From the NCBI RefSeq assembly GCF_000151315.2, contig NW_011887294.1, forward strand, positions 789,951 to 853,950: 64,000 nt of DNA, written 5' to 3'. The notes beneath the pieces were generated by a model. It was not told the origin of the DNA and did no database searches. It was given only the letters and a program-made list of their open reading frames with translations. Origin of the DNA: Capsaspora owczarzaki ATCC 30864. Lineage: Eukaryota > Opisthokonta > Filasterea. Positions 1 through 64,000 of the stretch are shown here, piece after piece. The position numbers and the translations under genes were made by a program. The first letter of the stretch is position 1. The number at the start of each line of letters is the position of its first letter.

Positions 1-271
1 GTCCTTCAGCGTCTGTTGCTCTGTCCTTTCCCCCCCCCCCACCCCCTGCTCCCATACTCACCTTTGACCGTGTGTCTCTCCCCAACTCTCGACGAACAGA
101 CACCCGCACAAGGAGCACACAGTCAACAGCATTCAGTGCGCTGTGTCTTGGCTTTTTTTTTTTTCTTTTTCAAACTTTTTTTTCAAACTTTTTTTTTTTT
201 TCGTTTGCTCAAAAACCCTGCCGTCCGCCGTGCGACCGAGTGCCAGTCCCCTCCCTGCGCTTGCAGCCAGC
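1..271. other. 5' flank / probable 5' UTR of the PHD-SET gene
   Basis: No gene is recognised here. The stretch is C-rich at first and then carries long T runs (about 153-201) just ahead of the PHD-SET start codon. An in-frame ATG at 143 would add a Phe-rich translation of the T runs, which looks like untranslated leader rather than protein. The promoter probably lies here or to the left of the window. Confidence 0.5.
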
Positions 272-3200
272 ATGGCCAAGTCCTCCACAGCGTCGGTAGC
301 GGGCACGGACGGCGGTGGCGGAGGAACGCCGCCCGAGCTGCCAGACAGCGCCACCGCCGCCGCCACGCCAGCAGCAGCAGCAGCTCTAACGCCTAGCGCG
401 CTGGTGCAGCAGCTGCATGCGCAACAAATGCTTGCAAACAACAGGCAGCCCCCTTCGACCCCAGTCGGTGCTGGCGCTGGCAAGCAGGGTCCTCCGTCAA
501 GTGGCAGCCGGTCCAAACCACGAAACAGCGCCAGCACGAGCAGCAGCAACACCAGCAAGCCAAAACGACCGCGCTCAGGCGCCAGTGCTTCCAAAGCACC
601 CGGTGCGGCCGCTGGCAAGTCCGGCACGGCGGCGCGAAAGAGTGGGCCAGCTGGAACGTCTGCCCAGCCATGTGCAGTAAGTTTTTTTTGTCGCCCTTCC
701 TTGCGTGTACCACAATGACATATGAACCTGGGTGCTGAGAGTGGTGTTGTGTGGTTGTTGTTGGATTCGAATTCCATGGGACGAGGACAGGCCGGGGGTG
801 GAGTTGCAAACACTTTTCGACATTGAACGCCGTCGCGTCGTCGCGTCGCTCTGTCCCACCGCCGCCGTGTTGCATGATTGTAGTACACGAAATCGACTCG
901 CTGTAGGGTCTACTCTGTTTGCTCACACAAAAACCAACCACCTGCCTCCTCTTAGGAAAACTCGGACGATGAGCAGGCAGAAGATTCCTTCCAAGGCGAA
1001 TATGTCACGCGCTGCATCTGTGGATTTAGCCACGACGATGGTTTTATGATTTGCTGTGATCGATGTGAGGTTTGGCAGCATCTTGATTGCATGGGTCTCA
1101 AGTCTGGACGACTGCCCGAGACGTACTACTGCGAGCACTGCTCGCCCCGTGATGTGAATAAGAGTCGCGCCATGCTCTTGCAGATGCGAAAACGCGAGTC
1201 GATGAATTCCAGCGATCTCTCGGACGACGAAGGCAGTGCTGTGCCACCACCACCACCGTCAAGCCGATCAACGCCCGGCAATGCTTCTCGCCAGCGAAGT
1301 TTGAGCACGACTGTGGTTCCAGTCGTCGTCGCCGCCCCTCCTCCTCCTCCTCCTCCCTCGGATTTTGCGTCCCGGTTGCTACGGCCATTGCCGAACGGCC
1401 ATCATTCACCCACCGTCAACATTGAAGACGACGTGGATGATTCACCGTCCGCTGCCGATGCTCCTCAGCCGGATCTGACGTCTGGAGCGGACGTCACTCC
1501 TCTTGTTAACTCATCTACGACAGTGCCTCCACCCCGGCTCTCGTCAGCACTGGCCAGCCGGCTGACGCCGCTCGTGATTCCCCCATCAACAACCTCCAAA
1601 GAGCTCTCGAGCTTATCGACGGCAAACTCAACCGACTCTGTCTCACCCTCGGTCGGCGAGTTGCCGCGCATGGAAATGTGCTGGGAGGCCCTCCCTTCCA
1701 ACCCATTTAATGCGCTTCATCAGTCAATCCAGCAGTGCATCGTTGAAAATGAAGATGCACGGGCCATTCTGGCAGACGAGGTGGCTCGCCTCGATGCGGA
1801 GCGCCACGCCAGCCGTGTCAATGTCACTACTGATAAGACTAGCCAAGCGCCGTCGACCGAATCCATGGAGACTGACGCGCAAGCGACTGCGGCTGCGCAA
1901 GGCGTGTCTGAGCCGCAAGTCATTCTTCCTCGTGACGCCAGCGACGTGGAAACAGTGCTGCTGGACGCGAGTCAGTACAATCCCGTGTCTAGCACTCTTT
2001 TTTGCAATGGTGCGCCAGCGCCAGTACTATCCATCGAGCCTGTTGGTCCCAACCAGCAACGAAAAGGCGTGCTTGTTGCGGACAATGTCTCGGTTGGCCG
2101 TTTCCTTTGTGAGTTCCTGGGCGAAATCACAACACCTGCGGCAGCGTTGCACTGCCATGAAGCGGCTTTGGCCCAGTTGCGTTCAGAACTCGTCTCTTTT
2201 GCGCCGCAACACGCCGAGCTTGCCGACTCGATTTCCCCCAGCTCTGTTCCTCTCCCGTACGCCCTCTTCCATCCACGATTGGGTCTATGTATTGACGCCA
2301 CCCGTCATGGAAATGATGCCCGATTCATCCGACGCTCGTGCACCCCTACTGCGCAGCTGAAACAACTATTAGTGGTGGGCGATTTCGCTCCCGACTCGTC
2401 CACCGCCTTGCCCAACCGCCTGCATTTTGGCATTTTCGCCGCGTCCGACATGGTCAAAGGCGCGGAAGTCACCCTCGCGTTCGACTTTCCGGTGGACGAT
2501 GCGCGCTTTCCTGTCGAGTGTGCGTGCACGTCGGCCAATTGCGCCATGTCGGATTGGCGGCAGCGCATGCTCGCCGAACGTAGCTTTCCTGGGTTGATAT
2601 CAAGCCAAGATGCTTTGCAACGAAAACGCAGGGCGTCAGTCTCGCAAGATGACCAGCAGGTGCTAAAGCGAATGCGCATGATTAGTGAAACGGGCACCGA
2701 GCTCGACGCCGATGCCAACAAGTCTGCTGCTTTGGACGCTGAACTCGTCAAATCCGAGCCATCCGACTCGGCTCCCATGGATACTGCAGACCACGCTCTG
2801 GTGTCTTCGCAAGACGCTTCGTCCCAACACGAGTCGTCGGCGCCTTCCAGCGCGGTTCCTGTCATTGAGACGCGCAGTCCGCTGCTCGACATGGATCCGA
2901 AAAAGATGACGCGAGAGGAGCGCAAAATGTACGCCCTGCTCAAGCAATTCGAAAAGGTCGAGGCCAAGCAGCAGGCGGCCAACAAGAACGCCGCTGGCTC
3001 GACCACTCCGACGCACAACGGCCACGCTGCTGCCATGCGTCGCACCTCGACGACGGCATCACCAGCGCCCCAGCGCAAGCGTGGCGCTGAAGCTCCCGCG
3101 ACGCCGCAACAGGCCCCGGGTGCCTCAGCCCCGCCAATGACCCCATCCGATGCCGAACTCAATCGCAAGCGTAGCCACACCGCCATGGCGCTGCCATCGG

Positions 3201-5449
3201 GAACGTCGGCCCCACCGACTCCGCTCGCTACGCCAAGAGCAACGTCCCGTTCACGACTGCCTTCAGTCGACGCCAGTAGCAGACCACTCGTGCTGACGGT
3301 GGCCATGTTGAACGCTGACACCTCGCTCTTCCCAGTCATCGAAACGGACAGTCCTCCGTGCACGCCCACGCGCGCCCGTGTGCTTCAGCTCGCGCACATG
3401 TCGCCCGCTGCAGTGGGCGTCTCTTCGGCCACGTCAACCTCGACTCCAGCGACGCTCTCAGGCAGCATTTCGCAGTCTGTGTTTGCCTTCCCTGCTAGCA
3501 GCACCGCTGCTCCCACCGCCAACGCAGTGGAAGCCGGCGTCACAAGCTCTCGGGAATCCCCAGCGCCACTCGTCGCTGCTCGCTTTGGCAAGAAGGCGTG
3601 GGCTCGCGAGTTTGCCGCGACCGAGCAGAACGGCAGCGTGCCTTCCCCGCTCGCCTCGCCGTCGGTGAGTGGCTCGGGCCTGTCCACCCCCGTTGCCACG
3701 CCGCTCAGCCTCAAGTCCGACATGGTTCAGCCATTGTTTGAGCATCACCATTTCCCTTTGGTGCCCGTGCACGAGCTCCTCGCCAATCCTGCCTCCCCCG
3801 CAGGCCGAGGCAAGAAGGCTTGGCTGCGAGACTTTCTTGACAAGGACACTGCCCCGCCGCGAGTGGTGCCGACCTCGCTCTCCATGACGTCTGGGCTGCC
3901 CTCGCTGCCGTTTGCAATGGAGGTCGAGTCATCGTCGTCGACCTCGACGCTTCCTTTGCCGTTGAGCAGCAGCTTTGTGGTTGCCGATGCCTCGCAATCA
4001 CTCGGCGCGTCCTCGATGAATGTCGTCGCCCCGCTGGAAAGCAGCAGTGGTAGCAGTATCCTCTTGCAAGCGTCATCATCAGTGGCCGCCGCCACTCCAC
4101 TGGTCGCGTCGCAGCCGTCCAGCTTGGAGCCACCATCGAGCGTCGATCTCACCAACAACCTGCCACAGCAAGGAGAGGTGCACAGTTTGGCTCCTACTCA
4201 ATCACTTCCGAGCAGCTTGCCTGATACGCTCGCCGCTGCCAGCGCTCCAGTCGTATCTTTGGATGGCTCTTTTGCTGCAGATGCGGCTTTGTCCGCACCG
4301 CGGGCGGCGCCCAACACCCCGACCAAGAAGAAGCTCAATCTTGGTGACTACTTTAAGCGCAAGTCTGCCCCCGGTGAAACCCCGCTGGAGACGCCGTCGT
4401 CCGAATCCCTTCCGCCAGTGTTTCCACCATCCGCTTCGCTCAGTGCAAGTTTGCCGGTTGTTGCAGAGGCCGCTGTACCGCAGAGCGTTGCCAAACAGGC
4501 TTTGCCACCGTTGCCTGCTGCTGTGGTTGCGCCAACCAACTCCATGGTGATGGTTGAAGATGCTGCTGCAGGAGGAGCAGGTGCCAGCTCGCTTGACCGG
4601 TCTACCATCTCACTCGGCCAGCCAACCATGCCGCGACCTGGCGCCTCTGCTGCACTCGAGTCCAACGGACTTGACCATTCCAGTATCAACATTCTCGAGC
4701 GTATGCATCAGCCATTGTCTGCAGCGCCGCCCTCCACGCTCTCCGCGACTCCATCCGCCTCGGCGCCATCCTCTGCAACGTCCGCCTCCTCCACCTCGAC
4801 GTCCGCCGCTCCGGCCGGCATGAGCAACGTGTTTGCGGGCAGCGGCTTTGGATTCCCGTCGTTTGGAGCCTTCCAATCAGCGCCTGCTCAAGCCCCGCAG
4901 CAACAACCGCGGCCTTCTGGTCCATCTGGTCCTTCGACTCCTGGCCAACAGCCTGCCTTTGGTGCGCCCTTTATGAATGCTGGCATGCCGACCGGGTTCC
5001 CTCCTTCGTCCCACCCCATGGCTATGAACGCCTTCAACCAAGGTCCGATGCCAGGCCAGCCGCCGGCGTTTGGCATGCCCATGAGCGCAGGCGCGCCTGG
5101 CCATCATGGCTGGCAAGGCCACCCGCAGCAGCAACAGCCGCACAACATGCCGCCCTTTGACTGGAATGGCAGCGGCCGAGGTGGAATGGACCACCGTGAA
5201 GCCGGTCGCGATTTCAATGCAGATCGTGCCGATTCCTATCGTGGCGGGCGTCCATCCTTTGATCGCGACTTTCGAGGCGCTCCTCGTGGGCGCCCGTACC
5301 ATGGCAACATGCCCTACTCGCGCGACTCGGTCGAGCGTGATCGCGATCGGGACCAAAGAGAGCGTGAGCGCGATCGCGATCGTGAACGAGACATGCGGGA
5401 TCGGGATCGCGAGCGTGAATTGCGAGAGCGCGACCGCGAGCGTGTTTGA
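272..5449 (+). CDS. PHD finger-SET domain chromatin protein, SETD5/MLL5/UpSET/Set3-like
   Basis: Two exons, 272-676 and 956-5449, joined at GTAAGT...TTAG in phase 0, give 1,632 residues. A PHD finger spans about residues 155-198 ([21 protein letters not shown], then QHLDCMG and YYCEHC). A SET domain spans about 466-670 and contains [13 protein letters not shown] and a post-SET-like CACTSANC. In active SET enzymes the cofactor motif is NHxC. The RRSC form here is the one seen in SETD5, MLL5 and yeast Set3, which are thought to have little or no methyltransferase activity and to act as scaffolds for histone deacetylase complexes. The long middle is Ser/Pro/Ala-rich, and two short repeats, [10 protein letters not shown] and [11 protein letters not shown], occur near residues 1010-1090. 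The C-terminus is Gly/Pro-rich and ends in Arg-Asp/Arg-Glu dipeptides (about 1593-1632), as in splicing-linked proteins. The nuclear chromatin-reader role is inferred from family. The start at 272 is preferred over 143. Confidence 0.88.
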
Positions 5450-5539
5450 TTCTTGCCTCGTGTCGCGTTGGAGCCAGTGCTCTCGTTTGTGAGCATTTTC
5501 GTTCGGTTTTTCTCGTTTATTTCTGTGTTCTTGTGTTCT

Positions 5540-5570
<31 letters not shown>

Positions 5571-5829
5571 CTTCCTCTTCTTCTTCTTTTTTTCGTATAC
5601 TCTTTCTGATTTCCATCAACGGTTTATTTCCCCTTTCTTGCTTGTTATTTTTTTTTCCTTTGTTGTTTGTGTGCGTATGCGTGTGTGTCTTGGTGCTCGA
5701 TCTCATTGTCATGCAATTGCTTCATTGCGTTAATATCTACGAATCTTTGCATTTACAACTTTTTTTTTTCATCATTGTTACAACAATAGCTTTTGGCATT
5801 GGGCTCGTTCAACAAAACACCAAACCAAA
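5450..5829. other. Convergent intergenic region between PHD-SET gene and VPS34
   Basis: This is the 3' flank of two convergent genes. It contains a T run at about 5548-5570 and further T-rich sequence to 5660. No open frame other than low-complexity Phe-rich translation is present. It probably holds the two 3' UTRs and polyadenylation sites. Confidence 0.5.
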
Positions 5830-8800
5830 CTACTTGCGCCAGTACTGGGCCCACTTGTGAATGGTCTCGGAAATCTGCGCAAAGAGCGCGCTAACGCTCT
5901 CGTCGATCAGCTGTTGGAAGAACTGCACGGCCTGCTCGTCCGATAGCTGGAGTTGGAACTTTTCCTGGACCTGATCAAGTTGATCAAGCATTTCAGAGAT
6001 GTCAAGAAAAATGAGAACGAAAAACCAAACCACCAAACTCCGCAAACGGGAGCGCAGCACCAAACACTGGTTTGTCATGTACCCACCTTCATTACGGCCT
6101 TGTCTGGCTCGTTGGCAATGTCAGGTACGCTTGAGTCAACCATCAGAGTGAACAAGTTGAGAATGAGGTTGGAGGACTTGCGTAGAATCAGGAAGGCGTT
6201 GTAGCAGTGCGCCAAAAACTTTTTGTAGTGCACGGAATTGGCACCACCCATGCCTTCAACCATTTCCTTGGCGAGCTTCATTGGCGGTGGGAAGGGCTTC
6301 GGGTCGCGCCCGAGAATGTAACCAAAGTCAATGTGGAGCAGGTTGCCAGACTCGCTCAGCAGCAGATTGTCGAGATGACGATCGCCAATGCCAAGAAGAT
6401 ACGTAATGACGCAGTACCCGGCCATACTCTTGACGTACGTGTCCATGACCTCCTGCGACACGGAGCTGTCCGACTTGCGCAAGTACGCCTGGATGGAGCC
6501 GTGTTTTTCAAGCACAGCCGCGACAGGCATGGCGTTGACGAACTGGACCAACCCGTTCTCGCTGCTCGTGGCCAACACCTTGTAGGGTGTGAGCTTCAGG
6601 TCCAAGTTTTCCTTTCTGAGAAGCCGGTCCATCAGAGAAATGATTTGGAGGATGAGTTGGTCTTGGCGCAAATCGTCGCCCGATTTGAAAAGGGTCTGTG
6701 GCGCGGGCATTCCCAAAAAAAAAGGGGGGGGAAAGGATTTGGGGAGGAGGGGGAGGTAAAGTGTGTTTCAAGTCAAACATGAGCCATTCAAAAAACGATG
6801 CAGTGCAACAACCACACGCAAGGGTTGATTGATAACGTACGACATATTGCTGGTTGTCCTCGGTCAGGAAGGTAATGCGCAAGGGTGTCAGCGCACTCTT
6901 AAACATGGACGCGTTTGAAGCCATGATGCCCACCACTTTGACACGGGGATCGAGGGGGAGGGGCAACGGATCGAAATGCAGCAAATCCGAGCGCTCGCTC
7001 AGGATGGCAACCAATCGGGTGATCTGCGACAAAATTCAAACAAAACAAACAAAAAACATTTCAGCCAACAAGACTCGGAAGCAGCCAACAGGGAGAGGAC
7101 AGAGAAAAAGGTGCCAAACCTTTTTGTCTCGTGATTCTTTGGTCGCCTTCAAATCTTTGTAGATGGTGACGAGAGAAGTCACCAACCGTTCTTGGCGGTT
7201 GAGTATACTGACAACGGAGCGCTTTGAAGGATCCTGCAATGGTTTTCACGACATGTAAGCTTTTGTTTTTTTCGTTTTGGCTTGGCTTCAACAAACTTGG
7301 AGCACTCACCCGCATCAGTGTTTTGCGCAAGTCCGCAGACGCGGCGCGGTAAATGCGGCCATGCTTGGCATCTTCAAACTCGACAACAAAGTACCTGTTG
7401 AATGGAAAAGTGCCGGGATTGTCAGAGAAGCATCCGAGCGGCTAGCCACACAAAACAAAGCAACAACAAAAACTCACCAATACAAAAATACGGCAAGCTC
7501 GGTATTTTGGACTGCACGGGAGATGAGAAAGCGCACAAGAGAGGATTGATTCATGACGGAAAACTGGGAATCGTCGTCAGACTTGTCGCCGAAATTGGAT
7601 TCAGAGTCCGGGTTGCTGGCGTCCAGCGCAGCCTGCGAGTTGGCACCGCTGCCAATGGTGTTGGTCAGAGGCACATTGGCTGCAGCAAGGTTGTCCTCGA
7701 GGGTGGAGGAACGCGAATCAAGCACAATGCCTTCAAACTTGACAGCCTGCACGAGCTGAAGCAAGTAGCTCGTCAGGTCATCGTCAGCGGCGCGCTCTAG
7801 GCGAGTCACGGCATATTCGCGCACAGCTGGCTCGGTAAATTGCGAGGACAGCAGCTCGAGGGCATCGTCGATATCGATCGGATCCCACAAGGCCAGCAAC
7901 GTGGTGGCCTGCTTGATCTGGTCGGATTCAAGCCAATCAACGGCCTTCAAGAATTTGGTCAGCGCTCGCTTGTCACGGGCCAGATGGTACCGGAATCGCC
8001 ATAACAAATCCTTTTCGTCGCCCACCAGGACTTTTGTTGGAGGGTATTTGACCAGCATCTGCGGCAAAGAGGGGGAGGGAGGGCGAAACCAACATTAGTA
8101 ACACGGATGCAGCCGACAACCATCAACTAAACACACAAGGAGACGAGTGAAACAAAAAAAAAAGAAAATGACGTACAAACAAAGTATCGCGAATGTGGGC
8201 GTTCGGCTTGAGTAAACGATCCAGCGGTCCATGGCGGTGGTTGCGTGTTAGTTTTTTGTGTTTGGCTTCGACCAAATTGTCACGATGGAGGTCTGGATCA
8301 TGCACAAAGCTCACGTCTGCCGATACTGGCGGCATGGTGTAGCGTTCATCGGCGTCCTGTTTTGTTTGGGGGGAGGGGGTATTTCAATGAAATAAAGATG
8401 AACGAAACGAGTCGAATCATCAACCAAAACAAAAAAAACCAGCAAGCGTCAAGAAAAGAGTCATGCAGGTACCGTTTCATGGTAGACGATGGCATGATTG
8501 AAACGAGGAAACTCAATGTAGAGGAATGTCTCGCGGGATGCGTTGGACATGCGCTGTGGAATTGAACAAGGAAAACAAAGTGTTTGCCGCATGATGGCAT
8601 GGTGGTGAGTGAAAGCATAATTGGGGACGCCTTTGAAAGCGCAGACGCGCAGCAACAACGAGCTCTTCACCTGCTGGACTTGGGCGATCGCCTGCCACGC
8701 AGCACTATCCAGCCAATCGATTCGGTCCATTTCGTGGCGTTGATACTTTTTGATCAGCTGTGTCGCCATTGCCAAACCAGCCAACGCCCAATCGACAAGA

Positions 8801-10028
8801 AAATGGCAACCAACGAGAACAAACGGAGAACAAAATACCAAAAAACACAAAAACGTCAGCAAACCCACACAAAAACCAACGAATAAAACATGGACAATAG
8901 GTTCGTACCGACTCGAGCCGGTCACTCTCGTCGACATCTCCTTGCTTGGCTGGTGTGGTTGTGGGGTTTTTGCCATCGGCTTCGACGTAGGGCCAAAGAT
9001 GCAGCCTGTGATTTGCTTTTCGGAGTGTGCCGTTCCTGCCAAAGAGGGAAATGGTGCTGCCGCCAATCGGAATGATGCGGCGTGGTGCGAAGATGTCCCA
9101 CACAGTGATGGCAAGCACCGAGTCGCGTGGCAGATCGCGGTACGCGATGGGAAGCGTTAGCCATTCGTTCCATCTGCACGAGGAAAAGGCCAACAAAACA
9201 GGTAAGAATCGAGAGACGAGAACAACGATCGCCACACAGAAATCCTCCATCGCAGTTCATCGGCATACGCAATTTCGTTTGAAAACGCCTTGAATCGCGT
9301 TTTGGAAGACAGACCGAGCGGCTTGCCTTCCGAGAACACTTGGCAAGTCACGAAAAAATCGGGACGATCGCTGCACCAGAGCAACCAGAGCGAGCCAAAC
9401 AATTCAAAAGAGTCGAATGAGTGAACTGCGAACAACAAAGCAAAGCAAAGCAAGAACGGCGCACCTGAGTGACTGGCCCGAGTAGCGCATGTACGCGTTG
9501 TCCAACTTGGTTTGGAACGAAATGTCTGGTCGAAAACCCTCGAGTTTGATACTGCCGCCACCAAGCAATGAGTCAGCAAAACAAAAAACCAAAAGTGCAA
9601 CACAATGCAACCACGCCACGCTCGAGCACAGCGAGCGAGCGGGGAGAACCGAGCGAGCGCACAATGGCTGTGCGTGCAGCTTGAGCAAATGCGCGTCCCA
9701 CTCACATCTTGACGTGCAGGTGGACCAGCAGATCGCAGCTGCGCCCGTACTGCAGCATCGTCGGCCCACTGATGGCAGTGCCCGATGCTCCAGAGCTCGA
9801 AGCAGCAGCAGCAGAGCTCGATGACACGGCCAAGCTGCTTGCTGAAGCAACTCCGCCAACGCTGCTGCCGCTCGGTCCAACGCCGCTCACGCCCGCCCCG
9901 AGGCCGCCAAGGGGAAGGCCGCTGTTGACAGAAGCGCCCATGCCCATGCCAGACACTCCGCCGACGCCGACGGGGCCGGAGCCGGCGCCGCCACTGCTGG
10001 ACACCCCCACGATTGGCCGACTGGTCAT
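5830..10028 (-). CDS. VPS34: Class III phosphatidylinositol 3-kinase VPS34
   Basis: This lipid kinase makes PI3P for endosome sorting and autophagy, working with VPS15 and Beclin/Atg6. Thirteen exons on the minus strand: 10028-9706, 9551-9465, 9370-9236, 9173-8909, 8757-8671, 8553-8473, 8356-8177, 8058-7478, 7394-7310, 7233-7120, 7023-6841, 6695-6087 and 5970-5830. They close in frame to 956 residues (human 887). The order is a Gly/Ser-rich N-tail, a C2 domain ([15 protein letters not shown]), the helical PIK domain ([21 protein letters not shown]) and the kinase domain. The kinase has [18 protein letters not shown], catalytic GDRHLDNLL, activation [18 protein letters not shown] and the family-typical C-terminal HKWAQYWRK. 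The junction of exons 3 and 4 (donor GTGGCG at 9235) is the least certain. The exon 6 donor is GTACCT, which is weak. The start at 10028 follows a long T run on this strand. Family assignment is very secure. Confidence 0.96.
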
Positions 10029-10044
10029 TGGAACAAGAGGAAGG

Positions 10045-10077
<33 letters not shown>

Positions 10078-11756
10078 AGACTGGCAATCCAAAGCAAAGC
10101 AATTGAATTCGTTCAAGCTTTTCGGTGATGACGCTGAGTTTGTGCTGCTCTGTTGTAGTTTTTCACCCAAATCGTCGCTCCCTCTTTCTCAGACAAATGC
10201 AACGCAACCCAATTCAACAACAATGCACTCTTTTCTTTTTTTTTTTTGTAGTTTTTTTTTTTTTTTTTTTTTGGTCTCGTTGTAATTCGCAGAGGATTGT
10301 CCCGTCCCTTTTTTTCTCTCTCTCTCCTTCGTAAGGTGTGTGCACCAGAACTTGAACGGCCCATGCAAGCTCTACTGCGACTCTTCTGCTCTCAGCTCGT
10401 GTTGGGGGGGGGTTGGGCGGCTCAGCAGACGTCCTCTGGTGTCCTGAAGAGCTGAAAGGCGCGCTTTTTTTTTTTTTTTTTGGTTTGGTTTCGCTCGACG
10501 CTGACTCTTCTTCTCAGCGTGAGATGTGCTCGGTTGGTTTTGGTGTTGTGCCAGAGCATTGTTGTGTGGTGCCCGCGGTGGTCAGCCAGCCACGGCGAGT
10601 GCGCAACGAACGCTCAAACTTCACACACAAGCCAGCAAAATTTGAAAAAACAAAAAAAAAAAAAAACAAGAGCTCGCTTCGATAAATAGCATTATTTATT
10701 ATTTATGACAATTTGAGTGTTTTGCAGATCACTATTATCGACGCTGTCGTTCGCTGCCGTTTGTTCGGTCCGCCGGGGGTGACTGTCGTTCATCCAAACC
10801 CTCAACGTGGCACTCTGTCATTGGGTCCCATCTTCTCCCCTTTTTCCCGTCGTGGGGCGCCGCTTCAACGGTCGAAACGAAGGGTTCAGGCGTTGGTGAC
10901 GCTTTCGAACTTTTTTTTTTCTTTTTGTTCTTTTTTTTTTTTTTTTTTTTTGTGGTCGAGACTTTTCTGATATCTTATCCACTTTATTGGTCTAGCGGCG
11001 ACTGCACGCGTGTGTGTGCGTTTACGTCGAGGGTGACCATAAACGCCGCTGTCGTGCACTGGCAAGTGCAGTGCAAGTGACTCGAAAGACGCGCCAAAAC
11101 CAAAAAAAAAAAAAAAAAAAGAATTGCATCGAACTTACGGCGATCAACGCTCGATAGCGACCTCGCAGCCGATGTGGGGCGTTGTTGTGGGGTGTGCAGC
11201 TTGCGTGATAGTGTTTGTCTTGCATGTGACGGAATGGCGTGAGCGGCTGACTTGACCTGCCGCGTTTTCCAATCGGAGTGCAGCGTTTGATTTTTTTTTT
11301 TTTTTTTTTTTTGTCTGGCTTTGGCTTTGGCTGTTGCCCCTGCATTGTCCTCCCCCTCTCCCTCGCGTTCGCTCATGAGTGTGTTGGACGACTCTCTATT
11401 CCGTAGTCATCGCACACAATGATCCTCTGATTCGATGATGACTGCTGCTTGCTCCGCGTGTTGTACTTGCGCTCTAGCTTCCTAACTTGTCTTTTGTGAT
11501 GGTTTTTTTGTTCCTTTTTTTTTTTCTTCTCTTTGGTCCTCACAGTCTCACGCAGCGGGCACACACTGCAGTTGTGCTTTCATCCGACTCGATTGAACGC
11601 AACGCGCTCCTGTTGCTTGTGCATTCGAACCGGGCGGACAGCAGGCCATTCCTTGCCGATTCGGATCTTCTCCATTTGTGTCGATCTAGCCCAAAACCCC
11701 GAAATCCAAACCGCTGAGAACGACAAACCCCAAAGAAGCAAAAGCCACCATAAGGC
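10029..11756. other. Divergent intergenic region between VPS34 and the CYR1-type cyclase
   Basis: About 1.7 kb with no recognisable gene. It carries at least seven pure A or T runs of 15-30 bases (for example 10046-10074, 10250-10272, 10467-10481, 10933-10951, 11101-11120 and 11290-11312). Upstream regions of both divergent genes must lie here. Short open frames are poly-Phe or poly-Lys artefacts of these runs. I see no RNA gene. Confidence 0.5.
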
Positions 11757-14700
11757 ATGTCCGTGTTTAACAAAATCTTCCAGCGACGGTCGCGCGAAGT
11801 GATTGTCAATGGCAAGACAGTCAATCCGCCACCGTTCGATCTGGACGGGAACGACCTCTCCACCTTGTCCAACATTTCGGGCTCGGACGATGAGTCGGCC
11901 AGCGAAGGGCTGGCTGGCAATTTTGACAGTGAACCTCGCGCTGAAGCGCCGCCGACCAAACCCATCGCTTCTGCTACTGCTGCTGCTACTGCGGCTGCTA
12001 CGCCAAAGTCGAAAGGCAACAGCAGCCATAATAATGCTCCGGGTGCTGTAGTGCCCTCTGTTGCTGGCCCTGTGTTGGGACTTTCGTCACCGGGGACCAG
12101 CTCGTTGTTGTTAGTGCCAGGAGAAGCTGCTGCAGGCAAAAAACCGTTGAAGAAATCCGGCTCCAACTCGAAAACGGCCACTTCGCCTCCGTCGCCTGCA
12201 AAGTCATCGAGTCAAACAACCCCTGCCGAGCCCTTGGCGCGAACCACTAGCAATACGACCAGCAAATCCGGTCGATCTAGCCCAGCGGGCAAGTCCGGGT
12301 CCGGCTCCGGCTCCGGCTCTGGCTCCCCCAACTTGGCACGGCGCCACTCGGACGGCGCGAGACTATCGAGTGAATTTGAAAGCGACACACTCTCGTCCAA
12401 CGGGTCAAGCTCCGGCAACGGATCGCTGTCGGGCGTGCCAGGAGCATCGCCCAACAAGACCCGCCACAAGCGCCACGCTTCCATGGATGTCCTTGTCTCG
12501 GCGTCCACTGCGGAGCGTGCTGCCGAGGTCAAATCTGCCCTGCAACGCAAATACCAGTCCATCCGCGCATCCAATGGCCGGTACAATCCTCTAGAGCGCC
12601 GCCGCACGCTGCAACTCTTCCTGCAAAATGATGGCGAAGGGGACGAGGACAACGTCAACGTCCACAAAACGATTCCCATGCTTCGTCCCGGCGGCTCGGA
12701 GCGACCCGACGTGGAAGACCAGGACAATACAAACAAGTGGGGCTGGCTCACCTCTCGTGGCTTTATTCGACTCTACCAGCGCAATCTCGGTTTCAAAACG
12801 CTCGCCTGCGACTTGTTCACCACCACAAAAGAAATCTGCCTGCTCGCCACCGACAAGTTTAATCTCGGCACCTCTCGCGACAAGTATCATATTTATGTCC
12901 AGTTGCATGATTGTGGTATGTTTCATTTTGAGGAAGCGGTGGGGGGTTTGTGCTGGTTTTTGTTTTGGTACATGTTTGCTGAAGTGTTGTTGTTGTTGTT
13001 GTTGTTGTTGTTTTTTTCCTTTGGCTTTGCAGCTGCTGAGCGAAGATTGGAAGACGATGAGCAGCCGTTGCTATTACAGCAGCAATGGCTTCGTGATATG
13101 GGCTATGACGATGATGACGCCTTGCAGCAGCAGGGTCGCTACGACCACTCGCACATGTTCCGATTCCTCTTTAGCAATACCTCAACGGCCATGGAGCACT
13201 CTTGGGAGCACATGGAACGCAAGTTTGAGGCGTTTGTGCTCGGCATTGGCGTCAGCAACACTCATGTACGTTTCGGTTTTGGTCCCGCTCGATTCGGTGC
13301 TGTTTTTTGGTCTCATCTTGCTTTTCTTTGTTGCTGACGCTCTCGCGCGTTCTTTGCTTCTGCTTCCCATCCCCCTCAGGTCAAGTCCATGTCAAAACTA
13401 AGACCATCCTTGCTCCTACAGTATACCGACGAGCTAGATCTCTCAAATCACAGCCTAGGGACGTTGTTGCATCAGGAGACGACCACCTTGTCGTCCCTCT
13501 TGCTCAATTCAATCATCCAATCGTCATTGGGCAAGCTGTCGCTCTCGGGCAATGTTCTTCCATTCGTCCCGAAGGAAATTTGCTCTTTGCATCACCTAAC
13601 TGCGCTTGACCTGTCCAACAACATTCTCGCCGATCTTCCAGTCGAGCTACCACGGTTGACGCGCCTCGAAGTGTTAAACTTGTCTCAGAATGCCTTTAGC
13701 ACGCTCCCGCTTGTGATTGGAGGGTTGCAACGGCTCCGCGTGTTGCTTCTCGCAGACAACCGCATCCACACCATTCCCACCGAGCTCAGTCAGCTCCAAT
13801 CACTTGAAAAGCTGGACCTGCGAGGGAACAGCTTGGTATCGCTCGATCCCTCGCTCATGGCGATGCCGTCGCTCAAATGGCTCAACATTACAAACAACAA
13901 GATTGACGCGCTGCCACAGGCGCCAGCCGACAAGCCCTGTGTCATTCAACACCTGCTCTGTGATTCCAACATGATGAGCATTGCGCGCATCTTCTATCCC
14001 AATCTGCACGAGGTGACTCTGCGACAGAACAACATTACAGTGTTTGCCCCGCCTGGCGCTTCGCTCGCCTGCCTCTCCAAGCTCGACCTGTCCGCCAACA
14101 AGCTCATTTCTTTGCCGGATTCCATCGATCGCCTCGCCTCGCTGCGATTCCTGCTTTTGGACAACAACCGCCTCACTCGATTGCCCAACACGCTGACCAA
14201 GCTCAGCAATCTCGAGACGCTGTCAGTGACGCGAAACGCTCTCACCAGTCTGCCGGACATGATTAGCAATCTGCGTCGACTCAAGCACCTCCTGATTCAA
14301 GTGAACAACTTGACGCACCTCCCGGAAGAGCTGTGGTTTTTGCCTCAGCTGGTCTTGCTGAATGCCGGCTCCAACCTCTTGCAGTATTTGCCAGATCTCG
14401 AAATTTACGCCGCCCACCAGCGCGCTGCGTCGTCCGGCAGTTCGGCGTCGTTTTCCGCCTCGACTGCTGCCCCGTCCATCCCGTCAAACGCTGCCACAGC
14501 GGGCGGAGATGCCGGGCAGGACGCGACGCGGCAGAGCACTGCAAGCTTGGCGAGCAACTCCACCAAGCCCAGCGACGGCACTGCTGGTGGTGGGGATTCG
14601 CCACAAAGCAGCGGCACGACCACGCCTCAGCAACAGTCGGGTGGCGAGCCTGTTCCAGCCGTCACGGTGACCATCCCGCAATCGACTTCCGCCCCTTCCC

Positions 14701-17700
14701 TGTCCACTCCTTCCTCGACCACTGTTCCACCAGCGTGGGATGCCTCCAACCCCATGTCTCTGCAGCTTCGCATGGCGATGCTCATGAAACTGGTCAACGA
14801 GAAGAGCGACTCCCCGGTTGCGCTGTTGCCCACTCCGTGCACTGTCGTCGGTAACTGCCCCACCAGTCCTCGTCATGAAGGGCATGTGCGACTTCGCAGC
14901 ATGCGATCGCTGCCGCCAGTCACTGAGGGCGAGAATTTCCGCATGTCCATGCTCCGTGGCTCCAGCTCCAGCTCTGGCGGCCAGTTTGGGACGGTTGTGC
15001 GCAGAACGTCGATGGGCAGCATCAACAGCCGCTATTCGACCATCTCCTCGGTTGCCTTCCCGCCAGAAGGAGGCGCGCCTCCTGGTGCGTTCCCGAGCTA
15101 TGTGGATGAGAATGCGACCGACGCCCGCAAGTCTGGCATTTTCGGGACCAAGTCTCGGAAGGAGCTTCGAGACCAGCAAAAGGCGCTCGAGAGGGAGCGC
15201 AAGGAGCGGGAGAAGCGTGACAAGGTCGACAAGAAGGGCCAGCGCAAGGGCCGCCCCACGCTGGACGTTGCCGGCGCCGGTGGCAGCGGCGGGACACTCC
15301 GTGCTGACGGGTCGGGCCTGCCCATCGACGAGCTGGACGAGGCCGCCGAACAGCAGCAGCAACTCGACGACATTTACAGCGACGACGACACCTGGCCCCG
15401 TTTGCGTGAGCTCTATCTCGGTGACAACAAGCTTGGCGACGACTGTCTCGAGATTATCAGCAAGCTCAAAAATCTGCGTGTTCTGCATCTCGGAAACAAT
15501 GCCTTGATGGAGATTGAAGGATTGGGCAAGCTACGCAAGCTGCGCACGCTGTGTCTGTCCGGCAACGACATTGCCTACATTTCCGAAGACATTGAGAACA
15601 TCAAGTACCTCCATGCACTATTTATCAGCAACAACAAGCTTTCCAACCTCCCGACAGAGTTGTCCAAGCTCAAGTACCTGTGGACTGTGGATGCGCGCGA
15701 CAACAATCTCCGTTGGAATCTTCGAAATGAAGAGTTTGACTGGAACTGGACGTCCAATCCAGAGCTGCGGCATCTGGATATTTCCGGCAACAAGCGCTTC
15801 ATCATTAACGATCCTAACGTCGACTTTTTCGGCATGGTCAAGCTGAACCTGCTTGGTCTGGAAGGCGTGCAAGTCTACAACGACTTCCCCGAAATTCTCC
15901 GGCCAGCCTTGCGCATGGTCAAGGAGCCGGATACCAAAGTGGGCGCCCGATTTGCGCGGTTTGACTTCCGCTCTGGGTTGGCAGAGATGCGACCTGGCTT
16001 GTATCAGGCCATGCGACCGCGCGCAGCCAGTGTTTCCAACTCGCTCGCATCCATCTTTACGCCACCTGCGGGTCCAACCGGTGCTCATGCTGGCACTGTT
16101 CGCTCTTCTAGCGCTGGCCAGGCTGGCGCTACTCCAAACCGCCGCAGCCACAGCAACAGTAGCAGCAGCAGCAACGGCAATGGCAAGAGCGGTGCGCATA
16201 GTAGCGTGCGCCACCACAGCGCCGCCTCGCCTGGAGCCATCACTCTGCAAGAGTTTTTCGCCGGAGATGTCTCGTCGGCCGGCGGTCATCCAGAGCGCCA
16301 CAGCGGTGCAGGAACCGAGCCATGCACCGAGTTTTTGCGCATCGATCGCTACCGCAACCGCCCTCGCTTGGCCTTGTTTGGTCTGTTTGACGGCCATCGC
16401 GGCTCTGAGGTTTCTCGGTTTGTGCGCGAAAACTTCCTCGCTGTGTTTGAAGAAGAGATGGGCAAGTGCAACCAGGACGCCATCCGCGGTCTTCGTCGTG
16501 CCTTTTTGTCGCTCAATCGCAAGCTTGGCGTGCTTCGCCTTGGCAAGCTGTGTGGCTCGTCGGGCCTCGTGGTGTTTTTGGACAAGGACAAGCTGTATGC
16601 AGCCAACTTGGGCGATTCGATGGCTGTTCTTTGTCGCTCTGGCAAAGCCAAGCTGCTGTCCGTCAAGCACGCGGCGACCACCATGGATGAGCGCGAGCGC
16701 ATCAAGAGTGTCGGCGGTGCCGTGTCGGACGACGCTCGCGTTTTCGGCGCTGTGGACGCGTCGCGCGCCTTTGGTGACTTTTTCTGGGCGCCCAGCGTCA
16801 ACTGCAACCCGCATACGACCACCGAACCCCTCACGCAAGAGGATGAGTTTGTCATCCTGGCGTGCTGCGGTCTCTGGGACGTCATGACGCCACAAATGGC
16901 CGTCGATATTGCCAAGTCGGAACCCACGCCTTCCAAAGCTGCGCAAAAGCTGCGCGACTTTGCCTGGCTGTACGGCGCTCGCGACTCCATCACCGTGATG
17001 GTCGTCTTCACGCCCAGCTCGGCGCGCCTTCGCAAAAACCGCGACGGCAAGTCGGCGCTGCAGCAGCGCGGCTTTGACGGTGTGCCCACGAGTGTGGCAG
17101 ACCTGATCAAAGCTCCGGTTGGAAAAGTCACCCTGGTCTTTACGGACATTACCAACTCGCTTGTGCTGTGGGAGCTGTACGAGAACGCCATGCGCCAAGC
17201 GGTCAAGGACCACAACGACTTGCTGCGCAAGCTCTTGCGCCTGCACCGCGGCTACGAGGTGAAAACGGAAGGCGAAGCCTTCATGGTCGCCTTTGACAAC
17301 CCGATGAATGCACTGCGGTGGTGTCTGGAAGTCCAGCTGCAGCTCCTTGAGGTGCCGTGGCCGGAAGACTTGCTGGCCACGGACGACTGCAAGGAAATCC
17401 GCATTGCGCCCTCCAAGCGTGCCCCAATCAGTGCGGCGGCTGCACGCATGACGGAAACGTCCTCGCCAGTGCTGGGACGCAAGTCGGTTGCCTTCTTTGA
17501 CAGCGTCTCTGGCTCGACCAGCTCGTCGCCCGTCCACGGCGGCCAAAACGGCGACGCTGCGCCTGTAGAGCGCGTCATCTGGCGCGGTCTGCGCGTGCGC
17601 ATGGGCATCCACACTGGTAATCCCGACTGCGAGCCGGATCCAGTCACCGGACGCATGGACTACTTTGGTCCCACTGTCAACCGCTCGGCGCGTGTGACGG

Positions 17701-18002
17701 CTGTGGCCGACGGCGGCCAAATCGTTGTGAGCAGCAGCGCGTGGGAAGAGCTCGAGGGTGACATGCCGCACTTTGAGGACACGGCGGTTGCCAACCTTGG
17801 TTCGTTCGAACTGAAGGGCATGGAAAAGAAGGAGACCATCAAGCAAATCCTGCCAGCGCGACTCGTTGATCGCTCGCCATTCTTCATGCATCCTCCTCGG
17901 CCTGCCGAGCCAGTGGCTGTTGCTGCCTCTTCGCCTCACCGACTGCACAGCACCCCCTCGTTCTCTTCGGCGACCCAGCTGTCTCATTCACCTCAGAAGT
18001 AG
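11757..18002 (+). CDS. CYR1: CYR1-type Ras-associating adenylate cyclase (RA-LRR-PP2C-cyclase)
   Basis: Three exons, 11757-12915, 13033-13265 and 13380-18002, close in frame to 2,004 residues; yeast Cyr1 has 2,026. Order: a Ser/Gly-rich N-region; an RA (Ras-association) domain at about 330-464 that spans both introns (FIRLYQRNLGFKTLACDLF, then RRLEDDEQPLLLQQQW); about fifteen LRRs at 480-805; a low-complexity linker with a basic helix near 1055; a second LRR block at 1140-1285; a PP2C-like domain at about 1420-1677; and a class III cyclase domain at about 1713-1935. The cyclase has KVTLVFTDITNS and DYFGPTVNRSARVTAVADGG, close to fungal Cyr1. It should make cAMP at a membrane under Ras-type GTPase control, by analogy with yeast. 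Two oddities: the second metal-binding Asp (fungal TEGDAF) reads TEGEAF at residue 1763, and the PP2C motif reads ACCGLWDV where active phosphatases have an Asp. Either substitution could lower activity. Confidence 0.93.
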
Positions 18003-18576
18003 ATGCAGAGGTTCCCTTTTTTTTTTTTGCCTTCAAGACATTATTCACCACCATTCCCTTGAGGGCACATTGTATTATTCTCGTTTTGGTTTCTTGTTTG
18101 CGTGTTGTGTTGTATGTTGTTGTTTTGTTCGTTTATTCTATCCGAGTGGTTTGTCATTAATAGATTTGCTTTTTTTGAGTTTTCTTTGTTTCTGTTCCGA
18201 CCTTACCCGGAACTTAACCTAGAATCACTACTGAAGCGTACGGAATGTATGCGGAAGTGTCGTTTACTAAGAATATAGTGAAGAATGAGGGGAAGATGAG
18301 CCCAGTTCGTAACACGAATCCTTTGGGTTTTACGTCGATGAGTTTGTTGTTTCTTTTCCAATGTTGACGACTTGTTGTTGTGTTTGTCAACACAGCACTC
18401 CAACACTCGACAACAGCTACAACAACAAAAACATGCACAAAAAATAATGAAATGTATTCTTGCGTTGCAAGGCAAGATTGACAGACAACGCCGATCACAC
18501 GACAATCAACCACTACACATCGAATCGCTCACACGGTGACCGTTGGAGGCGTGCTTTTTTTTCGGTTCTTTTGCTT
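18003..18576. other. Convergent intergenic region between CYR1 and the Rab32-type gene
   Basis: The 3' flanks of two convergent genes. It has a short T run just after the cyclase stop (18019-18029) and otherwise moderately AT-rich sequence. I find no convincing open frame or RNA gene. Short frames on the minus strand at 18203-18513 show no family signature. Confidence 0.5.
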
Positions 18577-20415
18577 TTATTTGCCGCCGCAACATCCACC
18601 TTCTTGGGGAGCGGGTGCATCCTCTTTGACTTGCAGAGCGCCGTCCGAGCGACCGCCTGGAAACGTGGCGTTGGCAAGGCTGGCTGTTCGCACTCGGTTG
18701 CCAGGAACGCCGGCATGACCCGGTGCAATGGGAATGGTCAGAATGTGGCTGACAAGCGTCTTGATGGCCTTCTCAATGTTAATATTCTCCTTTGCCGATG
18801 TTTCAAACCAGCAGAGGAAGCCCATTTCGCGCGCAAACTCGTCAATCTCTTCTCGGGAGACTTGTCGGTCTGGGAGGTCGCACTTGTTGGCAATCAGCAT
18901 GCAGGGGATGACCTCGTTGTTTGGCAACCGGACCTTGCTGTCGACGTCCGCCTTCCAGCCACGAACTTTTTGGAAGGACCACCTCTGTGTCAAGTCGAAA
19001 ACAACCACTGCTGCTGCGGCTGATCTGTAGTACACACGCGTCATGTGTTGGAAGCGCTCCTGGCCTGCAATGTCCCACAACTAACAAGGGTGGCGGAATG
19101 GGGAGGCAAAAAGTTAGCTGAGGCTTTCGAGACAGAAGTTTGTCAACGGCACCGTCACGTCACGCCTACCTGTAATCGGACATGCTCTTGTTTGGAAATA
19201 TCAATGACCTTGAGGGCAAAATCGACTACAAGAGAGACGAGAGAGAATTTCCACCAGACGTCAGCCAAAATGCGGTGTTGTTTGTTTTTTTGTTTGTTTG
19301 TTTGGTTGTTTGGATGTTTGTTGCTTGCTTGCTTCTTACCTCCCAGTGTGGACTTGTATGTGCGATCCCAGGTGTTGTCAACGTATCGTCGGATGAGTGC
19401 AGTTTTGCCTGTGCAAGTCAAATCAACATCAGCGTCAAGTGATGGATGGATGGAGCGACCATCCGAGCAGCTATTTCTCCTTCTACATTTTTTTCCGACC
19501 ATTCTCCGACCATTCTCCTACATTCTCAGATGGCAACCACTGCATGAATGCTGTTCCTCCAGTATTCTCACTGTGGTGCATATGACCAATTGTGCCATGA
19601 GTGATTGCTGTTTTCGCCGTAATAACTCACTTGCCGCCCCACCATCCCCACCATCCCCACCATCCCTCATCCTCTAAAATCTGCATCACCATTGCTGCTG
19701 ATCTCCAACCAAAACCCCATCAGCCCCCTTCTCTCTCAACTCAAATCTCAATGGCTTTTTCAAACATGATTTTTTTTTTTTTTTTTTTTCAGAGTTCGTT
19801 CAGTTGCCTGCCCTCACGTGTGGGCCTCCGGTCCCCACCAGCCATCCCGTAGTCTGAGACTGAGCTCAATCTCATTCCAACGACTCTTTGACGTGCATCC
19901 TCTCACGCTCTCTGTCGCTCTCGCTGTTGTCTCGCTTGTCGTGCGCTGAATCACACGACAGACAAAAATAATAAAATAAAATAGAAATAAAAAATTGGCG
20001 CCACATAGTCAACTGAGCGATCACTCAAATGCTGTGCAACCCGCACCGACCGCCGACCGCCGACCGCCGACTGCCGACCGCGGACGATAAGGGGTGGTCG
20101 TTTAAGACGCCGAGAGTGTCTGCGTGACGACGCAACGAGACGGGGTGCCGAAACAAAAAAAGAGAGAAGAGAACGAGAACAACGAGCGCTCAAGGCCCTG
20201 TGTCTCACTGACGCTGGCCAGCAGCGCGGCACAGAGACATACTCACCAGTGGTGCCCTCGCCGATAATGATGACCTTGAAGACGTGCTCCAGCGCCCCGC
20301 TCGTGGAGCCCGCGGCTGCAGTCACACCGCCACCGCTGCCAGTCATCAAGCTGCTGCTCAAGCTGGGCGATCCTGGCGGCAGTCCACCCGATGACGACGA
20401 GCCAGACAGCGACAT
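18577..20415 (-). CDS. RAB32: Rab32/Rab38-family small GTPase
   Basis: Four exons on the minus strand, 20415-20247, 19408-19340, 19225-19170 and 19080-18577, close in frame to 265 residues. All G motifs are present: P-loop GEGTTGKT (split by intron 1), switch II DIAGQERF, ANKCD and ETSAKE. The sequence IAGQ in place of the usual TAGQ in switch II is the hallmark of Rab32-group proteins. The flanking MTRVYYRSAAAAVVVFDL and KVRLPNNEVIPCMLIANKCD also match that group. The Ser/Gly-rich N-extension of about 45 residues is longer than in animal Rab32. The C-terminus GGCCGGK carries the paired cysteines for geranylgeranylation. Rab32-group proteins act on lysosome-related organelles, mitochondria-associated membranes and autophagy. 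The first intron is long (838 bases) and T-rich. Confidence 0.93.
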
Positions 20416-20584
20416 TTCCTGGTTGCGGGCTTTCGTGTGAATGATACTGGCTTTTTTGTTGTTTTGGTTTGTTTGCGTTGATACAACTTGGCTGAAAGAA
20501 AGCGAGAGTGAGAGAGAAGATGCGTCAAAAAAAAATCAAACAAAAAAAAAAAAAAAAAAAGACTGATGACTGCATTTGCATTAA

Positions 20585-20633
<49 letters not shown>

Positions 20634-20927
20634 GTCTTTCTCTCTCTCTCTCTCGCTCTCACTCTGTTTCTCGCCATTGAAAGTGATGGTGGCCTTTTTG
20701 CAAACTCGGAAACAGAGAAACAACACCGTGTGCGTTTTGCTCGCATCTGTGATTACTGTCGCAAGCACAGCTCTTTGATCCAAAATTGCTTTCTCAGCAG
20801 CAGCAGCTCAGTTCTGATTTTTTTTTTTTGTTGATTTGCTGCGTCGCTTCTACCCGTCCATCACAGACACACGCACACGCACACGTTAATTTTTTTATTA
20901 TTATTCCCTGTAGCTGGTTTTTGCTGG
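20416..20927. other. Divergent region between Rab32-type gene and DCAF1
   Basis: This holds a run of about 45 A residues (20586-20630), one of the longest homopolymers in the window, plus (CT)n and a short T run at about 20819-20829 some 100 bases ahead of the DCAF1 start. Both genes are transcribed outward from it, so it is a shared promoter region. No gene is seen. Confidence 0.5.
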
Positions 20928-21085
20928 ATGGATCAGGACGCACTCGAGGACGAGCTCTTCCAGATTGCGGATGCGCTGCGGCCCATCGTCTGCAGAGAGT
21001 CGTTCGACTGGCAAGGCATGGCAGACGGGAGCTTGCTGATGGACGATTCCGACAACGACGATGATGAAGACATTGATGATGACGA

Positions 21086-21122
<37 letters not shown>

Positions 21123-21535
21123 TACGGCGAGATGGACGAAATGGACGTGAGCGACCACGATGAACATGATGATGACCAGCGAGCACAGCGCTTGATCGCG
21201 CGCATGCGCTCCTTGGCTGCTGGAACGGCCAGCGCTGGAGCTCAATCGAGCAGAGACGCATTGACTGCGACTGCGGCAGGTCGTGCAGCGGGCGGCGGCG
21301 CACAGCACGCCAGGCAACGGCGCGGACGGCGATGGCGCCACGAGGACGAGGACGAGGACGACCACGACCGAGATGAGGATGACGATGAGGACGACGATGG
21401 CGACTCAAGCGACGTCCAGCATGACGACAATGACGACAACGAACGCGACGCTGAGGATCTTGATGGCGACGCGGACGACCAAGAAGACCTCGAGAGTGCT
21501 TCAAGCCAATCGTCCCTTGACGATGATGATGATGA

Positions 21536-21568
<33 letters not shown>

Positions 21569-24500
21569 AGCCAGCCTGCCAGAATGGGTCATTGAACCAA
21601 TAGTGCAGCCTCCGTCGCACGGCAGGAATAGTGTCAACAGGCATGCTTCGAGGAGGCCAGGGTCAGGATCAAGATCGCGGCAACGACAAAGGCGGCCAGA
21701 GCCTGCAGATGCCATTCCCTTACTCACCAGGTAATAATAACGGCATCATCCCATTCGTGTCGAGAGAGACAGTCGATCGAACGGTGCAACCATCTCCAGT
21801 TTGTCCGTCGTTGTGTGCTTGACTCAAAGAATGCTCACCACCACCATCACCACCACCTGTGAAACAGATTGAGTGAACTCCTGGAAGCCGCTGAGGAAGA
21901 CTTTCTCCGATTGGCTGTTGAGCCTTTGCAAGATCGTGAACGATTTGCCATTGGAAGAGCTGGCGTAGCTCTGGACGAGCACGAGGATGTGTGGAATGAT
22001 CTCATCAACGGTCCCAACTTTTTCTACAGCTCCGACCCGACCATCGCCATGGTGGCCTTCCGCGCGACTTGTGCATTGATGCGTACGACAAGAGTCGAAG
22101 TGTTAGACACGGTATGTCAAAACCCGAAACACTTGTATTTGAGAGGGAGGTGTGGGGACGAAACCGACCCTTTTGTGGTGATTTGTGAAAAACCGTAGTT
22201 GCCCTGCTGCATGTCAATATTTCGACTTTCCCCCCCCCCCACACACACACACACACACATTCTTACCCTCCTTTTCCCCACTGTGGACCGATCTTAACAG
22301 GTGGATTTTGTGGAAAAGGTCCAGCAAAACATTGCCTCCGAAGACAGTCACGCCCAACTCTTTGGTTTGCTTCTTTTGGAACTCGTCTTGTATGATCGCC
22401 ACATTCGGGAAAGCTTTTTCGTTGGGTCTGAAATGTTTTCTACTGTGATGACACGCATCAAGGAGCAGGCCGTGACCTTTTCGAGAGATCGAGCAGACGC
22501 TCTTTCCGCCGCCAGCACTCCGAATGTGCCACGAGCGTCCACGAGCGAACGCGGTGTGACCGCCGCAGTCAGTAGCTCGCTGCCCAATTCTTCTTCGATC
22601 TTTGCTCAAGCTGCAGCGGAGGCAGCGGCATCCAGCAGTTCATCGGCTCCGCCAAATGCACTTGAACTCCCTGTCGCGTCACCGAGAGCGCCACGCTCGC
22701 CGCGTATTCCCCATCCGAGAGTCGGCGGCGCCTTGAATGCTGCAAGTGCCGCTGTGCCGTTTGAACCTGCGTGGCTAACGCGCCTCAAAGGGCAGCAACA
22801 GCAAGGCAGTCCGGCGCGTGCGTCTGGATTGTCGGGATTGGCTCCACCGGCGCTCTCTGCAGCTGCCTCCAGCTCTGCTGCGTTGCCTGAATTTACCAAC
22901 CAGCGGATGCTTTTGGCGCTGCTTGGCTGCTTTGCGGCCCTGGCCGAATATCAAGAGTCGGTTGAAGCCGCCAGCGCGGTCAATGTGCTCGAAACTCTGC
23001 TCGTTCTGTTGCACACGGGACGCAACAACAAGTATGTGGTCAACGCTTTGCTCGCGGCTTTAGCTGCCTTCTTGCTGCACAAAAAGTTTGCCACCGAGTT
23101 TATCGAGTGCGGCGGACTCCAGCTGCTGTTGGAGCTTCCACGGGAAGTCTTTACTGCCATGCATCTTTCGGCGTGCTTTGTCATCCTGTCGCGCAACGTC
23201 GCAATCATGGAGCGCATGTGTCTGATGCCGAATTCCACCTTGGCGCACGTGATTGACTCCATCCTCTGGATTCTCGACTGCACCAGCGAGGAGACAAAGG
23301 CGCGCGCTGTCCTCTTCTTTGTCGAGGCTTTCTGCTGCCGCGCGGTTGTCGAGTACTTTGATTCTCGCCATGGGCTGCGGATTCTCGTCAACCTCATCGG
23401 AATGCTCGAGCTTCAGCTCGACAGCCCCGAATCCGAACAGCTGCTCGCGTTGAATACCTGCTGCGCCCTGCGTCAGTACTTTCGCATGCACCTCTCCATC
23501 AAGGCGTATGCTGTTCGTCGCAAGATTGCTCTTGACCAAGTGCTCGGACTGGGCCCACCAGCCGGGCCGTCAACAGAGGCGCGCTTTGGCAGCCCCGCCG
23601 TCGCCATTCCCACCGTTGGGGGTGGCACTGCCTCGCGGCCAGCCGATGGTAGCACACACAGTGCTGCCTCCATGCCCGCCACGCTCCTGCCCGCCTACAA
23701 GTCCACTGTCCTGGACGCAGCCACGACGGCACAGGACGCCGAGCTCGTCTCCAACAACCTCAATCTCGCATTCTCGACCCTCGTCGACTTGTGGGCACCC
23801 GTGGACGAGCTGCTGCGCATGACGGCGATCGAGCACTTTTACGAGTTGATTGACATGGGTGCCTCTTGGTTTGACAGCCAGGTGATGGAAGCCAGTCTGG
23901 ACATCCTCCAAGTCTGTGCCGTGTTGCCTTCGTCGCACGTGCAACTCATCGCGACCACCTTTGATTCACATGTTGAAGAAGCCACCATCTCGGGCATGGA
24001 ACTGCTCTTGCTGACTGCCGAAGGCAAACGTGGCGAGGCCTCGAGCGCAGTCCGCAAGGCAGCCTTGAGCATTCTTTGCTCGTGTGTGTGCCGCGCTTCG
24101 CTGACCCAGCGACAGATGCAATCAATGTTTACGCTGAGTCCCCCCTTTGGTATGCCACCGGCCCCAGGAATTCCGCAACTGCAGCTGACCTTCACTGCTC
24201 CAATCCCACCGGTGCATTGCATTCGGACAACGTACAGCTGCATCCAGTCTTATCGCAACAATCCTCCGCCAATGTTGACCTTGTACTCGCCGCCCGCGCC
24301 GTTGGATTTGTTGCTTCAGATTGTATTCGACACCTTGCGAGGCATGAGCGGCATCAAGGTGCTCCTGAGTCTTTTGCGACTCGTGCCCCACACTCGGACC
24401 CCGCTTGCGGATGCGGATGTCATTCGAGCGCTGGCTTGTCGAGCCCTTGTTGGTGTGGCGCGCGACGGGGAGATTCTCCAGCTGCTCAGCAGACTGCAGC

Positions 24501-27500
24501 TCACCACCGAGCTGTCCGAAATGATGCGCGAGCCCGTCAACCCAGCCACCTCTGCTATGGCCCACGCATCCTTCCGTCAGCTGGCAGCATCGCTTGTTGC
24601 AACGCTGACAGGCCGCAACGCGCTTGCTATTCGCAACGAGGTTGCCAACAATTCGCTGCAACAGCTCGACCGAGCCGCCATCGTGGCCAGTACTGAAGTG
24701 TCTTATTCGGATGACGAGCTGATGGTGCTCATTTTCAATCACCTGCAGTCGAAAGGACTCACTTCGAGTGCAGAAGCACTCCGACGAGAAGCTCGGCTGC
24801 AAACGGGGCCTGGCGCGCTCGGTCACGCGGGTGCCGATGCTGGTCGAGCTGGAATCCCCGCCAACGTGCGAAGCAACAGCAATGCTGGCGGTGCAGTTGC
24901 AGCGGATGCCATGCTCTCGTTGGAGACCACTCCATCAGTGTCACGCTCGGCGTCCTACATTGCAGCCGGAGCGGGTGGCGAGCCCAGCTCCATGTCGCTT
25001 GCTGTAAATTCCCATGCGGCCGCGACGTTCGGCAAAGTGTTTGCCGAAATTTCTGGCACTTCTGTCAGCGAATCCATCAACAACTCGGCCGGTGCCCTCA
25101 CCAACGCTCCTGCCGCCACACCCGTCTCCTTGCGGACGCCCCTCACCTTGCAACGAATGACGCCAACGACGCGCCTCCGCTCCACTCCGCTGCACCTGTC
25201 GCATGCGACCAAGCCTCTGGCTGTGACGGATGCGCACGCGCCTTATGCTACGACAACGGTCGTTGCAAGCCACTCGGCTGGCAGTGCCGCTTCGTCTTCT
25301 CTGGGGAGTGATGGCACTGCTCCTGCGTCTCATGTGCATGTGCATGGCGGCAGTGTTGCTTCGGGCCAGCCGTCAGCTCCATCGCTTGACATTATCATCA
25401 AGCAATTCCTGCGTGATCAGCACGAAAACTGCTCGCATCCGATTGCCGTCGCCCCGCCATTCTCATTGATGACGCCACACCACTGCCCCGAGCCGACTCA
25501 CAAGCACTACGCTCCCACAAATATGGCGACTCGCATGCTTGCCCGGCAAATTCAGCCTTCTGACGGTGGTCTGTACGGCCGCAAGCTGTCTCGCAAATTC
25601 CTGTTCAGTCGGCTTCGCAAAGTCGAGACTTGCCGGCCGTTGCGCACCATTCGCTCGCTCTGCTATGCTGACGATGGAGAGTCTGTCATCTTGGGAGATG
25701 AGTTTGGCGAGATTTCGATGCTAAACCTGCACACCATGGAGGAGGCTGAGCAGTCGTTCGGCAATTCAACGGGCGCCATTCTCGCTCTGCGTCCGTCGAA
25801 GGATTCGCGCTTGATTTTAGCGAGTTCGCAGTATGGTCCCGTGCGCTCGACCTTGTGGCGTCGTGGTAAGCTAGCGGCTTGTTTGTTTGTCTGCTTGTCG
25901 TTGGAGGGTTTGTTTTGTTTGTTTGTTTGTTTGTTTGTTTGTTTTTCCACCCCACACCACACCACACCACCCCCATTGCTTTCCTCTTCTCGTGTGGTTG
26001 AATGTTGAAAAGGCCGTGTCTCAATTTGCGCATCGCTGGTATTGTTTATCTGCTTTGTTGTGTGGCCTTGATCACCGTAGATCGACTCGGCGCAAACGAA
26101 CACCATTTAACCGTGGCATTGGAATTTGAGGACGATTGGTTTGCTCAGTTCTCGGGCGACAACACTCAGATTATCGGCACAGAAGACAGTACTGCACGGA
26201 TTTACTCGGCGGAGACCGGACAGGTGATTCTCACATTGTCTGATGCTGCTTCCAACCGCTACGAGAGGAATGTTGCGTGTTTCAACGCGACAGACGACCT
26301 CGTGCTGCACGACGGAGTGCTGTGGGACGCTCGGCAGGCTCGGAAAATCCACAAGTTTGACAAGTTCAACAACTATGGCTTGAGTCGCTTCCATCCCAAT
26401 GGCAACGAGATTCTGATCAACTCGGAGATTTGGGATGTGCGCACGTTCAAGCTGCTTCGTACTTGTCCGATGCTCGATCGGGCGAGCGTGATCTTCAGCT
26501 CGACGTCGGACGTCATTTTTGCCATTGCTCATTATCAACCCTCGATCAGCATTGTGAAGCCTCGAACGCCGCGAAACACGCTTCACACGATTGATGCAAC
26601 AGACTACTCGACAATCTCCTCGCTGGAGCTTAGCTCGCCGATTCTGGACATTTCGCTGCATCCGCATGACACCAGTCTGATTTTGAGCGAGGTATGTGAT
26701 GTCCGTTGCTGTTGATGCATGGCGTGAGCAAGCAATAAGGGTTCCATTTCATCTCACTTTGGAAATTGCGATTGTTGTTTCATCGTCTCAGAAAACGCCT
26801 TCGGGACCCGCTTTGTCGCTCTATGATATTGGACGGCATGCTGCCAGTGATAGCGATCGAGAAGATGCCTCTGACATGGATGAGGACGATCCTGATAATG
26901 ATGCAGAGAACTCGGATGACGACGACGACGACGATGAGGAGAACGGGTCTGAGACTGAGCTTGACGTCAGCTCGCTCGACTTGTCAGATGCCCCGTTTGA
27001 TCTTGAGCTCTCTGGATTTGATTTTGACGACGCTCGTGACGACGACGATGGTGATGAGGATGATGGTGATGATCCTGACGACGACGACGACGACGACGAG
27101 AACGATGCAACTCTGTTGGGCATTGATCAGGACGACCGAACGAGGTGGAATAGACGCGGCGCCCGGTTTGGTGGTTTTGACGAGTCTGATGCCAGCTCCG
27201 AGGCTGTGGTGGATACAGAAATGCCCTACTCTGACCACTCGGACGTTGATCATGATCACGATCTGGAGTCTGGTGATTTCGACCAGGCCGCGGGATTTGC
27301 GAGAGCTGTTGCGTCGAGTGACGATGACAGCCACGATGAACTGGGCCGCGCTCCTGGCGTGCGGCGACTGCCTGCTGGCCAGTCGCGCGAAATTGCATCC
27401 AATTCGAGCGAATGGGAATCCGACACGGACGACCAGCAACTTGTAAGCTTCGGTCGTGGCTCGCGTCGTCAATCGAATGCCACAGTCCCCGTGCGTCGCA

Positions 27501-28258
27501 CATCGCAGTCAAGATTGGGACGAAGAACGCGTTCGCGGATGGTTGCGGCCAGTTCCGGAGGCCTGGTTGTCACACCCACCTCCCCGACGCGCATCCCAGC
27601 AACGTCGTCCACTGCGGCTTCGGGTGAATGGGAGGTCAACCCTGACAGAGTTAACGCTCCACAGTCGCCTGAGGCTCAACTCGACATACCCAGTAGCCCG
27701 ACGTCGAACGGCGGCACATCCTCCGTCCCAGCAACACGGCGCTCACCTGCACAGGCCCGTCGCCAGCGCCGCAGCCAGGACCGTATTGCTCGAGTTCGAA
27801 GCCAACGCGCGGCGGCAAATCCAAGCATCCCGCAAGAGTTCATGTCAACTGTCGGCAACTGGACTGTCGTCCGCCAACACCCGGCAGCGACTCTCGTATC
27901 TGCTGCTCCCGCTCAAGCCAGGCGTGAGTCTGCAGACGCTGGTGCAGAAAGTGGCTCGGTCCAGAGTGGTACAAGTGGCAACGAATTGCCCTCGCTCGAT
28001 ATGGACTCGCCAGACTCCGACGTCTCTGAGCTTGAATTCGAAACTGGGTCCAGCGACAGCTCTGGCATGTTCCCGGATGATTGGGGTCGGCATCGTGGAT
28101 CTAGAAGTCCCACCCGCTCTGGCAGCCATCATAATAATCATAGTAATACTAATCGTAACGACGGCAACGACGACGACGACGACGACCAAGACGACGACAA
28201 CAACGACGACGGCGACAATGAGCACTCTGATGTGGAAAGCTCGAGTCTCAATCTCTGA
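20928..28258 (+). CDS. DCAF1: DCAF1 (VprBP), substrate receptor of CUL4-DDB1 and EDVP ubiquitin ligases
   Basis: Five exons, 20928-21730, 21868-22111, 22301-25865, 26081-26691 and 26792-28258, close in frame to 2,229 residues (human about 1,507). An armadillo-like helical region fills most of exon 3. A LisH motif for dimerisation lies near 1153-1185 (DDELMVLIFNHLQSKGLTSS). The WD40 propeller begins near 1446 and runs through exon 4. It contains the two DDB1-binding WDxR boxes, DGVLWDAR and SEIWDVRTF, within sequence close to animal DCAF1 (DDLVLHDGVLWDAR, HKFDKFN, FHPNG). As in animals, a long acidic tail follows (from about 1742). Two features are unusual: an extra acidic N-region of near-pure Asp runs coded by GAC/GAT repeats, and a Ser/Thr-rich tail. 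The nuclear role in substrate ubiquitination is inferred from family. The intron 3 to exon 4 acceptor at 26080 is the least certain junction. Confidence 0.94.
21058..21121 (+). repeat. GAY trinucleotide repeat coding poly-Asp in DCAF1
   Basis: Near-pure GAC/GAT codons encode a run of about 20 Asp in DCAF1 exon 1. A second run lies at about 21519-21570 and shorter ones at 27060-27102 and 28164-28216. Pure stretches of this kind are prone to length change. Confidence 0.85.
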
Positions 28259-28368
28259 TGGCTGCACAATGAGATCCTGGCTCTGTGGGCCAACCGATGT
28301 GATGTAAACTATAATGTATTGTTATTTAGCCATTCTATCGTCAGCTGCCCTTCTGGGAAATGCTTTGC

Positions 28369-31300
28369 TCAAGCAGTGACCATGAGAGCCGTGCCAATGC
28401 GTAACAGTACATCGCGCAAGAGAACTCGAATATTGGCGTCGCTTGTCGCGACGCAGTCCACCAGAACGGGGTAGAGCTGAATCAGAATTTGTCGAGCCCG
28501 ACCTTCGGTTAGTTTGTCAGAGCGCGCATCTAAAGCGAGAAAAGTACAAGGCAGGTGAGAAACATTCGCCGAGAAGCCGACATCAAGACTGGTCAAAAAA
28601 ATTCAAGGCCAATTCAAGGTACCTTGTTGCAAGCTGTTGATAAGGGTAACGATAGCCTTAAGGACGAAAGCGACCTCGCCCAGGAGCGCCCTGCATCACG
28701 GACGATTAATCAAAAATAAAGACAATTAGCACATCATCAAAGGTGAAATGTGTCAAGAAAAAATGCTCCGCACTCACCTGGGCAATGGCATCGACCCACT
28801 GATGCCTTCAGCCGAGACGTACTGAACCAGAACGTCTTTACATCGCGTTGTGAGAGCGAGGACGGCCACATCGGAAACACCCTTGCCTGCAATGCGAAAT
28901 GTGTGGGAGGAAAAAAAAAAAAAAAAAAAAAAAAAGACCAAGAGTATCGCATGAGATAAGAATCACCAACAGGGGGTTTTTCCGTAAGGCATCACACAGA
29001 CAATGGCTGGTACATACCGGGCGAATCGGAGAAGGAAGTCATGAGCAACGCGTCAAAGCACGCCTTCGTCAGCCGCTCGCGCGGAACACTCAACGCATTC
29101 AGGCCGGCAAGTCCACTCGCGCCATCGGCAACTGCGGCTGTGAGCCCAGGCTCTGATCCTCGGCGAAGAGATTCCATCAGCAGGGCCAAGGTAGCTGGGC
29201 TGACATTGTCCGTGAAAGGGAAGACATCGGCCTTGACCAGTTCGAGCACGCTGAGATCGACGTCCTCATCCAACTCACGTTGCTCGAGAGTATAGTCTTT
29301 CGGCAAGACGCTGCAAGTGAAGAAGAGGGTGCGAGAAGGAGAGGAAAGTTGGTTCGTGAACAGAACAGAACTGCAACCTCAACCTCCTTCGACAACAACA
29401 TACCTGTCGGAAAACCAAAAGTCCTGGACAATCTTGAGCATTTCCGCCCACATTGCGTTGACAGCATCAGCGCCAACTATGTCCGGTTGCAGAAAAGATC
29501 AGTGCAAAAATAGACGGCAACGTCAAGAGTCGCGACAAGGAGCAGACCAAAAGCACGGCCAGTGATCCTGGAGAACTTACGCAAGGACGGACGTTGCAGC
29601 TTGAGTCCTCGTCGAACCACCGAAATGAAGCAGTTAACAGCGAGTCTCCACAACGATTGCGAGGGGCAGGCGTACTTGAGAGCAAGCGGGTGATGCAAGA
29701 CCTGATTGTTTCGATATCGAAATGGTGCAATAGTTGAGCAAAGCGTGTGAGCGCACAAACGGGTTCCACAGCATGATTCAAGACAGAAACCTTCACGAGA
29801 ATCCAACTCACGCCCTGTCTCTCTCTCTCTCTCTCTTTCTCTTTCTCTCTTTCTCTCTCTCCTTTCCCCTCCCCGCATCCCATACCTTCATTATTCGCGA
29901 AAAAATGTTCTGCTGAAGCATGCTCGGAAGTGTGGCGTGCTTCTCGTAGAGCTCTCCAACAATCACGAGGCACTTGCGCGCGAGTGGCAGGAATGGCGCA
30001 AGACCAATTCCGGGCACGTTGGCTGGCATGGCTGGGAGGGACTGCACGGCCTGAATCGCCGCGTCCAGCGTGGCCTGCATGGCTGGAGATTGCGTTGATG
30101 GTGGCGCTGCTGCCAGGGGAAGCCACGCCAACGGCACGTAATTCAGCAGCTCGACCACCATGATGGGCCATAGATCGGGATTGGTGGGCTCGAGTCGAGC
30201 AAACACCTCAAGAACAGTGTTTTGGAGGGTAGAAGTGTTGTCAGCGTCCCGATACGCATTCGAGTTGGGATACAGCAGGACCTTGGTCAGAACGCTGAAC
30301 AGCTCCCGCGCATCTGCGATGGAAAACATGGCCTTGATCCGGCTGTGCACAAACGAGAATGTCTCGACGTACATTTGCAGATACTGCTGCGAGTACAAAT
30401 CCGGAGAGGCGACCGCGCCGTTCTTGCCCGTGCCCGACTCTGGAAGCGCAGTCACAGCAGACCCGATGCTGAGCCAACTGACCCAAGCTTTGAGGTACAG
30501 GCCTCTCCAAACATTGTCGGGAATGGTCGTGGCCGTCGCGTCCTCGGGATCTGGAGGGGTGGCACTGCTACTGTCATCCGTTGCCGGAGGCTTGAGAATC
30601 TCCTGCAGACTCTCGATCGCGGCTGTGGCAACCTCCTTGCTCCCTTCAACAGCCGTTCGCTCGATGGCTTCCAGGAGGGTTGACCAGGCAGAAGGAAAGT
30701 CATCAAAAGCAGCGAGCTTTTGAGTGTGCGTCGAGAACAACTGGGCTGCGCCATTGAGCGCAATCACCTTGGTCTCGTCCCATTGCTTGGACGCAGTGTT
30801 GCGCGAGTGATGCACCATGATGGACCCTTCGGCAGGCGCAGCGGCCCCATTCTGGGCGGCATTGGTCGACGACGTCTGAATGTGAGCAAGAAGCGGGAAG
30901 ATTACATCCCACAAGCAGGCGTGCCAAGTGGAGCGACCAAGCAGCGCGCCATGGGTTGAGATGGTGGAAAACAGCGTTTGAGATGCAGATTTTCGAACCT
31001 CGGGACGCGGATCAATGCAAATGTCGGCCAGACGGCCAAACAAGGCCATCCACAGCGCGTCCAACGAGGTAATGCCGGATTGCAATCCCGCCGACTGGTC
31101 TTGAGAGGAGGCAGCGACGACAGCCGAAGCGCCAAGCTGAGCTTCGATGGATGCGCGTTGGATTTGCAGATAATCGGCAATACTCCACAGAAGACCGACC
31201 GCGGTCAGCGAAATGTTCATGTCCGCGAGCTGCAGCCCAAATCGGCCAACGGTGTCAATGCAAAGAACCAGGCACTCGACAGGCAAATTGCCCAGAAAAT

Positions 31301-34300
31301 CACCAACAATCAATGAGACGCTTTGGAAGGCAAGTTTGATCAGATTCGCAGAGCCCGAGCCGGTTGAAGCAGAGGCGAGGCCGCCAAGACCGGCCGTCGA
31401 TCCATCGAGGTCTTCGTCCGACACTCGTGTGGCGGCACCTGCGATCGCCAGGACAATCGTCCACGCTCGACTGAGCGATTGGCCACACGAATGGAGAATG
31501 AGCAACAGGCACTCGAGTTGCTTGGTCCGCACGTCGGCGTGGGTGAGGGGTGAGATTTGCAACAGGCTGCTCAAAATGGTCTCTTGGAGGACAAGATCGT
31601 CCACCAACGGCGTGGGCCGCTGCTCAAACGCCAAAGCAGAGTGCGCCAAGCGAGTGAGAACGTCAACGGCGTACTCGCGGACAACTTGATCGCTATTGTC
31701 GGCAGCTTCAACGAGATACCGCTCAATCAAGGGCCAAAAGACGCCCACCCGGTGCAGATTCACAGAGCCAAGCTCCCACATCCTGCACGTCACAAAGGCG
31801 TTTGCATGGCGATGCAGATCGCGAAGTTTGCTCGAGGGTGTCGAGCTGGTCAACAGCGACGACGAGGATGTCTCCTTGGAGACGCTGCCTGAAACCAACA
31901 TGGACAGCGGCGAGCCGATTGGCTCATGCCCAATGAGACATAGGGCGTTGACGAGAGCTCGGACAGCAGAGTCATCCAGGTAGCAGGAGCTTTCAAACAA
32001 GCTCGAAAGCATGGTGGCGAGAACGCTCAGCTCAGATTGCGAGACGCCAGACTGGGCAGTTGCGCTCGAGCTGAGGTTCAACCGGTTGTCTGTGATGCGG
32101 CGATTGGACGACGCCAGCAACGCCAGCGATGTTTCAGAGCCTCCGACGATAGAATCGAGATGCATGAGGGTTTCCAAGGCAATAGACCACGATTCGCCCA
32201 GCAGGTCGCCCAAACAGTGGACAATGTAGAGCACCGCGCGAATGGCCGCAATATTCATGCTGTTGAGCACCCAACCGTTGCCGACAGGTGCGTTCTTGGC
32301 ATCCTTATCTCCCGCATTGCCGCCGGTCGGCGCAGTCGCACCGCCGCTCGAGCCGCCGCCACCGACGCCGCCGCTGTTCGTGGAGGACATGGCACTTCCA
32401 ACACCAGGAGACACGCCGCTTGCACTGGAAAGAGTGAGCGAGCCAACACCGACATGTGAGAAGGATGCCTGCGCGTGAATTGGAGGCGGCTCAATCCGCG
32501 GATCATAGTTGAACGGCAAGGAAAACTTGCAGAGCGAAACCAAAAAGGCGTCGCGTGGGGGCTTCATGTCCAAGGCCCCGCAGAGATTCGTGTATGTCTG
32601 ATAGGATCGCATGATAGCCTGAGTGACATCGTCGTCTCGACTGCTCTGCAAAAGCTGCGCCAAGCTCTGCAAGATGGCGCCCCAGGTCGACTCGACCAGC
32701 TCGCGCCAAACTGGAAACTGGGCGTCGGTGCGGATCTCCTCCATGGTGCGCTTGAGATCCCGCATGAGAGACTCGTCTCCCGCAAGGCCGTTTGCGTCGA
32801 CGACCGCTGTTGTGGCAGTGGGCGTGTGAGCGGACGAGGGCAGGGACCACATTGCCTTCTTGTCACCTTGGCTGTTTCGCAAAGCCCAGTGTGTGGTCAC
32901 AATCGCTGAAAGACTCTCAATCAGCGTGATCATACACGCCAAGCCGATGGACAAGGCGTATGTTTCCGACACAACCGGGGCTTCCGTCTTGTCGCCCGAT
33001 TCCAGACACAAATTCTTGGTCGACTCGGCCAGTTGCGGTTTCAGCGGGCCGCCGGCTCCGGCGCCAATCACTGCCATCGCGGTCGAGCTTGACAGCGCAC
33101 CACCAGTCGTGCCACTCGAAGCGACCACGGAGGGGCCAAGAGGGGGCGTCAAGCCGCCGCTGCCCGCGTAAACTCCAGGTGGAAACGCCCCGAGCTGCTC
33201 TGAAAGACCAGCGGCCGCGTTGGCGAGGAGCGTTGTGATAAAGTTGGCAATGCCGGCCACCATATTTCGCAAAACTTGCGTCGCCTGTGGCTGCATGTCG
33301 TAGTGCTCACAAATGGCCATCAGCATGTCTGGATGTTGCACCAGTCCTCGCATGACTTCCAAGGCGACAGCACGCTGCCACATGGGCTTGTCGGGATCGA
33401 GGAATTTGACGAGCATTGATAGAAAGATTTCCGACTCGGTGACCTGGCAGACACACACACAAAAAAAATTGGTCAGCGCGTTTGGTTGCTCGACGGAAGC
33501 AACTGATAAACACACAAAACACCAAAGCGAATAATGCTGTACCAGAAGATTGTAAAATCTTTGCACTAGAATGAGCACAAGCTTCAGAAGACGGGTAGAC
33601 ACGGGGAAACTCGCGCGGTCTGCTGCAGCATTGTTGTGGTACTTCATGCCCGACGAAAACAGCTTGATGACGAGCGGGCAGACTTTTTCCTTGAGCAAAA
33701 AGCTGAGAGCTTCATGCTACCAGCAGATATTAGGGCGCAGCACCAAGAAGAAGAAAGACGAAACGAAAAAGATGAGAACAGTTGCCTCCTCAAACAAACG
33801 ATGGAAGTCTGCCCAAACCAAAGATCAACCAACCTTCAAAAAGAGCTCGGGATGATTGCTCAGTGACGACTCGATCAGCTCAAGACCAAACGTTCGGGAC
33901 ATCTCAACAACGCCCACCAGCCATTGAGGAACGTCTCCGTTTGTGAGCCGGCAGAGATCGTTAAAAAGCAGGTAAGCATCCAAGGCGCACGGGCCAAGCG
34001 CTTTCAAGACACGACGATTTTTGGCGGCACCACCAGTGTCCGAGTCAGAGTCGTTGCCCAGTGCCAGTGTTGTTGCGATAGTCGAAGTGGGCTTTAGATG
34101 GCTTGTAACTAGCACATCAAAAAAACAAATACAAAAAGAAAAACACGAACAGCAACGTTCAATATTAACCACCCGTGACCTGTGATTGCGCATCGGGTAG
34201 AGCACATACCTTCCGGAGAGGTGTCTTCCAGTGTCACTCGATCAAACACAACTGTGAGAATTTGCCGCAGGGTAGCAGCGGCCGTGTTTGTGGTCAACGC

Positions 34301-35072
34301 ATCCTTCTTAAAGTACAACCTAAAGCACACCACGATGACCTGTTGTTGGTTGACAATGCGCCAGGGGATTTGGAGTGGTAGGGTGAGCAGAGATGTGTCG
34401 CGAAGTGGAAAGACGCTGCCCAAAACCACAAAAAAAAAAACACAAACACATACCTTGGAAAGTGTTTCGTCATGGAGCAGAAGGCTGCTGGTGATGAAGG
34501 AGAGGCAGCATTGGAGGATTTTGACTTCTTCGAGGCTCTCTTCCATCAATTGCCAGAGCGTGTTAATGACGGGACCAACCATGGACTAAAAGTCAAAAGG
34601 CGACAGAGAGGGGTAAGTTTGCTTGCTTGTTGCTGACACTGTGGATCCAACTCGGGATCACGTTCTCACCTGGGAGATGGCATTGTGTGAGATGAGCTTG
34701 TGCACTGAATTGATGGCCACCTGCACGAGCTTTGGCGCTTTGGAGTCGCACGCCATCAGCAACGGAGCCAGCACCTCGTCTGTTTCGGCGAGCACTGCCA
34801 GGACGACGATGATGACCAAGAAGTGAGTTCTCCGACCCTCGCATTCACTCAATATCGCCGTGAGACGTTTTGCAGTACCTTCGTTGAATGGCTTGGACGA
34901 CGAACTTGCCGACGCGACAGAGCGCAACCTGAGTATGCCATGTTCGGCCGCCTGCCAAGCCATAAAAGTGAGTTGACGATTCCCCGCAAGCCACCACTTG
35001 CATTTTTTTTCGATCGATTGAAAGTGATTGAGCGCTTGTCGCAGCGATTGCATTGACATTGGGCAGAAACCG

Positions 35073-35106
<34 letters not shown>

Positions 35107-35459
35107 CATCGTTCTCCATTGACTTTTTGCACTTTGACGGGTGGTGTTGGGGTTTGCCTTCGCAATGGCAAGCTCGCACCAAGACGAGCAGACATGCGGC
35201 TGTGCCAACAGTGAAATCATCCACATCACCATCACCATCATTGTCGCTTGGACGCAGAACGGTGACCAACAACTCGGACAACTCGGACAACTTGGACAAC
35301 TTGGACCATTGTGCGAACTGGGGCTCGCATCGAACCCCCATATCGACCATTTTGTATGTCGCAGGTGCCCAAAACCAAGCAGGAAGACGCCTGTCACTCT
35401 CCCATCGCTCTCCCATCATCGCTCTCCTTCGCTCACTGTTGCAATGGACGGTCCACACA

Positions 35460-35503
<44 letters not shown>

Positions 35504-35642
35504 CTTTGAGTTTGGTTGGTGTTGCTTGATCCAAACAACTCACGTCCTTGACGGTTGGGTGCTTCTTCTTGGCCTCGGCCGAGATGGTGCGCAGATCGGT
35601 CTGCAACACTTCCAGCAGCTGCCTACCGAGGGTCGCAGACAT
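28369..35642 (-). CDS. MON2: MON2-type Arf-GEF-related Golgi/endosome scaffold
   Basis: Fourteen exons on the minus strand: 35642-35544, 34951-34879, 34794-34670, 34585-34454, 34339-34210, 34108-33834, 33716-33543, 33443-29886, 29701-29581, 29476-29404, 29310-29018, 28886-28778, 28690-28623 and 28529-28369. They close in frame to 1,796 residues (human about 1,717). The N-terminal DCB region reads [20 protein letters not shown] and [11 protein letters not shown]. The HUS-like region has [20 protein letters not shown] and [20 protein letters not shown]. The C-terminal part has [20 protein letters not shown] and [11 protein letters not shown]. All match MON2 in order. MON2 resembles the large Arf-GEFs BIG/Sec7 but lacks the catalytic Sec7 domain, and none is visible here. 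It works with the flippase Neo1/ATP9A and Dopey in endosome-to-Golgi traffic. Exon 8 alone carries 3.6 kb. The exon 13 donor is GTACCT, a weak site. Confidence 0.94.
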
Positions 35643-35909
35643 TGCTGTTGGGAGGCGGGTGGTGAAGCAAAACAGAGGGAAGAGGAAGACTGAATGAAAT
35701 GAAAGGGTCTCAAACCGGTTTGGATGTTCACCAATCCCTAATGCTCCAGTGCTGAGCAACGCACACACTCCAGCACTAGACAATCAGAAGAGAACAAGAT
35801 CAAGTGCAAAATGGCGTGCGGCTTTATTCACAGAAGCAAAAAAAAAAAACCAACACGCAAATACTGCTCCTCAGCTCACTCTCGCTTTTTCTCAGCTCCA
35901 AACGGCCAA

Positions 35910-36537
35910 ATGAGCGACGCACCGACCAAGCAAGGACCATCTGCGTTCCTCCGACACATCATTGGCAAGCCCGTCGTGGTCAAGCTCAACTCTGGCGTCG
36001 AGTACAAGGGTGAGCGCGTCGGACGTTTTTGGGACCAAGTGGAAGGGCAATGCTCAAACGACGACCTTTTGTATTGCTTTTTCGGAATGGGCTGTAGGAC
36101 TCCTGGCGTGCCTCGACGGCTACATGAACATTGCGCTCGAGCAAACAGAAGAGTACGTCAACGGGCAGCTCAAGAGCAAGTATGGCGACGCCTTCATCCG
36201 AGGAAACAATGGTAACGGATGGCAAAACCAAACAACATGCTCATCCCCTCTGTGTCGTTTGGGGCTTGTGTGTTGGGCCCCCATCGTGCTACGACAATGC
36301 TGAAGCAGTTCATGGTGCAGTGATGGAGTTCCAATTGGGAGAAGGAGGCCGATCTGCTGTTTGGGAGGGGGGCAGTTAGTCAGTTGTCAGCCACGCACTC
36401 GCGCACTCGCTTGTCCTCATGGATGCCATCAAGGCCTGAAGCTCACTTTAGTATTGCTGAATTGTATGTCTGATTTTGATTTGCCTCGCTGACACGCAGT
36501 TCTTTACATTAGCGCAAGCAAGAAACGCTCTGCATGA
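35910..36537 (+). CDS. LSM6: U6 snRNA-associated Sm-like protein LSm6
   Basis: Three exons, 35910-36009, 36098-36211 and 36500-36537, give 83 residues, almost the length of human LSm6 (80). The Sm1 motif (VVVKLNSGVEYKG) and Sm2 region (YVNGQLKSKYGDAFIRGNN) are near-identical to the family, and the last exon supplies VLYISASKKRSA. LSm6 forms the LSm2-8 ring on U6 snRNA in the nucleus and the LSm1-7 ring in cytoplasmic mRNA decay. Both introns are in phase 1. The start lies only 267 bases from the divergent MON2 start, so the two genes share a short bidirectional promoter. The last exon is too short (38 bases) for simple open-frame detection and was found from the family C-terminus. Confidence 0.96.
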
Positions 36538-36750
36538 ACGTCCCTGCATGGATTGTTTTGGTTCGACAACTTTCAGCCATCCCGAAAATGTACAACATAC
36601 AGTCGAGCAGAGATCTACACAAACCAAAAAAACCCATGCCCTTGCTATTATTCACATCCAGGCATACATTGACAACATCAACTCTAAAACTTGATCCACA
36701 AACAAAAAAGAAAAACACAAAACACGAAACCCGCTTCTTTCGTGGCTTTT

Positions 36751-38326
36751 CTACCGAGAATCTGATGGCGGCGCGAAAGGATGTCGCACCAGCCCATCAT
36801 ACCAGTCGTCTGGCAAATCGCGTAGCAAAACCACAGCTAGCGTGATGATCGCGCGGGCATCCAGGTCGGGAAATTGCCGACTGAGCGACCGCCGCGTCTT
36901 CTCGTTGGAAAGTAGCTTGTCCCGAACCAGAATGAGCTGTGCCACAACGCAAGGTATGTTGCAGTGGACACCGAACGCTAAAAGAAAGTCCCACAGCTGC
37001 AGCACCTCGTGCAACGGCGGCGTGCAAGCAGAAAGTGTCATCACGGGCGGCATAGCGAACAACTGTCCGGTGGATTGGTCAGTGCAACGTTCACTCGGCC
37101 CAACCCTTTTCTCTTTCTTGGCCCTCTCCAAGGACCCCGGCCCAACACATCCAAATCCAAAAAAAAAAAAAAAAAAAAATCCAACCGTCATTACCTGCGT
37201 CTCGACGGTTTTGGTCAGAGTCTGATGCAGCTGAGGATCGACACGCTGAAGAATCTTGTCCACAAGAGACATTCCAGCATGGACACCATCCAGAGTCGGC
37301 TGGACGTACGCGGGGAGGCAAGTGAGGATGAGGCGGGAAAAGCAGTAGAAGGCATCAAGCTCTGGCATCACATATAACAAGGGTGCGAGCAGAACATTCA
37401 TGCCCTGCACGTAGGAGATTCGGAATCGGTCAGCGTTGGGAAGACCAAGATCCGTGGGCGGTCGTTGAGGCAGTGAGCCGCCATTCTGAGCTGCCGCGCC
37501 AGGTGTAGAAGCCGCTCCGCTATTACCGCTGCCGCCGCTGGGCGGACTTATTGGCGATGGCGCAGAGGGAGTGTTTGTGACAAGTACAGAGGAGGGACGG
37601 GATCCTGGCGGCGGTGGCTGCGAGTTGGCGAACGCATTCAGCACGCGAATGAGCTCTGCCTCTGTCACGATCGAGCTGAACGTCTTGTCCGAACGCAACG
37701 TGCGGAACGTGTCGTTTCTAATCTTCTGGTGGACGTGAGCCTTGCCCGCCTTGACCAATGCAATGTAATACTCTGCGTCGAGTCGCTGCACGCCCAGCAG
37801 CACTTTCCAGATGCGTCCTCGCAGTGTGCAGGACGTGCTGTTCGCTACCAAAAAGCAACAAAACAAGTCCGGTATCAAAGTGAGGTACTTTTCAGATGCT
37901 GTTCTTGGTTTGGATGGTTGGTTGTGCGGGGAGTGTATGGAATGGCATTGCAGCAGGTATGAAAAACCGTTTGCCTGCTCAAACCCTCACCCAACCCCAC
38001 CCGTGAGCCACGACTTGATCGCCCCGCCGCGCCTCCTTCAGCTCTAGGAGCCTCATATCCCCCTCCCCTGTCTTTTGCGCTCTTGTCTCGCTTTGTGGCG
38101 AAAGTGTGAACGGATTCTGATCCGGCTCTTGCTTGTTGGTGTGTGCGCTCTGCTCACCTCGCCCGAGCTGGCCAGAGGGCTCTTCGGGGATGCCGTGCTT
38201 GAGGATGAGGTCGCGCAGCTGGGCTAGCAGTGCGCTGGTGTCCTGCGGGTTGGTGTTCCCTTGCTCCAGCAGCTGCTCGTACTTGGCCCGCAGACTGCTC
38301 GCATCGAGCGACAAGTCCGCCTGCAT
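36751..38326 (-). CDS. BUB2: BUB2/Cdc16-type TBC-domain Rab-like GAP
   Basis: Three exons on the minus strand, 38326-38158, 37844-37195 and 37062-36751, close in frame to 376 residues (yeast Bub2 has 306). The TBC domain starts at LRGRIWKVLLGVQ. It keeps both catalytic fingers: Arg in IRNDTFR (family IxxDxxR) and Gln in ISYVQGMN (family YxQ). Family-specific blocks follow: PTLDGVHAGMSLVDKIL, VMTLSACTPPLHEVLQLWDF, CNIPCVVAQLILVRDKLL and FPDLDARAIITLAVVLLRDL. These match fungal Bub2/Cdc16, the GAP that holds the Tem1/Spg1 GTPase off in the mitotic exit or septation network. An insert of about 65 low-complexity residues interrupts the N-half of TBC. Function in this organism is inferred. Another TBC subfamily is possible, but these blocks favour Bub2. 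Confidence 0.88.
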
Positions 38327-39736
38327 TTTTGGTTAGAAAAAGACTGATTGTCGTTCGAATCAATCAATCCATCGGACTGGGGAATCTTAGAATTTGCAAG
38401 TGGAGGGAAACTATCATTTCGTGCATCTTCTCAAAGAGGAGGAAGAACGGAAAGCCAGGAAGGATGGAGAGACGAATCTCAGAGCCGAGGGGAAATGCAC
38501 ACAACACAATGTGTGCAACACAGTGGTCGCCCTTCGGGCTAATAGAATCAACTCTCAAATAAACGGGTGTCCCCTCAACACGGGCGGAAGTTTCAGCTTG
38601 AAGTTGACCCCATTGTCTCGACACTCGAGAACTTCGAAGGGACAAGCGTTGACAACACTACCAGGTACCCTTGTCTCTGGCTGTACATTCACGCTGAATG
38701 TCCGTTTCCAGTCATTCTTTCACGACCACTGGATTTGTTTCTTGGTCTGCTTTGCATTTTCACTGTTTTTCTTGGTAAACGAGACGACGATTTGTTGTTG
38801 TTTGGAAATTTGAAAAATCAAATTCTGATTCGCAACTGAACGTAACGTTTTATCGGTTTGTTTGCGCTCTGATTTCGCCGCCCGTGTCGCTGTTGGGTGG
38901 CGAGCACTGGTTGTTGTCTATGCAAACACCGCCCCCTCCACAAGTGAGCGTTGGAGCGATGGTTGTGAGTGCGAGTGAGCCGACCAAGATTAAGGGTTTG
39001 GGTTGAGAAGTGGACATTGCCGCCGCCCCACACGTCCCCAAACCTCGCCTCGCCTGGTCGCTCGATGATACAGCGGTAGTCCTCGCAGCGATTGCTTGGG
39101 GAGGGAGGGGGGTGACGTTGGGCCGCGGGGAGGGGGGCTTTCTTCTGCTGAACTGTGCTTCAAATTGTTGACGATAATCAACATCCCTCGACTCTCTTTC
39201 CCACTGCTCCCGCATTCGCCCCCCCCCCAGTGCTCCTTCCCTCCCCCCCCTTCCTGTCGCTGATATGAGCCTCGTATGAGTGCGTGCGTGCGTCCATGCA
39301 TCTGTGTGCGTCTGTGGACCTCTCCTCCTGCGTTTTTAGTCCGTGACCCAGCCCCAGTTCCGATAATTTCGCATCTGTCTTTCTCGCCATTGGTCGGCTT
39401 CTTTGCCATATGATCTGCGTTGTGCTTTTTGCAGCATCGCCTCCCTTCACTTTTTCACTCTGGATTGTTGCTTCGACTCACGTGTTGCTTGTGTTGCTTT
39501 TTTGCTCGATGGATTGGTTTGGTGTGGCTGTAGGGGTGTTTGCGCCGACGAAATCCGACGAAATCCGACGAAATCCGACGAAATTCAGTCTGCTTGACGA
39601 CCGACTCAGGCACCTCGTTCGGGTCGGTTCGGGTTGGCTCGTAGAATACCCCAGCACACACACACACCCCTCCAACAGACACGTAGCCAGAACGGACATC
39701 ACAATCGAGCAACACAGACCCCCGAGCACTCGAGTC
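38327..39736. other. Divergent intergenic region between BUB2-type gene and RasGAP-RhoGEF gene
   Basis: About 1.4 kb with no recognised gene. It has C/G runs at 39220-39252, a 10-base tandem repeat at 39545-39584 and possible 5' UTR of the fusion gene. A frame open from 39410 into the fusion gene translates to hydrophobic then low-complexity sequence without family features, so I treat it as leader. Confidence 0.5.
39545..39584 (+). repeat. Tandem repeat, 10-base unit x4
   Basis: Four head-to-tail copies of ccgacgaaat lie about 150 bases upstream of the RasGAP-RhoGEF start codon. The first three are followed by the same bases and the fourth diverges at its edge. It is probably in the 5' UTR or promoter. 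Confidence 0.9.
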
Positions 39737-42700
39737 ATGTCGGCGCTGGAACAATTCAATCCGAGCTCGTCGCTCGATCGCACCTCTAGCAAGGAAAGCA
39801 TTGCAACGCTATTGGCAAACCCGAGTGCTGCTGGATCGGCATTCACATCTCGCCCATCGTCGCTGGCAAGCACTGCAAGCGCTGGCAGGAAAATGGGCTC
39901 GATTGATGATATCCATGCAGCACTCAGTGCTCGACTCGGCGATGCGAAAGACGCGACAACGCCTTCTGGCGCCGGAAAGTCCACCTTACACAGCGATGAA
40001 AACGTGTCCTCCTCAACTCCAAACCGGATGGAGGCCGCCATCGCGGAAGCGCCGGAACAGGAGCACAGCGAAGCCGCATCATCCCCCGACCAGCAAGTGG
40101 CACTGCTGAGCAGGTCTGAGGCTGTAGCGCTGGCCAAGGCCCTGGGTCTGGCAGATTTTAGTCCCACCACGCTGTCGCAGATTGACGCCATGTCTGCAAC
40201 GCTGGCAGAGCTGGTGAACGACAAGTCCGCTTCTGAGGACGATGCTGTCCGCGTTCAGGAGGCGATGGGCCTCATTTCCATCCTACGGCATCGGTTTGTG
40301 GAATGGTACACGCTCGCGCCCTTGCTGCAATTGCTAGATAAAGCACAGAGCGAGCTGAGTGAACTCCAGGCGCAGATTGACCACTGCTTTGAACCACCTG
40401 CCTCGCTCGAAACGAGCTACGTCAATCAAACAAAGCTGGTACGAGCCATTCAAGGACGCGTTGACCGGGTCCATCTGCGATACGCACTAGCAATGCGAGC
40501 TCGCGGCCAGTCATCCGTGCCAATTCCCGCTGCTCCATTGCGCGTTGTACCGGGCAAGTCCATGGCATCCGAGGCGTACGAGCAAGCGTTGGAGACTGAG
40601 AATCCAACCGCCCAGCCGGTGCACGACCAAATGCTCTTGAATATGCAGTTGCTGAAACTATCATCGCCGCTGACGCGATATATTGTGGACTCTGCAACCA
40701 GCAGTTCGTCGACTCAAACCCGGCCAGAGGTCGTCACCCCACTCGTTGCGGCCCCTGGTCTCTCAAACTCTGCCGTCATCGACACCAGCAACTCCCCGAT
40801 GGCGCCGTCAACGTTCAACTCGAGCTCACGAACTGCTTCTCAGTCCTCCTCTTCTTCGTCTTCTTCCTCGCAGCGTCCGAAGTCGGCCTTTTCGTTTTCC
40901 ATGCTCAAACGCAAAGACAAGGACAAGAGCAAAGACAAGGACAAGGACAAGGACAAAGACAAGGACAAAGACAAGGACAAAGACAAGGACAAGGATATGG
41001 ACAAGGAAAAAGACAAGGAAAAGGACAAGGAACTCGACAAGCCCTCATCTGCTTTCGTCTCAAGTCCCGCTCCACTTCTGGCCACCCAATCTTGGGCTTA
41101 CTTTTATAACACGTCGGGCCGCACCTGCTTTGTTCACAACCTTTCCAACCGTCGAGACTCGGCAAGCTCTGACGCATCGAGCCAGCATCGTCGAAACCCG
41201 TCCGAATCGTCCGGTTCGACTTCATCGAGCGCGGTGCAACAAGATTCGCCTGGGCGGCGAAGGTCGTCGGCCGCCAGCTCTGCAAGCTCCGGTATGCTTG
41301 TTCGTGCACATTCGTCGGCGTCCATGCGCCCAGACCTGGACACTGGTCACGCTTTAGAGTCCCTCGCTCTGCTGGCACGAGACCCAGTCACATACAAGAT
41401 GCTGTGTGCGGCGGGCAAAGCAGAGCCCCTCGTGTCGGGTCAGTCGTTCCAACCCCGAAACTTGGACTCTTTGTCGAACAGCGCCACGCCCAACCCTGCC
41501 TCGTCTACTGCCTCCGGAAGTACCGGATCTGTCTCTGCCGCCGAGCAGTACTTGCGACACCGAATGTTTGCCGCATTCCAGCGGCCCAGCAGTCCAGCAG
41601 AGTTTGTTGCAACCGAAGACCTTTCTTCTCGAGACGATGCGCCAGTCGCAGCGTTCCGATCCTCTGCGTCGTCGATGCGGCCAATTGCCATGTTTGCGAC
41701 TTCTGCCGACCTTTCCGACATGAGAGGTCGAGCGTCGTCGCATTCTCGCGTTGGTGCTGCGGGCAGTGGCCATAGCAGCGGATCTAGCTCGCCAGCATCC
41801 AAAGTCGGGCGCAAGACGTGGCTTCCAAATGCGGTCAAGGATAAGCTATTTGACACGCTCTTCTCAGCCCGTGGGAAGGAGCGGCCGGGCTCCCCTGGTT
41901 TGCTGGGAGCCGGCTCCTTGCATGGGAACGCAGCAGCAGACCACCAGCAACTACTGCACCGCCACGCCGTCATTATTGGCGATCCACTGCTAACGCTGCT
42001 TTGCAACAATCCACGATTTGCGCTCGCTGTCTGTTGCCATGTCGCTCCCGAGCGGTTGGATGCATTCATTCGCGCGCTGCTCTCCATTCTCGAGGCGCAG
42101 AACGCAGCGAGCTCGCTGGTGTATCTTGCTGTCGAGCAAGAGTTTGCCGAACCCACGCTGCAAGATCCCTCAGAGCTGTTTCACCGGCTCAGTGTGCCGG
42201 GCAAGATTATCAAGGCTTACATTAACAAGATTGGACATACCTATCGCATTCACGCCCTACATTCCATTGTCGACTGGATTGCGACCAACGACCACCTCAA
42301 CTTTGACGCCACAGCGCCAACGCCACCTCCAAGTGCTGCGCAACCGTTGTCCCAGCAGCTCCCGCCCTCCGCCCCTCGAGATGAGCCCACCGCTCACAGT
42401 GACACTCGCAGCTCTTTCTTGGACACTCGGCAAGGGGAGGAGATGGATGGCGAGGCTGAGTATGATCGAAGCTCCTTCGTGGCGGCGGTCCGCCCACCCA
42501 ATTCCTTCACGATGAAACGGTCCAGCTCCGTGCCTTCCTTGTCGTCGGACTCGGAAGCCTCGTCACTCAGGGAGTCCATGACATCGCGCTCCGGATGGAA
42601 TACTCCCGGAGGCGTCTCGCGAACGGTGGATGACAGCGGCGCCGCGACCCATGAAACGTCACGCATTGGTTCGCTGACACTCAGCTCGGCTATGGCTGCC

Positions 42701-45700
42701 AAGCTGAGTTCCAAGTTTTTGACCGCCGCACGTTTGGGCGCGTTTTCTGCTGACACGGCGGCAGAGCACCAGCAGCGTCTGCTACAGCAGGCCGCGCTCG
42801 CTTCTCTGGGGGATAAAGACGCCAGGTCGATAGATGCGATGGTGCTCGGGGTGGATGTCTCGCCAAGTGCCTCGCGAACGAGTCTGAGTGGCACTCGAAG
42901 CAGCTTGGTGGCGCCAAAGATGCCGACTACCACCACCGCCAGAGGTTTGCCTGCCGTCTCCCGCGCCGAGTCGAATCAGGCGATGACGGCCGATGCAGGC
43001 GACTCAGCCCGGCCATCCCTTCCTGGGGCAACCAAACGAAACCAGAACGACACGTCCCTGGAGAGCTGCGCCAAGCAGGCGCTGGAAGTCATCATGAACT
43101 CGATTCGCGCGACGCCACTCGTCATTCGAGATCTGTGTCACGTCATGTATGTGGCCGCCTGCCGGCGATTTGGCGAAAAGGAAGCGGTTGCGGCAGTGGG
43201 AAGCTTACTGTTTCTCCGGTTCTTTTGCCCGGCCCTGTGCGTTCCGGAAAGCTGTGGTATTGTGCTGACGGTCGAAAACATGCGGGCGAATGTCACCATG
43301 ATGCCTGCCGCCGCGGCCTCCAATGATCCGAGCTCGTCTTCGGGAAGTAACGACGCTTTGGACGGATCAAAGGCAGCTGCTGACTCTGGCGCAAACAGCG
43401 GAGCCACCACCCCGGCGGGCACTCGGACGGCTGCCCTCTCCCAGTCGCAACGCCTCTTTGTGACGGATAATGTCGATGCGGCCGCGCTGCACATGGATGT
43501 TGCATCGTCTAGCATGATTCCAGCCGTCCCAGTGACCCCGCGCCCCATCAAGCCTGTTGCACGTCGCAACCTCATGCAAGTGGCCAAGGCACTCCAAGCC
43601 GTTGCGTCAAACTCTGGGTCGAGCCGCAAAGAGACCGTTTCGGCCGCACTCGGCGCGTTTGTCGACCAGCAAGCAGCCCCATTCTCCCGCTACATTAAAG
43701 AGCTCTGCAACGTGGCTCCGGCACAAGCCACTCGCTCGCACTTTTTGCAGCACGTGCGCGCCTACTCGGCAGCGCTAGACTTGCCGGATACGGCAATCAT
43801 TGTCGAAACCCTGGCGGCAACCCTGCCTTTGTTCTGCTCCAGTTTGCTGCAACACGAAGAGCCTGTCGTTTTCCCAGGCCAGAGCGAAGCCCAAGCGCAA
43901 AGCATTATACCAGTAGCACAAAGTCAAGCTGCTCCGGAAACGGAACTGGCCGAAGAAGAAGAGCTCGAGCCCGAGGAGCGGCTGTTGCTCTCGACCACCA
44001 GCAGTGGGTCGGCGATTCCGTTGCGTTTGTCTGCAACGGGCAGCTCGGCTGCAGCCATTGCGGCCGCCGCGTTGCGCCGCCGCTCGCAGATGGCTCGTCG
44101 CAGCAACTCTGTCACGACTCTCGGGCCCGTCGCGGTCGCGATGCCGACGAGCAATGAGTTTTTCTTTCCGGAGCTCGGAGAGACCAACTTGTCATCCTCG
44201 TCTGCCAACGGCAGTCGTCACTCACTCAAGACAATCGACTCGCAAGTCGACCTCAGTGTTGGCAGCTCGGACGTGCGGTCTGATTCGGCTTCGGGAGGCA
44301 TTTCGCCCCACAACCGCTCCAGGTCTGCCTCTATTCAGTCGTTCAACTCTGGTGGTCCCGTGCTTAAACGTAGACGGTCGTCTAAGCTTAGTTTGGGACA
44401 GCAAACCCCGACGAAAGCACTTCTCCTACCTCGCACCAGCAGTCCATTCGCGTCGCGTGCCAGCCTAGTTGTGCAAACAACACCAGCACCGGGTACCACA
44501 GCCACCACCTACACTTATGACGTTACGACCGAGTTCCGCGAAGAGCTCATGCATGTCGCCGCAGAGTGCGAGCACTTGTTTGCCCTGCTGGACGAAGAAT
44601 GCTACGTTCCTCGTCTCTATTTGCAAGATGATCAGGCATCGGTGGCCTCGATCGTCGCATTGCCGCCTGGCACAGATACCCCACATGACGGGCCGGCGAC
44701 TGAACAGCCTCAGTTCTCGCTCACACCCCATCGATTTGCCGTGCTCGTAGCCCACTTTGATCCGTGCCTTCCTCGCGCAAACCGCAGCTTCTGCGATTCC
44801 ATTGGGGCGGACAGCTACGCTGCCCTTGATGCGACAATCCGAAAGCGCAACGACGTGATTACCGAACTCATCAACACCGAACGGCAATTTGTGCGTGACC
44901 TCTGCCTGACGCTCGAACTCTTCTACCGCTGCATCCGACACTGCGTTCCGCCAGCGGTGCTTCTTGCCCTTTTTAACAACATGTACGATCTGTTCCCGGT
45001 GCATGTCAAGTTGCTGGAAGAGCTCATGGATGCGCAGAACAAGAGCCCGGCGAACGTCGTTGGCATTGGGCAAGTGTTCCTCCGCTGCCTGCCCTATTTT
45101 GAGGCCTACCGTCACTACTCTCCACGCCAAAACTCGGCCCATGCCGTGTTGCAAGAGGAACAGCGAACCAACCCCAGGTTTAAGCTATTTATTGAGGTGA
45201 GTCGGCTGTTTTTGGTTTTTTGTTTTTTTGGCGGGTTTTTTTTTTGTTTATTTGTTTGTTTGTTTGTTTGTTTTATGGTGCATGCCACTTGATTGTTGTG
45301 CGCCGCTGATAATGTACAATCCATCCGAATAGGAGGCGGCTAGTATCCCCAAGGCTCGGAAGCTGGCGTTTTGGAGCTTCTTGACACATCCGCAGCAGCG
45401 TATCATGAAGTACCCGCTATTGCTTGAGGTTCGTAACGTGGGGGTGGGGTTGCGTCGCGAGCTGTTTTGTTGTAGTTGTTCGTGTTGTTGTTACTATTAT
45501 TGCGGATGTTATTGGAGGAGCTGCCAAGAAGATAGATGGGACATCAGACTCACTTTGTTTTGGCCTTTCCTTCTCTGTGTTGTTCCGTTCTTTGAAAAAG
45601 CAAATCATCAAAACATACAAGTCAAGCGAGCCTGAACCTGAGCGCGAAGCGCTGCAGCTCGCGCACCGCGGCATGAACACCCTGCTGGCCGAGTTGAACG

Positions 45701-46428
45701 AGTTTGCCATGCACACGACAAATCCGGCTATTTTAGCCTTCGATGTCGACATCCGCCAAAACAGCTCTGTCAGTGCGCGTGGCATCCAAGAACTTGCCAA
45801 GGTAGAGCCAGCTGTTGCCGACATTCGTCGCACGCGCACGAACACACCCATTCACCCGCACTCTCACACTCACTCACACTCTCGCCGCTTTCCTCGTGTT
45901 GCGTCAACTCACTCGGCATCTTACACTGGATGATTGTCTATCGCAGCTCCTGGAGGTGGAAAAGGCAAAATTGCAGGACCTTGGGCGCGAAATGGAGTCC
46001 ATGTTTGAGGTGCCGCAGACGCTGGAAGATCGCTTTACGGCGCATCGCCAGCTTGTGCGAAAGCTGGAAACCGAGTTCAAGCGGCTCACAGAAGGTCCTT
46101 CGGTCAGCTCTCAGCCGTCGACGCCGTCCCCCGCACCGCCCGTCCGAACTGAGATGACCAAGCTCGAGTCCCTGTTGCTGGTACGAGTGGTTTGGCGGGG
46201 TTGTTTGGGGGCGTTGGGCTGTCAGCTGTTCCTTACTGCTCGGTTTGCTCTTCTTCCCAACATGTCAACCTTTAGGAACACGAAACGGCCACACTCCACC
46301 TTGCTTCTCTCGCCGATGAAATCGATTTGTGCTTTGAAGCCCCGGAAGATTTGTCGCATCGTTACGACGTGCAGGCGAAACTTGTCAAAAAGCTGACTGC
46401 CCAGCTGCAAGAGTATAGCGACGCTTAG
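39737..46428 (+). CDS. RasGAP-RhoGEF (DH) fusion protein with flanking novel repeats
   Basis: Five exons, 39737-45196, 45333-45428, 45601-45801, 45947-46180 and 46276-46428, all phase 0, give 2,047 residues. Order: a Ser-rich N-region; a repeat at about 195-240 (IDHCFEPPASLETSYVNQ, then TKLVRAI); a Lys-Asp dipeptide run at about 391-435; a RasGAP domain starting near 750 (DPLLTLLCNNPRFA) with a low-complexity insert of about 250 residues and the signature LLFLRFFCPALCVPE near 1160; and a DH (Dbl homology) domain at about 1705-1919 (ITELINTERQFVRDL, HPQQRIMKYPLLLE). Two more copies of the N-terminal repeat fill exons 4 and 5. No PH domain is visible after DH, which is unusual for Dbl GEFs. At the usual arginine-finger place the sequence reads LFHRLSVPGK where p120GAP has LFRATTLAS, so GAP activity is uncertain. 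It could couple Ras-family shut-off to Rho activation. I do not recognise a named orthologue. Confidence 0.87.
40911..41040 (+). repeat. Lys-Asp/Lys-Glu coding repeat in the RasGAP-RhoGEF gene
   Basis: A six-base AAGGAC/AAAGAC unit repeated about 20 times encodes alternating Lys and Asp (later Glu). It should form a highly charged, probably single-helix linker ahead of the RasGAP domain. Confidence 0.9.
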
Positions 46429-46600
46429 GATGCTGGGCTTCACGGGTGTCCACTGCACAGGTTCCAATGGTTGAGACCAAATGCCAGTTTCAATGTTGTC
46501 ATATCACTGAACTTTATTGTGTTCGTTGTTCGACAAAGAACACTACAAATACAAATGTTGTAAGCTCCTGCTCATAAAAACAGTCGCCAGCAAGACAAGA

Positions 46601-48742
46601 CTACCATGCTTTCAGTGTGACTTTTCGAGAATCGAGCCACGACGCCAACCCGAGCACGCACAGCATGTAGAAGAGCAAAACAACATTGGCAATGTGATCG
46701 GGGACATCGACGGTAATAATTAACTTGTTGGTCAAGCCTGTCAATAGGTTTCCCTGGTGCGCCATTCGCCAAAACACCAAAAGTCGGAATCGAAAAGAGA
46801 AGCAAACAAGTGAGACAAAACCAAAACAAGGAAAAAAAACCATCGCTTGCTCGCCTAGCAACTGACCAGCAGAAAAACAAACAGCTGGTTGCGATTCACT
46901 GCTCGCTCAAGCGGTGTGGTGTATTCACTCGACGTAGCGGGCGCCAGGAACGAATGAATCAGGTCGCCGACGGCGAAAATGAAAATGACCACCTCATTGT
47001 ACAGGACGACCCAGCAAATGTAGGATGCATTCACCTAAATGACAACCATGAAAGTTGACCGAGTACCGCCGATGAGCACAAACCATATCGCGCTGAAGGC
47101 TGGGGTCTGAGGGGCGGAGGTTTCTTACCACGCGGCGCGAAGGTGGATCCAGTCCACATACGCCTGGAAGAATTGCGTAGATGGTCGCCAAAAGAGCAAT
47201 GCATCCGGCTGCTCGGAAGAGTGCCAGACCGCGCGACGCCTCTCGCAGATGAATTCCGGCACCATGAGCGCGACCCAAGAAGAACAAGCCGAGGTATCCC
47301 ATCAATGATATCACACCTTCCTTGTTTGCGGCAATCCACGAGGAGGAGCGGTCGGCGTGGAGCACGAAATCCAACAGTCCAAATCCTTTGAGCAAGACCT
47401 CATGGGCTGCCAAAGTCAAAAAGGAGGAGAGAGTGTGTGGCAACAATTGAGAATTTTGGGCAAAAACTCGCTTGCGCGAGTCCAGATAACAGGTGGAAAA
47501 ACGTCAAACCTCCTACCAAAAGCAAGGAACACTCCGGCCAACCACCAGCCCATCCATGGACGGGCATTGTCTTTGAACAGACTTGGTGTCCGTGCCAAAA
47601 GTCTCGTGAACAAGCCATCCAGAAGCAAAATGCCGGCAAGGGTGAGGAAAAAGTTCCAATGCACGCCATACTCTGACACGTGCTCGTGGTAATCGGTGGC
47701 CTTCACAGCCAACGTGCGCAAAGCACCGAGAATGAGGAGCGGAATCGTGCGGGGCACAACCGCGGCCAACGAGTTTGGCGGCTTGGAAGCAAGTCCAGCG
47801 CTGAAAGCGAGCGAGCCGACGCCCGCATCCATCTGGAATTGTCAGATCAGTGGGCAAGCAAATGGCGTGAGGAACACGGGGGCCAAAGAAGGCAAGGATG
47901 AGGGGGAGGGGAGAATACGAAGATTATCTCGCGAGTTTTTGGTTGTTGGGCAGTGATTCAACAAGCGACGCTTGCTGCCATCGAAAAGAACACCACCAAG
48001 TACCTACCATTGACGTTCCAAACGTTTCAGTTTTGGCATGGTGCCGCGGAAACACACGAAAATCCACTGCAAGAATCACAAACACGATCGAGACCATTGC
48101 CATCGCTCGATACGCAGCAATCACGCTGGATTGTGGCTTTCTCGTTGCTGTGGTCTCGGGTGCTGGTACTGTAGGAGCTGACTTTGGGGTCGCTCTGAAC
48201 CATGTTCAGGTGCAGAATGGCATGAGTTTCCCGCCAGACGGCTTAATACTGTGCTCGTGAAATCTTACCGTTGCCGCAATGGCTGCGGTGAATACGGCCG
48301 GAAAGACCCTATGGCAACCAGAATAGCTAACGCACATACCTCGGCAAACACCAATGCTGGCACTTGATCGGGGAGAGTGAACGCCAGCAGCATTGGAAGA
48401 ACGACGCAGGCGAAATCGGCAGGAAATGTGGCTGCACATTCCTCGGGCTTGGTACCATTGCCGGACTCGCGTTTTCGTCGGGATGGAGTGGCGAGTGCTC
48501 TTGAGGCTGCAAAGGTGGCGCGTGCGCAACTGAACAGGATTGGGCCGAGCTGAGTTTGGGAGTTTCAGCCAAAACCAGAACTATGAGCGGCATTGTCAAC
48601 CACACACACACACACACACACACTCCGCCGTCAAAGCTCCAGCCCTCACCTGTGCAGCCAGGACAGTCAATTGAATGTGCCACTCGTTGCTCCCGACATG
48701 ACCCGAGACAAACGCCTCATGGCGATCCTTGTCGCTGATCAT
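46601..48742 (-). CDS. GWT1: GPI-anchor inositol acyltransferase GWT1/PIGW
   Basis: Seven exons on the minus strand, 48742-48650, 48549-48269, 48194-48008, 47832-47517, 47406-47129, 47034-46867 and 46753-46601, close in frame to 491 residues; yeast Gwt1 has 490. This multi-pass ER enzyme adds a fatty acyl chain to the inositol of GlcN-PI during GPI-anchor synthesis. Matching blocks run in order: KDRHEAFVSGHVGSNE at the N-terminus, AYRAMAMVSIVFVILAVDF, FPRHHAKTETFGTSM, MDAGVGSLAFSAGL, DYHEHVSEYGVHWNFFLTL, ANKEGVISLMGYL and LFVFLLGNLLTGLTN at the C-terminus. About a dozen hydrophobic segments are spread along it. A GTATGT near 48340 looks like a donor but is best read as coding, because reading through gives a membrane segment (VCALAILVAIGSF) and correct phase. 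The last-but-one donor is GTCAGT. Neighbours are unrelated. Confidence 0.93.
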
Positions 48743-48970
48743 TCGCAGCAGCCCCTCAACGCCACCAAAAAAGCAAGACTGACTCGCACAAGTGGCATCA
48801 CACGAATCAAGTGCATCAAGTGAATCAAGTGGGCTTTTCCTTGTGTTTGATTGGACATTGATGAGCGATTGTGGGCAGAGTCAGCAAAAAAAAAAAAAAA
48901 AAAGGCTTTGAAGCAGATGGGGTTGGCTGAATCTTTGATGATCTAGCGATATGCCCACTGGTAGCTTTTG

Positions 48971-49041
48971 GCACTCATAGTTTAGTGGCAGAACTCCAGA
49001 TTGTGGCTCTGGCGACCTGAGCTCGATTCTCAGTGAGTGCA
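48971..49041 (+). tRNA. tRNA-His (anticodon GTG), copy 1
   Basis: A 71-base cloverleaf. Acceptor arms GCACTCA and TGAGTGC pair fully. The D-arm is GTTT/GAAC. The anticodon stem CCAGA/TCTGG holds the loop TTGTGGC with anticodon GTG. The T-arm is CTGAG/CTCAG, and the last base A is the discriminator. No intron and no encoded CCA are present. Internal A and B boxes are visible, and a T run beginning at 49044 serves as Pol III terminator. The base before the acceptor is G, so the extra G(-1) of tRNA-His could be templated here. Confidence 0.95.
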
Positions 49042-49136
49042 GCTTTTTTTTTTTCGATTTTCAGCTTTTTTTTTTTTTTTTTTTTTTGTCCTGCCAACCT
49101 TGTTTCATCTTGCAAAAGCCCAACCAAGAGCTTTCG

Positions 49137-49207
49137 GCACTCATAGTTTAGTGGCAGAACTCCAGATTGTGGCTCTGGCGACCTGAGCTCGATTCTCAGT
49201 GAGTGCA
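49137..49207 (+). tRNA. tRNA-His (anticodon GTG), copy 2
   Basis: Identical in all 71 bases to the copy 166 bases upstream, with the same strand and the same anticodon. A T run starting at 49211 is the likely Pol III terminator. A G again precedes the acceptor. Similarity extends a few bases 5' (agcttt before both) and a few bases 3', consistent with a local tandem duplication. Confidence 0.95.
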
Positions 49208-50697
49208 GGCTTTTTTTTTTGACTTTTTTTTTTGTTTTTTTTTTTTTTTTGTTTTTTGATGTGTTTGTTCATTACAACAACTGTATCAGAATTCGTACTC
49301 CTGGACTGGTGTTGCTTCTCCCGTGATGTGCTACAAGCCTCTGTGTTGCATAATGTACGAAAAAGACTTTATCAGACCTTCAGAGTGTTTGTAGAATAGC
49401 TCAACAATGGTTAACCATCAAAAGCAAACGGGTCGCTTGAAGCGCGCCCTGCCGCGCCATTGAGGCCGATACAGCCCACACCGATGCTTTTTTGAATGGC
49501 AAATATGTTTTACTTTGACTTTATTTTGACTTGGAGATGAGAGCGATGAGCTGGCCGTTGGCATCTGACGCGCAGGTGTGACCAGCAGACGACGTCCTTC
49601 GGTGATCGTACTGCCACCAATGGCAGTCGAGGAATTTGATCGGCAGACTCGTGAGCTCGTGGATGGTGCGTAGGTGACTAGGCAGGTCACGTCGGTTGAG
49701 GAATACTTTTTTGTATTACTGTCCAAGGGATCTGACAGCGTCAAAAGCGCAAAAGCTCGCAGACGCGTGCCATCATTTCTGCTGCACAAAGCACTTGTCG
49801 ATCATTTGCAACTCCAGGCTGGATTTACAGGACGCCAACAACATTTTTATCTGTCGCAGAGGACGAGAATCATCTTTGGAGAGCCGAGTCGGGCTCGCGC
49901 GGAAGTGAATCGCCTCGGATTAGCTCAAATCGGTGCGTGTGCCAGGGTCCGAACATCATTAAGTCGAAAGTAAAGCCCAGCAAGAATCTCCAACTCAAAA
50001 CGAATGTGAACAGATCGAGATGGCGGCCGATCAGTCTGTTTTTGTTTGTTGATTGTGTTTGTGAGTTTTCTTGTTTTGTTTTTTGGATTCTCCAGTTTTG
50101 CAACAACGGCAGTAAGCAAACGCTCATTGTCCAACCCAGGCAACAGCCCACACTGAGCTTTTGAATTGCTCACTTCCATTGAAGTGCTCTCTGTGTCTGT
50201 GTCGGCAGTGAGCGGCTCAATGAGCGAGAAGTGTCGTCGGCTGAGCTCGGGATGAAGCGCACGATGCGTTCTTTGTCCTTTTTATTTTTTTTTGCTCTCC
50301 CCGCTCCGCCCCCGCGGCTGATCCTCGGACGCGTCCTGTTACAACAAGATGATAAAATTGAACGGAAGAAGTGACAGAGTGGAACTGCGAAGACAGCAGC
50401 GAGCAGCCCGTACCAAAAAAACAAAATTCAACCGAAAACCAAACAAAATACAAAACATGGAAAACTCTAGAATGGGCGAGCTGATGCGTCGCCAGCTTGC
50501 CCCGGCCCTCTCGAAGGCGCGAAATTGTCAACGCACACACAGGAAATGAACAAGAGGCATGCGTTGGGAGAGGGCAGACCAGGCGACACGCTTCATTGCA
50601 GAGGTGTGATGCGGAGAACGGGAAACCGCAGGAGTGTGGCCGACACACGCGCGCCCTGCTGGACAAATCCGAGAATCCATCCATCCACACAAACGCA
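49208..50697. other. Intergenic region between the tRNA-His pair and the LRR receptor gene
   Basis: About 1.5 kb with no gene I can support. It starts with T runs following tRNA copy 2 and continues as mixed sequence. The short open frames have no family features. It presumably carries the promoter of the LRR receptor gene. Confidence 0.45.
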
Positions 50698-50759
50698 AAC
50701 AACACACACCTGACTCTCAGCACTGTGAAACAACACACACCTGACTCTCAGCACTGTGA
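50698..50759 (+). repeat. Tandem duplication, 31-base unit x2
   Basis: Two adjacent 31-base copies (50698-50728 and 50729-50759) begin aacaacacacac and end cagcactgtga, with no differences that I can see. The array ends 81 bases before the start codon of the LRR receptor gene, so it lies in its promoter or 5' UTR. Confidence 0.92.
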
Positions 50760-50840
50760 TGTTGCGAGCAAGTGTCGTTGGAAATCTTGTGCGCTCATTC
50801 TGTCAATGTCTTCTGATTCGCAGCACTTTTGCAAACAAAC

Positions 50841-53800
50841 ATGCCACGAGAAGGATTTGCCTATGGTCTGCTTCTGCTGATCGGCGTAATGTGCCACGTC
50901 CAGTTGGCACAAGCAGTCGACGCTTGCACCGCGTGCACTTGTTCTGCAACCAAAGTCGATTGCACTGGCAAATCTCTCACCGCCATTCCAACCGGAATCC
51001 CAGGTACCACAAAAGAACTGTAAGTGGCAGCCTGTTGGTTTAGACCGGAGATTGGAAGCATGGCCCTTCTGACTTGACATTTGGTCGATAGGTATCTGAC
51101 GAATAACCTGGTCACCGACATTTCTGCAACCGCATTCACCGGCCTGAGCGCGCTGACGCGATTGTAAGCCAAAAGAGACAGGATGAATCACACGCACCAA
51201 CTGCTCACTCTTTTACCGCCGCCCCCCTTCCCCCATCCGCAGGGATTTGCAACAAAACCGGATCACCAGCATTTCTGCCAACGCATTCACCGGCCTGACT
51301 GCGCTGACCATATTGTATGCAAACAAAAGACATAATGAATCCAACACAAATCAAACGACTCACTGTTTTGCCGTGTAGGAATCTGGGCTCCAACCGGCTC
51401 CCCAGCATTTCCGCAAACACATTCACAGGCCTGACTGGGCTGAGTACCACATTGTATGCAAGCAACGGCAAGAAGAGTTTGAACACACAAACTACTCACT
51501 CGTTTGCGAATCGACCGTAGAGATCTATCGAGCAACCTGATCACGGCCATTGCCATAAACGCGTTCGCGGGCCTGCCTGCGCTGCAGTCCTTGTAAGCAA
51601 AAGCAAAGACAGGACTCCTCCACGAATGGCTCACTTGTTGGCGACGATCTTTAGATCTCTGCAACTCAACCAGCTCAGCAGCATTCCTGTAGGAGCATTC
51701 TCAGGGCTCCCTGCGCTGACCCAATTGTAAACAAGCAAAGACTCAAAGTGTGCCAGACAACAGGCTCACTCGTTTGCGACTTCATTTGTAGGGGTGCGCA
51801 TCGCAACCTGTTCACCAGCATTCCCGTAGACGCACTTTCTAGCCTGACTGCGCTAAAGTCACTGTAAGCAAGCAAAAGCACGAGGCTCACACTCAAACGG
51901 CTCACTGTTTGGATCGGTAGATATTTGTGGGGGAACCAGATTACCAGCATTCCTTCATCTGCATTCAGCAGCATGCCTGCGCTAATGCTCTTGTAAGCCA
52001 ACAAAGACACCTCTCTCTCTCACACACACACACACAAAACGGCTCACTCATTCGTAACACTCTTGATAGGCAACTGCAGTCCAATGCAATCACAAACATT
52101 CCCGCCAACGCATTCACCGGCTTGACTACGCTGTTTTCCATGTACACAAACAAAACACATGATTCATCACGCACACCAAACTGTTCACTCGTTGGCAACT
52201 TGATCTGTAGGCGACTCGACAACAACCAGCTCACCAGCATTTCTGCAAACACATTCATAGGCCTGACTGCGATGACAGCAGTGTAAGCAAGCACACTTAA
52301 ATGCACGTATTGGATTTGCCTCTTACTTTGTGGTACTTTGCAGGGCTTTGAATGGCAATGCCTTCACCACTTTGCCGCCCGGTTTGTTCAAGGGTCTGCG
52401 AAATGGCCTGTATTTGGCGGACCCTTCATCCTTTGCCCTGAGCCCCAACAACTTTACCTTTGGTGGGAACAATGTCGCTCCGCCCAGCACATACGGCAGT
52501 GCAGCCACTCCAAGACGTAAGTTCTGATGAGTGCAATCCGTATATGGATCGTTTCACTGATCTCTACATGGCAGAGTGCGATACAGCCTGCGCTACCTGC
52601 TATGCTGCTGGGTCTGGTGCGTGTTGCGGGATTAATTGTCTGATTTGTAATTCGTCCGATCCCTGTACCGAGTGCTACGATGGTTTTGTGATGCTGAGTG
52701 GATCCTGTGTTTCGCTCGCTTCCATCGCCTCCATCGCGTCCACGCAATCTGCCTCGGCTGCCTCTGTTGCTTCCATCGCTTCGGTCGCATCCACACAATC
52801 TGCCTCAGCTGCCTCTGTTGCTTCCATCGCTTCGGTCGCGTCCACAAAATCTGCCTCGGCTGCCTCTGTTGCTTCCATCGCTTCGGTCGCGTCCACACAA
52901 TCTGCCTCGGCTGCCTCGATTGCATCCGATGCATCCGCTGCATCGACGCTGTCGGCGTCCTTTGCTTCACTCGCTACGGCATCTTCTGCCTCTATCGCAT
53001 CTGCTGCAAGCGCGTCGTTTGCCTCTGCTGCTTCCGATGTTTCTGCTACTTTGGCATCTGCTGCTTCCCGCGCTGCTGCGTCATCCGCGTCAATCGCATC
53101 ACAAATGTCCGCATCAGCCGCCTCCGATGCTTCCGCTATTTCGGCCTCCGTTGCTTCCCTTGCTACTGCGGCTTCTGCATCTCAGGCGTCTGCATCTGTC
53201 GCCTCTGATGTTTCCGCTGCCTCGGCGTCCCTTGCTTCCATCGCGTCTGCATCTTCAGCTTCCATTGCTTCACTCGCTGCAGCATCTTCAGCGTCAATTG
53301 CATCTGCTGCCAGCGCGTCGTACGCATCTCTCGCTTCAGACGTTTCCGCCACCTCGGCGTCCTTTGCTTCTCTCGCTGCTGCGTCCTCTGCTTCAATTGC
53401 CTCACAGGCGTCCGCATCAGCCGCCAGTGCTTCATCTGCATGGCAGACGTCTGCTGCATCTGCTGCGTCGAATGCTCCAAAAAGTTCAAGTGACTCAGAT
53501 TCATGGCCGATTATTCTCGGAGTCATTCTTGGCCTGTTAGCCCTCATCTTGTTGGCTGCGCTGGTTGTGGCTCTTCGGCGTCGCCGCTCACCAAAGGCAT
53601 TGGCCACCACCAGCACGGCCACCAAACTGCGCGAATCCGCAACCGGCTCAGAGCCGACTTACCAGTCGGTTGATTCCAGCAACACTGTGTCCAACGTTGT
53701 GAATCCAACCTATGCAGCATTGTCTGGCACTGACAACCATGCTCTGTATGAAGATGTTAGCTCAGCGCGCCTGGCCCCTGTCGGTGCGTCGGAACAGGTG

Positions 53801-54214
53801 TATGCCGAAGCATCCAGTACAACACAACCGTCAGGTAGCAGTGGCATCGAGTACGCCGATCCTTCGCTGCCCAGCGCCTCATCCGTTCGTGCGCAGTCCG
53901 CGTCCTCACCAACTTTTTATGCGACGGTAGCTGCTGTACCATCCGAGCAGACCTACGAAGCTGTGTCTGCAACTGGCGCGGATACTTTGTACGAAGATGC
54001 CGGCTCAAAGCCCCAGGCTCCTGTTGGTTTATCGGAACTGCAGGATACTGACGCAGCCGTGTCTGCATCCGGTGTCGAGTACGCCAATCCTTCGCTGCCC
54101 GATCCCTCGTCTGTTCGTGTGCCAACCGCGTCCTCACCAACTTCTTACGCGACGGTCGCTGTTGCCCCTTCCACGCAGACCGGGAATGTCGACTACGCGT
54201 CTATGGCAAACTAG
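50841..54214 (+). CDS. LRR receptor-like type I membrane protein with tyrosine-rich tail
   Basis: Twelve exons: 50841-51019, 51092-51163, 51243-51314, 51379-51453, 51521-51592, 51655-51726, 51792-51863, 51921-51992, 52070-52141, 52211-52282, 52344-52516 and 52575-54214. They close in frame to 880 residues. A signal peptide (hydrophobic GLLLLIGVMCHV) is followed by a Cys-rich LRR cap. Exons 2-10 each encode one 24-residue LRR (one is 25), all with phase 2 introns of 57-79 bases. Next come a Cys-rich module at about 335-378, an Ala/Ser-rich stalk of about 260 residues, one membrane helix at about 644-667 followed by RRRR, and a tail of about 210 residues. The tail has 11 tyrosines in short motifs: YQSV, NPTYAAL, LYEDV, VYAEA, EYADP, TFYATV, TYEAV, LYEDA, EYANP, TSYATV and DYASM. 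There is no kinase domain. A surface receptor or adaptor phosphorylated by tyrosine kinases is inferred. I recognise no named orthologue. The last intron (58 bases) is needed to bypass a stop. Confidence 0.85.
52741..52920 (+). repeat. 51-base tandem repeat coding the Ala/Ser stalk of the LRR receptor
   Basis: Copies begin at 52741, 52792, 52843 and 52894 (the last partial), each coding 17 residues of the pattern TQSASAASVASIASVAS. Copies differ by only a few bases. Downstream to about 53480 the stalk continues as degenerate Ala/Ser repeats. It is probably a rigid or heavily glycosylated spacer between the LRRs and the membrane. Confidence 0.92.
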
Positions 54215-54601
54215 CAATCGAGCGGTGTTGCATTGCGCTGTTCGACATGTCTTCCAGATTTGCATGTTCTGAAATTCGATTGTTCCAATACCCAATTCAA
54301 TAGTTTGACAGAAATGAACATTCAATCAACTCTTGAGTTGTGCTCAACGTTTTTGCAGCTGCGCAGAGTCTGTTCTGTGTCTTACTGTTGCAGAATCAAG
54401 TGATAAAGGACCCGGCAGCGAAATACCACCCACATCGTTTGGTTCGCAATCGGAGCTTTCGTTGTTATTGATTATTGTTTTTCCCAAAAAACATTGAGAA
54501 TCTTGGACGAGCGGGGGGGGGGGTTTCATCACAATAAAAAATTACTCAATACACGACTTTTTCCTCACACACACACACTCACACAAAGCAAACATATCCC
54601 T
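54215..54601. other. Convergent intergenic region between LRR receptor and F-box/WD40 genes
   Basis: The 3' flanks of two convergent genes. It contains a G run at 54513-54522, an AATAAA on the plus strand near 54533 that could serve the LRR gene, and a (CA)n-like tract at 54567-54585. No gene is seen. Confidence 0.5.
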
Positions 54602-56990
54602 CTAGCACACGGAAAAGTCGTACAACTTGACCGTCGTATCGTAGGAGCCCGACACAATTCTGGAATCGTTGAATTGAAGACACGTAACGCCGTCAGTGTG
54701 GTGCCGGAGGGTAAGCATGCGCTGGCCAGCTAGCAGATTCCAGACCTTGAGGGTCTTGTCATCGGCCGCGCTGACCATGCGCCACGAGTCAAACTGCAAA
54801 TGTCGGACGACGCCAGTGTGTCCTTCATTCCGGACCCAGTCGAGCGTCCCCATGCACAGCCCTGTGGTGATGTCCCAAAAGCGGAGACTCGAGTCCAACG
54901 AGCCCGAGACAATCTTGCTCTCGTCAAACTGGAGACAGGTCACGGCATCGTCGTGCCCAGTCAGAGTGCGGAGACACTGGCCGGTCTTGGCGTCCCACAC
55001 TTTGATGGTCTTGTCCATCGAGCCTGAAACAATCTTGGTATGGTCGAGGTGGACACACAACACGGCAGCCGAATGGCCACGCAGCGTCAATTTGCACGAG
55101 CCAGAGCGCCAATCCCACAGCTTGAGCGTTGTGTCGTAGCTGCCGCTCACAACGCGGTCGCCGAGTACGCGCAAGCAACGGACCGTGTCGGTATGACCAA
55201 ACATGGTGACCTTGCATGTGCCAGTACTGAGATCCCACACCTTGATGGTGCGATCGCTGGAGCCACTGAAAAGGGTGGTGCCGTCGAGGTGCAGGCAGCG
55301 AACCGTGCCCAAGTGACCGTGCAGGGTCATGGCAGCTTTGGTGTTGGTGCGAATGTTCCAAACGCGAATCGTGCGGTCGGTGGAGCCGCTGACGATGCGT
55401 ACGTGGTCGAATTGCAGACAAGAGATGCCTTGCGAGTGACCCTCAAAGGTGCGCACAGTGTAGCGACCATTGAGCCAGTTGCGCCTCAGCCGGTACCGTT
55501 CGGCAAAGATGAGCTTCCATGCCACGACAATCTCGCCGCCAAGCTCGGGCGACGGATGCGAGTAATGCTGAAGCTGGCGCTCGCGCTCTTCGGCGCTCAC
55601 CCATCCTTCGCTCTTTCGACAGTGCTCCATCCAGAGGCTCGAGTCGGAGGCGAGATGCTCCCACGCGCGGCTCACCTGAGACGCTCGACACAGAGACGTT
55701 ACGTCCAGATACGACAGAATGCGCATGGAAATGTCCACCGGCAACCATGCGAGAATGTCTTGACAGTTGTGCGGGCAGTGCTTGTGCATGCGTGGCTCCA
55801 TCTGAACGGACAAAAAGTGGACCTGTGACGGCCCGCTCTGCTCAATGAGCATGCGCAGCAGCGTGTTGCGCTGAATGTCGTTAAAGTCCTCAAACCACTC
55901 TGAGATTTTTTGAACGCGCTTCCGCACAATTTGACCAGTGACCGCATCGCCGCGCGCCGAGTGATGCGACTTGATGGATTGGAGGGATGACGACTTTGTG
56001 AGGTGCTGTCGCGAGCTGGACGTGGCACTGGCAGGAAGATGGGTCGGTGCTTGGAACACTGAAGCAAGCGATCCACCACCAACGGCAGCAGCAGCAGCAG
56101 CTGCCGATGCAGCAGTTTCGAGCCGGTTGGTTGAGATGGCAAAGGATACCGAGCTGTTCGAAGCAGCTGAGGTCATATTAAGAGGGGCAAACGAGTTGGC
56201 CGAGTGGGCAGTGTGCTGCAACTGGTGTTGTTGCGACTGGTGTTGTTGCGACTGGTGTTGTTGCAACTGGGCTTGTTGCACCTGCGGCTCGGAGGACTGC
56301 TGTTGGTGCCACGCTGAGACTACCGGCTGATTCTGCGATGAAGGAAGCGAGACAGTCCTCGACACAGAGTCGTGCGGCAGCCTCATCAGCACGGCCGAGA
56401 AGGAGCGCATGCCGACGGTCGCGGGCGTTGGGGTGGTCGCTTCTTCATCGGCAGACTTGATGGGCGACATTGGAGGGGTGGGAGGCGGAGATGAGCTCGG
56501 GGCGAGGGCAAGCGGGGTGGGAGGGCCCGACGGAGGAAGCTGAGTGAGGTTTGCGGTGCCGTGACCAACGTCCAAGGTCGAATTCGAGTGGCTGGCAGCG
56601 TCGCGCTGAAGCCTGAGTTGCTGCTCAATCTCTTGCTGGAGATGGAGAAGATCCGAGTAATGCACCGTCGGGAACTCTGGCGATGCAACGTTGCTGGAAC
56701 CAGGTGGCAATGGGGGCGCAATCAACGGAGCGTCGTTCGCGGCGGGGTTGACGCCATCGAGATCGTCCAAATCGTCCAAGTCCGAAGGGTTTTCCGCAAC
56801 CCAAGACGCCGGCAGCTGACGACGTGATCGATGTTGCGGCGCAAACGTGGTGGTGAAGGGATCATGCACGTGCGACGCCCAGGAGTTGGCCGCAGAAGGC
56901 GAGCTCGAACCGGCCTTTCCACTACGGCCAGGACTTCCCGGAGGTTGATAGGCCTCCATCCAAGAAGCGCGCGGAGACAAACGCTGTTGA

Positions 56991-57087
<97 letters not shown>

Positions 57088-58921
57088 GCAGCTGCTGCTG
57101 GTTTTGGCGTTCGACAAAGAAGGCCCCGTTCGCGCCGCTGCTCCGACCAAGGCTGGTGTGAATGGATTGCATGTGCTTGGTTGGGCGAATGAGAACCGAC
57201 GAAGAAGCGCCCAATGAGGCATTTGGAGACGACGGTGACGTCGTACCCGTGCCTGTTGGCGAATTGGCGCCAGTATTTCCCAGACTGCGCTTGGCGTTGC
57301 TGCTGCTACGACGCTTTTTCCGCTTGCCAGATGCGGACGACGGGAATGACGAAGGAAAGGCAGAGCTGGCCGTGCCATTGACCCCAGAAGCCGAGTTGGC
57401 CGCGAGAGGATTCGAGCCGCTGCCCGCCAAGTTGGACGAAGCGGACGACGGGGCGCCTTCGCTGGCTGCTCGTTGCGCGGCCACAGCTGCTGCAGCGCCC
57501 ATGGTGACGGCCACCAAATCTGGCAGGTTACTGGAGGAGCCAGTGAGCGAACCCGTGCTGGCAGCACTACCTGCACTGGTGACGCTGGTGATGCTGGCGA
57601 TGCTCGGTCGGCGAGAATTGATGGCGTTGAAGGACGGATGGATGGCGGATGCCGGTACTACTACGGCGGGGTGAATCGCAAGACCGGCAGCCGAGGCAGT
57701 GGTCGTGGTCGAGGCAGACGCGCCAGAAACGGTCGAAATGAGCGACGCAGTTGACGTCCACACGGTGGCGTCGAACGGCGACCGCCGGCCTGGACGGGCG
57801 CCCTGGGCTTTCAAGGGACAGGAGGTAGAGTGTCTACGTCGGTTGTGGCGGCGCATCACGGCTGGAGGCACATCCGCAGTAGTGGCACAGCACAATGGGC
57901 AATGGCAATCCTCGTCGGCGTCATCGTCTGTCGGGTCGGGGTCGTCACTGTCGGCTGGGCCTGGGCCGGCCGTGCCATCTCTACCGTGCCTGCTGCCACT
58001 TGCAGCCGAGTCCGTGTTTGTCCAACTTGCCGAGTCAAACCGATACTTGAACGCACGCGAATGCTCGTTGAGCTCGGATCCCGACAAACCAGAGTCGCTC
58101 GTGTTTTCCTCGCTGTCGCTGCTCTCGTCCGCGCCAGCGCGAGAAAAGAACTGGACGGGCGGCGATGGGCCCAAGAGATGCTGCGGCATGGTGCTCGCCA
58201 AGGCCGGAGGCAGCTGGGTGCTGAGCGACGGGACGGGGAATGGGAGCGGCTGGGCGACAACCACCGGAGCCGCAATGCGCGGAGACGGCCGTGTGGTCGG
58301 CTTGAGAAAGTTGGCGCTCGCCAGCGTCGGACTGAGCGCAGTCGACAGCGTCGGATACGCCTGGACGGACGCGACGACTGCGGCGGGCACCGGTTGAGCA
58401 ACCGCAACAACAATTTGCTGCTTGCGCTCGGCCTTGCGCTGCTTGGACAAGAAGGACGGCTTTTTGCTCGAGGTGTCTGTGCTACTACTTGGGCTCGGAC
58501 TGTCTGTACTCGCAGAGGCATTCGTTGTGGTGGACGATGCATGGTTGCTGCTGCTACTGCCATGGCCGGCAATGGTGTTGGCGGCGCTTGAAACACCCAT
58601 GACGATGAGCCGCTTGACCTTGTACGCAGCCTCGGCGCCAATGCTGCCTGCGCGCGCGAGCACAGGCGACGACGACGACGACGACGGTGGCGCAGACGGC
58701 CCACCACTCGTCGACGCTGAAGTCGAGGTGGATGCCATCGCCGTCGTTGTTGTCGTGGTTGTCGCTGTCGGCGGGGCGGTCGTTCGAGATGCTTGTTGCG
58801 AACTGCTCGCCTGTCGTGCCGCTGCTGCAGCTGCAGCCGTGGTTGTAGCGGGGACAGTCCCACCACCACCGCCGCCACCAGCAGGCAACGACGACGAGGA
58901 CGATGATGAGCTGTGCACCAT
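54602..58921 (-). CDS. F-box/WD40 protein, SCF ubiquitin-ligase substrate receptor (Fbw7/Met30/Pop1-like)
   Basis: One uninterrupted exon of 1,439 residues. The first 1,050 residues are low complexity: Ser/Ala/Thr-rich, with a pure Gln run of about 32 coded by CAA. An F-box lies at about 1055-1100 (ILAWLPVDISMRILSYLDVT, SQVSRAWEHLASDSSLW). A short linker (ERYRLRRNWLNGRYTVRTF) leads to a propeller of seven WD40 repeats at about 1155-1439, each with a clear GH...WD pattern such as GHLGTVRCLHL and SGSSDRTIKVWDL. F-box proteins of this layout bind Skp1 and present phosphorylated substrates to SCF ligases in cell-cycle or metabolic control. Two repeats carry TVRC, similar to the Fbw7 phosphodegron arginines, but the third expected Arg is not obvious, so I give no gene name. 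An in-frame extension to 59140 is T-run derived and left out. Confidence 0.88.
56991..57087 (-). repeat. Pure CAA (poly-Gln) repeat in the F-box/WD40 gene
   Basis: About 32 uninterrupted CAA codons on the minus strand (TTG on the plus strand), flanked by CTG/CAG-mixed Gln codons on the 3' side. It codes the poly-Gln run in the disordered N-region. Purity suggests recent expansion or slippage. Confidence 0.93.
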
Positions 58922-60190
58922 GTTTGTCGCCTCAGCGAAAGGGGGAGGGAGAACAAGCAGACCACTGAAAATAACCTGAGAATTACAATAAAAAAACAAA
59001 CAAAAAAAAAAAAAAAACTGGATTGAGCTTTGCGTCAGGTCGAATTGGACACCGTGACGATCAACACTGGCAGGGCCGATCTCGGTACATGAAGGGGATG
59101 CCGTTTGTATGTGTGTGTGTGTGTATGTGTGTATGTGCATGTGCAGGTTGGTTGGTTGGGAAGCAGACGAGTTGAATCAAGTCAACCAAAATCGCAGTTT
59201 TCGATGGATTTGGGCAGCGAGCAGGATGGAAATAGCAACCAAACGTCACCGTTTTGCTTCTTCGCTCTCGAGGACTGTGCTCTCAGCATCCAATCTTCTA
59301 CCTCGACATGGACTGCACACAGAGCAGTTGTCCTCTCTTTGAGGGTCCGGCCGCTTTTTGTGCGTGTCCGGATCGTCTTTTCCGCGGATTTTGCCGTTCT
59401 TGACTGATGCAGCTGTCAAGACTTGTTCGGATTTCTGTGACCTGTCAAACACCGCAAGTCGGTGTCGAGTTCTTTGTCTCAAGTTCTTTGTCCCCAATCG
59501 AGTTCACTCCACCCTTTTCTTCTTTTCTTTTGCCTTGTCATTTCAGTTTTTCTTTTTTCACGCTTTTTCAGAACACGGTTGCATTGCGTGCAACTCGCCC
59601 AAACAAACAAACAAACAACCATGGCCGTCACTGCCGCTCCTCGGTCTGCCAAGAACGACAACAACAACAACAACACTAGCAACAACAAACAATAACAACA
59701 ATGACAATGAAAATCAAGGCCAGACGTATGCTGTCGCACCAGATCGGCGTCGCGCGACTCGAGTGGTTTTTGGCCACAAACGGTTTTGCAACCAAGCCGT
59801 CGTCGGCCCGATCATGGGCGTCTTGGGCCACGCCTGAACCCATGCCATCCCGATCAGGTGGTGGACGGCATCAGGTGGGAACGCAAGGTGGGGAACCACG
59901 AGAGTATTCTCGAGGGTAAAACTGTGAGGGGCCTAAACAGGGGGAGGACACCAATACAGTTGAAAAGAACGATCAGCTTGGAGCCGCGCAGGGTCGAGCC
60001 AGCTCGGGGGGTAGATCATACGAGACCGAGAAACCTATTTAGATGTAATCATGCGTTCGTGATTGCCACCGCTGTTTGATATGTCATGAGCGTCTGACTG
60101 TGCTAACAGGTGAGCAGGAGCTGGAGGGGAGGTGAGCGGACGGAAGCGAAAGAAGGGACTTTGAGGCCACCTGGAGAAGCGAATTTGTTG
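58922..60190. other. Gene-poor region upstream of the F-box/WD40 gene
   Basis: It contains an A run at 59001-59018 (a T run ahead of the F-box start), a (GT)n tract at 59107-59135 and mixed sequence. A short frame from about 59622 (MAVTAAPRSAKND, then Asn repeats) has no family match. A frame at 59786-60079 has a basic stretch (ILEGKTVRGLNRGRTP) that faintly recalls the tail of LINE polymerases, but this is too weak to call. Confidence 0.35.
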
Positions 60191-60331
60191 NNNNNNNNNN
60201 NNNNNNNNNNNNNNNNNNNNNNNNNNNNNNNNNNNNNNNNNNNNNNNNNNNNNNNNNNNNNNNNNNNNNNNNNNNNNNNNNNNNNNNNNNNNNNNNNNNN
60301 NNNNNNNNNNNNNNNNNNNNNNNNNNNNNNN
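60191..60331. other. Assembly gap, 141 N
   Basis: A run of 141 undetermined bases. It may mark a repeat or a difficult homopolymer. Flanking sequence shows no obvious shared repeat on the two sides. Confidence 0.99.
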
Positions 60332-62851
60332 AAGAAAGCAACCAGAAACAAACAAAGACCTGGTTCGCTCGCTCTGCTGAGGCCAAGCCCAACCCCAGAT
60401 TATGACGTTGTTGATAGTGATGGTGATGATAGATGTTGTTGATGACAATGATGGTGATGGTTGATTCAACCCCCCGACGTGGACTGCGGTCCATAATAAA
60501 ATCAAAGAAAAGTAAAACTTCCTTCGCACACTTCCTCTCACTCACGTTCGTCGAGTCTCCAACGCGCAAGTATTGCACAGGTTTTCTTCCCCCGCCCCCA
60601 CGTCCCCACGTCCCCACCTCGAAAGCGCAACCATGACCCGAGTCTTCTCCCGCCCCTCTTTCTACTGTCAAACACAAACACAATCAAAACGTCTAAGCCG
60701 GTTGGAAGAATCTAGATCACCGCTCCGCAAGCATCGGACGCACCATGAGAACGTTGGACAAGCTGGAAGGCGAGCCTACGTGGGTAGAAGGTGTTGTGCG
60801 TGCTCACGGCTAACGGTAAAATCTGGTTGGGACGCTCCATTTGGCATTTCGACGGCGGCGTTCCTGCTCCTCTCTAGATCCTCGATGAATCAATACAAAT
60901 GCTTCTACAGTATCATACTGTACCAAGCAGGTTGCTATGCCCTAATGCCGCCACCCATTAGAGTACTGAGGAAAGATTGTTTTAATTTTAGATAATATCC
61001 AGATGAGAAGTCCTTTTGCAATCTCCCGCTTCTGTGCACTTTGGACATTTTCTCCAATGCGATCGCGCACCATGTGCCATCGTGCTTGAATCTCTTTGAG
61101 CTCGGAAGGTATTTGGCAATGCTGAGAGCGCGTTAGGAATGGAATGCTCACGTCGGTCTAAGCGCACGCTCTGATTTGTCACGTCCGCGTTCAAAGGAGC
61201 GCTGTTGTCATGGCTGAGCTCAGTTTGCGTCCAAGAAGAGCAATGGTATGCAGCATAATAGCAAGAAAAGTATGTCACCGTTACCACGATTCGGCGCAAT
61301 CAATCTTGTGCTGCACTTGCGGACGGGCATTTCGGTCTGATTCACCGCCCTCTCCTCCACCATTCTTGTATCGTTTTGATCATCTCGAAGCGGTGCATTT
61401 TTTGGTATCGAGATACAGTACAACTCGCATCTGGAATGGCCGCGCGGTTCGATTTCGGCGTTCCTTGCGGTTCTGTTCACTTGGCGGTTTTTTTCCGTTC
61501 TATTTTTTGCTACTCTTTCCTCACTGCAGCATTTAAAAAGCAGCCTCCCAAAGCGAATTTGCTATTCACTCCTTGTATTATTTTTTTGTCGAGAACACTC
61601 TCTCAGACACTTTCTCCCTTCGCAACTCAACGCACCGCCTCTTCCAGCTTCGCTCTTTCTTGTAAGCGACGCACCATCCCAGCACAATCCCAACGTCATC
61701 CCATCCTCAGCCTCATCGCATTCATTTGCAGCGCTCTTTTGAGGTGTTGTCGAGCTTTCTCAAACTCTTTTTCAACGGTCGTCAAGCGAGCAGTCAAACT
61801 AGTCGTTCAGCTCTGCGGCAGTTGTCCCGCTTGTCGGCATTTTCTATTGCTCTGTTCTTCTTCTGCTTCATGATGCAAGTGCCAGCCCTCAGCTGTGCGT
61901 GGTGGATTGAGCGTGTTGTGCGATGAGGGAGTTGTTGCTACAAACCCGCACCGCCTTCCAACTCACCCGAGTAAGCGGGATTTTCTCGCTGTATTGCTAC
62001 AAATGAGCAAGAGTTACAAGAGTAGAAGGTAGCACACAATGGGGGGTGTTCGTACCAGTCGCAGTTGCGCTGCGCGAACAGCGGTCATCCGACCAAAGTA
62101 GATCTATCAAGATCCATGCAAAATCAAAAAAAAAAAAAAAAAAAAAAAACATTGGTGATTGTTTTATTTTAAGCTCGGCTTTTTCCTGTTTTCGATTACC
62201 TGCGGTTCTTGGGGTCAGTTGTGAGCTGTTGTTCCAGTCTGTCTATCGCGATGGTGGTGGTGGTGGCTGTGGTGGTGGTGGTGGTTGTGATGCGTGATGC
62301 GTGATGCGTCGCGGCGGGGTGTCATTGCCTGTGTGTGGCTGGACCTGTGAGCGAAGACAAGAAGGAGGTAATCATTTTGGTATCATTTTGGTTACAGAAG
62401 TTTCTCGTTGGTTTGTTTCGGATTGCGAGTTTTTTGCTGCTTTTTCCTCCCTTCATCAGCAGCATTGAGTTGCTTTACGGCTGTTTCATGTCTTGAGTTT
62501 TCTTGATGATTCATGCTTGCTTTGCGTGATCATTCGTGTGGCAACGTGAGTGTTTTTGTGCGTTGTTGTGCGTACTTTTTTTTTTTTTTTTTTTTTTTCG
62601 GGTTGAAAGTTTTTTTTCCATTAAACAATGACGCAGGGCTGTGTTCCTTTTCAAACCAATCCCAGTTGTACCGCTATTCCATCTCGTTCTCATCATTCGT
62701 TGTCTTTAACCCCCCTTCCTCTCCACCGTCGACATGAAGTCCGAATGGAGTCCCAGGAAAAAACAAAGAAAAAATACCAAAAAACCGTTTTTAGGGTTCA
62801 ATGATGCTCACTCTTTTTTATTTTTTTGTTTAATAGAAACCTCTAGTTACA
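60332..62851. other. Gene-poor region between the gap and Rap1
   Basis: No gene is supported. It includes a GAT/GTT-type tract at about 60400-60460, an A run at 62127-62149, GGT repeats at 62252-62282 followed by three gatgcgt units, and T runs near 62578-62599. A minus-strand frame at 60942-61151 looks helical (ELKEIQARWHMVRDRIGENV) but is short, has no upstream start and matches no family I know. The Rap1 promoter and any 5' UTR intron would lie here. Confidence 0.4.
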
Positions 62852-64000
62852 ATGCGTGAATACAAGCTCGTCGTTCTCGGCTCCGGTGGTGTCGGCAAGT
62901 CTGCTTTGGTACGTTTCTAGCCTCGTTCCATGCGCTCTCCTCTGTCTCTTTCCTTTCTACCTCCGTCTGCTTGGAAAGCAAAAGAACGAACAAACAAAAC
63001 AACGAAAAACAAAGAAAAAAAAAAGAAAAAAAAAAAGAACCAACGCCATGCGGGCTTGTTGGCTGTCCGGGGCTTGCTGCGCACACGCTACGGGCTCCCC
63101 CGCGCTCCCTTTCGGAAGTCAGACCCGCGAACGTGTCCAGCATCGCTTTGTCGAGCCTCCCAGCTCGCTGGTCGTCAGCGCAGCCAAAACCAAACAAAAA
63201 CAAAAAAGCCAAAACGACTTTTTTTTGAAAAAACAAAAAAAAAACACTTTTGCCTTTTTTTTTTTTTTGTTTTGATGTCTTTGGCTGAGCTGGCTCTTCC
63301 AGCAGCCTTGCCTTCCCCCTTCTTCACTCTGCTGTCGAGTCTCTCGACTTGGCTCTCTCATAGCCCATCACCGGAGAGTGGCTGCTTGCGCTCGCTGGCC
63401 GTTGCTTCATTCCTGCCTTTTTTTTTCTTTTTTTTTTGACCCAAACAATTCAAAACGAGTTATTTTGGGCCTTCTTTTTTTGAACCGCTTTGACCCTCTT
63501 TCCCGGGCTTCGTCCTCGGTGCTGTGCTCGGATCTTGCCTCCAGCTTGCTCCTTGAGCGTCATCCGCTGCTCGACTGCCGCGCGCATCGCTCCATAGTCA
63601 CTCCTTGCTCGCATCCAGCTTTGTGTTTTTTTTTTTTTTTGCGGTCGGACTGTTATGGCTGTTTTTTTATTTTATTATTTTTCTCTATTTTTTTGTTTGA
63701 ATTTTTTTGTGGTTTCTTTTTGTCGCCTTCGTTCCATTCCTTCTCCTTTGCTCTGCGTGAGGTGCGCCACTCGTGACTGTCGCCGCGCTATGCTTCTTTG
63801 CTTGTCTCTCGCGGAGGGCAGCAGAGCGCGAGTTTGCGTTCGTCCTGCGCCTCGTCCTTTTTTTTTCTTTCCGTTTTTTTTTTCTGTTCTTTCCAAAAGA
63901 TCTTGTTTTTTTTCTCTTGTTCTTTTTCATTGCTTTTTTTTTTCTTTTCTCCATTTCCCTTCTTTTTTCGTTGAGTTTTTTTCTCAAGCTGTTGCACCCT
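62852..64000 (+). CDS. RAP1: Rap1-type small GTPase, first exon only (continues beyond window)
   Basis: Exon 1 is 62852-62908 and encodes MREYKLVVLGSGGVGKSAL, identical as I recall to the start of animal Rap1A/B. Rap2 has Val for Leu at position 6, and fungal Rsr1 differs at several places. It contains the complete P-loop GSGGVGKS. The donor is GTACGT at 62909, phase 0. The rest of the window (62909-64000) is a T-rich intron with no sign of the next exon, which should begin with sequence like TVQFVQG. This intron is at least 1,092 bases, far longer than most others here. Rap1 controls adhesion and polarity and can bind RA domains. Only 19 residues are seen, so the call rests on their near-perfect match. 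Confidence 0.9.

Follow-up and report, generated by a model that had tools for sequence, protein, structure and literature searches.

Animal receptors of several kinds bear on the gene described here. PD-1 and the SLAM family are ITIM/ITSM immunoreceptors, a kind whose tails, once phosphorylated, recruit SHP-1/SHP-2 and inhibit; KIR, LILR and SIRP are paired receptors with activating and inhibitory members. Variable lymphocyte receptors, found in jawless vertebrates, are put together somatically from leucine-rich repeat (LRR) cassettes. According to PMC10906256, the ITIM has the larger role in Siglec-3 and the ITSM recruits mainly SHP-2; the ITSM consensus used below, TxYxx(V/I), is as given in that paper.

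A predicted LRR receptor with a tyrosine-rich tail

Within the window, by which we mean the whole 64,000-nucleotide stretch of Capsaspora owczarzaki DNA that was analysed, a gene on the forward strand at 50841-54214 is predicted to consist of 12 exons separated by 11 GT-AG introns and to encode 880 amino acids in a frame free of stops (Table 1). From N- to C-terminus, the predicted protein comprises a hydrophobic N-terminus that reads as a signal peptide, an LRRNT, LRRs, a Cys module, an Ala/Ser stalk, a membrane helix and a tail. An earlier reading of the letters, referred to here as the sequence-only reading, had proposed a signal peptide, LRRs, a stalk, one helix and a tail, and the 12-exon model bears this out, with the tail located where that reading placed it. 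Exon 12 carries the Cys module, stalk, helix and tail in a single uninterrupted frame, and its predicted joint to the LRR exons, on which that reading also depended, is supported by the splice sites of the 11 introns and by the like layout of paralogues.

Table 1. Positions of the predicted gene, its protein parts and selected tail tyrosines in the window
Feature	Position	Strand	Basis
Exon 1: ATG, signal peptide, LRRNT	50841..51019	+	gene model; LRRNT by Pfam
Exons 2-10, each 72 or 75 nt = one LRR, GT-AG introns	51092..52282	+	gene model, Pfam
Limits of exons 2-6	51092-51163, 51243-51314, 51379-51453, 51521-51592, 51655-51726	+	
Limits of exons 7-10	51792-51863, 51921-51992, 52070-52141, 52211-52282	+	
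Exon 11: final LRR, end of LRR domain	52344..52516	+	gene model
Exon 12: Cys module, stalk, membrane helix, tail, stop TAG	52575..54214	+	open frame
Cys-module query match (module and stalk start; first bases intronic)	52571..52747 = C3:842521-842697	+	genome search
Ala/Ser repeat (SAS) stalk, limits approximate	52716..53491	+	translation
Membrane helix, residues ~646-667	53507..53572	+	hydropathy maximum
Cytoplasmic tail, 213 aa, 11 Tyr	53573..54211	+	translation
Y714, NPTYAAL (NPxY)	53711..53713	+	Y in 31/32 tails
Y726, ALYEDV	53747..53749	+	Y in 32/32 tails
Y744, QVYAEA	53801..53803	+	Y in 30/31 tails
Y761, IEYADP	53852..53854	+	Y in 32/32 tails
Y783, TFYATV (ITSM)	53918..53920	+	Y in 31/31, full ITSM consensus in 30/31 tails
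Y859, TSYATV (second ITSM, duplicated unit)	54146..54148	+	ITSM in 9/10 tails having the column
Y875, VDYASM, C-terminus	54194..54196	+	Y in 25/28 tails

Against Pfam, the 880-aa protein matches LRR_8 (E=1.9e-57) and LRRNT (E=3.7e-7) above the cut-off, the tail matches no family above it, and the helix is overlapped by two matches below it, TMEM154 (E=0.006) and an ErbB1 membrane segment (E=0.13). No kinase family is found by Pfam in the protein and the frame closes at 54214, so that the gene lacks the kinase past the helix that would make it a receptor tyrosine kinase (RTK). An Ig family is likewise absent from the Pfam matches, which sets the protein apart from immunoreceptors of the ITIM/ITSM kind with their Ig-type ectodomains. 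The PDB sequences closest to the ectodomain are those of the animal LRR proteins LGR4, IGFALS, LRIG1, LRRC15, TLR3 and the variable lymphocyte receptors (VLRs), VLR-A matching by sequence at E=1.5e-31; as sequence likenesses, these matches tell the type of LRR and not orthology.

The count of 11 tail tyrosines agrees with the sequence-only reading, and the motifs that it singled out were scored in the tail. TFYATV and TSYATV, which it had assigned to TxYxx(V/I), both score as ITSM, against 0.11 expected (P=0.005, residue shuffles); NPTYAAL, put forward as a docking-type site, fits the NPxY consensus, the only such site in the tail (P=0.028, residue shuffles); and the proposed LYEDV/LYEDA pair is recovered as LYED(V/A) twice, together with two copies of EYA(D/N)P and seven of YxxPhi. 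Its broader description of ITIM/ITSM-like contexts stands for the ITSM but not for the strict ITIM, (S/I/V/L)xYxx(I/L/V), which occurs nowhere in the window tail against 0.52 expected, and the strict ITIM reading was dropped. At Y714-Y726, where 22 of 31 tails have a spacing of 12, we do not claim a canonical ITAM, because the spacing varies in the other nine and the second +3 residue of this pair is Val in the window tail. The repetition of motifs is partly internal duplication, in that Y726-Y783 recurs as Y807-Y859, and this second unit has letters in only 9-10 of the 32 aligned tails.

These paralogous tails come from searches of the species' own genome (27.46 Mb, 29 contigs), in which the window tail protein gave 84 match rows. 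The rows were merged by eye into 42 places, pieces of one gene being joined and rows weaker than about E=2e-4 left out. Of these places, 33 were read and 32 entered the alignment, with one fragment set aside and one copy trimmed at a frame break; the conservation means and codon steps exclude the distant row L060. Across the 32 aligned tails, all of them paralogues from a single genome, in which gene conversion can raise such values, Y714, Y726, Y744, Y761 and Y783 are near-invariant; Y697 is Tyr in 23 of 30 tails, Y875 is also a weaker column, and Y795 keeps Tyr in just 9 of 27. Traced along a tree built from 31 tails, the codons of the five core sites, which were selected for being conserved, took 3 steps in total at the first two codon positions and 20 at the third, as against 858 and 703 (mean 6.9 and 5.7 per column) in 124 further columns of 20 or more letters each, Y795 included. 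Y697 (6 and 4 steps, respectively) and Y875 (4 and 4) are less constrained. As a check that involves no picking, the eight columns in which Tyr is the commonest residue had a mean conservation of 0.87, compared with 0.70 in 123 others (p=0.003). T781, at position -2 from Y783, is kept by all 30 rows that were compared, and the lone exception to the ITSM at Y783 is a tail that diverges from that point onward. The sequence-only reading implied that the Y motifs would be conserved; among paralogues this holds at most sites, and the tail tyrosines are, on this comparison, under constraint.

Ectodomains and cytoplasmic ends across the genome

Two Capsaspora GAPDH primers published in PMC9170242 fit the searched genome with no mismatch, pointing towards each other across roughly 0.5 kb and an apparent intron, in keeping with Capsaspora owczarzaki or a very close organism. 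A published coYki targeting arm gave no match there, either as DNA or in translation, for which the limits of the search, a stretch missing from the searched sequence or a strain difference could account. A search with the Cys module returned 130 matches at E<=1, of which 126 reach E<=0.001; a second query gave 126, and a few genes hold two copies. To each module we assigned the first part that follows it on its own strand, provided that this lies no more than 4.5 kb downstream and ahead of the next module. Under this rule 38 of the 130 modules are followed by a Y tail, at least 38 by a tyrosine kinase and 54 by neither among the matches listed, and none is followed by both a kinase and a Y tail among those same matches. 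Among the 38 tails, four match weakly (E ~1e-5), and some of the copies appear degenerate. Nine RTKs with a Cys module were read (L044 and L045-L052), each with an open frame that runs from module to stalk, helix and kinase; in eight of them (L045-L052), HRD(L/I)AARN and (A/S)DFG are visible and the juxtamembrane regions are Tyr-rich. Judged by its sequence, the window gene is one of about 38 kinase-less members of a receptor superfamily characterized by LRRs, a Cys module and an SAS stalk. Because the kinase-less family has been seen within one genome only, it may be limited to the Capsaspora lineage, and the pre-animal origin put forward in the sequence-only reading stands as a conjecture. 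Among the matches listed from the open-licence literature, a scope outside which key Capsaspora papers lie, no description of the kinase-less family appears; RTKs with LRRs may well have been reported from Capsaspora already. The large family, with an ectodomain type common to RTKs, goes beyond anything in the sequence-only reading.

To compare ectodomains between the two classes we used the Cys modules of 28 kinase-class genes (of at least 38) and 26 tail-class genes (of 38), leaving out one kinase-class stretch without a pattern match and one extra match. The nearest neighbour lies in the other class for 15 of the 54 modules and in the same class for 39, the latter being more than shuffled labels give (shuffle mean 0.49, p=0.0055). 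Cys modules therefore cluster by class, and exchange of ectodomains has been limited. For the kinase-less gene L030 (C3, 94 kb), the best ectodomain match is L083, at 84.8% over 1744 nt with introns included; the runner-up, the kinase-less L031, is nearly tied (84.2% over 1740 nt), and all others are far behind. L083 is a putative RTK because its Cys match and a kinase match at C14:750864 share a 618-aa open frame. The helix and tail of L030 are closest to those of a gene at C12:721 kb (88.5% over 418 nt), the ectodomain of which reaches only 73.0% over 934 nt, and gave no match in any of the 10 RTK loci compared. A joint alignment of L030 and L083 gives an identity of 95.6% for the Cys module, but 70.9% for the stalk and 47.5% for the helix, which places the point of divergence in or near the stalk; a figure of 60.9% for the LRRs, from an earlier comparison, was not used because the LRR numbers are unequal. 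The tail of the window gene is 96.1% identical over 558 nt to that of a copy at C3:944 kb, and the best ectodomain match between the two is 76.2% over 643 nt, in the 3' part. In the genes compared, ectodomains and cytoplasmic ends thus have separate histories, and closely similar ectodomains are found on different signalling ends. We also considered a kinase-less tail that arose by degradation of an RTK, and rejected it on the missing helix and tail matches in the 10 RTK loci.

The exposed positions of the xxLxLxx segment sit on the concave face of an LRR. From the window and 22 loci we took, by pattern, 290 LRR exons of 72 nt (283 distinct), and calculated pN/pS on disjoint pairs of similar exons, same-gene pairs included, with the five exposed positions of xxLxLxx, as implied by LxxLxLxxN, treated as concave. 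At identity cut-offs of 0.90, 0.86, 0.82 and 0.78, concave pN/pS is 3.36, 2.16, 1.89 and 1.31, from 14, 24, 34 and 54 pairs, with lower 95% limits of 1.36, 1.24, 1.27 and 0.98, that is, above 1 at three of the four. Over the same cut-offs the remaining LRR positions give 0.26-0.41, a figure lowered by the exon pattern, which fixes some framework residues and leaves the five concave positions untouched. There is, accordingly in these exons, a non-synonymous excess at the presumed ligand-face positions, as in a diversified LRR recognition repertoire.

Phosphotyrosine docking and alternative explanations

The genome is rich in tyrosine kinases, as the sequence-only reading had supposed: PF07714 has 152 matches at E<=1e-10, though in places separate exons of one gene are counted singly. 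It also holds 38 matches to SH2 and 16 to Y_phosphatase. At C13:292.4-294.7 kb lies a SHP-2 gene, in which tandem SH2 domains match PTPN11 at E=2.6e-87 and are followed by a PTP domain with HCSAGIGRTG; the same tandem SH2 reaches 4e-64 at best with PTPN6 and 1.5e-22 or weaker with other families. The search for a PTB reader of NPxY covered the PID family and gave one marginal match (E=0.0027). A PLC-gamma-like layout with two SH2 domains was read by eye on C2.

We favor, with a probability of about two in three, the explanation that the window gene encodes a docking co-receptor for phosphotyrosine signalling whose recognition domain is diversified, in a family of receptors whose ends are either a kinase or a docking tail; the near tie with L031 and the picking of the core sites for conservation weigh slightly against it. 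Ligand binding would bring the receptors into clusters, which may include RTKs of like ectodomain, and these RTKs or cytoplasmic tyrosine kinases would phosphorylate the tail. SH2 proteins would then dock on separate tail sites, by which the signal would be tuned, and SHP-2 would be the likeliest reader of TxYxx(V/I). The sequence-only reading had proposed a candidate phosphotyrosine receptor; the kinase-less LRR receptor with constrained tail tyrosines stands, in a genome whose SH2 proteins include SHP-2, whereas phosphorylation of the tail, its binding of SHP-2 and any inhibitory role are steps that we infer by analogy. Restraint of RTKs by the tail would be the boldest step, taken solely from the presence of the ITSM and of SHP-2.

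Residues A, S, T and P abound in the tail, which is partly duplicated within itself, as might be expected if the motifs were low-complexity or chance features of a mucin-like adhesin tail. Yet the core Y codons vary at position 3 and hardly at positions 1 and 2, and the motifs persist across 32 tails; chance therefore fails as a full account and is very improbable, and it is conservation across paralogues, more than the shuffle statistics, that makes the stronger argument against it. Constraint could also reflect endocytic sorting signals, NPxY and YxxPhi bound by clathrin adaptors, in which case the proteins would be uptake or adhesion receptors and phosphorylation would be beside the point. 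Sorting may account for some of the constraint, given that seven window-tail tyrosines fit YxxPhi and one NPxY, and that among the paralogues NPxY is kept at Y714 in 27 of 32 tails and YxxPhi at Y714 in 30 of 32, at Y726 in 31 of 32 and at Y783 in 30 of 31. Y744 and Y761, however, are equally conserved without a hydrophobic +3 residue (YxxPhi in 1 of 31 and 0 of 32), and YxxPhi needs no residue such as the invariant T781, so that sorting is unlikely as the main explanation.

A closer contender is a kinase-less dimer partner resembling ErbB3, the tail of which would be an RTK substrate that adds docking sites to an activating pathway and would not be inhibitory. The ectodomain type common to RTKs and the Tyr-rich juxtamembrane regions of the RTKs read both suit such a partner, but the helix and tail lack counterparts in the RTK loci compared, and the tail has a conserved ITSM of its own, the motif reported in PMC10906256 to recruit SHP-2 in Siglec-3; we regard the dimer partner as a possible but rather unlikely explanation. 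The docking co-receptor can also be extended to a bolder, tentative proposal that is less likely than not, namely a paired-receptor system with one diversifying pool of hypervariable LRR ectodomains, which would pass between an activating kinase end and a restraining ITSM/SHP-2 end by exchange within the SAS stalk or close to it. This would be a germline analogue of immune activating/inhibitory pairs, perhaps for recognition of self, prey, microbe or host.

Comparison with known receptor systems

Accounts of immune switch motifs, SHP-2 and diversified recognition receptors usually centre on animals, and here the parts occur together in a protist, as about 38 kinase-less receptors, an ITSM in 30 of 31 tails, at least 38 RTKs of like ectodomain and LRR faces with excess non-synonymous change. 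Should the tails prove to be phosphorylated and to bind SHP-2, a kinase would be balanced by a motif-recruited phosphatase outside animals, whether by descent or by convergence. The shared outer parts on two inner ends hint at such animal-like balancing of signals, and, if this is true, it can be tested directly; Capsaspora can be gene-edited, as PMC9170242 describes.

Similar to the ITIM/ITSM immunoreceptors of vertebrates, such as Siglecs, the window receptor is predicted to be single-pass and kinase-less, with a conserved TxYxx(V/I) and SHP-2 in the genome; unlike them, it has LRR in place of Ig domains and no strict ITIM in its tail, belongs to a unicellular host and is known from sequence alone. 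With the LRR RTKs of the same genome the kinase-less receptors share an ectodomain of LRRs, Cys module and stalk, at up to the DNA identity seen between L030 and L083, but they lack the kinase domain, and the helix and tail of L030 have no match in the 10 RTK loci compared. KIR, LILR and SIRP offer a parallel in their near-alike ectodomains on different signalling ends and in signs of recombination between them, although in Capsaspora the other end is a kinase and not an adaptor-coupled short tail, and opposite signalling by the two ends is conjectural. Finally, the combination of an LRRNT with LRR modules, diversified at what is presumably the concave face, recalls the variable lymphocyte receptors of jawless vertebrates, whereas the Capsaspora receptors form a germline family, mostly with one LRR per exon, and end in a signalling tail.

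Recent copies and a possibly damaged paralogue

The paralogue of the window gene at locus L021 has a tail 96% identical to the window-gene tail, but this tail is not in frame with the membrane helix. This mismatch could reflect a decayed copy, an intron or an assembly error. Elsewhere in the genome, pairs of the Cys-rich ectodomain module are identical or 99% identical (C13:256.7 and 858.8 kb; C16:12.9 and 43.7 kb; C1:111 and 770 kb); these are recent duplications, present in both receptor classes.

Features located in the window and genome
Feature	Location	Strand	Description
L021	C3:944.4-945.1 kb		paralogue of window gene
L041-L043	contigs C17, C11, C13		three near-identical receptor tyrosine kinases (RTKs)
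L054	L054:161-2713 (C11:401-404 kb)		second kinase-less tail type on Cys module and stalk
L061	C13:292.4-294.7 kb		SHP-2 type phosphatase, SH2-SH2-PTP
Neighbour gene	window 54602-59176	(-)	long open frame, read by eye

Other kinase-less ends and the neighbouring gene

Neither a kinase nor a Y tail follows 54 of the 130 Cys-module matches, among which L053 and L054 were examined; the 54 may have other tails, be secreted forms or belong to decayed genes. The L054 tail carries repeated YDVL/YDAL motifs and, used as a genome query at E<=0.01, matched only itself.

The frame of the neighbour gene contains a polyQ run and ends in what looks by eye like an F-box with WD40 repeats. As for genome probes, the published coYki targeting arm found no match in this genome, whereas the GAPDH primers matched exactly.

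Tyrosine motifs in RTKs and an SHP-2 type phosphatase

DPTYEAV motifs occur in the juxtamembrane region of RTKs L041-L043, the ectodomains of which look, by eye, like Calx-beta domains. ITIM-like SAYATV and SAYAVV were seen by eye in the juxtamembrane regions of two further RTKs, L046 and L048. The genome of this unicellular holozoan also encodes an SHP-2 type phosphatase.
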